Below are positions 1 to 43,649 of a stretch of DNA of 43,649 nt, piece by piece. The notes under the pieces were generated by a model, which ran no database searches, was not told the DNA's origin, and was given only the letters and a program-made list of their open reading frames with translations. The translations under genes and the position numbers were made by a program. This DNA is from Halieaceae bacterium. Lineage in GTDB: Bacteria; Pseudomonadota; Gammaproteobacteria; Pseudomonadales; Halieaceae. Numbering within the stretch: the first letter of the stretch is position 1; every line of letters starts with the position of its first letter. The DNA lies in NCBI GenBank assembly GCA_902520195.1, contig CABYND010000016.1, positions 1-43,649 on the forward strand, read 5' to 3'.

Positions 1-408
1 AGCATACTCACGATTAAAAGCGTAAGTATTGATATACAAAATGCCATCGATGATAAGTGCGAAGTTTGTTTCCGCATCTCTAGCGCCATTCATTCCTCTA
101 ATGGACAGGGACGAGTCACCCGTCTCCACTGTATTAACGAAACTTACCCCTGGCGTCTGCGAGATGAAGTCTTCTGCTCGTTGTATACCCATGTCGCTAA
201 TCTGACTTGCCGTGAATGCGGTCACGGTACTTGGGACATCTTGTAGTGACTCCGCGCGCGCGCGCGCTGTCACGACGACTTCCTCCAGCTGCGCAGAGGC
301 GGTAGACGGCAGTAGCAGGGCCGTCGCTGAAAGGGCGGCAGACACAGCCGCAGTCATTGGGAGAGTGGCCAGAGCCTGACGGCGTGGGCTGAGTGGGGTG
401 CTCCTCAT
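1..408 (-). CDS. TonB-dependent outer-membrane receptor, N-terminal part (runs off window)
   Basis: The frame is open from an ATG at 406-408 to the window edge, giving 136 residues, so the barrel is outside the window. A perfect AGGAGG ribosome site (415-420) lies 6 nt before the start. The protein begins with an Arg-containing signal peptide and a long Ala/Leu-rich stretch ending near ASAQ, followed by a TonB-box-like EEVVVTARARAESLQDVP and a plug domain (SQTPGVSF, LSIRGMNG, FALIIDGI). In this family such receptors import large or scarce substrates across the outer membrane using TonB energy. The substrate cannot be told from the plug alone. The neighbouring CoA-transferase genes hint at an organic acid or lipid-like compound rather than iron, but this is inference. 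The family call is secure. Confidence 0.9.
   Translation of the reverse strand, partial: MRSTPLSPRRQALATLPMTAAVSAALSATALLLPSTASAQLEEVVVTARARAESLQDVPSTVTAFTASQISDMGIQRAEDFISQTPGVSFVNTVETGDSSLSIRGMNGARDAETNFALIIDGILYINTYAFNREYA
253..267. repeat. (CG)n dinucleotide tract inside receptor gene
   Basis: Fifteen bases of strict CG alternation lie in the TonB-box region of the receptor and encode the ARARA residues. Because the tract is not a multiple of three per unit, slippage of one unit would shift the frame and cut the protein to a short peptide. Confidence 0.85.
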
Positions 409-526
409 GGGTAGCCTCCTTCTATAAGGCCAATGTAAAGGCCATAACTTAGGGTGTTTACAGTTATCTTACAGCTTCAAATCAGGCCCGGGCCCATAAA
501 AAAGGCGCTGTTGTCCGGACATTACA

Positions 527-1696
527 CTATACTCTGCCCAATATCGCTTTATGATCGGCCTCGGTCAAGTCCAGTTCGTCAAGAATTTGGGCAGTTTGCT
601 CACCTATTGCGGGCAACTTTGTGTTGATCCGGGCAGGCTCCGCCGAAAACTTTATCGCTGACCCGATGTGATCATTGCCTTCGGCGTCTGAGAATCGCAT
701 GCCCCGCTCCAATACGTGTTCCGACCTCCACGCTTCATGCAGCGACACAACGGAGCTCCAGCAGATATCTCGACCCTCAAACCAGGCCTCCCATTGCGCC
801 CGAGTGCGGGTCCTAAAGGTCTCGCGCAAAAATGCGATCGCGGGCCAGTGACCTGCACCGGCCGGTCCGGTCACTGGGGCAACAAACTCTGGTCGGTCCA
901 ACCCCGCAAATAGGGCCTCCACGAACTTCTGCTCGCCACCACCCAAAGCAATATATTGTCCGTCTGCGGTCTCATACACGTTCAGCATGGCGTTGCCACC
1001 ATGCGTGCGCTCTTTGAGCCGATCCGGGGCTTGCCCGCCGCCAAAAACAGGTCCCAGGATGTTGGGGCTCGCTGCCAAAACCGACTCGAACATGCTGATA
1101 TCGACATAGTCGCCGCGCCTGGTTGTGTGACGACGATGCAGCGCCATGAGCACCCCTGACAACGCTAGGTAAGAAGATAGCATGTCGGCTATCGGCACGC
1201 CGATAATCGCGGGACCTGACTCCCCCTCCGGTGATCGCGAGACGTCGAGGATGCCTGCAGCGGCGACGGTCGCGGTATCGTGGGCGGGTTTGTCACGCCA
1301 TGGACCGGTCTGTCCAAATGCGGATATCGAACAGTATACCAATCCGGGGTTTTCCGCTGTGAGCGTCTCGTAGTCGATGCCAAGTCGCTCGGCCACACCC
1401 GGCCGGAATGCCTCGATCACCACATCAGCTTGCTTGGCTAACGCGAGCAAGGCGCGCTTGCCGGCGTCGGTCTTTAAATCCAGCGCGATGCTCTCTTTGC
1501 CCCGCTGGGTGTTGCGAAACATAACTGTCTCGCCGCCTTGTTGCCAGGGGAACGCGTCAGCGGATCGAGTGGGTTCTGGTGCGCGCGGGTTTTCTACTTT
1601 TATAACCCGCGCTCCGTGGTCAGCCATTAACTGCGTAGCGGCGGGGCCTGGCAGAAACAGCGATAGGTCAAGAACGGTCAGGCCATCCAGTTTCAT
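527..1696 (-). CDS. Class III (CaiB/BaiF) CoA-transferase
   Basis: The 389-residue product matches the usual size of family III CoA-transferases, which move CoA between carboxylic acids. The N-terminal signature is present (LSLFLPGPAATQLMADHGA, then VIKVENP), followed by ADVVIEAFRPG near residues 90-100. Asp171 in the PIADM motif is the expected catalytic aspartate that forms the acyl-enzyme anhydride. The gene starts 13 nt after the stop of a second family III transferase on the same strand, so the two are probably one transcript. Paired genes of this family can form hetero-oligomers or act on successive substrates; which applies here is unknown. The acid substrate cannot be read from sequence. 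Confidence 0.9.
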   Translation of the reverse strand: MKLDGLTVLDLSLFLPGPAATQLMADHGARVIKVENPRAPEPTRSADAFPWQQGGETVMFRNTQRGKESIALDLKTDAGKRALLALAKQADVVIEAFRPGVAERLGIDYETLTAENPGLVYCSISAFGQTGPWRDKPAHDTATVAAAGILDVSRSPEGESGPAIIGVPIADMLSSYLALSGVLMALHRRHTTRRGDYVDISMFESVLAASPNILGPVFGGGQAPDRLKERTHGGNAMLNVYETADGQYIALGGGEQKFVEALFAGLDRPEFVAPVTGPAGAGHWPAIAFLRETFRTRTRAQWEAWFEGRDICWSSVVSLHEAWRSEHVLERGMRFSDAEGNDHIGSAIKFSAEPARINTKLPAIGEQTAQILDELDLTEADHKAILGRV

Positions 1697-1709
1697 CTTG
1701 GATCACGTG

Positions 1710-2903
1710 TTAACAAGTGACGCCGTCGGCACTGAGGCTACTGAGATCAGCTTCGGACAGCCCTAAAAGGTCACCGAGTATTTCGCTGTTGTGTGCTCCG
1801 ATTTTTGCACCCGGCCAATCGGTGCGCCCGGGGGTCTCGCTGAGCTTCGGGAGAATGGCGGGTATCTGTAGCGGCTCACCGTCAATTTCGACGGTTTCGA
1901 ACATCCCGCGCGCGTTGTAGTGGGGATCGCTCATCATGTCCTCCACGCTGAAGATGGGCCCCACCGGAACGCGCGCGCCTTCGAGCTTGCTGATGATGTC
2001 AGCCGAGCTGTGCTCACTGCACCACTTGGCGAGCGCAGCGTCGATCTTTTGCTGGTGAATGACCCGACCCTGGTTGTGCTCCAGTTCAGGGTCGTTCGCC
2101 ATGTCCTCGCGGCCAGCCTCGGCCATCAGGCGCTTGAAGATGGAATCACCGTTGCCGCCAATCACGACGTGTTTGCCGTCGGAGCAGAGATAAGTATTGG
2201 TTGGCACAATGCCAGTGATCGTAGTGCCTGACGGTTCCCGCACAACCCCAGCGCCGTCGAATTCAGGCACGATCCCCTCAAGCAAGTTAAAGATCGATTC
2301 GTACAGGGCTACATCGACCACTTGGCCCTTCCCACTCTTGGTGCGCTCGATAATGGCAAATGCCACGCCCAATGCGGCGTGAATTGCAGCCACGGTATCG
2401 CCAAGCGAGATGTTGGGACGCACCGGTGCCTTGCCGGGCTCGCCATTGATGTATCTGAAGCCGCCATAACCTTCTGTAACCGAGGCATAACCAGGTTTTT
2501 CGGAGAAGGGACCGCTCTGTCCATAACCCGAGATACGCGCGTAGATGATGCCCGGGTTCGTCTCTTTCACTTGATCGGGGCCGAGTCCCCAGCTCTCCAT
2601 GGCGCCAGGCCGGAAGTTCTCTATCACCACGTCTGCCTTGGTCAGCAGGTCAAAAGCAAGTTTCCGACCGCGCTCTGACTTCAAATCGAGCGTTACGCTT
2701 TTTTTGTTTCGCGCCAGCGAGTGATACCACAGCGACATGCCGTTGCGGACCTCACGCCATTGGCGGATGGGGTCGCCCGTAGGAGGCTCCACTTTGATCA
2801 CTTCGGCGCCGAAGTAACCGAGCACAGTGCCTGCAAAAGGACCGGCCAATAATTGCCCTAGCTCGATGACCCGCAGGCCTTCCAGCGGTCGCGATTGAGA
2901 CAT
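1710..2903 (-). CDS. Class III (CaiB/BaiF) CoA-transferase
   Basis: The 397-residue protein has the same fold signatures as its downstream neighbour: GQLLAGPFAGTVLGYFGAE, VIKVEPP, ADVVIENFRPG near residues 90-100, and the catalytic Asp169 in NISLGDTVAA. It is the first gene of a two-gene operon and is divergent from the exported amidohydrolase at 3037. The two transferases are clearly paralogous but far from identical, so this is an old duplication or a heteromeric pair rather than a recent copy. A weak purine-rich stretch (GGAGCAAAAC) precedes the ATG. Likely role: activating or deactivating a carboxylic acid in a catabolic route. Alternatives within the family include racemases of 2-methylacyl-CoA, which share the fold. 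Confidence 0.9.
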   Translation of the reverse strand: MSQSRPLEGLRVIELGQLLAGPFAGTVLGYFGAEVIKVEPPTGDPIRQWREVRNGMSLWYHSLARNKKSVTLDLKSERGRKLAFDLLTKADVVIENFRPGAMESWGLGPDQVKETNPGIIYARISGYGQSGPFSEKPGYASVTEGYGGFRYINGEPGKAPVRPNISLGDTVAAIHAALGVAFAIIERTKSGKGQVVDVALYESIFNLLEGIVPEFDGAGVVREPSGTTITGIVPTNTYLCSDGKHVVIGGNGDSIFKRLMAEAGREDMANDPELEHNQGRVIHQQKIDAALAKWCSEHSSADIISKLEGARVPVGPIFSVEDMMSDPHYNARGMFETVEIDGEPLQIPAILPKLSETPGRTDWPGAKIGAHNSEILGDLLGLSEADLSSLSADGVTC

Positions 2904-3036
2904 GTTTTGCTCCTCAGATGAATTTGTTGCTCAATAGATGAATAGTACGGACATTCGAATCTAATGGGAACGCAGGGACTTGCCGTCACTTTGGTATAGC
3001 CGAGTAAGTCTTATTGATTCCCTTTAGGGAGTAGCG

Positions 3037-4743
3037 ATGAAAAAGAGCCAATTTATCTGGATGTTTCTGGGTGCCCTTTGGACCCAGTTTGCGCTGGCGG
3101 AGGCAGACTGGGTGCTCCGGGGGGGGGTGATCTATTCGATGGATGACACAGCCTCACATTACTCGGCAATGGCCTTCAAGGGGAATCGGTTGACGTGGCT
3201 GGGAGAGAGTGAGGCTGCGGAAGCGCAGATTGGTCCGCAGACCCAGATCATTGAGCTTGAGGGTCGAACGGTGCTGCCAGGTTTTATCGACACCCACATT
3301 CACAGCATGGACACATTGCCCTTGGTGAATGGCGTCAAGCTCAGCCCCTACGACAGCCCAGAGCAGGTGCTCGAGAAAATTGCAGAGCATGCTCGCACGC
3401 ATCCCTATCAGAATCCGCTGCTTGGCTCCGGGTTCCTGGCTCCCGCTTTTGGGGTGCAGGGGCCAACGGCTGCGCAGTTGGACGCGATCGTGCCCGATAG
3501 GCCCGCGCTGATCATTGACGAGGGAGGCCATACGGGCTGGGCGAATACGCTCGCTCTGGAAGCGGCGGGGATTTCGCGCGATACCCCCGATCCGGTGCCA
3601 GGTGCGCACTTTTTTCAGCGGGACGACGAGGGCAACCCAACCGGTTGGTTAGTCGAGGGTGCAGCGATCGATCCGGTGACCGAGGCACTCGGTGTGATCA
3701 GTGAAGAAGCGCTTGCCCTCGCCGCACCCGGTTTTTTTACAGAGATGTCGGCGGTTGGTCTGACTGCGGCCTTCGATGCCGGCATGATCGATACCGGTGA
3801 GTTGGGGCGCCGGCTTGCACTGAAGATGGTTGAGGCCGGAGAGTTTCCGGTGCGCATGGTGGCTTCGCTCTACGTGAATCAACCCGGGCAGTTGCCGACC
3901 GCTTTGGCAACATTGGCCAAACTGAACGCGCGCTACCAACACCCGCTTTTCAACGTATCGACGTTGAAGCTCTCATTAGACGGCACCGTGGAGGCCAAGA
4001 CAGCGGTCATGCTCGACCCCTACATTTTGCCGGAGGGGCATGTGGCCAAACCGCTATTGCCTAACCCGGTGATGTTCGACGCCGTGGCCGCAGCCCATGA
4101 AGCCAACGTGGACTTGCACCTTCACGCGATTGGTGACGGCGCGGTGCGGTCAGCGTTGGATGCAATCGAACGCGCCAAAACACTCCATCCCGAGAGCGAT
4201 TCGCGCACGACGATCTGCCATATCGAGATTGTGAATGCGGATGACGTGAGTCGCTTTGCTGAGCTGGGTGCAGTCGCCCAGACCACGCCCACCTGGTTTT
4301 ATTACGACACGCTTGCCCTCCGATATTTGGGAGTAGGGCGCTTCAACCAAATGTATCCACTGGCTTCGATTCTGCGGCACGGCGGCCAGGTCACGCTGGG
4401 CAGCGACTACCCGGTGAGCTGGATCGGCAAAGATGCGCTGAACCCTATGTTCAATATTGAAATGGCGGTGACCCGGCAGCAGGCGGGCAACCCGGAGGTC
4501 CCCGTGCAGGCCAGAGTCAGCGAGCGACTGAGTGTAGATCAGGCGATACGTGCGCACACATCCGATGCCGCCTGGCAACTGCGACTCGAAGATCAAATCG
4601 GCACACTGGAGGTGGGTAAGCTGGCAGATATTGTGGTGCTCGATCGGGACCCTTATGTCAGCGATCCCTACTCCATTCACACCATCAAAGTCGATTACAC
4701 GTTTTCGGATGGCAGGTTAGTTTTCACCCGGTCCAATATTTAA
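3037..4743 (+). CDS. Exported amidohydrolase, YtcJ-like (amidohydrolase family 3)
   Basis: The 568-residue enzyme starts with a typical signal peptide (MKKSQFIWMFLGALWTQFALA), so it is probably periplasmic. Metal-site motifs of the amidohydrolase superfamily follow: HIH within GFIDTHIHSMDT, a Lys in the LKLSLDGT segment, His residues in DLHLHAIGDGAV and ICHIEI, and the catalytic Asp in GSDYPVS. The C-terminal LADIVVLDRDPY closes the small beta-sandwich domain typical of YtcJ-like proteins. Members hydrolyse amide or formamide bonds on varied small molecules. Start choice is supported by AGGGAG about 7 nt upstream. It stands alone, divergent from the CoA-transferase operon. Substrate unknown. 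Confidence 0.9.
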   Translation: MKKSQFIWMFLGALWTQFALAEADWVLRGGVIYSMDDTASHYSAMAFKGNRLTWLGESEAAEAQIGPQTQIIELEGRTVLPGFIDTHIHSMDTLPLVNGVKLSPYDSPEQVLEKIAEHARTHPYQNPLLGSGFLAPAFGVQGPTAAQLDAIVPDRPALIIDEGGHTGWANTLALEAAGISRDTPDPVPGAHFFQRDDEGNPTGWLVEGAAIDPVTEALGVISEEALALAAPGFFTEMSAVGLTAAFDAGMIDTGELGRRLALKMVEAGEFPVRMVASLYVNQPGQLPTALATLAKLNARYQHPLFNVSTLKLSLDGTVEAKTAVMLDPYILPEGHVAKPLLPNPVMFDAVAAAHEANVDLHLHAIGDGAVRSALDAIERAKTLHPESDSRTTICHIEIVNADDVSRFAELGAVAQTTPTWFYYDTLALRYLGVGRFNQMYPLASILRHGGQVTLGSDYPVSWIGKDALNPMFNIEMAVTRQQAGNPEVPVQARVSERLSVDQAIRAHTSDAAWQLRLEDQIGTLEVGKLADIVVLDRDPYVSDPYSIHTIKVDYTFSDGRLVFTRSNI

Positions 4744-4971
4744 TCAGAGATGCTGCTATCGGGTTTAAGTGATAACCCCGCTGTGCGGAGTACGCGGGGC
4801 TACCGACTAGAACGTCAAAGATCCAACAGCTTTATCTGCCTTAATGGCTTTGCGACGTCTCGACAGGTTCCAGTGCCCAAAATAAGTAGCCCCTAGCGGC
4901 CTTTGCGAGGCCAAGTCACACGCAAGGTACAGAACTGTCAAAAAATTACACAAATTCATCTCCGAAGGGGG

Positions 4972-5011
4972 TTGCTTTTAGTGATAATGATAATAATAAT
5001 GATTCTCATTA
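4972..5011 (+). promoter_or_regulatory. Promoter with overlapping Fur box for the siderophore receptor
   Basis: A -35-like TTGCTT (4972-4977) and a -10-like AATAAT (4995-5000) are 17 bp apart. The -10 lies within GATAATGATAATAATAATG (4983-5001), which matches 16 of 19 positions of the classical Fur box, and further hexamers (gattct, catta) continue to 5011. Fur with iron would cover the promoter. This fits the receptor that follows. Confidence 0.8.
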
Positions 5012-5036
5012 ACTAATAGGAAACCGGGTCGACGGG

Positions 5037-7160
5037 ATGAAAGTGTATAAGCAACGAGCAATCACCACATTTGCCGCATTAACAATAATTTTCGCAGGTG
5101 CGCCTCTACGCGCCGAGACTACGGAACAGCCGACACTGGAAGAGACCCTTGTCAGAGGTAGCTACTTACAGTCCAACGAGGCCAATGCGCTTAAGACTCC
5201 AACGCCGATCCTCGACGTTCCCCAAAGCCTTAGCATCGTGACCTCGGAACAAATCCTGAGACGTGGGTTCACCAGTGTCTCTGACATCATCGAGTATTTG
5301 CCGGGCGTTAGCATGTCTCAAGGCGAAGGTCATCGAGACGCGGTGGTGTTCCGGGGCGTAAGGTCTACAGCTGATTTCTTCATTGATGGTGTGCGGGACG
5401 ATGTGCAGTACTACCGGCCTCTCTATAACCTCGAGCAGTTGGAGGTCTTGCGGGGCCCTAACGCCCTGCTATTCGGCCGCGGTGGCACCGGAGGCATCCT
5501 TAACCGGGTCACCAAGAAGGCTGAGATAGGGAGTAATTTTTCCCAGATTACAGGTTACGCAGACTCCTTTGGCGCTGGCGGACTACAGGGCGACGTTAAT
5601 GTAGGCCTGACCGACAGTGTGGCACTCAGACTCAATGCAATGGCTGAGGGTTTGGATAACCATCGTGATCACTTTGATGGTGAGCGGATAGGTGTCAACC
5701 CTACCGCGCGGGTGTCTTTAAATGAGTCAACTAGGCTCGATCTCTCATACGAGTATGTTGACCACGAGAGATTCATCGATCGCGGTATCCCTACAGGAAG
5801 CAATGGAGACCCTGTTGAGCGGTTCGACCGAGTGGTTTTTGGCGACCCCAATGTCAATGTGACAAGGCTTAAGGCGCACATTTTTATGGCCAATCTGGAG
5901 CACCGGTTCTCCGACTCAATGAAAGGTAAGGTCACTGTCTTCTACGGCGACTACGACAAGCTTTACCAGAATTTCTACGCGGCCTCTTATAGCGAGGCAA
6001 ACTCCCCAGGTGTTGTGACGCTGGACGGTTACGTTGACAAGACGCAGCGGGAGAATCTGATTTTATCAGTCAATCTCATCAAAGAAGTGTCGTTTGCGAA
6101 TATGAGCCATCGCTTCTTACTGGGTGCCGAGTTCGTCGACACGTCCTCAGACCAGGATCGTTGGAACACCTATTGGTCGGAGACAGCAGACGACAAAGAG
6201 ACTTTCTCAGTAGCGCGACCGATGGGGATTATCGGAGGCGTCGGAACGAATGCTTTAGGGGCGCGCACAGTCAACGACTTTACCGTGGATCAAAACGACG
6301 ACACTCGGGTCGGTGTTGAGGTGGCGTCGTTCTATCTTCAAGACGAGATGGCCGTCACGAACTATCTGGATATTGTCCTGGGCGCGCGTTTCGATCAATT
6401 TGAAATCGATGTATTCAATGTGCCTGCGGATGACTCCCGGTCAAAGCAAGATGAAGAGGTTTCCCCGCGGCTGGGCTTGGTCCTCAAGCCAAGGGAAAAC
6501 ATGTCTTTATACGCCAGTTACAGCGAATCATTTTTGCCGAGAAGCGGTGAGCAGTTTGCGAATATCAACGGCAGCAAAGGTCAGCTTGATGCCGACACAT
6601 TCGCGAATACCGAGCTTGGCTTTAAATGGGACATATCGCCCGCGTTAAGTTTCACTGCAGCCGTTTTCGAGATTGAGCAGGAATCGCCTCAGGTGGCCGA
6701 CAATGACCCAGAAACGTTGGATGTGATCAAGTCCGAAACGGATGGTTTTGAACTCCAACTGGAGGGGCAGCTGACGGAGGCTTGGTATATTTCAGCCGCT
6801 TACAGCTATCTAGATGGAGAGCAGATGGGCCGCACCGGGTCGAAGGGCTTGCGACCCAGAGAGCTGCCGGAGAATATGTTCTCTGTGTGGAATTTTGTGC
6901 AGTTCACGCCAAAATTGGGCGCGGGTCTAGGACTCACCTATCAGGACGAGAGCTTCATCAACAACAGCAACACAGCTCGGTTACCAAGCTACACTCGCGT
7001 TGATGCGGCCTTGTACTACGAGTGGTCAGACGATCTTCGAGTGCAACTGAATTTTGAAAACCTCGGGGACACGGTTTATTTCCCGAGCTCACACAGCACG
7101 CATCAGGCGTCTGTGGGCGCACCTTTCAATGCTCGTCTAGCGGTTACTATGGACTTTTGA
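5037..7160 (+). CDS. TonB-dependent siderophore receptor
   Basis: The 707-residue protein has a signal peptide (cleavage near PLRA-ETTEQ), a TonB box (EETLVRGS), a plug domain with DVPQSLSIVT, LPGVSMSQGEG, VVFRGVRS and EVLRGPNALLFGRGGTGG, and a long beta-barrel ending in a C-terminal Phe (AVTMDF), as outer-membrane barrels do. The plug sequence style is that of ferric-siderophore (FhuA/FpvA-like) receptors, without the extra N-terminal signalling domain of transducers. The Fur box immediately upstream supports iron uptake. It is monocistronic, ended by a hairpin at 7171-7192. The exact siderophore (hydroxamate or catecholate) cannot be told. No siderophore synthesis genes are in view, so a scavenged siderophore is possible. 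Confidence 0.93.
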   Translation: MKVYKQRAITTFAALTIIFAGAPLRAETTEQPTLEETLVRGSYLQSNEANALKTPTPILDVPQSLSIVTSEQILRRGFTSVSDIIEYLPGVSMSQGEGHRDAVVFRGVRSTADFFIDGVRDDVQYYRPLYNLEQLEVLRGPNALLFGRGGTGGILNRVTKKAEIGSNFSQITGYADSFGAGGLQGDVNVGLTDSVALRLNAMAEGLDNHRDHFDGERIGVNPTARVSLNESTRLDLSYEYVDHERFIDRGIPTGSNGDPVERFDRVVFGDPNVNVTRLKAHIFMANLEHRFSDSMKGKVTVFYGDYDKLYQNFYAASYSEANSPGVVTLDGYVDKTQRENLILSVNLIKEVSFANMSHRFLLGAEFVDTSSDQDRWNTYWSETADDKETFSVARPMGIIGGVGTNALGARTVNDFTVDQNDDTRVGVEVASFYLQDEMAVTNYLDIVLGARFDQFEIDVFNVPADDSRSKQDEEVSPRLGLVLKPRENMSLYASYSESFLPRSGEQFANINGSKGQLDADTFANTELGFKWDISPALSFTAAVFEIEQESPQVADNDPETLDVIKSETDGFELQLEGQLTEAWYISAAYSYLDGEQMGRTGSKGLRPRELPENMFSVWNFVQFTPKLGAGLGLTYQDESFINNSNTARLPSYTRVDAALYYEWSDDLRVQLNFENLGDTVYFPSSHSTHQASVGAPFNARLAVTMDF

Positions 7161-7170
7161 ATCACGGTGC

Positions 7171-7192
7171 TAGCCCGGCTATGGCCGGGCTA
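7171..7192 (+). terminator. Hairpin terminator after the siderophore receptor
   Basis: A perfect 9-bp stem TAGCCCGGC / GCCGGGCTA with loop TATG starts 10 bases after the receptor stop. The T-run after it is weak (tcttc), so termination may be partial. Confidence 0.65.
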
Positions 7193-7295
7193 TCTTCATG
7201 CATCGCCTGAGTCATCAAAAACCTTTCAATCGTAGGATGCGAGCAAAGGCGGGGCCAGTCGTGGGTCACTCAGTGGCAAACTGACCGTGCAGTGC

Positions 7296-7778
7296 TCAGT
7301 CCGGCTTGACGGTTTTCATCGCAGTCTGCAGGTAGTTCTGCTCTCCAACCCGGTCGATCAGTGAAAGCTGGGTTTCCAGCCAGTCCACGTGCTCTTCCTC
7401 AGCCTCGAGAATCTCCTGAGCAAGATCCCGAGAGACGAAATCTTTCTCTTTCTCACAGCACTCAATCGTGGCGATGAGGTCTGCGTGTGCGATGTGTTCC
7501 AGCTGAAGGTCGCACTCCAGCATCTCTCTAGGCGTTTCACCAATGCGCAACTGCCCCAGATCCTGGAGGTTGGGAATGCCCTCGAGAAACAGGATGCGCT
7601 CAACCAGAGCGTCCGCATGTTTCATCTCATCAATCGATTCGTGGTACTCGTGCTCCGCGAGCTCAGTGAGGCCCCAATCCTTGAACATTTTTGAATGAAG
7701 AAAATACTGATTGATCGCAACCAGTTCGTTGTAGAGGATTTTGTTCAGGTGCTTTAACACCTCAGGGTTGCCTTTCAT
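7296..7778 (-). CDS. bfr: Bacterioferritin
   Basis: The 160-residue iron-storage protein has every expected ligand at the standard number: ferroxidase residues Glu18, Glu51, His54, Glu94, Glu127 and His130, and Met52, which binds haem between subunits. It therefore can oxidise Fe(II) and store it as mineral in the 24-mer cytosolic shell. The start at MKGNPEVL was chosen because a longer reading to 7841 would add 21 residues foreign to the family and would cover the promoter at 7813-7841. Its partner bfd lies 114 bp upstream on the same strand, so storage and release are encoded together, but each gene has its own control region. Confidence 0.97.
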
Positions 7779-7812
7779 GGGGTTTGCCTGCCTGGGTATT
7801 TGGACAGGGCGG

Positions 7813-7841
7813 ACTATACCTAACCACCGTGAAGAGGGCAA
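7813..7841 (-). promoter_or_regulatory. Promoter of bacterioferritin gene
   Basis: On the minus strand TTGCCC (7836-7841) and TATAGT (7813-7818) are separated by 17 bp. The predicted transcript start is about 28 nt before the bfr ATG. No Fur box overlaps it, unlike bfd, which suggests separate control of storage and release. Confidence 0.6.
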
Positions 7842-7892
7842 TTAAGTGACTGATTTTGTTAATAAAAATGAAAGTGAGAAGTATTCGTATTC

Positions 7893-8108
7893 TCAGGCGG
7901 AAGCGGGCGCTGCCATAGCCGCGCCGGATGTGGCGGGTAACGTTGCCAAGCGGGCATCTTCCACGACCCGCTGCGCTCTGAGCAGGCACTTGCCGCACTG
8001 GGTTGAGCAACCCGTATTACGGCTGACTTCATGGACAGATGTTGCGCCCGCGCAAACTTGTTCGCGGATGGCACGTTCTGTGACGCCTTTGCAGATGCAA
8101 ATATACAT
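7893..8108 (-). CDS. bfd: Bacterioferritin-associated ferredoxin
   Basis: The 71-residue protein carries the four [2Fe-2S] cysteines of Bfd at the standard positions: Cys4 and Cys6 (ICIC) and Cys38 and Cys41 (CGKC). Bfd delivers electrons to the haem of bacterioferritin so that stored Fe(III) is reduced and released to the cytosol. The start MYICICKG was chosen to match the family; a longer frame upstream reads through the regulatory region. The last 20 residues are Ala-rich and unlike the core, which is common. The Fur-like box just upstream fits expression under iron starvation, when release is needed. GAGG lies only 2 nt before the ATG, so the ribosome site is unusually close. Confidence 0.95.
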   Translation of the reverse strand: MYICICKGVTERAIREQVCAGATSVHEVSRNTGCSTQCGKCLLRAQRVVEDARLATLPATSGAAMAAPASA

Positions 8109-8122
8109 GACCTCAGCGTAAT

Positions 8123-8141
8123 GATAATGGGAATGATTGTC
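8123..8141 (-). promoter_or_regulatory. Fur-like box upstream of bfd
   Basis: The plus strand reads GATAATGGGAATGATTGTC, matching 15 of 19 positions of the Fur consensus. On the minus strand it contains a TTGACA (-35-like), so a bound repressor would block the bfd promoter. The -10 element is poorly defined. Confidence 0.65.
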
Positions 8142-8176
8142 AATAAGATTTGCTAGAGCAGTCAGAAAGCCGGTAG

Positions 8177-8674
8177 CTACCGGTATTCGACGTCGATCAA
8201 GGTCCAATAACGGTGGTCTTCGGGGGTCTCTAGCTGGATGTCGTTGCCAACCGGCTGACCCAGCAGCGCCCGCCCAAGTGGTGAGTCGCAGGATATTTTC
8301 CCCTGGCTGACATCGAATTCATCGGGGCCCACGATTCGCCACACTTGTTCAGTACCCTCCTCGTCTTCGAGCGTCACCCAGGCGCCGAACCATACCTTTT
8401 TGCGATCGCCCAAAGGGCCCTTAACGACTTGTAGTGCATCCAGCCGCTTGCGCAAAAACCGCACCCGGGAGTCGATTTCCCGAAGTCGTTTCTTGCCGTA
8501 AATATAGTCGCCGTTCTCTGAGCGGTCGCCGTTAGCCGCCGCCGCGGAAACCGCTTTGGTGACCTCGGGGCGTTCGACTTTCCATAGCTCATGGAGTTCG
8601 GTCCGCAGCGCTTCCTCACCCTCGGGGGTGATATAGGGAGAGCCCGCAGGGCGGGGTGGTCGATAGCGGCCCAT
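8177..8674 (-). CDS. greB: Transcription elongation factor GreB
   Basis: The 165-residue protein has the Gre architecture: an N-terminal coiled coil (YITPEGEEALRTELHELW to about residue 80), with acidic tip residues in SENGDYIYGKKRLREID, and a C-terminal domain starting near LGDRKKVWFGAWV that binds RNA polymerase. The basic run and GKKRLREIDSRVRFLRKRL are GreB-like rather than GreA-like. Gre factors stimulate transcript cleavage in backtracked RNA polymerase. The start MGRYRPP was chosen by family length (GreB is usually about 158 residues); a longer reading upstream to 8815 adds an implausible Cys/Thr-rich leader. No strong ribosome site is visible. It is convergent with nothing and divergent from the M23 peptidase. 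Confidence 0.93.
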   Translation of the reverse strand: MGRYRPPRPAGSPYITPEGEEALRTELHELWKVERPEVTKAVSAAAANGDRSENGDYIYGKKRLREIDSRVRFLRKRLDALQVVKGPLGDRKKVWFGAWVTLEDEEGTEQVWRIVGPDEFDVSQGKISCDSPLGRALLGQPVGNDIQLETPEDHRYWTLIDVEYR

Positions 8675-8913
8675 TGGCAAAGTGTAGAACGGCGGGCGCG
8701 TGGTGGGAATGCCGCAAGAAGTGTGAACATGCGCTCCCGTGCACGCAGTCTGTGCAATGAGTCTGGAAGCCAAACTCTCTAAACCGAGGACCGCACATCG
8801 AACACAGGGTGCCATGGTTATAATACCATTTGCGCTGGTCGCAGCTATTGGCAGATGCCATGGAAATGATGGCAGTGCCGAGCCTCATGAGTAACAACAT
8901 ACACGGGGAAAGG

Positions 8914-9786
8914 GTGACGATCACGATCAGGCTGTTGGCGCGTCGGCGCCGTGACCGATTTCACAGGTTATGCATCAGTGCGCTCAAGTGGAGTACCTGC
9001 TGGATTGGCATTGCATTCGCAGAGCCTTGCACTACGCTCGAGGGGAATGCGATTCAGGGCGGTATGTTGCGTGGGTATACGCTGCCCTCTGCCACTGTCA
9101 CCTTTGCGGATATCACGGTGCCAGTCTTGCCCGATGGCGCGTTCCTATTGGGCCTGGGTCGAGATATGCCCCGCGCCAACACATTAACGATCACCACTGA
9201 CGATACCTGTGTGCAGGAGGTGGCAGTGACGGTGCGGCAATATCGGCTGCAGGAAATTACCGGAGTGCCCCAGCAAACGGTGACCCCCAGTGAGGAGCAC
9301 CTCGAGCGTATCCGTGCAGAGCGCGCCAAAGTACGCAGGGCCCAAGCACAGCGACTGGCTCGCGATGATGGTTTCCGTGCGGTGCGCGACGGATTCGTTT
9401 GGCCGGTCACGGGCCGTATCAGTGGCGTCTACGGTAGCCAGCGGATCTACAACGGTACGCCTGGGACACCGCATTATGGGGTTGATGTTGCGCGACCCAC
9501 GGGCACGCCGGTTACTGCGCCGGCAGCGGGGGTGGTCACTCTCGCTGAGCCCGACCTCTTTTACTCGGGGGGCACGGTGATCCTTGACCACGGCTATGGA
9601 CTCTCCTCCTCGTTCCTGCATTTAAGTGAGGTGTCCGTCGCGGTGGGCGATCAACTCGCGCCCAATGATCTGATTGGCGCAATCGGTGCGACGGGCAGGG
9701 CCACCGGTCCCCATCTCGACTGGCGTATGAGCTGGTTTAACCAGCGCATTGACCCCCAGTTACTGGTACCGCCAATGCCTGAGTGA
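8914..9786 (+). CDS. Secreted M23-family (LytM-like) peptidase
   Basis: The product carries a C-terminal peptidase M23 domain with HYGVDVARPTGTPVTAP (HxxxD zinc motif), VILDHGYGLSSSFLHLS, and GPHLDWRMSW. A basic signal peptide (RRRRDRFHRLCISALKW...AFA) precedes about 100 residues of beta-rich linker. Such enzymes cut peptidoglycan crosslinks or act as regulators of other amidases. The GTG at 8914 is preferred because GGGGAAAG precedes it and the signal peptide then starts properly; ATG at 8887 or 8830 are alternatives. In the last motif the usual HxH is HxD (HLDW), which is seen in some proteobacterial members but leaves zinc binding to be shown. Confidence 0.85.
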   Translation: MTITIRLLARRRRDRFHRLCISALKWSTCWIGIAFAEPCTTLEGNAIQGGMLRGYTLPSATVTFADITVPVLPDGAFLLGLGRDMPRANTLTITTDDTCVQEVAVTVRQYRLQEITGVPQQTVTPSEEHLERIRAERAKVRRAQAQRLARDDGFRAVRDGFVWPVTGRISGVYGSQRIYNGTPGTPHYGVDVARPTGTPVTAPAAGVVTLAEPDLFYSGGTVILDHGYGLSSSFLHLSEVSVAVGDQLAPNDLIGAIGATGRATGPHLDWRMSWFNQRIDPQLLVPPMPE

Positions 9787-9887
9787 GCATCGCGCTGGCG
9801 GCGAGTGTTCATTCCAGCGTCGCATAGGACGGTGCTCTCGTGGGAACAAGGCCGTATACTTTCCCTTTTAAATGGCAGGACGAACCC

Positions 9888-10073
9888 GTGCTCGACCCCA
9901 AGCTGCTGAATATCCTTGTCTGCCCCGTCAGTAAGGCGCCTCTGGTCTACAACCAGGAAACACAAGAGCTTTTTTGCAAAGCGAGTGGTCTGGCCTATCC
10001 CGTGCGGGACGGTATCCCTGTGATGTTGCAGGAAGAGGCCCGCGCCCTGACCGCCGACGAGAAACTGGACTGA
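9888..10073 (+). CDS. Trm112-family small protein (YcaR/UPF0434-like)
   Basis: A 61-residue protein with the pattern of the bacterial Trm112 family: [41 protein letters not shown], ending in ARALTADE. Eukaryotic and archaeal Trm112 activates methyltransferases; bacterial members are thought to do similar work but their partners are mostly unknown. Here only one Cys of the usual CxxC remains (CPVS instead of CPVC), with a second Cys at LFCK, so metal binding is doubtful. The GTG start is supported by AGGA about 8 nt upstream and by family length. The HIT gene starts 10 nt later, so the two are probably co-transcribed. Confidence 0.85.
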
Positions 10074-10083
10074 GCTCATTACC

Positions 10084-10440
10084 GTGGAAGACACTATCTT
10101 CGGCAAGATCACCCGGGGTGAAATACCCACTGAATTTCTCTACGAGGACGATCAGTGTGTGGTAATTCGCGACATCCACCCGCAGGCGCCTACTCATGTG
10201 CTGATCATCCCGCGAAAGCCTATTCCCCGACTGGTTGACTCAAGCGCCGACGATCAGGCGCTATTGGGCCATTTGTTACTGGTGGCGGGTCGTGTTGCTG
10301 AGGATCTCGGTGTCGGCGATGCGTTTCGACTGGTGATCAATAACGGGGAGCGGGGTGGCCAGACCGTTTTCCACCTTCACCTTCATATTTTGGCCGGGCG
10401 CGAGATGACCGAGGGCCAGCTGACGGCTGGTCTGAACTGA
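10084..10440 (+). CDS. hinT: HIT-family nucleotide hydrolase (HinT-like)
   Basis: The 118-residue protein has the histidine-triad signature VFHLHLHILAG near the C terminus and the N-terminal DTIFGKITRGEIPTEFLYEDDQ typical of bacterial HinT (purine nucleoside phosphoramidases). The middle His of the triad is the nucleophile in the family. The start is a GTG 10 nt after the Trm112-like gene. The enzyme is cytosolic and hydrolyses AMP-linked amines such as AMP-lysine. Its position next to alaS is of unclear meaning; HinT can hydrolyse aminoacyl-adenylates in vitro in other species, so a link is possible but is inference. Confidence 0.93.
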   Translation: MEDTIFGKITRGEIPTEFLYEDDQCVVIRDIHPQAPTHVLIIPRKPIPRLVDSSADDQALLGHLLLVAGRVAEDLGVGDAFRLVINNGERGGQTVFHLHLHILAGREMTEGQLTAGLN

Positions 10441-10483
10441 TTAGCCGCCGCTCCTACCCCCCACCTGAGCAAGAGAAGTCTCC

Positions 10484-13084
10484 ATGAACACCGCTGAAAT
10501 CCGCGAAGCATTTCTCAGTTATTTCGAGACGCACGGCCACACACGCGTGGATTCCAGCTCGCTAGTGCCAGCGGACGACCCCACGCTCTTGTTTACCAAT
10601 GCGGGTATGAATCAATTCAAGGAAACCTTCTTGGGGCTGGAGCAACGGCCTTATCAAAGGGCAGTGACGGCGCAGAAGTGTGTCAGAGCGGGCGGTAAAC
10701 ACAACGATCTCGAGAACGTGGGGTATACAGCTCGCCACCACACGTTCTTTGAAATGCTGGGTAATTTCAGCTTCGGCGACTACTTCAAGCGCGAGGCGAT
10801 TCAATTTGCCTGGCAGTTTTTGACGGAGACGCTGCAGTTACCCCCCGAGCGGTTATGGGTCACGGTACATATCAGCGATAACGAAGCCGCTCAGATCTGG
10901 GTAGACGAGATCGGGGTGGATCCCGCGCGGCTCTCCCGCCTCGATGAGGACAACTTCTGGCAGATGGGCGATACCGGCCCCTGTGGTCCGTGCTCCGAAG
11001 TCTTCTACGACCATGGGCCGGATGTTCCCGGCGGCCCCCCCGGCAGCGAGGATGATGATCTCGATCGGTATATCGAGATCTGGAATCTGGTGTTCATGCA
11101 GTACAACCGGGACGCTAAGGGTGAACTGCACCCGCTACCCGCGCCTTCTGTGGACACGGGGATGGGTTTGGAGCGCATCGCCGCGGTGTTACAGCATGTG
11201 CACTCAAACTATGAAATCGACCTGTTCATTGCGCTGATCAGTGCGGTGGTTGAACAGCTGGGTGCGACTGACACCGAGGACAAATCGCTGCGGGTGATCG
11301 CTGATCACCTCCGCTCCGCTGCGTTCCTGATTGCCGATGGCGTGGCGCCGGGCAACGAGGGCCGGGGATATGTGCTGCGGCGCATCATTCGTCGTGCGAT
11401 TCGACATGGCAACAAGCTGGGCGCCAAGGACACCTTCTTTGCCGAGCTGGTGCCCGCTTTGGTGGCTCAAATGGGCGACGCTTATCCGCAGCTTGTTTCT
11501 CAGCAGTCGGCGATCACGTCGGCACTGCAGGGCGAGGAAGAGCAATTCGCCCGGACACTAGATAATGGTATGGCCATCCTAGAGGAGGCGCTGGAGACGA
11601 TTCCTGACCAGACCATCCCGGGCGATGTGATCTTTAAACTTTACGACACGTATGGATTCCCCGTTGATCTGACCAATGATATCGCCCGCGAGCGAGGTCT
11701 GAGTCTGGATGCTGAGGGGTACGAGGCGGCGATGGCCTCGCAGCGGCAACGGTCCCAAGATCATGCGGGATTCAAGGTGGATTACAGCCAGAGCATCACG
11801 CTGGAGGGCGAGACAGACTTTCTGGGTTACGAGACGGACCAAGCTGAAGGCGCCGTAAGGGCAATTTTAGTTGACGGTGCCGAGCAGGATTCGCTGGCGG
11901 CTGATCAACCTGGCGTCGTTATTCTGGATCGCACGCCTTTTTACGGAGAGAGCGGCGGGCAGGTCGGTGACTGTGGGCGCATGACGGCGGCTGATGGGGC
12001 GGCAGATGTCTCCGATACGACCAAGGCGCAGGGGCACCACCTGCACCATGTGACCGTGACGGCGGGCTCGATCAAGGTGGGCGACACGGTGAATGCCCAG
12101 ATCGATGCCACTTTGCGCAATAAGACACGCCTTAACCACTCTGCGACGCATCTCCTGCACGAGGCACTGCGACGGGAGTTGGGAGATCACATCCTGCAGA
12201 AAGGCTCGCTGGTCGATTCCCAGCGCCTACGCTTCGATTTCTCGCATGGTGAGCCGGTGCCAGCTGAAACTCTCGCCAGTATTAACTCCATGGTTAACGA
12301 CCAGGTGCGTGCCAACGCAGAAGTATCGACCGAACTGATGAGCATGGATGACGCCATCGCTGCGGGCGCTATGGCGCTCTTTGGCGAGAAATATGGCGAC
12401 GAAGTGAGGGTGCTGACAATGGGCGCTGATCGCTTCTCGGTGGAGCTCTGTGGTGGCACCCATGTCTCGCGGACGGGTGACATCGGTCTTTTCTGGATCA
12501 CGGGCGAAGCGGGCGTGGCAAGCGGTGTGCGACGCATCGAGGCGGTGACGGGGGAAGCGGCGCTCGCGCACGTAGCGACTATGTCGCAAACAATGCAATC
12601 GGTATGCGGCGCGCTCAAGGCCACCCCGGAGACCGCCTCTGGCAAAGTCGAGGCACTGCGGGCCGAGGTAAGAGACCTCGAGAAAGAGTCGGCCCGACTG
12701 CGTCAGAAGCTGGCGACGTCAACGGGCGGTGACCTCACTCAGGACGCGGTTGAGGTCGAGGGCATTAAGGTGCTCGCCGCGCAAATAGAGGGCGCCACGG
12801 CCTCGACGTTGCGCGATACCCTGGATCAGTGCAAGAACAAGCTTGGCACCGGCGTCATCCTGCTCGCTGCGGTCGAAGAGGGTAAAATTGCGCTAGTGGC
12901 GGGTGTGACCTCAGACACGACTGACCGGGTCAAAGCCGGCGATGTGATCAAACATTTTGCGGGTGAGCTCGGTGGCAAAGGGGGTGGAAGACCCGATATG
13001 GCGCAAGGAGGTGGTTCCGATGTCGCGGCCTTGCCAGCAGCACTCGCATCACTCCCTCAGTGGGTAGAATCCCAACTCAATTAG
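10484..13084 (+). CDS. alaS: Alanyl-tRNA synthetase
   Basis: The 866-residue enzyme (E. coli 876) has class II motif 1 ([14 protein letters not shown]), motif 2 ([26 protein letters not shown]) and motif 3 ([15 protein letters not shown]). The editing domain carries the HSATHLLH zinc/active-site motif and [17 protein letters not shown]. The C-terminal coiled coil and C-Ala domain end in [15 protein letters not shown]. It charges tRNA-Ala and clears Ser/Gly mischarging. RBS AGAGAAG lies 6-12 nt upstream. The order alaS-lysC-csrA is the conserved one in Pseudomonas relatives, which supports the assignment of the lineage to Gammaproteobacteria. Confidence 0.98.
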
Positions 13085-13248
13085 CGCCAATTTGCGAGTA
13101 GCGGATCTATCCTTTTAGTGCCGCCGCATTTGTAATGAGTTTTGCTCGGAGCCGCGCTGGAAAGCTTGCCACTATAACCACAGCTGGTTCTCAGCGAGGC
13201 GCGAATCGTGTTAAATACGCGCCCTTCCTTAGACACACCACGTGAGTT

Positions 13249-14478
13249 ATGGCACTCATTGTCCAAAAATATGGTGGCACCTCGGTCGGTTCGGTAGAGC
13301 GGATCGGTGCAGTCGCTGACCGAGTGGCTCGCTTTAAAAGCGAGGGCCACGATGTGGTCGTGGTCGTGTCTGCTATGTCCGGGGAAACCAACCGGTTGCT
13401 GGGGCTCGCAAAGGAGATTCAGTCGAACCCGACGCCGCGCGAACTGGACGCGCTGTTGAGCACTGGCGAGAAAGTCACCACTGCTTTGTTGAGTATGGCG
13501 CTGGGTGAGCGATCTGTGAGGGCAAAGTCCTACAGCGGTAATCAGGTCGGTATTCTGACCGACAGCGCGCACAACAAGGCCCGGATTCAGGATATTCAGC
13601 TCGATACGTTGAAATCTGAGCTGGACGCAGGCGGCGTGCCGGTGGTGGCCGGTTTTCAGGGTGTTGATGAAGAGGGCAACGTGACCACGTTGGGCCGGGG
13701 CGGCTCCGACACCACCGCAGTGGCTTTGGCCGCGGCGCTCTCAGCGACTGAGTGCCAGATTTATACCGATGTAGACGGTGTGTATACGACCGACCCCAGA
13801 ATGGTAGACGGGGCCAAGCGTCTCGATCGCATCACCGTTGAGGAAATGCTGGAGATGTCGAGCATGGGCTCAAAGGTTTTGCAGATTCGCTCGGTCGAGT
13901 TTGCGGGCAAATATAAAGTTCCGTTGCGGGTGCTAAGCAGTTTTGAGGAAGGCCCCGGGACACTGATTACGACTGAGGAGGATGCCTCCATGGAAGCACC
14001 TGTTATTGCCGGGATTGCCTTCAATCGAGACGAGGCCAAATTGACCGTGGTGGGCGTGCCTGACAACCCGGGTATGGCCTATCGCATTCTGGGCCCCGTC
14101 GGCGAGGCCAATATCGAAGTGGATGTCATCCTCCAGAACAGCCGGGGTGAAAACGCCACCGACTTCACCTTTACTGTTGCGCGCAGTGACATGGAGGCAG
14201 CCGAGGCCGTTCTAACACCAGTGGTGGCGGAGCTGGGTGCTGGTGAAGTGCTGACCGACGATCACATTGCCAAAGTATCGGTAGTGGGGGTTGGTATGCG
14301 TTCCCACTCCGGTGTGGCAGCCACCATGTTCAAGGCGTTGGCGGACGTGGGTGTCAACATTCAGATGATCAGTACCTCAGAGATCAAGATCTCAGTGATC
14401 ATCGAAGAAAAATATCTTGAACTAGCCGTAAGGAGCCTGCATTCTGCGTTCGGTCTTGATACAGTCGAGATCGAGTAA
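13249..14478 (+). CDS. lysC: Aspartokinase
   Basis: The 409-residue enzyme phosphorylates L-aspartate, the first step to Lys, Thr, Met and diaminopimelate. Kinase motifs are [11 protein letters not shown] at the N terminus, [13 protein letters not shown] and [16 protein letters not shown]. Two C-terminal ACT domains (about residues 265-330 and 345-405; [15 protein letters not shown] and [16 protein letters not shown]) form the allosteric site that senses lysine and/or threonine. This is the stand-alone LysC type, not the homoserine-dehydrogenase fusion. It follows alaS after 164 bp and precedes csrA by 73 bp. A short GTGAG ribosome site precedes the ATG. Confidence 0.97.
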
Positions 14479-14511
14479 GTATCCCGTACTGAGGTGCAGG
14501 GGTCAGAAATA

Positions 14512-14551
14512 CCCACTGGAGAGTGGGACCCTCGGAACAAGGGAGTGAGTC
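14512..14551 (+). promoter_or_regulatory. csrA leader with hairpin and GGA ladder (CsrA-binding-like sites)
   Basis: A hairpin CCCACT-GGAG-AGTGGG (14512-14527) shows GGA in its loop, the feature CsrA prefers. GGA triplets start at 14518, 14526, 14534 and 14542, exactly 8 nt apart, and the last is part of the ribosome site (GGGAG, 10 nt before the ATG). The arrangement suggests that CsrA represses its own translation, as is known for E. coli csrA. Direct binding here is inference. Confidence 0.6.
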
Positions 14552-14740
14552 ATGTTGATTTTGACGCGCAGAGTCGGTGAGTCCCTGATGATCGGTGACG
14601 ATGTCACGATTACCGTACTCGGTGTCAAAGGCAACCAGGTTCGCATCGGCGTGAAGGCGCCTAAAGAAGTGGCCGTCCACCGTGAAGAGATCCTTAGCCG
14701 GATCGAAGAAGCGGCTGTCGAAGAGTCCGAGGAAAGCTGA
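14552..14740 (+). CDS. csrA: Carbon storage regulator CsrA/RsmA
   Basis: The 62-residue RNA-binding protein begins [18 protein letters not shown] and contains the conserved [17 protein letters not shown] segment. The key RNA-contacting Leu4/Arg6 and the Val42-Arg44 region (VHRE) are in place. It acts as a dimer that binds GGA hairpins in mRNA leaders and controls carbon use, motility and biofilm. It follows lysC as in Pseudomonas. In that lineage a tRNA-Ser gene comes next; here only a decayed fragment is found at that place and the intact tRNA is 2.5 kb further on. The acidic tail [11 protein letters not shown] is longer than in E. coli. Confidence 0.97.
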
Positions 14741-14748
14741 ACGAATCA

Positions 14749-14775
14749 GGAGAAGTGGCTGAAGACGCTCTCCTG
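14749..14775 (+). pseudogene. Decayed 5' fragment of tRNA-Ser
   Basis: Aligned with the intact tRNA-Ser at 17236, the first ten bases ggagaagtgg are identical. An 8-base deletion between two GTGG repeats follows, then 15 of 17 bases match up to the anticodon loop. The 3' half is absent. The fragment sits at the expected site for this tRNA, directly after csrA. The same bases also form an imperfect hairpin (AGGAGA/TCTCCT), so a chance resemblance cannot be fully excluded. Confidence 0.6.
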
Positions 14776-15096
14776 TAAAGTCTACTACTGAGTTAACCCT
14801 GGCTAATTGACTATCCCCAAGGCCAACGTTTTAGCCGGTTTCTTCTCGGCTATCAGTTCCCAACTCATTTCTTATCACTGCGTTACACCTGCATTTTGTA
14901 GCCAGTTGTGTAGCCACTTTGGCATACCCCCCACCCCCCCTTTTCAAAGTAGGAGTCTCATATTCTCTTGCATAGGATTTTGGACGAGCGAATAGCCAAA
15001 TACACCGGTTCGATTGATAGCCAGCAAGCCTGTTGAAATAATTATCAAAATATTAATGTGGTAATTATCGTTTGCTCGAGGGGAGGGGTATTCAGT
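14776..15096. other. Non-coding stretch after csrA
   Basis: No convincing gene is seen. The stretch holds a C-rich tract (about 14927-14940) and TGTAGCCACTTTGGCA (14909-14924), which recurs with one mismatch at 17166-17181. It is more A+T-rich than the housekeeping genes and probably belongs to a decayed mobile element. Confidence 0.5.
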
Positions 15097-15515
15097 GTGG
15101 CTCAACTCACATCGAAACAGGAAGCCTTCTGCTCAAAAATAGCCGCAGGTAGAACTAAGTCCCAAGCACACCGAGAGTCCTATGACGCTCTAGGTATGTC
15201 GGAGCAATCCATATGGTGCGAAGCACACCGGCTAAGTGTCCACCCTAAGGTGTGGCCCCTAGGCTTGCCGAGATACAGTTTGAATGCAGCGAGAGATTAG
15301 TCTCATCAGCTATCGTTGATCTGGAAGAGGTTCTTTTCGCAGTGACGGACATGCTTCGGTCTGATGATAGTTCGGACAACGCCAAGCTGAAGAGTGCTGA
15401 GATACTGGGCAAATAATATTCCCTGTTCGACAGCGCCTTTGGCGATGAGCCGCGGCGCTCGTCAGATGATCTTATGCAGGGGCTAGAAGAGTTGCTGGAA
15501 GGTGCTGTTGCCTAA
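15097..15515 (+). pseudogene. Phage terminase small subunit-like pseudogene
   Basis: A GTG start with a good ribosome site (GGGGAGGGG) opens a frame reading AQLTSKQEAFCSKIAAG and later SYDALGMSEQSIWCEA, HRLSVHPKV, which looks like the DNA-binding part of phage terminase small subunits. Near 15250-15262 the frame shifts; the next frame continues RLAEIQFECSERL and DLEEVLFAVTDMLRS, then LKSAEILGK followed by an in-frame TAA (15414-15416) and YSLFDSAFGDEP to a stop at 15513-15515. Two lesions show that the gene is dead. It is evidence of a former prophage or phage-like element between csrA and the tRNA. The family call is by pattern only. Confidence 0.6.
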
Positions 15516-15908
15516 GAGAAAATAGGTGACTCCGACGAGTGCAGTAGATTACTACTAAGCCAATGCTTTGTGCGAAAACATCGGCGCTCGCCTCTCGGTT
15601 TTTTGTTCAGTTGCAGTTCTGGAGTCCTTTTCCTCCTCACTTGCCATGCGTTCACCCAAGTCAGAAGATGCGGTGTGTACAGATTACATTAACACTCAGT
15701 AAATCTGATTCTAGCCGCAATAGTCTGCAGAGGAGACAGACCTCAATCTCGACATGAGCTGCCGCAGCGCTGGTAACCATCATAAAAATCATTGAGTATT
15801 AACGAAGCATCAAGCACCAAGCTCTATTTAAATCAGATGCCGGCGCTTGGCACCTAAAAAATTTTGACATTGGACAGAAGGTCGGCATGACCTTGGAGAG
15901 TGGATGTG
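15516..15908. other. Non-coding stretch
   Basis: No gene with a ribosome site and coding character is seen. A TTGACA (15864-15869) lies upstream of the next small gene, but the matching -10 is poor. Confidence 0.4.
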
Positions 15909-16109
15909 ATGGACCAACTTGTTTTTATTGCGATCGGCGGCATCAGTACTTTATTAGCAATCAACAGCTGGTTGGCATGGCATGGCATGCGGATGATCAA
16001 TGATGAAGTCAAGTTAATGCGGGAGACCCTGCAGCTGGAAATTCATGCGATACGTGATTTGATGGAGGAAACCGAGCGCAGACACAAACATAATGATGCG
16101 AGTCAATAA
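15909..16109 (+). CDS. Small single-span membrane protein, hypothetical
   Basis: A 66-residue product (MDQLVFIAIGGIST...) has one N-terminal hydrophobic helix (about residues 4-24) followed by a charged, probably coiled-coil helix (NDEVKLMRETLQLEIHAIRDLMEETERR). ATG at 15909 follows GGAGAG by about 8 nt; GTG codons at 15900 and 15906 are in the same frame and could also start. No family is recognised. Such short membrane-anchored coiled coils are common in phage lysis or accessory modules, but nothing here proves that. It lies in the decayed segment between csrA and tRNA-Ser and may be a survivor of the older element. Confidence 0.5.
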   Translation: MDQLVFIAIGGISTLLAINSWLAWHGMRMINDEVKLMRETLQLEIHAIRDLMEETERRHKHNDASQ

Positions 16110-16330
16110 AATATTCTCCGCATCAATGCTGGCCAAGCGAGAGAAAGCACTAAACCAGAGCCTGGCGCTATCTGATAACGCCCCTTCGCTTGCTCTTGAT
16201 TAAGAAATACAAGTTGGCCACGATTAACAAACCAAAGATCACAGATGTGTTAGCCATTTTTGAAACTTGAACCGTTCATTGCTGCTGTCCTGGCAGATGT
16301 CCTTTAACTTGCTGCACCACTCTTCTAACT

Positions 16331-16735
16331 TCACCATTCATTTACAAATATCGTTTTAGCTTCGTTCTTGTTTTCCCGGTAGAGAATTAGCACCAATACC
16401 AATGTGAAAAGATAGAACATGATGTGTTGTGAGTTGACCTCTTGGTAGGCGAGTACAAAAGCGGGCTGAAATATCAAAGTCCAGGAACAAAAAAATAGTA
16501 ATGGGGCCACTGATGACAGAGGCCTCCGCCTTCTCAGAAAATTGAACGCAAAGGTCGCGAAGGTGGCAAAGGCGGCTGAGCGCACCATAAAAAGATGTAT
16601 GTTGCTGTCATCGACATTGGCCGCCTCTAACTCAACCCGCCCGAACAGCACCAAATCTAAGCCGAATATTGGCAAACATGCCATTGAAAGCATCAATAAG
16701 TTCAACATGAGCAAGGCAACTCTAAAAACGCGCAT
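16331..16735 (-). CDS. Multi-span membrane protein, hypothetical
   Basis: The 134-residue product has four likely membrane helices (about residues 5-30, 50-67, 75-95 and 105-122), with a positively charged loop (FLRRRRP) after the second. No family is recognised. It starts with MRVFRVALLMLN and ends in a hydrophilic tail (YRENKNEAKTIF). It is transcribed opposite to csrA and to the small gene at 15909. Its place in the decayed segment makes it a likely accessory gene. Coding status is supported by the regular helix pattern and by the absence of a better frame, not by homology. Confidence 0.45.
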   Translation of the reverse strand: MRVFRVALLMLNLLMLSMACLPIFGLDLVLFGRVELEAANVDDSNIHLFMVRSAAFATFATFAFNFLRRRRPLSSVAPLLFFCSWTLIFQPAFVLAYQEVNSQHIMFYLFTLVLVLILYRENKNEAKTIFVNEW

Positions 16736-17235
16736 TGCGGTGGCTCTCCCAGTGCTACTGCTGTGACACTAATTCACAGGTCCCTTTGATTTCAAGCAGT
16801 CACCAACACCCTCGTCCATCCGTTGTTGCAACAGCTGAGCCCAAAGTCCTCACCTGATTTGACCAGACGCTATCTCTTCCGCTGCTTGTGCATGCAACTG
16901 TCACTCAGCTAGCCTCGATGCTGCGAGGTTTGCTTTGGCCGAACAAAGAAACTCAAAAGTCCTCAACGGATAACTGATGGAACCTATTAACCCTTCGCAA
17001 TTGTTTATGCGCAATTTGCCGCCGCTGGTTGTTTGCAGGCGAGCAAGGCACGCGTCGACAGCGACTACAATGAACTCATACGGTCATGTAACATCGCAAA
17101 TGGTGGAGGATGTGGTAGCCTCGCACCTCCGCGAAATACAGTATTCATGGGTTTAGGCGGTAGTTTGTAGCCACTTTTGCAGCCAGTCAGGCTCGAGGTT
17201 TAGACGACGATCGTAAGCTCTTGATTTTACTCATC
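16736..17235. other. Non-coding stretch before tRNA-Ser, with repeat
   Basis: About 500 bases with no supported gene. TGTAGCCACTTTTGCA (17166-17181) matches 14909-14924 at 15 of 16 positions. The tRNA promoter must lie in the last 60 bases but no clear -35/-10 pair is seen. Confidence 0.45.
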
Positions 17236-17326
17236 GGAGAAGTGGCCGAGTGGCTGAAGGCGCTCCCCTGCTAAGGGAGTATACGTTAATAGCGTATCGA
17301 GGGTTCGAATCCCTCCTTCTCCGCCA
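17236..17326 (+). tRNA. serX: tRNA-Ser (anticodon GCU)
   Basis: The gene folds as a serine tRNA: acceptor arm GGAGAAG (17236-17242) pairs with CTTCTCC (17316-17322), discriminator G and encoded CCA at 17324-17326. The anticodon stem CTCCC/GGGAG holds the loop CTGCTAA with anticodon GCT at 17270-17272, reading AGC/AGU. A long variable arm and a T arm GAGGG-TTCGAAT-CCCTC complete it. The 3' end is the integration site of the island that follows, and the gene remains intact because the island restores that end. The symbol is by analogy with other bacteria. Confidence 0.96.
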
Positions 17327-17327
17327 T
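17313..17327 (+). repeat. attL core: 3' end of tRNA-Ser
   Basis: ctccttctccgccat occurs here and again at 36382-36396. It covers the acceptor 3' strand, the CCA and one following base. A P4-type integrase gene starts 145 bases downstream, the standard layout for an island in a tRNA gene. Confidence 0.9.
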
Positions 17328-17334
17328 CTAGACT

Positions 17335-17362
17335 AAAAATCCGCCTCCGGGCGGATTTTTTT
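17335..17362. terminator. Rho-independent terminator after tRNA-Ser
   Basis: AAAAATCCGCC / GGCGGATTTTT (11-bp stem, loop TCCG) is followed by two more T. The A-run on the other side means it can work in both directions. It isolates the tRNA transcript from the integrase gene. Confidence 0.9.
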
Positions 17363-17401
17363 CGCCTCCGGTATGCGATAAATCCCATATAAATCAGCAT
17401 C

Positions 17402-17430
17402 TTGCTAACATAAGCGTTTTTGGCTATCTT
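17402..17430 (+). promoter_or_regulatory. Probable integrase promoter
   Basis: TTGCTA (17402-17407) and TATCTT (17425-17430) are 17 bp apart. Just downstream GTGTGGGA is repeated at 17458-17465 and 17470-17477, overlapping the integrase start; these could be arm-type integrase sites that allow self-control. Confidence 0.5.
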
Positions 17431-17471
17431 TCTCTGTGTCAGTTTGTCTCAAGTATGGTGTGGGAGAAAGT

Positions 17472-18689
17472 GTGGGAACAAAACGCCTGACCGAGCGCGG
17501 GATCCAAACCCTGGGGCCGGGTCGGCACTGCGACGGCGATGGTCTGTACCTGCTGGTGTCGCCCACTGGCCGGCGTAGCTGGGTGCTTCGCTACCAGCTG
17601 CGGGGTAAAAGGCGGGACATGGGGCTTGGACCCTATCCCTATGTCTCGCTACAAGTCGCCAGGCAACGCGCCTTTGAAGAGCGCTCTTTGGTGAAAGTCG
17701 ACGGCGAGGATCCCATCACCCGGCGGCGTCTGCGAGGCGCGGAAAGCAGTGCTGATTTCGCCTCCGTCACCTACGAATATATAAGACTCAAAGCGCCTGG
17801 GTGGCGTAGCCCAAAAAGTGCGGCGCAGTGGACTTCTAGTCTCGAAACGTACGCCTTTCCAGTTCTGGGAAGACTGCCCGTATCCGCTATCACCATCGAT
17901 CACGTGCTGGCTGTCCTAAAACCTATTTGGGTGGAGAAGACCGAAACCGCCTCGCGGGTGCGGCAGCGGCTCGAGGCCATACTGAGCTTTGCGATCGCTA
18001 CCGAGCGACGCACTGCTGAGAACGCCGCTCAATGGCAAGGCCGACTTGAGCATGTGCTGCCTGCGCCAACCAAGGTCACACAGGTTAAGCATCACGCGGC
18101 GCTCGATTGGCGCGAGGCGCCCAGGCTATGGCCTCACATCAACGCTGCATCCGGGCAATCAGCTCGCGCCGTGGCTTTCCTATATCTGACAGCCGCCCGC
18201 TCTTCAGAGGTGCGCTTCGCTCAATTCTCGGAGTTCGATCTGGATGAGGGTTTGTGGAGTCTGCCGGGTGAGCGGATGAAGAATGGCAAACCTCACCGTG
18301 TGCCGTTAAGTGATCAGGCTATGCAGGTGATCAGGCGGCAGGCAAAGACGGCGACCAATAAGTCGGTATTCACTAACTCCAAAGATCAGCCTTTGAGCGA
18401 TACGGCGCTCGCCAAGGTGCTCAAATCCTACCCACAAAAGACCACTATCCATGGTTTGCGCTCAACGTTTCGGGACTGGGCAGGGGAGGCCACCTCCCAT
18501 CCCAGAGAGATCATCGAAATGGCGCTTGCTCATAGCACCCACAACGCGACCGAGGCGGCCTACGCCCGCGGTGACATGCTGCTAAAGCGGCGGCGCTTGA
18601 TGGAAGACTGGGCACAGTTCTTAACGGTGCCTGAGCGTGAAATAGAGGACCTGATAGAGATCAGAGCGGATCGGAAGGAGTGGTTATGA
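17472..18689 (+). CDS. int: Tyrosine integrase, P4 type
   Basis: The product (405 residues from GTG 17472) has the N-terminal DUF4102-like arm-binding domain (GPGRHCDGDGLYLLVSPTGRRSWVLRYQLRGKRRD in part; GLGPYPYVSLQVAR), a core-binding domain (about 100-200) and the catalytic domain with Arg in TAARSSEVR, HGLRSTFRDWAG (H-xx-R) and ALAHSTHNATEAAYARG (His and nucleophile Tyr). It recombines the tRNA-Ser 3' end with the island circle. GTG 17472 follows GGGAG by 6 nt; an upstream GTG at 17436 is in frame but unlike the family. The last codons overlap the next gene by 4 bp (ATGA). Confidence 0.95.
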   Translation: MGTKRLTERGIQTLGPGRHCDGDGLYLLVSPTGRRSWVLRYQLRGKRRDMGLGPYPYVSLQVARQRAFEERSLVKVDGEDPITRRRLRGAESSADFASVTYEYIRLKAPGWRSPKSAAQWTSSLETYAFPVLGRLPVSAITIDHVLAVLKPIWVEKTETASRVRQRLEAILSFAIATERRTAENAAQWQGRLEHVLPAPTKVTQVKHHAALDWREAPRLWPHINAASGQSARAVAFLYLTAARSSEVRFAQFSEFDLDEGLWSLPGERMKNGKPHRVPLSDQAMQVIRRQAKTATNKSVFTNSKDQPLSDTALAKVLKSYPQKTTIHGLRSTFRDWAGEATSHPREIIEMALAHSTHNATEAAYARGDMLLKRRRLMEDWAQFLTVPEREIEDLIEIRADRKEWL

Positions 18690-18865
18690 GGGAGTTCGAC
18701 AAACCCTTACTGACTATAAGGGAGGCTTGTCGGTTTCTAGGACTAAGCCGAAGTACCGTGTATCGACTGATCTCAGATGGCGACCTCAGACGGATCAAAA
18801 TATACAACCGTAGTTTGATAGCGCGACAGGACCTTGATGCATATGTAGGCCGCCTTTTGTCATAG
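18686..18865 (+). CDS. Excisionase-like HTH protein (helix-turn-helix 17 type)
   Basis: A 59-residue protein: LLTIREACRFLGLSRSTVYRLISDGDLRRIKI followed by a basic wing (NRSLIARQDLDAYV). This is the MerR-like winged helix of excisionase/HTH_17 proteins, which bend DNA at the attachment site and direct the integrase to excision. ATG 18686 is preferred over the in-frame GTG at 18680 because AAGGAG lies 6 nt before it. Start and the integrase stop overlap as ATGA, so translation is coupled. Regulator of integrase expression is an alternative role. Confidence 0.85.
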   Translation: MREFDKPLLTIREACRFLGLSRSTVYRLISDGDLRRIKIYNRSLIARQDLDAYVGRLLS

Positions 18866-19050
18866 CCCACCGTCAATATTCAGCTCGCTATCTTATTACT
18901 GCTACTTCCACAATTTAGGGCGTTTCCATGATCAAAGGAGTTTTGCTACTGGAGTGTCGCTGTGCCGGACTTTTGTTAAAAGTCAAAATACCGAACCTGT
19001 TGTTCTAGCCATAGGTGCAAAAGTGTTCAAAGAGTTCCGGCATTACGGCA

Positions 19051-19863
19051 TTAAAACGCGGTTTTTTTCCGAACGACTCGGCCCTCGCTCTTTCGATGCA
19101 TTTCGAGTGTGGGGTGCTCAGAGAGGAAACTTGTCACCTGGGCGATGAACCGTCTTTGACTGGGCATTGAGCCAAGGTTAGTAAGATCTTCTACATCGTA
19201 TCTGAAAGATTTGTAGAGCGACGACAACCTCTTTTCTCCATGTTTCAGGCAACCCTCTAAACCACCATCTTCAAGCCACATCAGGACTAGATCTGCATCA
19301 TGGAACCATTGTTTGGTGGCAGTCTCTACAAATGGGGGAATGTCGTAGCATTTCCTGGCGATTAGCTTTTGCAACTCGAAGACGACCAAAGAGAGGAGTA
19401 AATCACTTTGTTCCCTCGCGGCGCGGGCACCTATTTCAGGCACTCTATCCTCTTTCGGTATGACCCGATCGAAGGGAATGACGGCTAACCTTCTCATAAC
19501 ACCGTTATCAACACCGCCTTGGAAGCCTGGGAGAGTGTTCGAGGCGAAAACATTGACCACTGAATTTTTGAAGCTGAACGGCTCTTTATAAACGGCTTTG
19601 GCTGTGACGACATCACCGGTGATGACTTGTTTCATTTTCTCCGAGGCGATTGCTTTATAGGAGGACAATTCGTCAGAGAGGTTGGCCATTTTTCCGCACA
19701 AGAGGGCGAGGTATTGTTCCCTTTTGAAATCCGCTGGCGGAACGGATGCCACAGCCTCGTCAGGCAAGAAGCCGCGGATGAGTTCTAGAATCTGTGATTT
19801 TCCATTGGCGGCCCTTGGGCCATATAAAATAAATGCTTTGGGTTCGACGAGCAGATTAGACAT
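19051..19863 (-). CDS. P4-like primase-helicase, C-terminal SF3 helicase part (separated by an in-frame stop)
   Basis: The 270-residue product has the superfamily 3 helicase motifs of phage/plasmid replication proteins: Walker A GPRAANGKS, Walker B-like NLSDELSS, and motif C VVNVFASNTLPGF, with an Arg-rich MRRLAVIPFDRV. It is in the same frame as the primase gene upstream: TAA at 19912-19914 is followed by 16 sense codons and then this ATG. A single protein of about 760 residues is the family norm. If translation restarts at 19863, Walker A comes only 16 residues after the start and the D5_N region is lost, so independent activity is doubtful. Read-through or a lost function are alternatives. 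Confidence 0.85.
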   Translation of the reverse strand: MSNLLVEPKAFILYGPRAANGKSQILELIRGFLPDEAVASVPPADFKREQYLALLCGKMANLSDELSSYKAIASEKMKQVITGDVVTAKAVYKEPFSFKNSVVNVFASNTLPGFQGGVDNGVMRRLAVIPFDRVIPKEDRVPEIGARAAREQSDLLLSLVVFELQKLIARKCYDIPPFVETATKQWFHDADLVLMWLEDGGLEGCLKHGEKRLSSLYKSFRYDVEDLTNLGSMPSQRRFIAQVTSFLSEHPTLEMHRKSEGRVVRKKTAF

Positions 19864-19911
19864 ACCGGAACAGGCGATTCCAATAATCTGCAGGATCAGA
19901 GTTTCCAGAGT

Positions 19912-21327
19912 TTAAGCCTTCCAATCCTGTCCAAAGCACCCCTCAAACAACGTTTTTAGGAGTCCAGATGCCTCGGGAGCAGGCCCCGGTGCCCAACGTG
20001 CATCGAGTGTGTGCCGCTGCCCATGTGCCGGGTTGTGTGGTTCCAAAGTAGCCTCCCCATCAGCAGAAATCGCAATAAAGCCGCTCTGACAGTTGATCCC
20101 ACAGGCGCGCCGGGAAAAAAAATCGGGCTGCGCGCAGATGCTATGAAATTCGAAAATCGAGCCGTCTATAAAACTTTTGTTACTGATAATTTTTTTGTTG
20201 CCAATTAGCGTCCCATCGAGATCTTGGATCAGGGCTCTTTGATCTTGTTGCGGCATTGCCCCCCAATGAGTGGCCTCGAAAGTCCACAGGTCTCCCTCTG
20301 CAAAAATCGGTGTTCGCCCGTCGCTCGACAGGTGTGCTTTCAAGGCTTTCGCAATAGAGGTGTGGCTTATATTGCTCGATGCAAGCCGTTTAACCCGTTG
20401 CCAACCCTGGGTGCTAGCACGGGTATAGATTGCATCTATGCCGGTGCGCGTCGGGTTAAGAGATTTAAATGTGTTCTCAACATCTCTAGGTCCTTTGTAG
20501 CTGCTGGGGGTTGATCCGTTGGGCCTTCGTTTTGACCATTCCTGGAATAACGCCTCGCCCTCTGCCTCGGGGAAAGCGGCTTTCAGCGCATGTCCGATGG
20601 CAATCCACTCTTCTCGATGCTCTGGGTCAAGATACTGCAGGGCTTCCCTGACTTCTTCGACTTGTTCAGATTTTAGTGGCATAGCAATCGGAAACCGCGA
20701 ATCAGCCTGCACAGCGTCATCGGGCGGCGTGGCAACCGACAGATCTTGAACTGATGCTGTTTTCTGAAGAAAGGCAGTAATCTGTGCGCCAAGCTGTCTA
20801 AGCTGAAGCTCAGTCACAGCTGTCAGTTGGCCAAATGCCACTTGAGTGAGGTCCTCGCTGGGCCACGTGTAAGGTTGCTTTGTGCCTGGGTGGCGGCTGA
20901 AGACCACCGCCTGATTTCCCTCGCCCAGAAACTCGACTTGTTGTTTTTGACCGTCTATGAATACCTCCGGTGTGGTCCGTTTCGGAACAGGTTCTCCTGC
21001 GTTGCGATAGAACAGCATTACCTTGGGACTCTGGCCTATTCGGCTGGGACTGGGACCGAGTTTCTCAACGCAAAGCGCCTGAACCTCTTTGGCAATCATT
21101 TCGTCATTGCAGTCGATATCAATACCCACCGTGGCTCCCATCACAATCCCCACACCACAGTTCCCGTATTGATTAATCAGCTTATTAACCAGCGAATAAT
21201 CAGAGAAGTCCATTTGCGTCCATGCACCGACGGCTGGCCGCTTGGTTTGGGGTCGGATCGGTAGAGGTAAGTACCCATTATTGAGCAGGGGTAAAGCATA
21301 GTTCTGGTAGGTAGGCTCACGACTCAC
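19912..21327 (-). CDS. Primase N-terminal part of split P4-like replication protein
   Basis: About 471 residues from GTG 21327. The N-terminal half is an AEP-type prim-pol domain: GVGIVMGATVGIDIDCND (catalytic DxD), VMLFYRN, and FSRHPGTKQPYTW (motif II His). A PriCT-like domain follows (REEWIAIGHALKAAF, GPRDVENTFKSL), then the start of the D5_N region. The frame ends at TAA 19912-19914, where family members continue into the helicase. The start was chosen because GGAGGTGCATC precedes the GTG and because it overlaps the stop of the AlpA-like gene, implying coupling. The protein would prime island replication if joined to its helicase part. Confidence 0.88.
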   Translation of the reverse strand: MSREPTYQNYALPLLNNGYLPLPIRPQTKRPAVGAWTQMDFSDYSLVNKLINQYGNCGVGIVMGATVGIDIDCNDEMIAKEVQALCVEKLGPSPSRIGQSPKVMLFYRNAGEPVPKRTTPEVFIDGQKQQVEFLGEGNQAVVFSRHPGTKQPYTWPSEDLTQVAFGQLTAVTELQLRQLGAQITAFLQKTASVQDLSVATPPDDAVQADSRFPIAMPLKSEQVEEVREALQYLDPEHREEWIAIGHALKAAFPEAEGEALFQEWSKRRPNGSTPSSYKGPRDVENTFKSLNPTRTGIDAIYTRASTQGWQRVKRLASSNISHTSIAKALKAHLSSDGRTPIFAEGDLWTFEATHWGAMPQQDQRALIQDLDGTLIGNKKIISNKSFIDGSIFEFHSICAQPDFFSRRACGINCQSGFIAISADGEATLEPHNPAHGQRHTLDARWAPGPAPEASGLLKTLFEGCFGQDWKA

Positions 21328-21556
21328 GATGCACCTCCAGCTTGGTATCGATCCAGGCTTCAAGGTCCGTGGTTCGGCAGCCAACAGCACGAGGGCTTAG
21401 GACGATTTTTTTAGGAAAATCCGGTGCTCGACTTAGTCTGTACAGATACCGAACAGAGATGCCCAGCATGCGGGCTGCCTGCTCTGGCCGCGCAATTTGG
21501 CTTTGTTTACGCAGGCGGGCAGTACTTGATGGAAAGGGTTTTTTAGGGCTATTCAT
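21317..21556 (-). CDS. AlpA-family HTH regulator
   Basis: A 79-residue protein with QIARPEQAARMLGISVRYLYRLSRAPDFPKKIVLSPRAVGCRTTDLEAWI, the AlpA/excisionase-like winged helix; only the core is quoted in parts. AlpA regulates integrase genes in the P4/CP4-57 family. The ATG at 21556 follows GAGGAACC. It precedes the primase gene and overlaps its start by 11 bases, as often seen in P4-like islands. With the excisionase-like gene at 18686, the island has two HTH regulators, one at each side of the replication gene. Which of them drives excision is not known. Confidence 0.85.
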   Translation of the reverse strand: MNSPKKPFPSSTARLRKQSQIARPEQAARMLGISVRYLYRLSRAPDFPKKIVLSPRAVGCRTTDLEAWIDTKLEVHRES

Positions 21557-21929
21557 GGCGTGGTTCCTCGATCGAGCGTCGAGGAGGCGAACAGGTGTGT
21601 CCCCAACGCAATTAACGTCAGAAAACATCACCCTTTGCCACTCGCAGAGCCGAATACTGCGGCCTCCCAGTGAGGGAGAGGGGGTTTGCGCTCTCGTCAC
21701 AGAGCTTATGCAGCTTGACCAAGCACCCGTCACATTTTTCCGTTTATTCGGTCACGGCGCGACGTGTCAGAACGTTAGCGGACTAGCCGCATTCTGTCAA
21801 AAAAATTATATAAAACATTAGGTTATATGCGATTATATGGGGCTCTAAATGATGGCGCTCTAAGAAGTTGGCGCCGATCTGAAGTGTTGTGATGAATAAA
21901 CTCATGCAGCCATAGTAGAGAGTAAAGCA
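21557..21929. other. Divergent control region of replication and nuclease genes
   Basis: No gene is seen. On the minus strand TTGACA (21795-21800) and TAACGT (21772-21777) are 17 bp apart and could drive alpA-primase. A dyad GCGG-N5-CCGC lies in the spacer and may be an operator. The part from 21800 to 21840 is very A+T-rich. A promoter for the nuclease gene at 21930 was not identified. Confidence 0.4.
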
Positions 21930-22748
21930 ATGGCCAGGCACCGAGGAAAATTTAAACCCGATAATCCAGCCCCTTACGAGTTGTCTCGAAGTGCAATCGA
22001 GAAAATGATCAAGTGCGAAGCTTGCTTCTGGCTGGAGAAGGTTAAGGGCATCAAAACACCAAGCATGCCCGGGTTTAACCTCAATACGAATACAGACACT
22101 CTTTTAAAAAAGGACTTTGATGCGGTTCGAGGAAAAGGTCCGCATCCGCTGATGGAGGCCTCAGGCCTGTCCCATTTGCGGCCTTTCTGGCATGAGGATA
22201 TTGGAAAGTGGGCGGATTCGATGCACTTCGGTGCAGAGGGCCGTTTCCATTTTGATCATCAAGAAACCAATATCCGGTTTGGTGGTGGCTTGGATGATGT
22301 GTGGGAAAACATCGAGACCGGGGAGCTGCACGTCGTTGATTATAAAAGCACTGCGCAGCTAGGAAAGGAGTCCAAGCCCCTCGACAAATCATTCATATCG
22401 GCACCGGAGGACCCCTCCAAGCCAGACTATAAAGCTGGGTATAGACGGCAGATGGACATGTACCAGTGGATTACCAGACGGCTCGGCTTCGACGTCTCTG
22501 ATACGGGTTATTTTGTTTACGTTGATGGCCAGCATCGGAATGAGCAGGGAATGCTGGACGGCGATAGTCCAACTCAGGCATGGATGCGTTTTAACGTTTC
22601 CGTAATACCCTACGAAGGTAATGACACTTGGGTGGAAGATGCGTTGCGAAGAGCCAAATACCTAGTTAGCGAGGTCGACGACTCTCCGGAGCACGCTACA
22701 TGCTGCGAATACGGCCAGTATCTTGCCAAGCTCGCTGCGCTGGGATAA
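21930..22748 (+). CDS. PD-(D/E)XK nuclease-superfamily protein
   Basis: The 272-residue protein has a RecB/Cas4-like nuclease core: GGGLDDVWE (Asp122), VVDYKST (Asp137-x-Lys139) and YRRQMDMYQW (Gln of motif QxxxY). Two Cys at 29 and 32 (CEAC) and two at 258-259 (CC near the C terminus) flank the core at both ends, as the Fe-S cluster cysteines do in Cas4/AddB-type nucleases; only the pattern is seen, and cluster binding is inference. No Cas genes or CRISPR array are nearby. It runs in the same direction as the methyltransferase cassette, 295 bp ahead of it, and could serve either island replication or the defence cargo. Confidence 0.75.
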   Translation: MARHRGKFKPDNPAPYELSRSAIEKMIKCEACFWLEKVKGIKTPSMPGFNLNTNTDTLLKKDFDAVRGKGPHPLMEASGLSHLRPFWHEDIGKWADSMHFGAEGRFHFDHQETNIRFGGGLDDVWENIETGELHVVDYKSTAQLGKESKPLDKSFISAPEDPSKPDYKAGYRRQMDMYQWITRRLGFDVSDTGYFVYVDGQHRNEQGMLDGDSPTQAWMRFNVSVIPYEGNDTWVEDALRRAKYLVSEVDDSPEHATCCEYGQYLAKLAALG

Positions 22749-23043
22749 ATACGCTCACCCGTTCATTGTCTCAAAGTAGTTCATTTTTCCTCGCTTTTGT
22801 GATCATCAGTACCTTCTGTGGTTTTAATTTGGGGTTGACTGGGGTTAACATTTAAAGGACAGCGGTATCTACTGTCAGGCGCCTCTGACTAGAGCGGTGT
22901 CATCATTTTTTATGAGCCGCCGTCTGTTTGGGAACTCGCCATACAGTTTTCGCTGGCGATGAACAGATTGAGCTGTACGCAAGCGTGGATCAAGGCCGGA
23001 TCATAATGGATGTCTAAACTTATAAAGTTGGCCTCACACAGAT
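22749..23043. other. Control region before methyltransferase cassette
   Basis: No gene is seen. A near-tandem GGGGTTgACt/GGGGTTaACa repeat lies at 22831-22850, and GACAG-N9-CTGTC at 22858-22876. TATAAA (23021-23026) is a possible -10 that would give a very short leader, with no ribosome site before the methyltransferase ATG. Confidence 0.35.
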
Positions 23044-24177
23044 ATGAGAGAGTACGCTAGCTTTTTCAGCGGCATAGGGGGGCTTGAGGCAAGCACCCCT
23101 GCGGTTAGCTTTTGTGAGATCGAACCGCGCGCTCGCGATGTTCTTGGCGAACGATTTCCCGATTCGCCCGTATACCACGATATTCGCAAAGTTCAGAAGG
23201 TGGACTGTGAAGTTGTTGTGGGAGGTTGGCCGTGTCAGGACATCAGCGTTGCTGGAACCGGCAGGGGGCTAGAAGGGCCAAATTCCAAGCTTTTTTATGA
23301 GCTTCTTAGGGTTGCTAAGTTATCCTCAGCTGAAGTAGTCGTGGCGGAAAATGTGTCCAACGTGTTGCGACTGGAGGGTGGGCGCATATTTAGAATAATA
23401 CTCTCAGAGTTCCAAAAATCCGGTTTTCCCTACATTGCATGGCGATCAATAAATGCTCGGGAGTTTGGATTGCCTCATCATCGTAATAGGGTTTTCCTCG
23501 TCGCGGCTGCTTGCCTGAACACTGCGACGTCGTTGTTCAGGGACCATCAGTGCCAAGCAGGGTTAACTCAAGACGACCCCGTGGCAGGCTTTTACTGGAC
23601 CGCTGGAACACATTCGATAAATTATTCGGTGGGATACGTTCCAACGATTAAAGTCGGCTCTTCTCTTTCTATTCCATCTCCTCCCGCCATTCATTTTGAA
23701 GATACGGTGCGATTACTCTCGCCTGAAGAAGCTCTGAGATTGCAAGGTTTCACCGATATCAAAGTAGAGAATTTTTCAAAAAGCGACATCTATAGAATGG
23801 CAGGGAATGCTGTTGCGGCACCTGTGGGCAGATTCGTTCTCGACGGTATTCTTCAGGGGCTTGAAGCCCAAGATTTTGAGACCAAGTCGCAGATGTCCAT
23901 GTTCAATGATGACGTTCTTGATGAAGTGGGCCCGATTCCGAAATCTGGGATTTTTGACGGAGAGATAACAGAGGTACTGTTAAAGAAGAACTCACTAGCT
24001 GCCAACCTATCTGAATATATCGACCCAAGAAACAGGGCGCCTATTTCCGCTAGGGCCGCCCTTGGGCTGTTAAGCCGACTTGACAGGAGCAAGATGCCCT
24101 GTCCAGAAAACCTCAGAAGCGTGTTAACCAGAATCTCAGAATCGAAAGCCATATCAGCTGATAATGTCGGCATCTAG
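23044..24177 (+). CDS. C5 cytosine DNA methyltransferase
   Basis: The 377-residue enzyme has all major motifs of DNA (cytosine-5) methyltransferases: I FFSGIGGLE, IV GGWPCQDIS with catalytic Cys64, VI VVAENV (Glu102), VIII REFGLPHHRNRVFLVA, IX LLSPEEALRLQGF and X MAGNAVAAPVGRFV. The target-recognition segment between VIII and IX is short, so the recognition site is probably short. About 75 residues follow motif X and are not part of the catalytic core. It is first in a four-gene overlapping run (14 bp overlap with the next gene). It probably marks host DNA against the nuclease genes downstream. The start lacks a clear ribosome site. Confidence 0.95.
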   Translation: MREYASFFSGIGGLEASTPAVSFCEIEPRARDVLGERFPDSPVYHDIRKVQKVDCEVVVGGWPCQDISVAGTGRGLEGPNSKLFYELLRVAKLSSAEVVVAENVSNVLRLEGGRIFRIILSEFQKSGFPYIAWRSINAREFGLPHHRNRVFLVAAACLNTATSLFRDHQCQAGLTQDDPVAGFYWTAGTHSINYSVGYVPTIKVGSSLSIPSPPAIHFEDTVRLLSPEEALRLQGFTDIKVENFSKSDIYRMAGNAVAAPVGRFVLDGILQGLEAQDFETKSQMSMFNDDVLDEVGPIPKSGIFDGEITEVLLKKNSLAANLSEYIDPRNRAPISARAALGLLSRLDRSKMPCPENLRSVLTRISESKAISADNVGI

Positions 24178-24505
24178 AAGGTGGTCTGATTCGGAATGCG
24201 TTGTGCTTGTGGCACTGTACATGTGCTCAGACTTCGCAATTGCGGATGATGAGCGTGCTGAAAACGCACTAATAGCCTCGGACCTGTCTAGAAACCCATC
24301 ATCGGTTGATAGGCAATGGCGTAACATCAAGGATTACCTCAATCGTATCGAAGGAAAAAATATCAGTAACACGTTAAAGCATTTTTGCGATGCGGCTGTG
24401 GAAGATGTTGAGAGCGTCACCGGGCTAGCCTTATATTTTTGCGGCCTCTCTGGCTGGGAACACATCGGGAAAATTTTGGATGAGCGGACTGAACAAGAAA
24501 CCTGA
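24164..24505 (+). CDS. Small HTH-like protein between methyltransferase and MORC ATPase
   Basis: A 113-residue protein. Its first half, RRWSDSECVVLVALYM and LSRNPSSVDRQWRNIKDYL, resembles the small helical domain found at the N terminus of some HNH-type nucleases (pattern RRWT-x-EL...LY...RNPSSVxxxxxNF), which is thought to bind DNA or a partner. Only the domain is here, without a nuclease. The remainder is helical with no motif I recognise. It overlaps the methyltransferase by 14 bp and the ATPase by 26 bp, so its translation is tied to both and its dose is probably fixed relative to them. Function unknown; a specificity or bridging subunit is my guess. Confidence 0.7.
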   Translation: MSASRRWSDSECVVLVALYMCSDFAIADDERAENALIASDLSRNPSSVDRQWRNIKDYLNRIEGKNISNTLKHFCDAAVEDVESVTGLALYFCGLSGWEHIGKILDERTEQET

Positions 24506-26780
24506 GCAAATCTCAAGACAGTTAGACGTAACCCCTGATCCTCAGGTTCTAGAGCTGTTTGCTGCGTTGGAAATCCCAGCAGCTGGATGTCTCGCTGAGT
24601 TAATTGACAATTCTGTCGACGGATTTCGGCTGGGAGGCACTGAGGGAGGATTAATAGACATTCAGATTGAGCATTCCAAGCTCACTTTTTCGGATAATGG
24701 ACCTGGGATGACTCTTGATGAACTTGAGCGATCACTTAAGGCCGGCTCAAGCTCAAAGAGGAAAGTCGGCGAATTAGGTTTATTCGGCATTGGCTTTAAC
24801 CTGGCAACTATGAAGTTGGGCGTGCAAACCACCGTGTTCACCAAGACAGAGGACGACAAGCTGTGGAATAAAGTCGTCATCAATGTGCGTGACATGATCA
24901 AAGAGAATAGTTTCAAAATCGACAGCTCGCTAGAGGACATAGATTTAGGTTTCGAATCCGGTACCTATATTGAACTCAAGTTGCGAAAGGAATTCGCCGG
25001 AGCGCTTGGGAGGCAAAAATCGATTAGAGATTTGAGAGCGTCTATAGGGCGGCGCTATACGTTTATTCTTCGTACCAAGGTATTCGGCTTAGAGGGTGAT
25101 GTTGCTCATGATAAGCGTGATTTTGTGATCAGATTAAACACAGAGAAGATTAAGCCATTCATGCCATGCATCTGGAATGCGGATAGAAAGATGGCAAATG
25201 GTGAAGCAGCAGTGCAACTAATTGATAAGCGACTGGTGGAAACACAGGTATGCCAGGATTGCAGGACTGAAATGCCCATTGAGGTCTCTTCATGTGAATC
25301 TTGTGGCGGGCAGGACCTAATAGAGCAGCCGAGAAGAATTTGGGGCTGGCTTGGCGTCCAAAGATGCCTCGAGACAGAAGAATACGGGGTGGACCTAATC
25401 CGTAATGGGCGAACTATCGAGGAAGGTTGTAAGGACTTTTTCAAATTCAAGGATCCGGATACGGGGTCCGTAGAAAATGAATATCCTATTGAGCAGACAA
25501 ATAGAGGCAGAATCGTGGGTGAGATCCACTGCGACCATGTCCCTGTCGAATTTACAAAGCAAAGCTTTGAGCGCACCCAGTCTTTCAATAAAGTTCAGGA
25601 GACTTTGCGCGGCACCACCTGGCTTCGGCCGCAGTACGCGGTGGCGCATTGTGGCGAAAGAAACGAGTCGCCGATGGCAGTCATGTTCTCAGGTGTTCGC
25701 AGGATTGACCCAGGCACCAAATACCTCACTCCTGGAAATGGTAAAAAAGCGATCCTAGTAGAGGCAAAAAACTGGGTGAAGAAGTTCCACGCTGGTGATC
25801 CTGATTATGAAACCGACCAGAAGTGGTGGGACGCGTGCGTGTCACACGAGAAGCCTCCTCAAAAACCACCTATACCCGCAACTGTTCCTCCGTCAGGTCC
25901 ATCACCACTTGCCGGCCCTAATCCTACCTTGCCCACGAGCTCACCGCATACTACACCAGCAAATAAGAAGGAAAAGACGATTAAGGAGCTTGCTGATCAG
26001 TGGAAGGCGGGAGCAAGAAAACGCCCTGATTTATCGAAGCCCATTTACCTCAAGGTAATCGAACACAAGTTCGAGATGGAGGTATACGAAACTGTGAGCA
26101 AGATCATACCGCCGGGCGACACCACCGAAAGGGCAGCATTTTTATTGCCTACGAGCGGTGCTAACTTTGAGATTTACGTAAATAGGCATCATCCACTGAT
26201 CGACAAATGGGGCAGGCAGACAACGGACATCGCGCTTGGAGAAGCCTCTAACCATTTATATAGGCAAGGTAAGCGAGCTACTTATTCAGTAGTTTTCGCG
26301 GAGCTGATAGAGAATTTCCCTGATGAAGAAGATTCTGAAATCACTATTCGAGCTCGATGTGAGGAGTTAAAGAAATCTATTAGGACAATATTGCCAAAAC
26401 AGATCGAGGGGGACAGTACCGCAATTTGGTCTGAGATTTCGGAAACCGAACGCATTAAAATCACGCAGACAGCGAGCGATCACTCCAAGATGGATATCAA
26501 TAAATTATCAGAAGCTGGCGCGTTTGGTCAGTTTGTCACATGGCGAGCCCTCACAGAGATAATTGCTTATCGTGCTGAGCTAGTATTTGGCGGGCGCGTA
26601 TTTACACAAGCTCTTGGGGGCAACATACCAACCCTCGCTCGTGAGCGCGTCATCAGCAATACGATCAGCGCGATCAGTGACTTAATAATTTTCGAAGTTA
26701 GTGGCGAGGGAATTTCAAAATTGGAACGACAAAAGGCGGCCATAGCAATTGAATTCCTATATGACCGGCTAAGTCACTGA
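24480..26780 (+). CDS. MORC/MutL-like GHKL ATPase with zinc ribbon
   Basis: The 766-residue protein has a GHKL ATP-binding domain: N-box AELIDNSVDG (Glu40, Asn44, Asp47), G1 DNGPGM (72-77) and G2 GLFGIGFNLAT (100-110). An S5-like transducer follows, interrupted by a zinc ribbon CxxC-x10-CxxC (Cys258, 261, 272, 275) and then GVDLIRNGR. A Pro-rich linker (about 455-495) leads to a helical C-terminal domain of about 270 residues that I do not recognise. GHKL ATPases of this kind (MORC/MutL-like) have been described by comparative genomics in bacterial restriction-modification operons, where they are proposed to close as ATP-driven clamps on DNA. It lies 8 bp before the Mrr-helicase gene. Confidence 0.88.
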   Translation: MSGLNKKPEQISRQLDVTPDPQVLELFAALEIPAAGCLAELIDNSVDGFRLGGTEGGLIDIQIEHSKLTFSDNGPGMTLDELERSLKAGSSSKRKVGELGLFGIGFNLATMKLGVQTTVFTKTEDDKLWNKVVINVRDMIKENSFKIDSSLEDIDLGFESGTYIELKLRKEFAGALGRQKSIRDLRASIGRRYTFILRTKVFGLEGDVAHDKRDFVIRLNTEKIKPFMPCIWNADRKMANGEAAVQLIDKRLVETQVCQDCRTEMPIEVSSCESCGGQDLIEQPRRIWGWLGVQRCLETEEYGVDLIRNGRTIEEGCKDFFKFKDPDTGSVENEYPIEQTNRGRIVGEIHCDHVPVEFTKQSFERTQSFNKVQETLRGTTWLRPQYAVAHCGERNESPMAVMFSGVRRIDPGTKYLTPGNGKKAILVEAKNWVKKFHAGDPDYETDQKWWDACVSHEKPPQKPPIPATVPPSGPSPLAGPNPTLPTSSPHTTPANKKEKTIKELADQWKAGARKRPDLSKPIYLKVIEHKFEMEVYETVSKIIPPGDTTERAAFLLPTSGANFEIYVNRHHPLIDKWGRQTTDIALGEASNHLYRQGKRATYSVVFAELIENFPDEEDSEITIRARCEELKKSIRTILPKQIEGDSTAIWSEISETERIKITQTASDHSKMDINKLSEAGAFGQFVTWRALTEIIAYRAELVFGGRVFTQALGGNIPTLARERVISNTISAISDLIIFEVSGEGISKLERQKAAIAIEFLYDRLSH

Positions 26781-26788
26781 CCTTCTCT

Positions 26789-28450
26789 ATGCTTGATCTT
26801 AATGGCTCAGGTCTGTTCACGCCTGAGCGAATCCAAGGAATCGGGCCTCACGAGTTTCGACGAGATGTCCAGAGACTCATGTCACGGTTAGGGTTTCGAG
26901 TAATCGATGTTGATGGATCGGGAGACCGCGGTGCAGATCTGGTGTGCACGAAGGGAGAGGAAGTTTGGATCATACAAAGCAAGTACAAGAAATCTATCAC
27001 GGGCACTTGCAATGATGATGCACTGGATCAGGCGCTCAATGCCCTGCATGAATTCAACGCTCATCATGCGATCGTCGCATCCAGCGGTGTGCCTTCAAAG
27101 TCCATGGTTGAGCGCCTGTCATCGCTGACCGCCACTGGCATTAGTGTTGGTTTTTGGGGGCTCGACAGTTTACGGAAGTTTTGGCACGACGCTCCAGAGT
27201 CAACGGTCTGGTCGCTGCGGGATTATCAATCAGTGGCTGTCACGCAGATAGAAAACGACCTGGAGCTGACTGGAAGAGCTCTGCTATTTCTTGCTACTGG
27301 ACTTGGGAAGACTGTAGTGGCCGGCGAAGTTATCAGGCGGTTCATAAACCAGTACCCAGATAAAAACGTCTTGGTTTTGGCGCACACAGTCGAATTAATC
27401 CAACAGTTGATGGCATCTTTGATTTCCATGATGCCGAAAAGAGTAAATTCTCAATTATTATCTGGCGACGATAAGCCTCGCTTAGTCACTGGCTTGACTG
27501 TTGCAACTAATCTGTCGGTTCTACCATACATCGAAAAAGGATATGCACCTGATTTGGTGGTGGTGGATGAATGTCACCATGTCGGAGGTGACAACACTTA
27601 TGCTCAAGTTTTAGCCTCTTTATCGGGCGAGCATCGAATTCTGGGTGTCACTGCCACGCCTTGGCGGACTGACAAATTTGATATTCGCAATGCGTTTGGG
27701 CCGCCGAGTTACGAGTGCGGTATTGCAGAGGGTATGGCGTTGGGATACCTGGCTGAAGTCGATTATCGTCTGTTTTGTGACAACATAGATTGGGAGCAGG
27801 TGCCCGAACTCAGCAGGAACGAGTACACAATAAAGGACCTGAATCGCAAGCTGTTCATACCCCAGCGTGATGAACAGATAATCGCCGCATTGCTAGACGC
27901 CTGGACATCAACGTCTAGGCCACGTGGCGTCGTTTTTTGCCAATCCATAAGTCACGCGAAGTACCTCCACGGTTTTCTAAGTCGCTATGAATTTTGGCAG
28001 GCAGCTGAAATTCTCCATTCCCAACTTCTTCGGTCAGACCGGATGAGGGTTTTGGCGGACTTCCGTGTTGGCAGATGCCCATTGATCCTTGCAGTTGACA
28101 TATTAAATGAGGGAGTGGACGTCCCTGATGTGAATATCATTTGCTTCGCGCGAGTAACCCACTCAAGAAAAATTTTCATGCAACAGCTTGGGCGAGGGCT
28201 GCGTATTGCTGACGATAAGACCCATGTTTTAGTCCTAGATTTTGTCGCTGATGTGCGTCGAATGTTTGAGTTGCATGAGCTTGGTCGTTCTATTGAGAGC
28301 GAGCGTGAAGAAATTCAGTATGACAAACAAATCATCTTCACCGATGAGAGGGCGATAACATTGATCGAAAAGTGGATTGAGGACTCGGGGGATCTCGCAA
28401 CAGCCCATGACGAGTACCGACTAAATTTCCCTGAAACCACGGCCCCCTGA
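26789..28450 (+). CDS. Mrr-type restriction nuclease fused to SF2 helicase
   Basis: The 553-residue protein has an N-terminal Mrr-like PD-(D/E)XK nuclease (about residues 15-125): GSGDRGADLV with Asp50 and WIIQSKYKK with Gln63-x-Lys65. A superfamily 2 helicase follows: Walker A ATGLGKT (169-175), DECHH (260-264), TATPWR (288-293), and QQLGRGLRI as motif VI. Mrr-like domains cut modified or foreign DNA in type IV and related systems; fused to a translocase they resemble HsdR-like restriction subunits but without the usual large size. It is the last gene of the methyltransferase-small protein-ATPase cassette, spaced 8 bp after the ATPase, and is the probable cutting engine. Confidence 0.9.
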   Translation: MLDLNGSGLFTPERIQGIGPHEFRRDVQRLMSRLGFRVIDVDGSGDRGADLVCTKGEEVWIIQSKYKKSITGTCNDDALDQALNALHEFNAHHAIVASSGVPSKSMVERLSSLTATGISVGFWGLDSLRKFWHDAPESTVWSLRDYQSVAVTQIENDLELTGRALLFLATGLGKTVVAGEVIRRFINQYPDKNVLVLAHTVELIQQLMASLISMMPKRVNSQLLSGDDKPRLVTGLTVATNLSVLPYIEKGYAPDLVVVDECHHVGGDNTYAQVLASLSGEHRILGVTATPWRTDKFDIRNAFGPPSYECGIAEGMALGYLAEVDYRLFCDNIDWEQVPELSRNEYTIKDLNRKLFIPQRDEQIIAALLDAWTSTSRPRGVVFCQSISHAKYLHGFLSRYEFWQAAEILHSQLLRSDRMRVLADFRVGRCPLILAVDILNEGVDVPDVNIICFARVTHSRKIFMQQLGRGLRIADDKTHVLVLDFVADVRRMFELHELGRSIESEREEIQYDKQIIFTDERAITLIEKWIEDSGDLATAHDEYRLNFPETTAP

Positions 28451-28713
28451 CGTCTTATAGAGAATACTTTGCGAGGGTAGTGCATTACCTCGCGATCATG
28501 ATTCAGCAAGTGGTGGGGTAGATGGCTTTACCCTTACTGAAATCATGGGTTCTTCGTTGATGAATATTGAGGACCTCTATGGGCAAATTTTGGTCAGAGA
28601 TGTGGACGATGAACTTACCTGAAGACGAGATTGGTGAGGTTTCCCACCCCTATTAGTCGATGCTAACTTGTCCACCCCCCAGCCAGTAAGGAACGAGCAA
28701 TGCTGTTAGTTGA

Positions 28714-28920
28714 TCCATTTCAGATGGGCGCTGTTTCGTTCATAACGCTTATGTTCTTGACCGCCTTCGCCTTCGATATGAGTCGAATTCAGACTATAAG
28801 AAAGGGAAACGATTCGAGGGATTTGACGAATTTGGTGACAAGTACACGAATCTGATGATGACTCAGAGTTTCGATTGGGAACTTTTCGACATCCCCAAGT
28901 TCTTCAAAAAACTCATGTAG
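28714..28920 (+). pseudogene. Remnant coding fragment after the cassette
   Basis: After TGA at 28711-28713 the frame stays open to TAG at 28918-28920 and reads DGRCFVHNAYVLDRL, then FEGFDEFGDKYTNLM and FDIPKFFKKLM. The charge and hydrophobic pattern are protein-like, but there is no start codon near its beginning and no ribosome site. A second open stretch in the same style (SGGVDGFTLTEIMG, NIEDLYGQILVRDVDDELT) ends at TGA 28620-28622. I take the region 28451-28920 as a decayed gene of unknown family. It overlaps the convergent HEPN gene by 8 bases at its end. Confidence 0.35.
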
Positions 28921-29887
28921 TGACAGAATGAAAAGTCTCTCTGGCAAGAGGGGGCATAGAACTTTCTATTCTGGTAATCAGCTCCTCGCTCATCTCTTCT
29001 TGAAAAAAGGTCCTAATTACATTTTCGTGATGTTCAGCCGACACTATGTAGTTACAGTGCCAACACCCCACGCCCACTAGTTTCTCAAACTTATAACCGC
29101 TTCCCTTCTCTGATGTCTCCATTACAGAGAACACCCACTCTGTGCATACTGGACACGCTACGCCTTTACGAATGCGGTCATCGGGGCTGGATTCAGTAGC
29201 CATTTCATAAGTAAGGCCATCATGGCCAGTGAGGGCCTCCAACGCATCGCAAATGCGGGCCTTCAAAGTCCACTCAGCATCCCATGCGGCGTCACTTTCA
29301 GCTGCCTTATCAATCACCACTTCGTCGAAGGCTGAAGAAAATGTGGGGGATAAGCTCCATCGTAAGAACTTCTGTAAAAAGAAAGCAGGGATATGGCGTT
29401 CGTCATCTGACAGCTTTTTGTTGGTTACTGATTTCCGTATTTTCCGAAGTAGCCGCTTGAAGTCTTCGTCGTCACCTAAGTTGTATGACAAAGGTTCACC
29501 GAGAACTACTTCTACTATGTGCGCGAAGTATGGGATCCCAGTATCGAAAAATACTTCCCTGCACTCTGAGTCGTCTCTCGGGGAGAACCCTTCATGCTGA
29601 ATGCGATTTCGTAACTTTCGGAATTTGTGAGCCTTTGCATTCAAACCACTCAACAGATCTGTGTCCTCGTAATATTTTTCCTGCAGCACGTGAATGTCGG
29701 GCGCAGAACCAAGATCTTTGTATTTCGATCTCAACAGCGATTCACATCCTGACCAAGTGAGTGGAATTACCGAGGGCCAGCGGTTTAGAGCGACAAGCAT
29801 TAAAGCGCTCTCGAACGCCTGCAAAGCAGATAGAACCCCCGGTTGCGGCTCCTCCTTCGGGTGGGCAACAAACAGTAATCCCTGCAT
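28913..29887 (-). CDS. HEPN-type protein with C-terminal zinc ribbon
   Basis: A 324-residue protein from ATG 29887 (GGGGAAA upstream). The N-terminal helical domain has ALMLVALNRWPSVI and then KLRNRIQHEGF, where Arg93-x4-His98 fits the RX4-6H motif of HEPN ribonucleases and antitoxin-like HEPN proteins. A charged middle helical region follows, and a C-terminal zinc ribbon: CPVC (ACPVCTEWVF) and CWHC (GCWHCNYIV). HEPN domains are frequent in bacterial conflict systems as RNases triggered by infection, but they also occur as inactive dimerisers. No partner toxin/antitoxin gene is adjacent. It is convergent with the cassette. Function as an RNase is inference. Confidence 0.6.
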   Translation of the reverse strand: MQGLLFVAHPKEEPQPGVLSALQAFESALMLVALNRWPSVIPLTWSGCESLLRSKYKDLGSAPDIHVLQEKYYEDTDLLSGLNAKAHKFRKLRNRIQHEGFSPRDDSECREVFFDTGIPYFAHIVEVVLGEPLSYNLGDDEDFKRLLRKIRKSVTNKKLSDDERHIPAFFLQKFLRWSLSPTFSSAFDEVVIDKAAESDAAWDAEWTLKARICDALEALTGHDGLTYEMATESSPDDRIRKGVACPVCTEWVFSVMETSEKGSGYKFEKLVGVGCWHCNYIVSAEHHENVIRTFFQEEMSEELITRIESSMPPLARETFHSVTT

Positions 29888-30058
29888 ACGGTTTCCCCTG
29901 AGCAGATTTGATAAGCCTGAGCTAGTTTGCCTCAAGCGTAACGTTAAATGTTGGGTGGATTTTTTATAGCGTTGGCTTCAAACTAACAACTCGGGCGATT
30001 TGTTCCTATTGCAGGCCCGGGCGATACCCGCCGAACTTGCTAAAACGGAGATATTCTC

Positions 30059-30634
30059 ATGTCTGTTACGCGACGCGAATTCCTGCTCGGCACAGGAGCT
30101 GGACTGCTTTTACCCAAAACCTATGATTTCTTCGCCAACTTCTTGGCTAAAAACGGAGAACCGTTCCTAGAGAAACCAAGTAGCTGCACTCGTACCATAT
30201 ATTGTTCTGACATTTTCGGTGAGGGAGGTCTCAGGTTGTTACTAGACACCCCAGAGTATGAAATACCTGATTTTTCCTCTTTTACTTACGAAGAGTTTTT
30301 CCAGGAGTTTTTCCCCGACTGGCTCTCAGAGCCGGACTTTTGGGAGACCAGGAAAGATTGGTATCCAAGAGAGGCATATATTGACGAATGGACAGCTTTT
30401 GACATGTGGGTTCGTCGGCATAGCCCTGATGTAAAGGCCTTCGAACTCCTAGAGTGGGTCGATCTGGGCGAGACGCGTTCGACTCGCGACGGAGTTGACG
30501 GTTGGATTGATTTCACGGATGGCGTGCACCCAGGGAACGACAGTCGCTTCACCGACGTCGATCACCTCGGTGCAAGTATCCTCCAACATCGATTGAACGA
30601 GCTGAATATGGGCATCGAAGTAGCACTGGCTTGA
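30059..30634 (+). CDS. Tat-signal protein of unknown function
   Basis: The 191-residue product begins SVTRREFLLGTGAGLLLP, a classic twin-arginine signal (RREFLxG) followed by a hydrophobic stretch, so it is probably exported folded to the periplasm or anchored. The mature part is unusually rich in Asp/Glu and aromatic residues (SFTYEEFFQEFFPDWLSEPDFWE) and has WVDLGE, GWIDFTDG near the C terminus. No Cys pair, haem motif or molybdopterin signature is seen. No family is recognised. CGGAGA lies 9 nt before the ATG. It is an odd cargo for an island otherwise full of cytosolic DNA- and nucleotide-acting proteins. Confidence 0.65.
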   Translation: MSVTRREFLLGTGAGLLLPKTYDFFANFLAKNGEPFLEKPSSCTRTIYCSDIFGEGGLRLLLDTPEYEIPDFSSFTYEEFFQEFFPDWLSEPDFWETRKDWYPREAYIDEWTAFDMWVRRHSPDVKAFELLEWVDLGETRSTRDGVDGWIDFTDGVHPGNDSRFTDVDHLGASILQHRLNELNMGIEVALA

Positions 30635-30872
30635 AGTCAGGGCACTAAGGGCCAGATGGCTCGCGAGGAGATGCAATAGGTCGATTTTGATTTCATGGGA
30701 TCGTCGGGCTGCGTCATATCGACGAATACACGGTCGAACAGGGGCATTTGGTTTCCAGTCGCGTGCCTTTCCGCGCTTTTTCTTGGGGATGAGCCAGTCA
30801 ACAACGATCTCATGAGCGCATTCGCACATGAATTGAAATTTTGGGAGAGGAAAAGTGAATGAGGAAAACACG

Positions 30873-31196
30873 ATGTTCAAACCTGGTGATTTAGCGGTGC
30901 TACAAAATGCGACCCACTATCACGAATACAACGGTTGGTTGGTAGAAATACTCGAATCTGCTGGCGAAAAATGGGCAATGGATAGCAGAACCATGGAGAG
31001 GGTATTGATCTACGGGTACGCCGTGAGATTGATCTATGAAAATGTTGAGGCGCTTCCCCGCAAAGGCCGATTCCGGTGCAGGCCAGGGCAGCTGCGGCCT
31101 TTAAAAGGTGGCAATTCAGACGGGGAAAAGACTGAATTTTCAACTAAGCGACCGAAGCTGCGATTGATCAAACTCGAAACTGCTGGCGAATATTAG
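30873..31196 (+). CDS. Small beta-rich protein, hypothetical
   Basis: About 107 residues: MFKPGDLAVLQNATHYHEYNGWLVEIL suggests an SH3-like/KOW-like beta barrel, with PRKGRFRCRPGQLRPL and a basic tail (KRPKLRLIKL). A longer start at GTG 30855 (GGAGAGG upstream) is possible; ATG 30873 has GAGG at a normal distance and gives the more usual N terminus. No family is recognised. It stands alone. Proteins of this shape are common small island cargo and can bind RNA or partner enzymes, but nothing here shows it. Confidence 0.5.
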   Translation: MFKPGDLAVLQNATHYHEYNGWLVEILESAGEKWAMDSRTMERVLIYGYAVRLIYENVEALPRKGRFRCRPGQLRPLKGGNSDGEKTEFSTKRPKLRLIKLETAGEY

Positions 31197-31325
31197 GGAA
31201 CTAGATAGTGGAGCATTTGCGAAGCCAAACTCATGACTAGCTCAATCTCCTTTTCTACTACTGACTATGTTTCCAGCATACGGGAGGACGATTTCGCAAT
31301 ATGTGGTCATAGCAAAGGCAGAGAG

Positions 31326-31880
31326 CTAGCAAGAATAACCGTCCTCCTCGTAGGCGCACTTTACAATTTTGTCTGAATACTTGGACTGAAATTGAATAGT
31401 CCGAAAGCCGCGTGAATAAGCTGATGAGGCAACCAGTTCCTGGTCGGTGAATATCGAGCCAATCTTTTTCCAGCCATAAGGTGATGTCTGTAAAACATAG
31501 TTTTTACACCCGCCCATTCCGCAAATTCCTGTGTGCTCTAACGTGACGATCAGCTCGTCTATTTGATCTCCATTGAGATCGAGAGAGGCGACTTTAAGAC
31601 CAATGCCAAACAAAATATGTTGAAGGCAGGGATCGCTGTCGCAAAACGAGGGGCTAGGTGGGCCATATGGGAAGTGTGACTCTGTGAACCAATACTTGAA
31701 GGTGCTTGTGACTTCCTCAACAAGGGCTTCTGATATAGCCCTCGATTCTTCAGCATTGGCGCCGTCTCTAAATTCAATTTTCTGAGGCATCTTGGCCGCA
31801 TCAGTTTCGCTCTCGCCCATCGCTATACTGGCTGAGAAAAAGTAAATACAAGTGCACGCAACGGATAAAAGCTTTCTCAT
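31326..31880 (-). CDS. Exported protein, hypothetical
   Basis: The 184-residue product starts with a signal peptide (MRKLLSVACTCIYFFSASIA-MG). The mature part contains DLNGDQIDELIVTL, a calcium-binding-like DxNxDxxxE loop, and paired Cys (FCDSDPC, ICGMGGC, KCAYEEDGYSC) that could form disulfides, which fits a periplasmic protein. The DxNGD...D/E pattern is seen in EF-like and FG-GAP-like repeats, but only one copy is present. No family is recognised. It is the last of three genes on the minus strand separated by short gaps (31881-31940). It lies inside the island. Confidence 0.6.
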   Translation of the reverse strand: MRKLLSVACTCIYFFSASIAMGESETDAAKMPQKIEFRDGANAEESRAISEALVEEVTSTFKYWFTESHFPYGPPSPSFCDSDPCLQHILFGIGLKVASLDLNGDQIDELIVTLEHTGICGMGGCKNYVLQTSPYGWKKIGSIFTDQELVASSAYSRGFRTIQFQSKYSDKIVKCAYEEDGYSC

Positions 31881-31940
31881 GTCGTTATCCTCGTTTGGGA
31901 AGACGGTTGCTTAATCACTAGTGACTCTGCCAGATTAGCA

Positions 31941-32264
31941 TCAGGTGCCACGCTTCCGTTCAAAGGTAGGCGACTCAAAAGCATCCCAGTCGGGTTCACC
32001 AGATTCATCCTCTAAAGGTTTTAGACGCTCTTTTCTGGCAAGGCGCTCCTCGCCATAGACCCTCATGTGTGCCTTATCAATAGCTCTCTGAACTTCTTCT
32101 TGGGTTACCAATGAAATGGTCAGGCCAGAATCACAAAACCCAGACATGAAGCTTCGTTGCTTCTCCCATTCATCATCATGGGAAACAGAATCACCCCGCT
32201 GATATAACTCCTCTGCCAGCCTCTCAAGCTTGGACAGGAATCGGTATTTGGCGTTTTTATTCAT
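31941..32264 (-). CDS. Small charged protein, hypothetical
   Basis: A 107-residue, highly charged, mostly helical product (SKLERLAEELYQRGD, TQEEVQRAIDKAHMRVYGEERLARKERL) with an acidic tail (EDESGEPDWDAFESP). No family is recognised. Its start overlaps the stop of the membrane-protein gene upstream (32257-32589) by 8 bases, so the two are translated together. A cytosolic partner of that membrane protein is a simple reading, not shown. Confidence 0.5.
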   Translation of the reverse strand: MNKNAKYRFLSKLERLAEELYQRGDSVSHDDEWEKQRSFMSGFCDSGLTISLVTQEEVQRAIDKAHMRVYGEERLARKERLKPLEDESGEPDWDAFESPTFERKRGT

Positions 32265-32589
32265 CTTTGCCTCGCTTACGCCAGATCGATAAAAGATTGA
32301 ATGCGCTCACACCTACCGCCCCCACAATCCACGCCACCACTGACAGTTCCAGCAAAAACCAAAAAATATCGAGTTCCTCTGGATATCCCTCAACATAACA
32401 CTCTGCAAGTGGCATTGGGCATCCGACATGGCTCTGTATCAGGCCAATACCCAGCGCGCAGATGAAGATGAACTGGTATGTGATCAGCCAATAAGCGAAC
32501 TCAAGGCTGAGCAGACGCTCTCTAGAGGTCACCAGGTAGCTCAGAGCCAGCAGCAGGAGGAACGGAACGGTGATGAAAAAGAAAAGCAT
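32257..32589 (-). CDS. Small membrane protein, hypothetical
   Basis: The 110-residue product has three hydrophobic helices (about 1-22, 33-52 and 76-98) with a Cys-containing loop (GCPMPLAECYVEGYPEELD) between the second and third, which would place two Cys on the outer side. The C terminus is basic (IWRKRGKDE). No family is recognised. It is first in a coupled pair with the charged protein gene at 31941. The pair is followed by the exported protein gene at 31326, so three genes may form one envelope-related unit. Confidence 0.5.
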   Translation of the reverse strand: MLFFFITVPFLLLLALSYLVTSRERLLSLEFAYWLITYQFIFICALGIGLIQSHVGCPMPLAECYVEGYPEELDIFWFLLELSVVAWIVGAVGVSAFNLLSIWRKRGKDE

Positions 32590-32709
32590 TTGATGCTCAA
32601 ATAATGCGGAATTTAGCTCTGAACCTGTCGACTACCTGACCCTATGTCAAGAAAGAAAAAAGACCGGGTTTGTTAAAAGCCAAAGTCACACGGCTTGCGA
32701 GTATCGCAT

Positions 32710-33645
32710 TTATCTGAGCGCTCCCGATGCGGAAATGCTGACGCAGGTACCCTTGAAAACTAGAGCGCATTGCCTGGTTTGGGAAGCACTGCCGACAGCT
32801 AGCTGCCCCTCGCCTACAGTGTTGGTTTGCAGCCAGGCAGCGGACCAGACGTCATCCATCAGCTGCCTTGGATTCGCGGTCCTTGAAGATATACCTCTCT
32901 CGCGTGCCTCCCTCGCTTCCAGCGCGAAACTACGTAGGAGGCTAGGCTGATAGTTACGATAGGTTGATGCTCTGTCAAAAACTTCAATAGCCCAATAATT
33001 ATTTGCATTCAGTATTATACCGAGCTGATCTTCCTCGAACTGCCAATCGTCTATCAAGTGCTCAAATGAGCTCAATCCTCTCTCTTGAATCTCGATTTCA
33101 TCAACCGTGCAGGATTGCACGCCTAGATGTCGCTCTTTACTAGCTTGTTGCGCCCAGACTTCTGACTGATTTGCTTCCCCGCGCCCAGTTGCTCGGAGAT
33201 TATCGATAACCCCAGCAAGCTTCTCAGATCTTCCCGCTGCAGATTGCATGTAACTAGCTTCTTCGAACGATTTGCCATGGGTCCATCGTCCCCTCTCAAC
33301 GCAGGCAACTTTTACCTCCAGCTCAGAGTTAGCTGGAAACAAGGTAGTGAGATTAATGGCTCTGTTTTGTTTGGCGCCCCGTAATAATTGTCCGTGCAGC
33401 GCAAAGATTGATTGCGGAGATTTGTTCTCAACTACCACCGCACCGACGGTCTCAGCTGACGTTTCTCTCACATCACAGACCCCGTCTTTCATACTCTGAT
33501 CCAAAAGGCTGTAGGGTAGGGGGTCTAGATCTGGCCCCAACAAAGACCAGGTGGTTAAACCAGAATCCGTTCGCCGCGTACCGAAATTTATCCTCTCTAG
33601 CGAGGCTCTTATCGCTTGAGTCTCATGTTCACTCAGCGTGGGCAT
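32710..33645 (-). CDS. ARPP-1/DUF6569-like protein
   Basis: The 311-residue product contains VVVENKSPQSIFALHGQLLRG directly followed by AKQNRAINLTTLFPANSE and KVACVERGRW; the order and spacing fit the ARPP-1 domain (DUF6569), named for association with ADP-ribosylglycohydrolases and rhodanese-phosphatases in bacterial conflict operons. Its exact activity is not known to me. The ATG overlaps the stop of the regulator gene by one base (TAATG), so the two are coupled. About 1.4 kb away is a macrodomain gene, which strengthens an ADP-ribose theme. No ADP-ribosyltransferase or glycohydrolase gene is seen in between. Confidence 0.75.
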   Translation of the reverse strand: MPTLSEHETQAIRASLERINFGTRRTDSGLTTWSLLGPDLDPLPYSLLDQSMKDGVCDVRETSAETVGAVVVENKSPQSIFALHGQLLRGAKQNRAINLTTLFPANSELEVKVACVERGRWTHGKSFEEASYMQSAAGRSEKLAGVIDNLRATGRGEANQSEVWAQQASKERHLGVQSCTVDEIEIQERGLSSFEHLIDDWQFEEDQLGIILNANNYWAIEVFDRASTYRNYQPSLLRSFALEAREARERGISSRTANPRQLMDDVWSAAWLQTNTVGEGQLAVGSASQTRQCALVFKGTCVSISASGALR

Positions 33646-34580
33646 TACGAATCTCCCTTTTCTGAAGTTAGCTGCTCCTGAACTTTCAATAAGTCAGACC
33701 GAAGGGATTTCATTTCTAGGCGTAATTCTTTTGCCAAGTTTGCAAGGTCTTCTCGAGCTGCTTGCGCCGCGGCAGCTTCACGCTCGAGATGCTCGCTGAC
33801 CTCATCCGATAGTCGGTGGCGCAAGGAGTCAACCTCTTTTAATAAGGCTTCTGCCACTCGCGCTAGATGTTGCCTAGCCTCCCCTGTTCCCTGTTCAGAG
33901 CGGATGAGCCGATCCAGTAACTCCTGTGAAACTTCACTGACTTGTTTATGTCTTAACTCGGCTAGCCGTTTTTCCGATTCGAACAGGTTTTCCAATCGGG
34001 ATGCTTGCAATCTGCTGACATCAAAAGACTCGTTTGCATCGGTCTCGTCCCAGTCCAAGACTGGCGATGCTTGCAGTCTGCTGACATCAATACGCTCCAT
34101 TACATTCTTCGGCATTTTGTAAGGCTCTTGGATTGAGCCCTTCAGTTGTTTACTTAGGGACTGAATTTCTCGCCGCAAAAGCCTTATTGCGTGTGAGAGG
34201 TACCCCTCAGCTGAGGTATTAGAAGACCTATTCGACTGATTCGCTCGCTGATTTGACCCGCTAGCAATCGACTCCTCGGAGAGATTTTTTTTGAAGTTTT
34301 CAACTTCGTAGCGAACATTTTTGTCAGCCATAGTTGCCTGTATCGCAGCGATTTCTTTGAGTGTTTTAGTCGTAAATAGCTGGTACTGGCGGGTAAGCAC
34401 GACTCTCCAAACAGCCGCGGTGGGGTAAGTGGTTTTCGGTCCCCTAGTGGTTCGTTTTTCTAAGATGCCCTTTGAAATCCAGTACCTTAGAGTCCGCTCT
34501 GAAATGGGCTCACACTTTTCCTCGCTGAGAAATGTCTCCAGATGACTGTTGGCGTGGGTAAGCAGTTCTTCGAATGTCAT
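33645..34580 (-). CDS. MerR-like regulator with long coiled coil
   Basis: The 311-residue protein has an N-terminal MerR-like winged helix (ISERTLRYWISKGILEKRTTRGPKTTYP, about residues 26-75; only part quoted here) followed by a Ser/Asn-rich linker and a long coiled coil from about residue 195 to the end. The MerR domain normally binds promoter DNA as a dimer. Between residues 165 and 194 DVSRLQAS occurs twice, 22 residues apart, from a 66-bp DNA repeat. It is coupled to the ARPP-1-like gene and a dyad sits in its promoter, so self-control is likely. The coiled coil may sense or bind the partner protein. Confidence 0.75.
   Translation of the reverse strand: MTFEELLTHANSHLETFLSEEKCEPISERTLRYWISKGILEKRTTRGPKTTYPTAAVWRVVLTRQYQLFTTKTLKEIAAIQATMADKNVRYEVENFKKNLSEESIASGSNQRANQSNRSSNTSAEGYLSHAIRLLRREIQSLSKQLKGSIQEPYKMPKNVMERIDVSRLQASPVLDWDETDANESFDVSRLQASRLENLFESEKRLAELRHKQVSEVSQELLDRLIRSEQGTGEARQHLARVAEALLKEVDSLRHRLSDEVSEHLEREAAAAQAAREDLANLAKELRLEMKSLRSDLLKVQEQLTSEKGDS
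34000..34090. repeat. Direct repeat inside regulator gene (25 bp, 66 bp apart)
   Basis: gatgcttgcaatctgctgac (34000-34019) and its near copy at 34066-34085 (one mismatch: gcagtctg) continue for five more shared bases. The 66-bp offset keeps the frame and gives a 22-residue repeat, so copy number can vary without a frameshift. Confidence 0.75.
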
Positions 34581-34609
34581 AAGGTAGGTTTCTTTCTTGA
34601 CCTGCAGCC

Positions 34610-34645
34610 AGAGTAGGCTATACAGTAATAACTGTCAATACTGTA
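34610..34645 (-). promoter_or_regulatory. Promoter and dyad operator of regulator/ARPP-1 operon
   Basis: On the minus strand TTGACA (34633-34638) and TACTCT (34610-34615) are 17 bp apart. A perfect inverted repeat TACAGTA-N11-TACTGTA (34621-34627 and 34639-34645) covers the -35 and upstream half. It is a good candidate site for the MerR-like protein encoded next to it. Confidence 0.6.
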
Positions 34646-34696
34646 AAAACTAATTGCTGACTGTTTGTTGGCAACTAAACGGAGGTATTTCCTTAG

Positions 34697-34975
34697 ATGA
34701 TTCTTTTTCGCATAGCAGCGTGGTTCTTGGTCCTCGCTTACGCAGTTCTGGAGTTGTTGTGGTTCCGGCTTAGCATCATCGAGTCAGGCTTTAGAGATGG
34801 AGTGTTTGGTTTTGTCGTTATGACAATACTGACCACACTGGTCGCCTACGTGCTGGGGTTGGTACTTGCTTTTGTGGCAGGTCTATTTGGCGTGCTTTGC
34901 CAGAAATATGGGGAAAAAGAGGTGATTGGGGGTGCAATTACGCTGCTCTTGCTGGGTTCACTTTGGGGCAGATAG
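34697..34975 (+). CDS. Small membrane protein, hypothetical
   Basis: The 92-residue product is almost entirely hydrophobic, with an N-terminal helix (FRIAAWFLVLAYAVLELLWF), a second pair around residues 37-68, and LLLLGSLWGR at the end. GGAGG lies 11 nt before the ATG. It is divergent from the MerR-like regulator and shares the short 116-bp control region with it, so the dyad at 34621-34645 could affect both. Small membrane proteins are common effectors in abortive-infection-type loci; here that is only a guess based on place. No family is recognised. Confidence 0.55.
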   Translation: MILFRIAAWFLVLAYAVLELLWFRLSIIESGFRDGVFGFVVMTILTTLVAYVLGLVLAFVAGLFGVLCQKYGEKEVIGGAITLLLLGSLWGR

Positions 34976-35067
34976 ACGTATGCGCACCCCTCGCCATCAT
35001 AAGTGATTAGGACTGGGTCGAGATTCGCTATTGAGCACTGCTAATGCAAACGGGTTTTTGTTTTGAG

Positions 35068-36066
35068 TCAAATAGCGAGATCTTGGAAGGGCTCTCGACG
35101 CTTTCGGTAGTGACATAGCCTAACGTCTAGCCCCAGATGGCTTGTCCGCTCCAATGCGATTTTCATGGCGGACATTATCCAGCTGTCTTCATTTCCGAAC
35201 ACTCCGCCACCAATGAAAGTTAACCAGACCCTGCCGCTACCAGTACCCCTAGATTTCTCAATCGCTGCGGCAAGCAACGTGCCCTCGTAAGCTGCCTCCA
35301 GCACAATAGTCGCCAAGGGCTCCCAGATGGCTGTTTCCACTTTGCTGTAAGCACAGGAAATGGCTGAGCAAAATGCTTGGCTTACGAAGTGTGAGTTCTG
35401 CAGGGGCGCAAACCGATTAGCAAATGTGACTTGGGTCTGCTCCTGGATCCCTATCCGCACTGCACCTGTAAGATCGTCGCGGTCGTGTTTCTTCAACTCA
35501 GTAGCTAAAAGTGTCAGCGAGTCTTCGTCACTGTCAACGTACCCGTTTTTTACTTGCCAAAAGGGGCCGCCGCTTATCGAGGACTCGAGCGTTGCTAGGT
35601 TGTTTACCTGTGAGTTTCTCCGTTGCCCAATATCACCATGCAGATTCAATAAATAGTTTCTATGCACCGTCCCTGCTGCTGCCGCGAGCGAACAGGCGGG
35701 ACCCTGAGTCATATCAAACGCGTAGCCAGTAATGCCGTCTTCAGGCGTTATCTCTGGAGATCCAAATTCCAGCGTATTGAATTGCGACGCAACCTGAAAC
35801 ATATCGCCGGCATTTTCGGGATCTGCGTGTATATCCAGCGCGTCACCCACGACGACATGAGATACCCTGGAATGACCGATGTCTTTAGTAATCTGCTCTC
35901 TCAGCTCTGAGAGGGTGGGAGTGCTGAAAAGGCCAATCTGGAAACTCTTATCGTTATGCCTTGATTTAAGAATACCGTCCACCGTGTCAAATTGAGATTG
36001 AGTCCACTCGTAATCACCCTCTTTGAATCCGAATAACGTCTCAAACCAATCTTGTGTGTCAGTCAT
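35068..36066 (-). CDS. Macrodomain-like (ADP-ribose-binding) protein
   Basis: The 332-residue protein has the pattern of a stand-alone macrodomain family: VVVGDALDIHADPENAGDMF, QVASQFNTLEFGSPEITPEDG, TQGPACSLAAAAGTVHRNYL, SQAFCSAISCAYS, and LTFIGGGVFGNEDSWI near the C terminus, where GGGVFGN is the typical phosphate-binding loop. Such proteins bind or remove ADP-ribose from proteins or nucleic acids. A catalytic role is plausible, but binding alone is also common. It is convergent with the small membrane protein gene and lies between the ARPP-1 operon and attR. Proteins of this kind have been linked to ADP-ribosylation in phage conflict. Confidence 0.75.
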   Translation of the reverse strand: MTDTQDWFETLFGFKEGDYEWTQSQFDTVDGILKSRHNDKSFQIGLFSTPTLSELREQITKDIGHSRVSHVVVGDALDIHADPENAGDMFQVASQFNTLEFGSPEITPEDGITGYAFDMTQGPACSLAAAAGTVHRNYLLNLHGDIGQRRNSQVNNLATLESSISGGPFWQVKNGYVDSDEDSLTLLATELKKHDRDDLTGAVRIGIQEQTQVTFANRFAPLQNSHFVSQAFCSAISCAYSKVETAIWEPLATIVLEAAYEGTLLAAAIEKSRGTGSGRVWLTFIGGGVFGNEDSWIMSAMKIALERTSHLGLDVRLCHYRKRREPFQDLAI

Positions 36067-36381
36067 ATTCGCGAAATAGTTAGCTCTTATTTTGTCAAAG
36101 CTGAGATGTTACTCATTATTACTGCGATAGTACTTACAAGATCGGGTAGGGCAACAAATCGCGCTCTCCGCCATTTCTCAGGCTACGGTAATGCTGCAGT
36201 TAGAGGCCAGACTTTGCGGTTTCAGAATCTGACAGCGATTGAACAGCGGGCCCCGTAAGTTTTTATCGCGAGATCATCGGGCAAGGTCATGCGGGTGTTA
36301 CGAGGTAAGTTATGAGGGAGGCATATTGATGTCGATAATAAAATGCAATAAAAATATGTACTTATAGGCCCATCCGGCGGA
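36067..36381. other. Right end of island, no gene seen
   Basis: About 315 bases without a supported gene. TTGACA is seen on the minus strand about 35 bases before the macrodomain start but has no matching -10. The stretch becomes A+T-rich toward attR (36310-36365), as expected for an island end. Confidence 0.4.
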
Positions 36382-36396
36382 CTCCTTCTCCGCCAT
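36382..36396 (+). repeat. attR core (copy of tRNA-Ser 3' end)
   Basis: ctccttctccgccat matches 17313-17327 at 15 of 15 bases. The bases on either side differ, and no tRNA is encoded here. It marks the far end of the island. Confidence 0.88.
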
Positions 36397-36554
36397 TTTG
36401 TCAAGCAGTACGGTGCTCTCCAGCCAATTTTCTGCGCCGTGCCCTCATTTATGCCCTCGAAGCCCACATCTTTTACCTCTAGTACTCTCGGGGTAGGGCG
36501 CTAACCGCCGTTGCGATTGTGATGGTTACCGCCCAGATACATTAGGGGGCGGAA

Positions 36555-36824
36555 TTGGGGTCGACCTGTTCATTCGCCTACACCATGGTCGCGTCCGACG
36601 AATCTCAGGTACTGGGCTGCAGTTATTTTTTTCCGACTGACAAAGTCGAATACGATGTAGAAGTGTTTTTATGGGTGAGGGAAAGCGAAGTGGCGAATGA
36701 TCTCTGCGGGGTGCTTTTCGAGGTAGTACAGCGCTGGTTGACTTCTCACTGGCCTTTTGACGACCCCGCCTATCTTGGTAGGAAAATCAGCTGGGAGCAT
36801 TGGAATTCGCTACCAGAGAAGTAA
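36555..36824 (+). pseudogene. 5'-truncated acetyltransferase-like remnant
   Basis: The frame reads FAYTMVASDESQVLGCSYFF, VEVFLWVRESEVANDL, WPFDDPAYLGRKISWEHW to a normal stop. This resembles the second half of a family of GNAT-like proteins of about 170-190 residues, where FAYT is preceded by roughly 90 residues. An in-frame TAG at 36543-36545 and a TTG as the only nearby start argue that the first half is lost. It lies just outside attR, so the loss may date from island insertion or an earlier event. Family call by pattern only. Confidence 0.5.
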
Positions 36825-36857
36825 ATTTGCTCGGCGCGCGATCGAGTACGTATTGCG

Positions 36858-38060
36858 TCACGCATTTATTAACGCCTGAAGCCTTGTCCCGGCCAACAGC
36901 ACCACTAATACGATGATGAGCAATGCCATGGTATTGGCGATCCTGCCATTACGCCACGGCGCGGGCACCAGTTGGCTGTTTGCAATGAATAGTAAAATCA
37001 TCGCGACCACTGGCAGCAACATGGCATTCGCGGCCTGTGCGGTCACAATCAAAGCCTGCGGTCGGCTAGCTGACACCGATAGCATCGCCCCCACAGCCAA
37101 GACGCCCAGCACCACGGTTTTAAACGGTTTGCTGTGCTCATCGGTGGGTAGATCCAATGCACCGCATACCGCCCAGCCGGCAGCAACCGGAGCGGCCAGC
37201 GCCGAACTTAAGCCCGCGGAGAACAAGCCTATTGCAATCATTGCACCGCCGACGCCTGGCAGCCGATTCTCAACTTGATGAATTAAGGCGTCCAACACCG
37301 GCTGATCTGCTGGTACCTTTAACAGGACCGCAGCTACCACCATGATCGCCACAGTGATGGCAGCCCCTAATGAAATCGCGGCAAGCGATTCCCATCGGGC
37401 CTCCCTCAACGCGTCAGCCAGTGGCACGCCGCGCCATTTTCGTCGAGCAGCTGTGGCATGAAGAAACAGGTTATAAGGCACAATCGTCGTGCCGATTAGG
37501 GCGAGTACCAGCAGGCCGTCCTGTGGTCTGAAGCTGGGCATCAGGCGTCTGGGCGACAAAGTAAACAGCTCGGGCAGCAAACTCAGGGAAAGGCCCACAA
37601 ACAACAACGCCATGAGCAACACCAGAGCCACTAGCACTCGCTCCAGCCATCGGTAGCGGTTGGTCATAATCAACCCTGCGGCTATCAGACTAATCCCCAG
37701 AACCACGTGGGTAAATTGGTCGGGGAGAAAATGAGCCAGACCGATGGCGGCGCCCGACAGATTCCCTGACTGATAGGCAGCGTTGCCGACACCTATCGCT
37801 GCTACGATCAGTGGCGCGATTAACCAGCGCCCCCACTGCGCGCCACCAAAATCGCGCGCAAGGACAGCCAGATCCCGGTGGGTGGATAATGACGAGCGGA
37901 CCGCTAGCTCCTGCAGTATCAAAGTGGCGATCAACGCGAGCAAGATCGTCCACGCTAAGGAGAGACCGTTGGATGCGCCGGTTGCGGTGGCGGTGGTCAG
38001 TGTGCCTGGACCAACAAAAGCTGCTGCCACCATGGCCCCAGGCCCAAATTTAAGCGCCAC
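36858..38060 (-). CDS. Nramp-family transporter with non-canonical metal motifs
   Basis: The 400-residue protein has eleven or so hydrophobic helices in the Nramp order. The TM1 motif, DPGN in classical MntH, is GPGT (residues 17-20), and the TM6 MPHN motif is VPYN (194-197, IVPYNLFLHA). These positions bind Mn2+/Fe2+ in characterised members, so this one probably belongs to a divergent clade with another substrate. The start is GTG 38060; a TGA just upstream in frame excludes a longer protein. There is no clear ribosome site. It is alone in the region. Mn, Fe or Mg could be the ion. Confidence 0.88.
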   Translation of the reverse strand: MALKFGPGAMVAAAFVGPGTLTTATATGASNGLSLAWTILLALIATLILQELAVRSSLSTHRDLAVLARDFGGAQWGRWLIAPLIVAAIGVGNAAYQSGNLSGAAIGLAHFLPDQFTHVVLGISLIAAGLIMTNRYRWLERVLVALVLLMALLFVGLSLSLLPELFTLSPRRLMPSFRPQDGLLVLALIGTTIVPYNLFLHATAARRKWRGVPLADALREARWESLAAISLGAAITVAIMVVAAVLLKVPADQPVLDALIHQVENRLPGVGGAMIAIGLFSAGLSSALAAPVAAGWAVCGALDLPTDEHSKPFKTVVLGVLAVGAMLSVSASRPQALIVTAQAANAMLLPVVAMILLFIANSQLVPAPWRNGRIANTMALLIIVLVVLLAGTRLQALINA

Positions 38061-38541
38061 GAGATCGGCTCAATGACCAGAGAAGGCGACACATCCCGTC
38101 AGAGGTATTGTCTGTCAAATCCACGAAGGCGATGTGCACGAGCGCCGAGTCAGTCCCGACCCAGTCTGCATGAAAGCCAAAAGAAACAACCCAAGCAGTC
38201 AGTCGTCCAACCCCCATATTGTTGCGACCAAGAGGAGGTCGCTTTCCCATCCTTCGTAGCCTGCTATGACGATGAGTAAGAGAAACACACTTAGCCTGAC
38301 GATAATTGCTATCGCCGGTATCCAACTCATTACGACCCCGACCCGTTGCGCGGCCGTGGCTATGCCCGTTTCTTCGCTCATGCCTCGAGCTTACCGCAGG
38401 ACTATCTCAACGTGAGAGGTCATGTCAGAGCAAATGTGAGGCTCGCAGGGGGGGGGATGGGCAACGTCATTGATTCAAGGAAAATCGATTTTTACGGCCA
38501 CAACCCTCGCACACCTCGAAATTAAGCCAAGCAGTCTTGCT
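38061..38541. other. Region between Nramp and dehydrogenase genes
   Basis: A 60-residue minus-strand frame (38199-38381; SWIPAIAIIVRLSVFLLLIV) would give a one-helix membrane peptide, but it has no clear ribosome site and I do not call it. A run of nine G lies at 38448-38456. No terminator is evident after the dehydrogenase gene. Confidence 0.35.
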
Positions 38542-39732
38542 CTAAAGCGATGCTCTTAAGACTTGGAGCGGATCCTCAAATGACCTTACCAACCGCGGAT
38601 TCGCCGCCATTGAGAAATCCTTCGCCGCCTTTTTGGCAACACTATCGAGATCATTGATATTGATGCCAAAGTCTCTGAGTTGCTTTGGTAAGTTCAGCTG
38701 ACTCATCAGCTGTTCAACTCTTTGAATGACGTTATGAGTCTTAGCTTCTTTCAGTGGATGTTCAGACTCGTAGAACAGTCGATCACAGACGTCACCCAGG
38801 CGATCCTCAATCTCCTCTTCGTTCCATTTCAGCACATGAGGAAGAACAATTGAGCTTGCGACTCCATGAGGGATTCTGAATACGGCTCCCAGCTGGTGGC
38901 GCAGCGCGGCTACCATGCCGAGACCAACATTTTGAATATTTGACATCACCATGAAGCCTGCCTGAAAACAGGCGGTTTTAGCATCATGTGCATTGTCATC
39001 AGAACTCACCGCTAAATTTCTATTTATCAATTCCAATGCCGCTAGCGATAATGTTTTAGTGTAGAGGTTAGCCTTGGGCGAGAGACATTGCTCTAGGGCG
39101 TCGGAAAAAATCTTCATGCCCGTGCCAGACCATAATGACAACGGTGTAGACCGGCACATTAAAGGATCATGGAAAATCCACCTCGGGATCAGCTTCATGT
39201 CGACGAAAACATTTTTCTCTTTCGACGCCTCATTTGTGATTCCCAACCCAAAAGATGATTCAGATCCAGACAGGGTAGTCGGGATAGATATGTGTAGCAT
39301 CTTTGGACTATTCAGAGGAGGTGCGGACATCCCTTCCTCCGGAGAGAACGTGACTCTCATGCTCTCGAAGTCATCGCCCTCTGATAAACATAGAGCGACT
39401 CCTTTAGCGAGATCTATAACCGAACTTCCGCCTAGACTGACGATGGCATTTGCGCCCGATTTAAGCACCAAGTCTTTGGTTTGTCGGACTAGGGCCTCTG
39501 GCGTGTGAGCAACACTGCGAAAAGACTGCCCGACCAATCTGGAGCCAATCGCGGCCTCAACCGCGCCGCGCTCAGGACTCTCTGTCAAGCTGCTGGTGGA
39601 TATCAAAAAGATTTTTGTCGCTCCGAGTGTTTCAGAGATCACATCCAGTTCACGCGACACTGCGCCACTACCAAAACTCACACCAGACATCGTGGGCAAT
39701 AGAATCTTGCCCTGATAATTCAATGCAGTCAC
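38542..39732 (-). CDS. Iron-containing-alcohol-dehydrogenase-fold protein lacking most metal ligands
   Basis: The 396-residue protein has the group III alcohol dehydrogenase fold: nucleotide-binding GGSSVIDLAKG (101-111), ISIPTTLSGSESS, and RHQLGAVFRIPHG near 278-290. Against the FucO pattern (Asp196, His200, His263, His277) the four metal positions read Lys207, Asp211, Ala275 and His289, so three are changed. It may be metal-free or use another chemistry; maleylacetate-reductase-like members are a related group. It follows the TonB-dependent receptor gene after 21 bp on the same strand, so the two form an operon. Substrate unknown. Confidence 0.85.
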   Translation of the reverse strand: MTALNYQGKILLPTMSGVSFGSGAVSRELDVISETLGATKIFLISTSSLTESPERGAVEAAIGSRLVGQSFRSVAHTPEALVRQTKDLVLKSGANAIVSLGGSSVIDLAKGVALCLSEGDDFESMRVTFSPEEGMSAPPLNSPKMLHISIPTTLSGSESSFGLGITNEASKEKNVFVDMKLIPRWIFHDPLMCRSTPLSLWSGTGMKIFSDALEQCLSPKANLYTKTLSLAALELINRNLAVSSDDNAHDAKTACFQAGFMVMSNIQNVGLGMVAALRHQLGAVFRIPHGVASSIVLPHVLKWNEEEIEDRLGDVCDRLFYESEHPLKEAKTHNVIQRVEQLMSQLNLPKQLRDFGININDLDSVAKKAAKDFSMAANPRLVRSFEDPLQVLRASL

Positions 39733-39753
39733 ACCAAACTAGCCTCGTTTCAA

Positions 39754-42090
39754 TCAGAACCGGTAACTGGCTTGGAGAAATATTTCTTTCGGCCTTGATA
39801 GAACGCTGTAAAACGTATTGGTCCCAAAACTTGAGCCAGACAACGGGACGTTTGCAACAAAGCCTTGTTGCTGCTCATCTGTGATGTTCCGCATAAGCAA
39901 CGCAAGCTCCCAGGTTTCAGACTCGAGAGATAACCCAACGTTTACTCTCGTGATTTCGTCAACTGTGAACTTTGGGTCGAGATTCGTATGAGCATTTTGC
40001 TCATCCTCGTAACTCACATCTACCATCGCCGCCAAAAGCAGCCCACCAGAGAGCGGGAAAGTTTGCTTTAGACTCAGGAACGCAGAGATCTCTGGAGCAA
40101 GTCGACCAGTTTTGCCAGTGTAGTCGCACAGTGCTACACCATTGACCACCGCTCCGTCTGGTACCTGTCTGTTATAGCAATTACCTGCTGGAAAGTATTT
40201 AAACTCATGATCGAGCGTCGCTAAACTGAAGCTAAGAAGCGTATTGTCCGAGACTGCCCAGCGCCCGTCGACTTCGATTCCAGACACTTCGGTCTCTGGC
40301 GCATTGCCTACGGTAAATCCCAACGTGCCATCGAATTGAGACACTTGAAGATCGTCGTAGTCTGTCATGAACGCAGCGATGTTCAATTCCAACGAGTCAT
40401 CAAGGAACCGGCTTTTTGCCCCAATTTCGTAGGCTGAGGCTTCCTCCTCTTCGAACTCAAACGAGGAGACTACGTTTGCTCTGGTGTCAAAACCACCTGC
40501 TTTGAAACCTTCCGTGTACGACGCGTAAAGGCTAGTGTTGGGGCTAACGTCCCACTGTAGATTTACGACCGGGGTGAAGATGCTCTCTGTCCTGCTTCCT
40601 GTGAGGTTGTGGCCGGTAAATTGTTCGTTATCAATTGCAAATACCGCGGTGTAGAGAATTGGAGCAACTGGGCTTGTTGAAATGCTCCCAAGATCAGCCG
40701 CAGTGACGTTAATGACCCGAGAGCCGTCCTTGTCTTCCCTCGTGAACCGGCCTCCGACCGTGAACCTCCAATCTGGGCTAATGTTCCAAGTCGCTTGTGA
40801 AAAGATCGCCCACGAAGAGCTTTCTGTCTCGAAGTCGCGAGTGGCTGACGTTCCAAGCAATGGAACAAGGGCGCCACCAGCGAGAAGCCGCAACAAGCTA
40901 TCTGATGGGACTCTTATGCCATCCCTAAACTCCAGTTCATTTTTTTGAAGATAAATGCCGGCTAACCAGTCAACCGTTTCTCCACCAGGAGAACTGAAGC
41001 GGAACTCCTGACTGATCTGATCAAATTTTTCGTTAAAAGGAACATCAAAAACCGGAGCCGCCGTGAGGTCGCACTCACATAGGTCCTCGTATTCATAACC
41101 CACGAAACCGGTGGTGGAGGTGAGCGTTATACCACCCACTTGAGTTTGGTAGTTTAGCGTCACGTTATAAAACTCATTGTCGGAGCTGTCGTTAGTATTC
41201 CCTTGCCTTACGTTATTTTGCTCAGCATCCGTTATCCCCTCTGGGTATCCAAAAACACCCAGAATTTGCGAATACGTTAAGTTTGGCAGAGGCGAACCGG
41301 GGAGCGTGGGTTCGTCGAGTGTGATTTCCCATTGCTTGCCTACTCTCTCAAACTCTGCGATCTCTGCTTTGAGGTTGAAGTCACTAGTGTCATTAACCTG
41401 CCACCGGAGCGACGCGCGCACCGCGAACTCGTCCCGTTGCGGCTCGTCTTGCGTTAAATAAGTATTTTCGAGCCAGCCATCCTCTTCGTAGTACCTTGCT
41501 ACTAGCCGACCTGACACGCTATCTGACATCGGTCCCGAAACCATTGCCGTAATTTCTTTGATATCACTCTCTATGCCGTATTTAGCCGTCAAGCTGCCCT
41601 CAAATTGGTCAGTGGGTTTAGCCGTACTGATGTTCAGCGCACCGGCAATGCTGTTTTTCCCAAACAATGTGCCTTGCGGCCCCCTCAAGACTTCGACTCT
41701 ATCTAAGTCTAAAAATGGCATCCGCATCAGCTGCTGCCGACCATAATAAATTCCGTCAACATACTGCCCAACGGACATCTCAAAACCTTGATTATTAGTG
41801 CTCCCAATCCCTCTTATGAACACCTGGGTACTCAGACCCGTAACAGTCATATTCAGATTAGGCACCATCTTTTGGAGGTCCTCTACTACAAAAACACCGG
41901 ACCCCTGAAGCTGTTCTCCTGTCAATGCAACCACCGAAATAGGCACGTCTTTGAGTGTTTCTACTCGTTTTTGAGAAGTGACTAGGATCTCTTCCAGTTG
42001 TGCCGCAGAGACGGTCAACGACCCCAGTGCCGCAATGAATAACGTCAAACCCTTTATCTGCGTAGTCAGACCTGCATGACTCTTCGTCAT
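39754..42090 (-). CDS. TonB-dependent outer-membrane receptor
   Basis: The 778-residue protein has a signal peptide (LTLFIAALGSLTVSAA), a TonB box (LEEILVTSQKR), a plug (DVPISVVALTGEQLQGSG, VFIRGIGSTNNQGF, VEVLRGPQGTLFGKNSIAGAL) and a barrel ending in ASYRF with a C-terminal Phe. The plug style is that of receptors often found with catabolic genes in marine bacteria, not of siderophore receptors, and no Fur box is seen. It precedes the dehydrogenase-fold gene (21 bp) and follows the acyl-CoA synthetase gene on the same strand. The TCTAC/GTAGA array upstream points to substrate-linked control. Likely cargo: a lipid-like or aromatic acid. Confidence 0.93.
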   Translation of the reverse strand: MTKSHAGLTTQIKGLTLFIAALGSLTVSAAQLEEILVTSQKRVETLKDVPISVVALTGEQLQGSGVFVVEDLQKMVPNLNMTVTGLSTQVFIRGIGSTNNQGFEMSVGQYVDGIYYGRQQLMRMPFLDLDRVEVLRGPQGTLFGKNSIAGALNISTAKPTDQFEGSLTAKYGIESDIKEITAMVSGPMSDSVSGRLVARYYEEDGWLENTYLTQDEPQRDEFAVRASLRWQVNDTSDFNLKAEIAEFERVGKQWEITLDEPTLPGSPLPNLTYSQILGVFGYPEGITDAEQNNVRQGNTNDSSDNEFYNVTLNYQTQVGGITLTSTTGFVGYEYEDLCECDLTAAPVFDVPFNEKFDQISQEFRFSSPGGETVDWLAGIYLQKNELEFRDGIRVPSDSLLRLLAGGALVPLLGTSATRDFETESSSWAIFSQATWNISPDWRFTVGGRFTREDKDGSRVINVTAADLGSISTSPVAPILYTAVFAIDNEQFTGHNLTGSRTESIFTPVVNLQWDVSPNTSLYASYTEGFKAGGFDTRANVVSSFEFEEEEASAYEIGAKSRFLDDSLELNIAAFMTDYDDLQVSQFDGTLGFTVGNAPETEVSGIEVDGRWAVSDNTLLSFSLATLDHEFKYFPAGNCYNRQVPDGAVVNGVALCDYTGKTGRLAPEISAFLSLKQTFPLSGGLLLAAMVDVSYEDEQNAHTNLDPKFTVDEITRVNVGLSLESETWELALLMRNITDEQQQGFVANVPLSGSSFGTNTFYSVLSRPKEIFLQASYRF

Positions 42091-42186
42091 TTCGATTTTC
42101 CTCTCGTGTTGGTCGTTATTTTTTTCTTTTTTGGGGTCGCTTTAGAATACGTGGTGAATGCGTCAAGCAACTACTATTTGGCGTTT

Positions 42187-42253
42187 AAATCTACCCCAAG
42201 GTAGATTTATTCTACTCTTTGGTAGATTTAATGCCAAGGGAGTTCTACTCTTT
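42187..42253 (-). promoter_or_regulatory. Phased operator array before TonB-dependent receptor
   Basis: A perfect dyad AAATCTACC-CCAA-GGTAGATTT (42187-42208) is followed by TCTAC-N6-GTAGA (42211-42226), 21 bp away centre to centre. TTCTACTCTTT occurs at 42210-42220 and again at 42243-42253, 33 bp apart. The regular helical spacing suggests several bound dimers. No regulator gene is in the window near it. Confidence 0.7.
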
Positions 42254-42275
42254 CAACCTGGCTTCTGCCTGACGT

Positions 42276-43649
42276 TTATTCGAAGAGGTCGAGCAGTAAT
42301 GTTTTTTGGATTTTACCTGAAGCCGTTTTTGGGATTTCGGCGGTAAAAACCACCCTTTTTGGCACCTTATATTTAGCCAAATGTTTTGAGCAATGGTCTA
42401 AGATCACACCCTCTTCCAATACCAATTGGGGATTGCAAACAACAACAGCCATGCCAACTTCTCCCCACTTTTCATCCGGTATTCCTATGACTGCTACCTC
42501 GAGTATTCCAGGTAGCTCGTAAAGCACGTTTTCAATTTCAGCTGGGTAAACATTTTCACCTCCCGATATGAACATATCTTTTATGCGGTCCACGATATAA
42601 AAATAGCCCTCACGATCGACTTTTGCCGCATCGCCAGTTTTGAGCCAACCATCCGAAAAGTCTGTTTCGTTCGCTTCGGAGCTACCCCAATAACCGGGGG
42701 TGACGTTGGGTCCCCTCACGAGTAGCTGACCGACTTCGTCTACTCCAACTTTTTTTAATTTATCGTCGACGATCTGAACTTCGTTATAGAGCACAGGCTT
42801 CCCGCAAGAGCCAATTTTGCGGAGCGCATCAGAGGCATCGAGCACTAGACTGCCCGGCCCAGTTTCTGTCATGCCCCATCCCTGACTCAAGGGGACGCCT
42901 TTGTCCAACCATTGCCGCAGCAGAGCCTCTGAGCAAGCTGAACCTCCGACGCACGCATAGTCTATGCTGGAGAGGTCAACTGAATTGAACTCGGGCAATT
43001 GAGAAATCATTTGGAGTTGAGTTGGAACTCCAAAAAATATGTTTATACCCAATGATTCGTTCGACAAAGCTGTTAGCACAGTGGACGGGTCGAACTGCCT
43101 CAAAACTATAACTGTGCCACCTGCGTGCAAAATCGGATTCGCGTACAAATTGATTCCACCGACATGAAAAAATGGTAGGAGCACCAGCTGAACGGATCTG
43201 CCTGAGACACCCGCGACTAGCCCCATATTCAGAATGTTCATAAGAACCATCAGATAAGTTATTTTCACCCCCTTTGGTAAGCCTGTTGTTCCGGAGGTGT
43301 AAAGAAGCAGCCATGTGTCCTCCATTTTCGGGTGATTTTGTAACTGGATCTTTACTGAAGTGTCGACTGCATATGTATAGTCTGATGCGAGTCCGAAATC
43401 TTTCAATTCAAGCACTTCCAAACCATGTTTTTTTATGGCAACGATTTGTTCTTCAAACATCTGATGATAGATAAGTATGCTGGGGTCACAGTCATCCAAA
43501 ATGTGCTGCAGCTCTCTCACCGCCAACCGCCAATTGATTGGGACACAGATGGCTCCTAACTTTGCACATGCGAACTGGATTTCGAAAAATTCGACACAAT
43601 TCGGGAGCAGCAGTGCCACACGTTTATCGCGCTCCACTCCCAGAGTATG
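42276..43649 (-). CDS. Acyl-CoA synthetase (AMP-forming), N-terminal end outside window
   Basis: The frame is open to the window edge (it continues upstream as HTLGVERDKRVALLLPN), so the start lies outside. The ANL-family core motifs are present: LLYTSGTTGLPKGV (P-loop), GWGMTETGPG (A5), GWLKTGDAAKVDREGY, RIKDMFISGGENVYPAEIE (A8), and the catalytic Lys in PKTASGKIQK near the C terminus. These enzymes activate fatty or aromatic acids as acyl-CoA using ATP. It is on the same strand as the TonB receptor-dehydrogenase operon and is upstream of it, so uptake, activation and oxidation may form one pathway. The acid is not known. Confidence 0.93.
   Translation of the reverse strand, partial: HTLGVERDKRVALLLPNCVEFFEIQFACAKLGAICVPINWRLAVRELQHILDDCDPSILIYHQMFEEQIVAIKKHGLEVLELKDFGLASDYTYAVDTSVKIQLQNHPKMEDTWLLLYTSGTTGLPKGVKITYLMVLMNILNMGLVAGVSGRSVQLVLLPFFHVGGINLYANPILHAGGTVIVLRQFDPSTVLTALSNESLGINIFFGVPTQLQMISQLPEFNSVDLSSIDYACVGGSACSEALLRQWLDKGVPLSQGWGMTETGPGSLVLDASDALRKIGSCGKPVLYNEVQIVDDKLKKVGVDEVGQLLVRGPNVTPGYWGSSEANETDFSDGWLKTGDAAKVDREGYFYIVDRIKDMFISGGENVYPAEIENVLYELPGILEVAVIGIPDEKWGEVGMAVVVCNPQLVLEEGVILDHCSKHLAKYKVPKRVVFTAEIPKTASGKIQKTLLLDLFE

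What the first reader, a model, noticed from the sequence alone, without database searches (positions are those of the whole stretch)
23044..28450. Methyltransferase-small protein-MORC ATPase-Mrr/helicase cassette
Four tightly linked genes (14-bp overlap, 26-bp overlap, 8-bp gap) encode a C5 methyltransferase, a small helix-rich protein, a GHKL ATPase with a zinc ribbon and a Mrr-nuclease/SF2 helicase. Seen directly: motifs and overlaps. Known: MORC/MutL-like ATPases occur in bacterial restriction-modification operons by comparative genomics. Inferred: the ATPase acts as a clamp between recognition and cutting. To my knowledge this type has little or no experimental work, and the small protein is the least explained part.
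Basis: partly seen in the sequence, partly recalled or inferred. Interest (0 to 1): 0.78.

Follow-up and report, generated by a model that had tools for sequence, protein, structure and literature searches.

The report
MORC restriction cassette with homeodomain-like protein
A mobile island in a bacterial genome carries a predicted anti-virus restriction system built around a relative of the eukaryotic MORC proteins, and its puzzling small fourth protein may be a DNA-reading part that arrived together with the methyltransferase.

Summary
Confirmed: C5 methyltransferase, 113-aa protein, MORC-type GHKL ATPase and Mrr-nuclease/SF2 helicase, with 14-bp and 26-bp overlaps and an 8-bp gap. Iyer et al. 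2008 already described MORC + nuclease-fused SF2 helicase + cytosine methylase operons, so the kind is known on paper. In 25 cassettes examined, MORC is directly followed by the helicase in 22; one has an IS between, one is cut by its contig end, one lacks it. GHKL and Mrr residues checked are invariant.

The parts
17236..17326 (+). tRNA-Ser(GCT), integration site of the island
   Evidence: ARAGORN; homology to two genus relatives stops at 17327/17328
17313..17327 (+). left att-like repeat CTCCTTCTCCGCCAT (3' end of tRNA-Ser)
   Evidence: 1 of 200 first-order Markov windows holds any 15-mer of the 95-base tRNA stretch on the + strand (the search itself covered both strands and 165 bases)
36382..36396 (+). 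right att-like repeat, same 15 bases
   Evidence: no empty site found in relatives, so the right edge is less sure
17436..18689 (+). tyrosine integrase
   Evidence: Pfam Phage_int_M 4e-31, Phage_integrase 3e-15
19912..21390 (-). Prim-Pol/PriCT_2 replication protein of the island
   Evidence: Pfam 4e-12 and 2e-7
21317..21733 (-). AlpA-type regulator
   Evidence: Pfam Phage_AlpA 3e-7
23044..24177 (+). C5-cytosine DNA methyltransferase (P0001)
   Evidence: Pfam DNA_methylase 3e-37; 47% identical to L030's
23584..23688 (+). presumed target-recognition stretch of the methyltransferase, residues 181-215, 31 of 35 identical to L030
   Evidence: 0 of 20000 column shuffles reach this; part of the stretch is also shared by outside methyltransferases
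24164..24505 (+). small homeodomain-like protein (P0002)
   Evidence: homologue in L030 E 3e-17; AlphaFold model pLDDT 84.8
24296..24340 (+). third helix, residues 45-59, presumed recognition helix (PSSVDRQWRN identical to L030 in 9 of 10)
   Evidence: 151 of 20000 column shuffles reach this
24480..26780 (+). MORC-type GHKL-S5 ATPase (P0003)
24585..24893 (+). GHKL domain, residues 36-138
   Evidence: Pfam HATPase_c_3
25251..25304 (+). zinc ribbon C258-C275
25386..25418 (+). MORC signature GVDLIRNGRTI, residues 303-313
   Evidence: translation, motif from PMC2292703
26789..28450 (+). Mrr nuclease fused to SF2 helicase (P0004)
   Evidence: Pfam Mrr_cat, ResIII, Helicase_C
26837..27088 (+). Mrr catalytic domain, residues 17-100 (D50, Q63, K65)

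Best explanation
A four-gene, ATP-dependent restriction-modification system carried by a mobile island. The methyltransferase marks host DNA with 5-methylcytosine at its target. The small homeodomain-like protein reads the same target when it is unmethylated and serves as the recognition subunit. It hands the DNA to a conserved effector pair: the MORC ATPase, which closes on DNA as an ATP-gated dimeric clamp, and the Mrr-SF2 helicase, which moves on DNA and cuts it. Shown: gene identity, order, linkage, recurrence of the order, the GHKL, Mrr and SF2 residues checked, the PCQ motif of the window's methyltransferase, and the trees.
Confidence: 0.48

Rival explanations
1. The small protein is a transcriptional controller (C-protein-like) that delays effector expression after the island enters a new host; recognition is done by the helicase or by the MORC C-terminal part.
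For: Small predicted HTH protein beside a methyltransferase, as in many R-M operons (recalled). Most other cassettes lack it, so it is not essential to the effector pair. A promoter-like site (10 of 12) lies inside the small gene, 24408-24437, just ahead of MORC.
Against: It overlaps both neighbours; promoter-like sites in 22600-29000 are no more than in shuffles (4 found, mean 7.6); only imperfect inverted repeats were found near its start. Its relatives are fused to nucleases in HNH restriction enzymes. No Xre/HTH_3 match.
Confidence: 0.25
2. The small protein is a structural partner: it bridges or regulates the MORC dimer or helicase without reading a sequence.
For: 26-bp overlap with MORC, which suggests coupled translation; the L030 form has an extra C-terminal part of roughly 130 residues.
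Against: Homeodomain-like model and restriction-enzyme relatives favour DNA contact.
Confidence: 0.17
3. Type IV-like arrangement: the effector cuts modified phage DNA and the methyltransferase is an independent neighbour.
For: Mrr domains occur in modification-dependent enzymes (recalled); PADLOC mREase_IV matches the helicase part (6e-35); methyltransferase position and strand vary between cassettes, and 3 of 25 have none in the held stretch.
Against: A C5 methyltransferase lies in the held stretch of 22 of 25 cassettes, and 13 of 25 have it upstream on the same strand with nothing or one gene between.
Confidence: 0.1

Closest known systems
Prokaryotic MORC restriction operons, type with Rad25-like helicase fused to RE-fold nuclease (Iyer, Abhiman, Aravind 2008)
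   Same: MORC GHKL-S5 ATPase, SF2 helicase fused to a nuclease, cytosine methylase, mobile location
   Different: I saw no small homeodomain-like gene between methylase and MORC in the parts read (1-3 of 4; figures not held)
CglI/NgoAVII ATP-dependent R-M systems
   Same: C5 methyltransferase plus SF2 ATPase; recognition and motor sit in different polypeptides (PMC4267653, passages)
HNH restriction enzymes with the N-terminal domain modelled in PADLOC PDLC03546
   Same: N-terminal domain similar to residues 4-58 of the small protein
   Different: No HNH nuclease domain found in the window or L030 small proteins
VcSduA, Shedu protein with GHKL domain (type earlier annotated paraMORC3)
   Same: GHKL ATPase coupled to a PD-(D/E)xK nuclease; both sites needed for defence (passage)
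   Different: One protein, no methyltransferase in the passages seen, paraMORC rather than MORC

Membership tests
MORC ATPase | GHKL ATP-binding motifs | tested here: met
   E40, D43, D72, G76, G103, G105 and N107 invariant in 21 of 21 aligned MORCs
MORC ATPase | S5 domain with conserved basic residue | tested here: met
   K360 in 21 of 21; Pfam Morc6_S5 only 0.038, below cut-off
MORC ATPase | GhXhhpXXRhl motif | tested here: met
   GVDLIRNGRTI, 10 of 11 positions, T at one hydrophobic position (by eye)
MORC ATPase | ATP-dependent dimerisation and DNA binding | not testable with these tools
   needs protein
MORC restriction operon (Iyer type 1) | SF2 helicase fused to RE-fold nuclease beside MORC | tested here: met
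   Mrr_cat + ResIII; adjacency in 22 of 25 cassettes
MORC restriction operon (Iyer type 1) | helicase is Rad25-like | tested here: inconclusive
   NCBIfam RadD 4e-35, EcoAI R 7e-34, XPB 5e-13, all below their cut-offs; no subfamily tree made
Restriction-modification system | DNA methyltransferase with catalytic motifs | tested here: met
   PCQ and ENV motifs in 6 of 6 aligned; Pfam
Restriction-modification system | methylation protects from cleavage at the same site | not testable with these tools
   needs experiment
HNH restriction enzyme | N-terminal domain | tested here: met
   weak, but above all 20000 shuffles
HNH restriction enzyme | HNH nuclease domain | tested here: not met
   113 aa, no nuclease domain matched (the PADLOC match is to the N-terminal part only); L030 form likewise
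R-M controller (C) protein | Xre/HTH_3-type domain | tested here: not met
   no such Pfam match up to E 1
Homeodomain-like fold | three-helix HTH fold | tested here: inconclusive
   [not shown]
[not shown]
   no such Pfam matches up to E 1 in the four proteins
P4-like satellite island | integrase at tRNA, AlpA, replication primase | tested here: met
P4-like satellite island | helper-capsid hijacking genes | not tested
   no specific search made

The most novel reading that the evidence does not exclude
A plug-in restriction architecture: a write-and-read module (methyltransferase plus a free-standing homeodomain-like reader akin to the N-terminal domain of HNH restriction enzymes) is exchanged as a pair onto a fixed MORC-clamp/Mrr-helicase effector, so one effector can be re-aimed by swapping two genes.
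Probability: 0.33. Interest if true: 0.72.

Novelty: new variant of a known kind. Interest (0 to 1): 0.5.

Why it matters
Iyer et al. propose that eukaryotes took their chromatin MORCs from bacteria, yet in the searches made I found no experiment on a bacterial MORC restriction cassette. This locus gives a compact four-gene system with a testable division of labour (writer, reader, clamp, cutter), and would show whether MORC clamps began as a link between recognition of unmethylated DNA and its destruction.

Full report
What is there. Four + strand ORFs at 23044-28450 encode a C5 methyltransferase, a 113-aa protein, a 766-aa MORC-type ATPase and a 553-aa Mrr/SF2 helicase, overlapping by 14 and 26 bp and separated by 8 bp. 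Pfam agrees. The best solved relatives of the ATPase are MORC3 and MORC4, and the MORC motif of Iyer et al. is present in 10 of 11 positions (by eye). The two PADLOC matches of the ATPase at E 0.01 are weak (MzaB 4e-4, TmtA 2e-3), so that defence library does not cover it as such.

Surroundings. A tRNA-Ser at 17236, an integrase, an AlpA regulator and a Prim-Pol replication protein, and a 15-bp copy of the tRNA 3' end at 36382 mark a 19-kb island resembling P4-type satellites. In a control, 1 of 200 simulated windows held any 15-mer of the tRNA stretch on the + strand; the search itself covered both strands and 165 bases, so its chance rate is somewhat higher. In two genus relatives, homology to the window ends at 17327/17328, the tRNA 3' end. 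The empty site was not found, so the right edge rests on the repeat. GC is 0.52-0.60 over the first 14 kb of the window and 0.48 over the cassette, but does not mark the edges.

Relatives. With the window this makes 25. MORC is directly followed by the Mrr helicase in 22; L008 has an IS3 element between, L042 ends at its contig edge, L006 has no helicase in the held stretch. A C5 methyltransferase, by profile, lies in the stretch of 22 of 25 (not in L006, L043, L127), upstream of MORC on the same strand with nothing or one gene between in 13. From the helicase side, 7 of the 8 closest viral-contig loci hold a MORC and the eighth starts at its contig edge, against 0 of 72 more distant ones; several of the eight are close relatives. 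The system is rare in the samples drawn: MORC in 2 of 398 genomes of the phylum, own genome included, in 2 of 289 of another class, the centre genome included, and the helicase in 1 of 321 of the own class, the own genome.

A swap. The helicase tree puts window, L030, L002, L004 and L031 together at 100/99. In a methyltransferase tree with eight outside sequences (no MORC by profile at E 1e-5 in their held stretches), the 15 other cassette methyltransferases group at 100/99, while window and L030 fall with seven outside ones on the other side of a 93/92 split; the eighth, L132, falls beside the 15, and L131 and L133 are long branches. L004 and L031 carry the common accessory HYP downstream of the helicase; L002 has none but a Sigma70_r4-type gene there. 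The window has no + strand ORF of 60 aa or more starting within 700 bp of the helicase, and L030 ends too early to tell. The simplest reading is that methyltransferase and small protein entered together. The best-conserved windows between the two lineages are methyltransferase residues 181-215 (31 of 35; 0 of 20000 shuffles) and small-protein residues 45-54 (9 of 10; 151 of 20000), both presumed DNA readers. Two cautions: part of the first stretch is shared with outside methyltransferases, and comparable windows exist in MORC (25 of 35, around the S5 lysine; 7 of 20000) and helicase (24 of 35, Walker A; 291 of 20000), so local conservation alone does not prove DNA reading.

A result against generalising. 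For 11 HYP cassettes HYP tracks the helicase (partial rank correlation 0.49) more than the methyltransferase (0.20). So accessory proteins as a class are not shown to be specificity factors.

Mechanism. Methylation by the first gene, reading by the second, clamping by the third and moving plus cutting by the fourth is my preferred reading. The GHKL, S5, Mrr and SF2 residues checked are kept in all rows that cover them, save single conservative changes at a few glycine-loop or Walker positions. Iyer et al. proposed that MORCs loop DNA between recognition and cleavage sites. In CglI/NgoAVII, recognition and SF2 motor are on separate proteins and cleavage needs ATP hydrolysis (passages), which shows that such a division works. 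In VcSduA, GHKL and nuclease sites are both needed for defence (passage).

Novelty. The operon kind was described in 2008. The small-protein variant, its likely ancestry and the paired swap I did not find in the papers searched (listings; passages or parts of four papers), which exclude most subscription journals. I rate it a new variant of a known kind.

Noticed in passing
window 28913-29935 (-): 340-aa ORF just downstream with an R-N-R-I-Q-H stretch like HEPN RNases (motif recalled); no Pfam or PADLOC match.
   Followed up: partly
window 36440-36561: Interspersed repeat: eight further matches of 35-121 bp in the own genome and many in genus relatives.
   Followed up: no
window 32710-34580 (-): Two adjacent 311-aa genes in the island: an ARPP-1 domain protein (Pfam 7e-53) and one with a weak GajB match (5e-4).
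   Followed up: no
window 21930-22748 (+): PD-(D/E)XK nuclease (PDDEXK_1 4e-5) upstream of the cassette; L030 also carries one.
   Followed up: no
L039 12258-13013, L040 12258-13013, L041 7887-8711, L043 12026-12580: Other MORC cassettes carry different accessory genes after the helicase, without a Pfam match above cut-off in the three tested, L039, L041 and L043.
   Followed up: partly
L007 5071-5844: Ruegeria plasmid cassette has a GIY-YIG nuclease gene in the slot that the small protein occupies in the window.
   Followed up: no
L030 4980-5705: The L030 small protein has an extra C-terminal part with two similar stretches (F..G..G(F/Y)Y..GK...YQ), read by eye.
   Followed up: no
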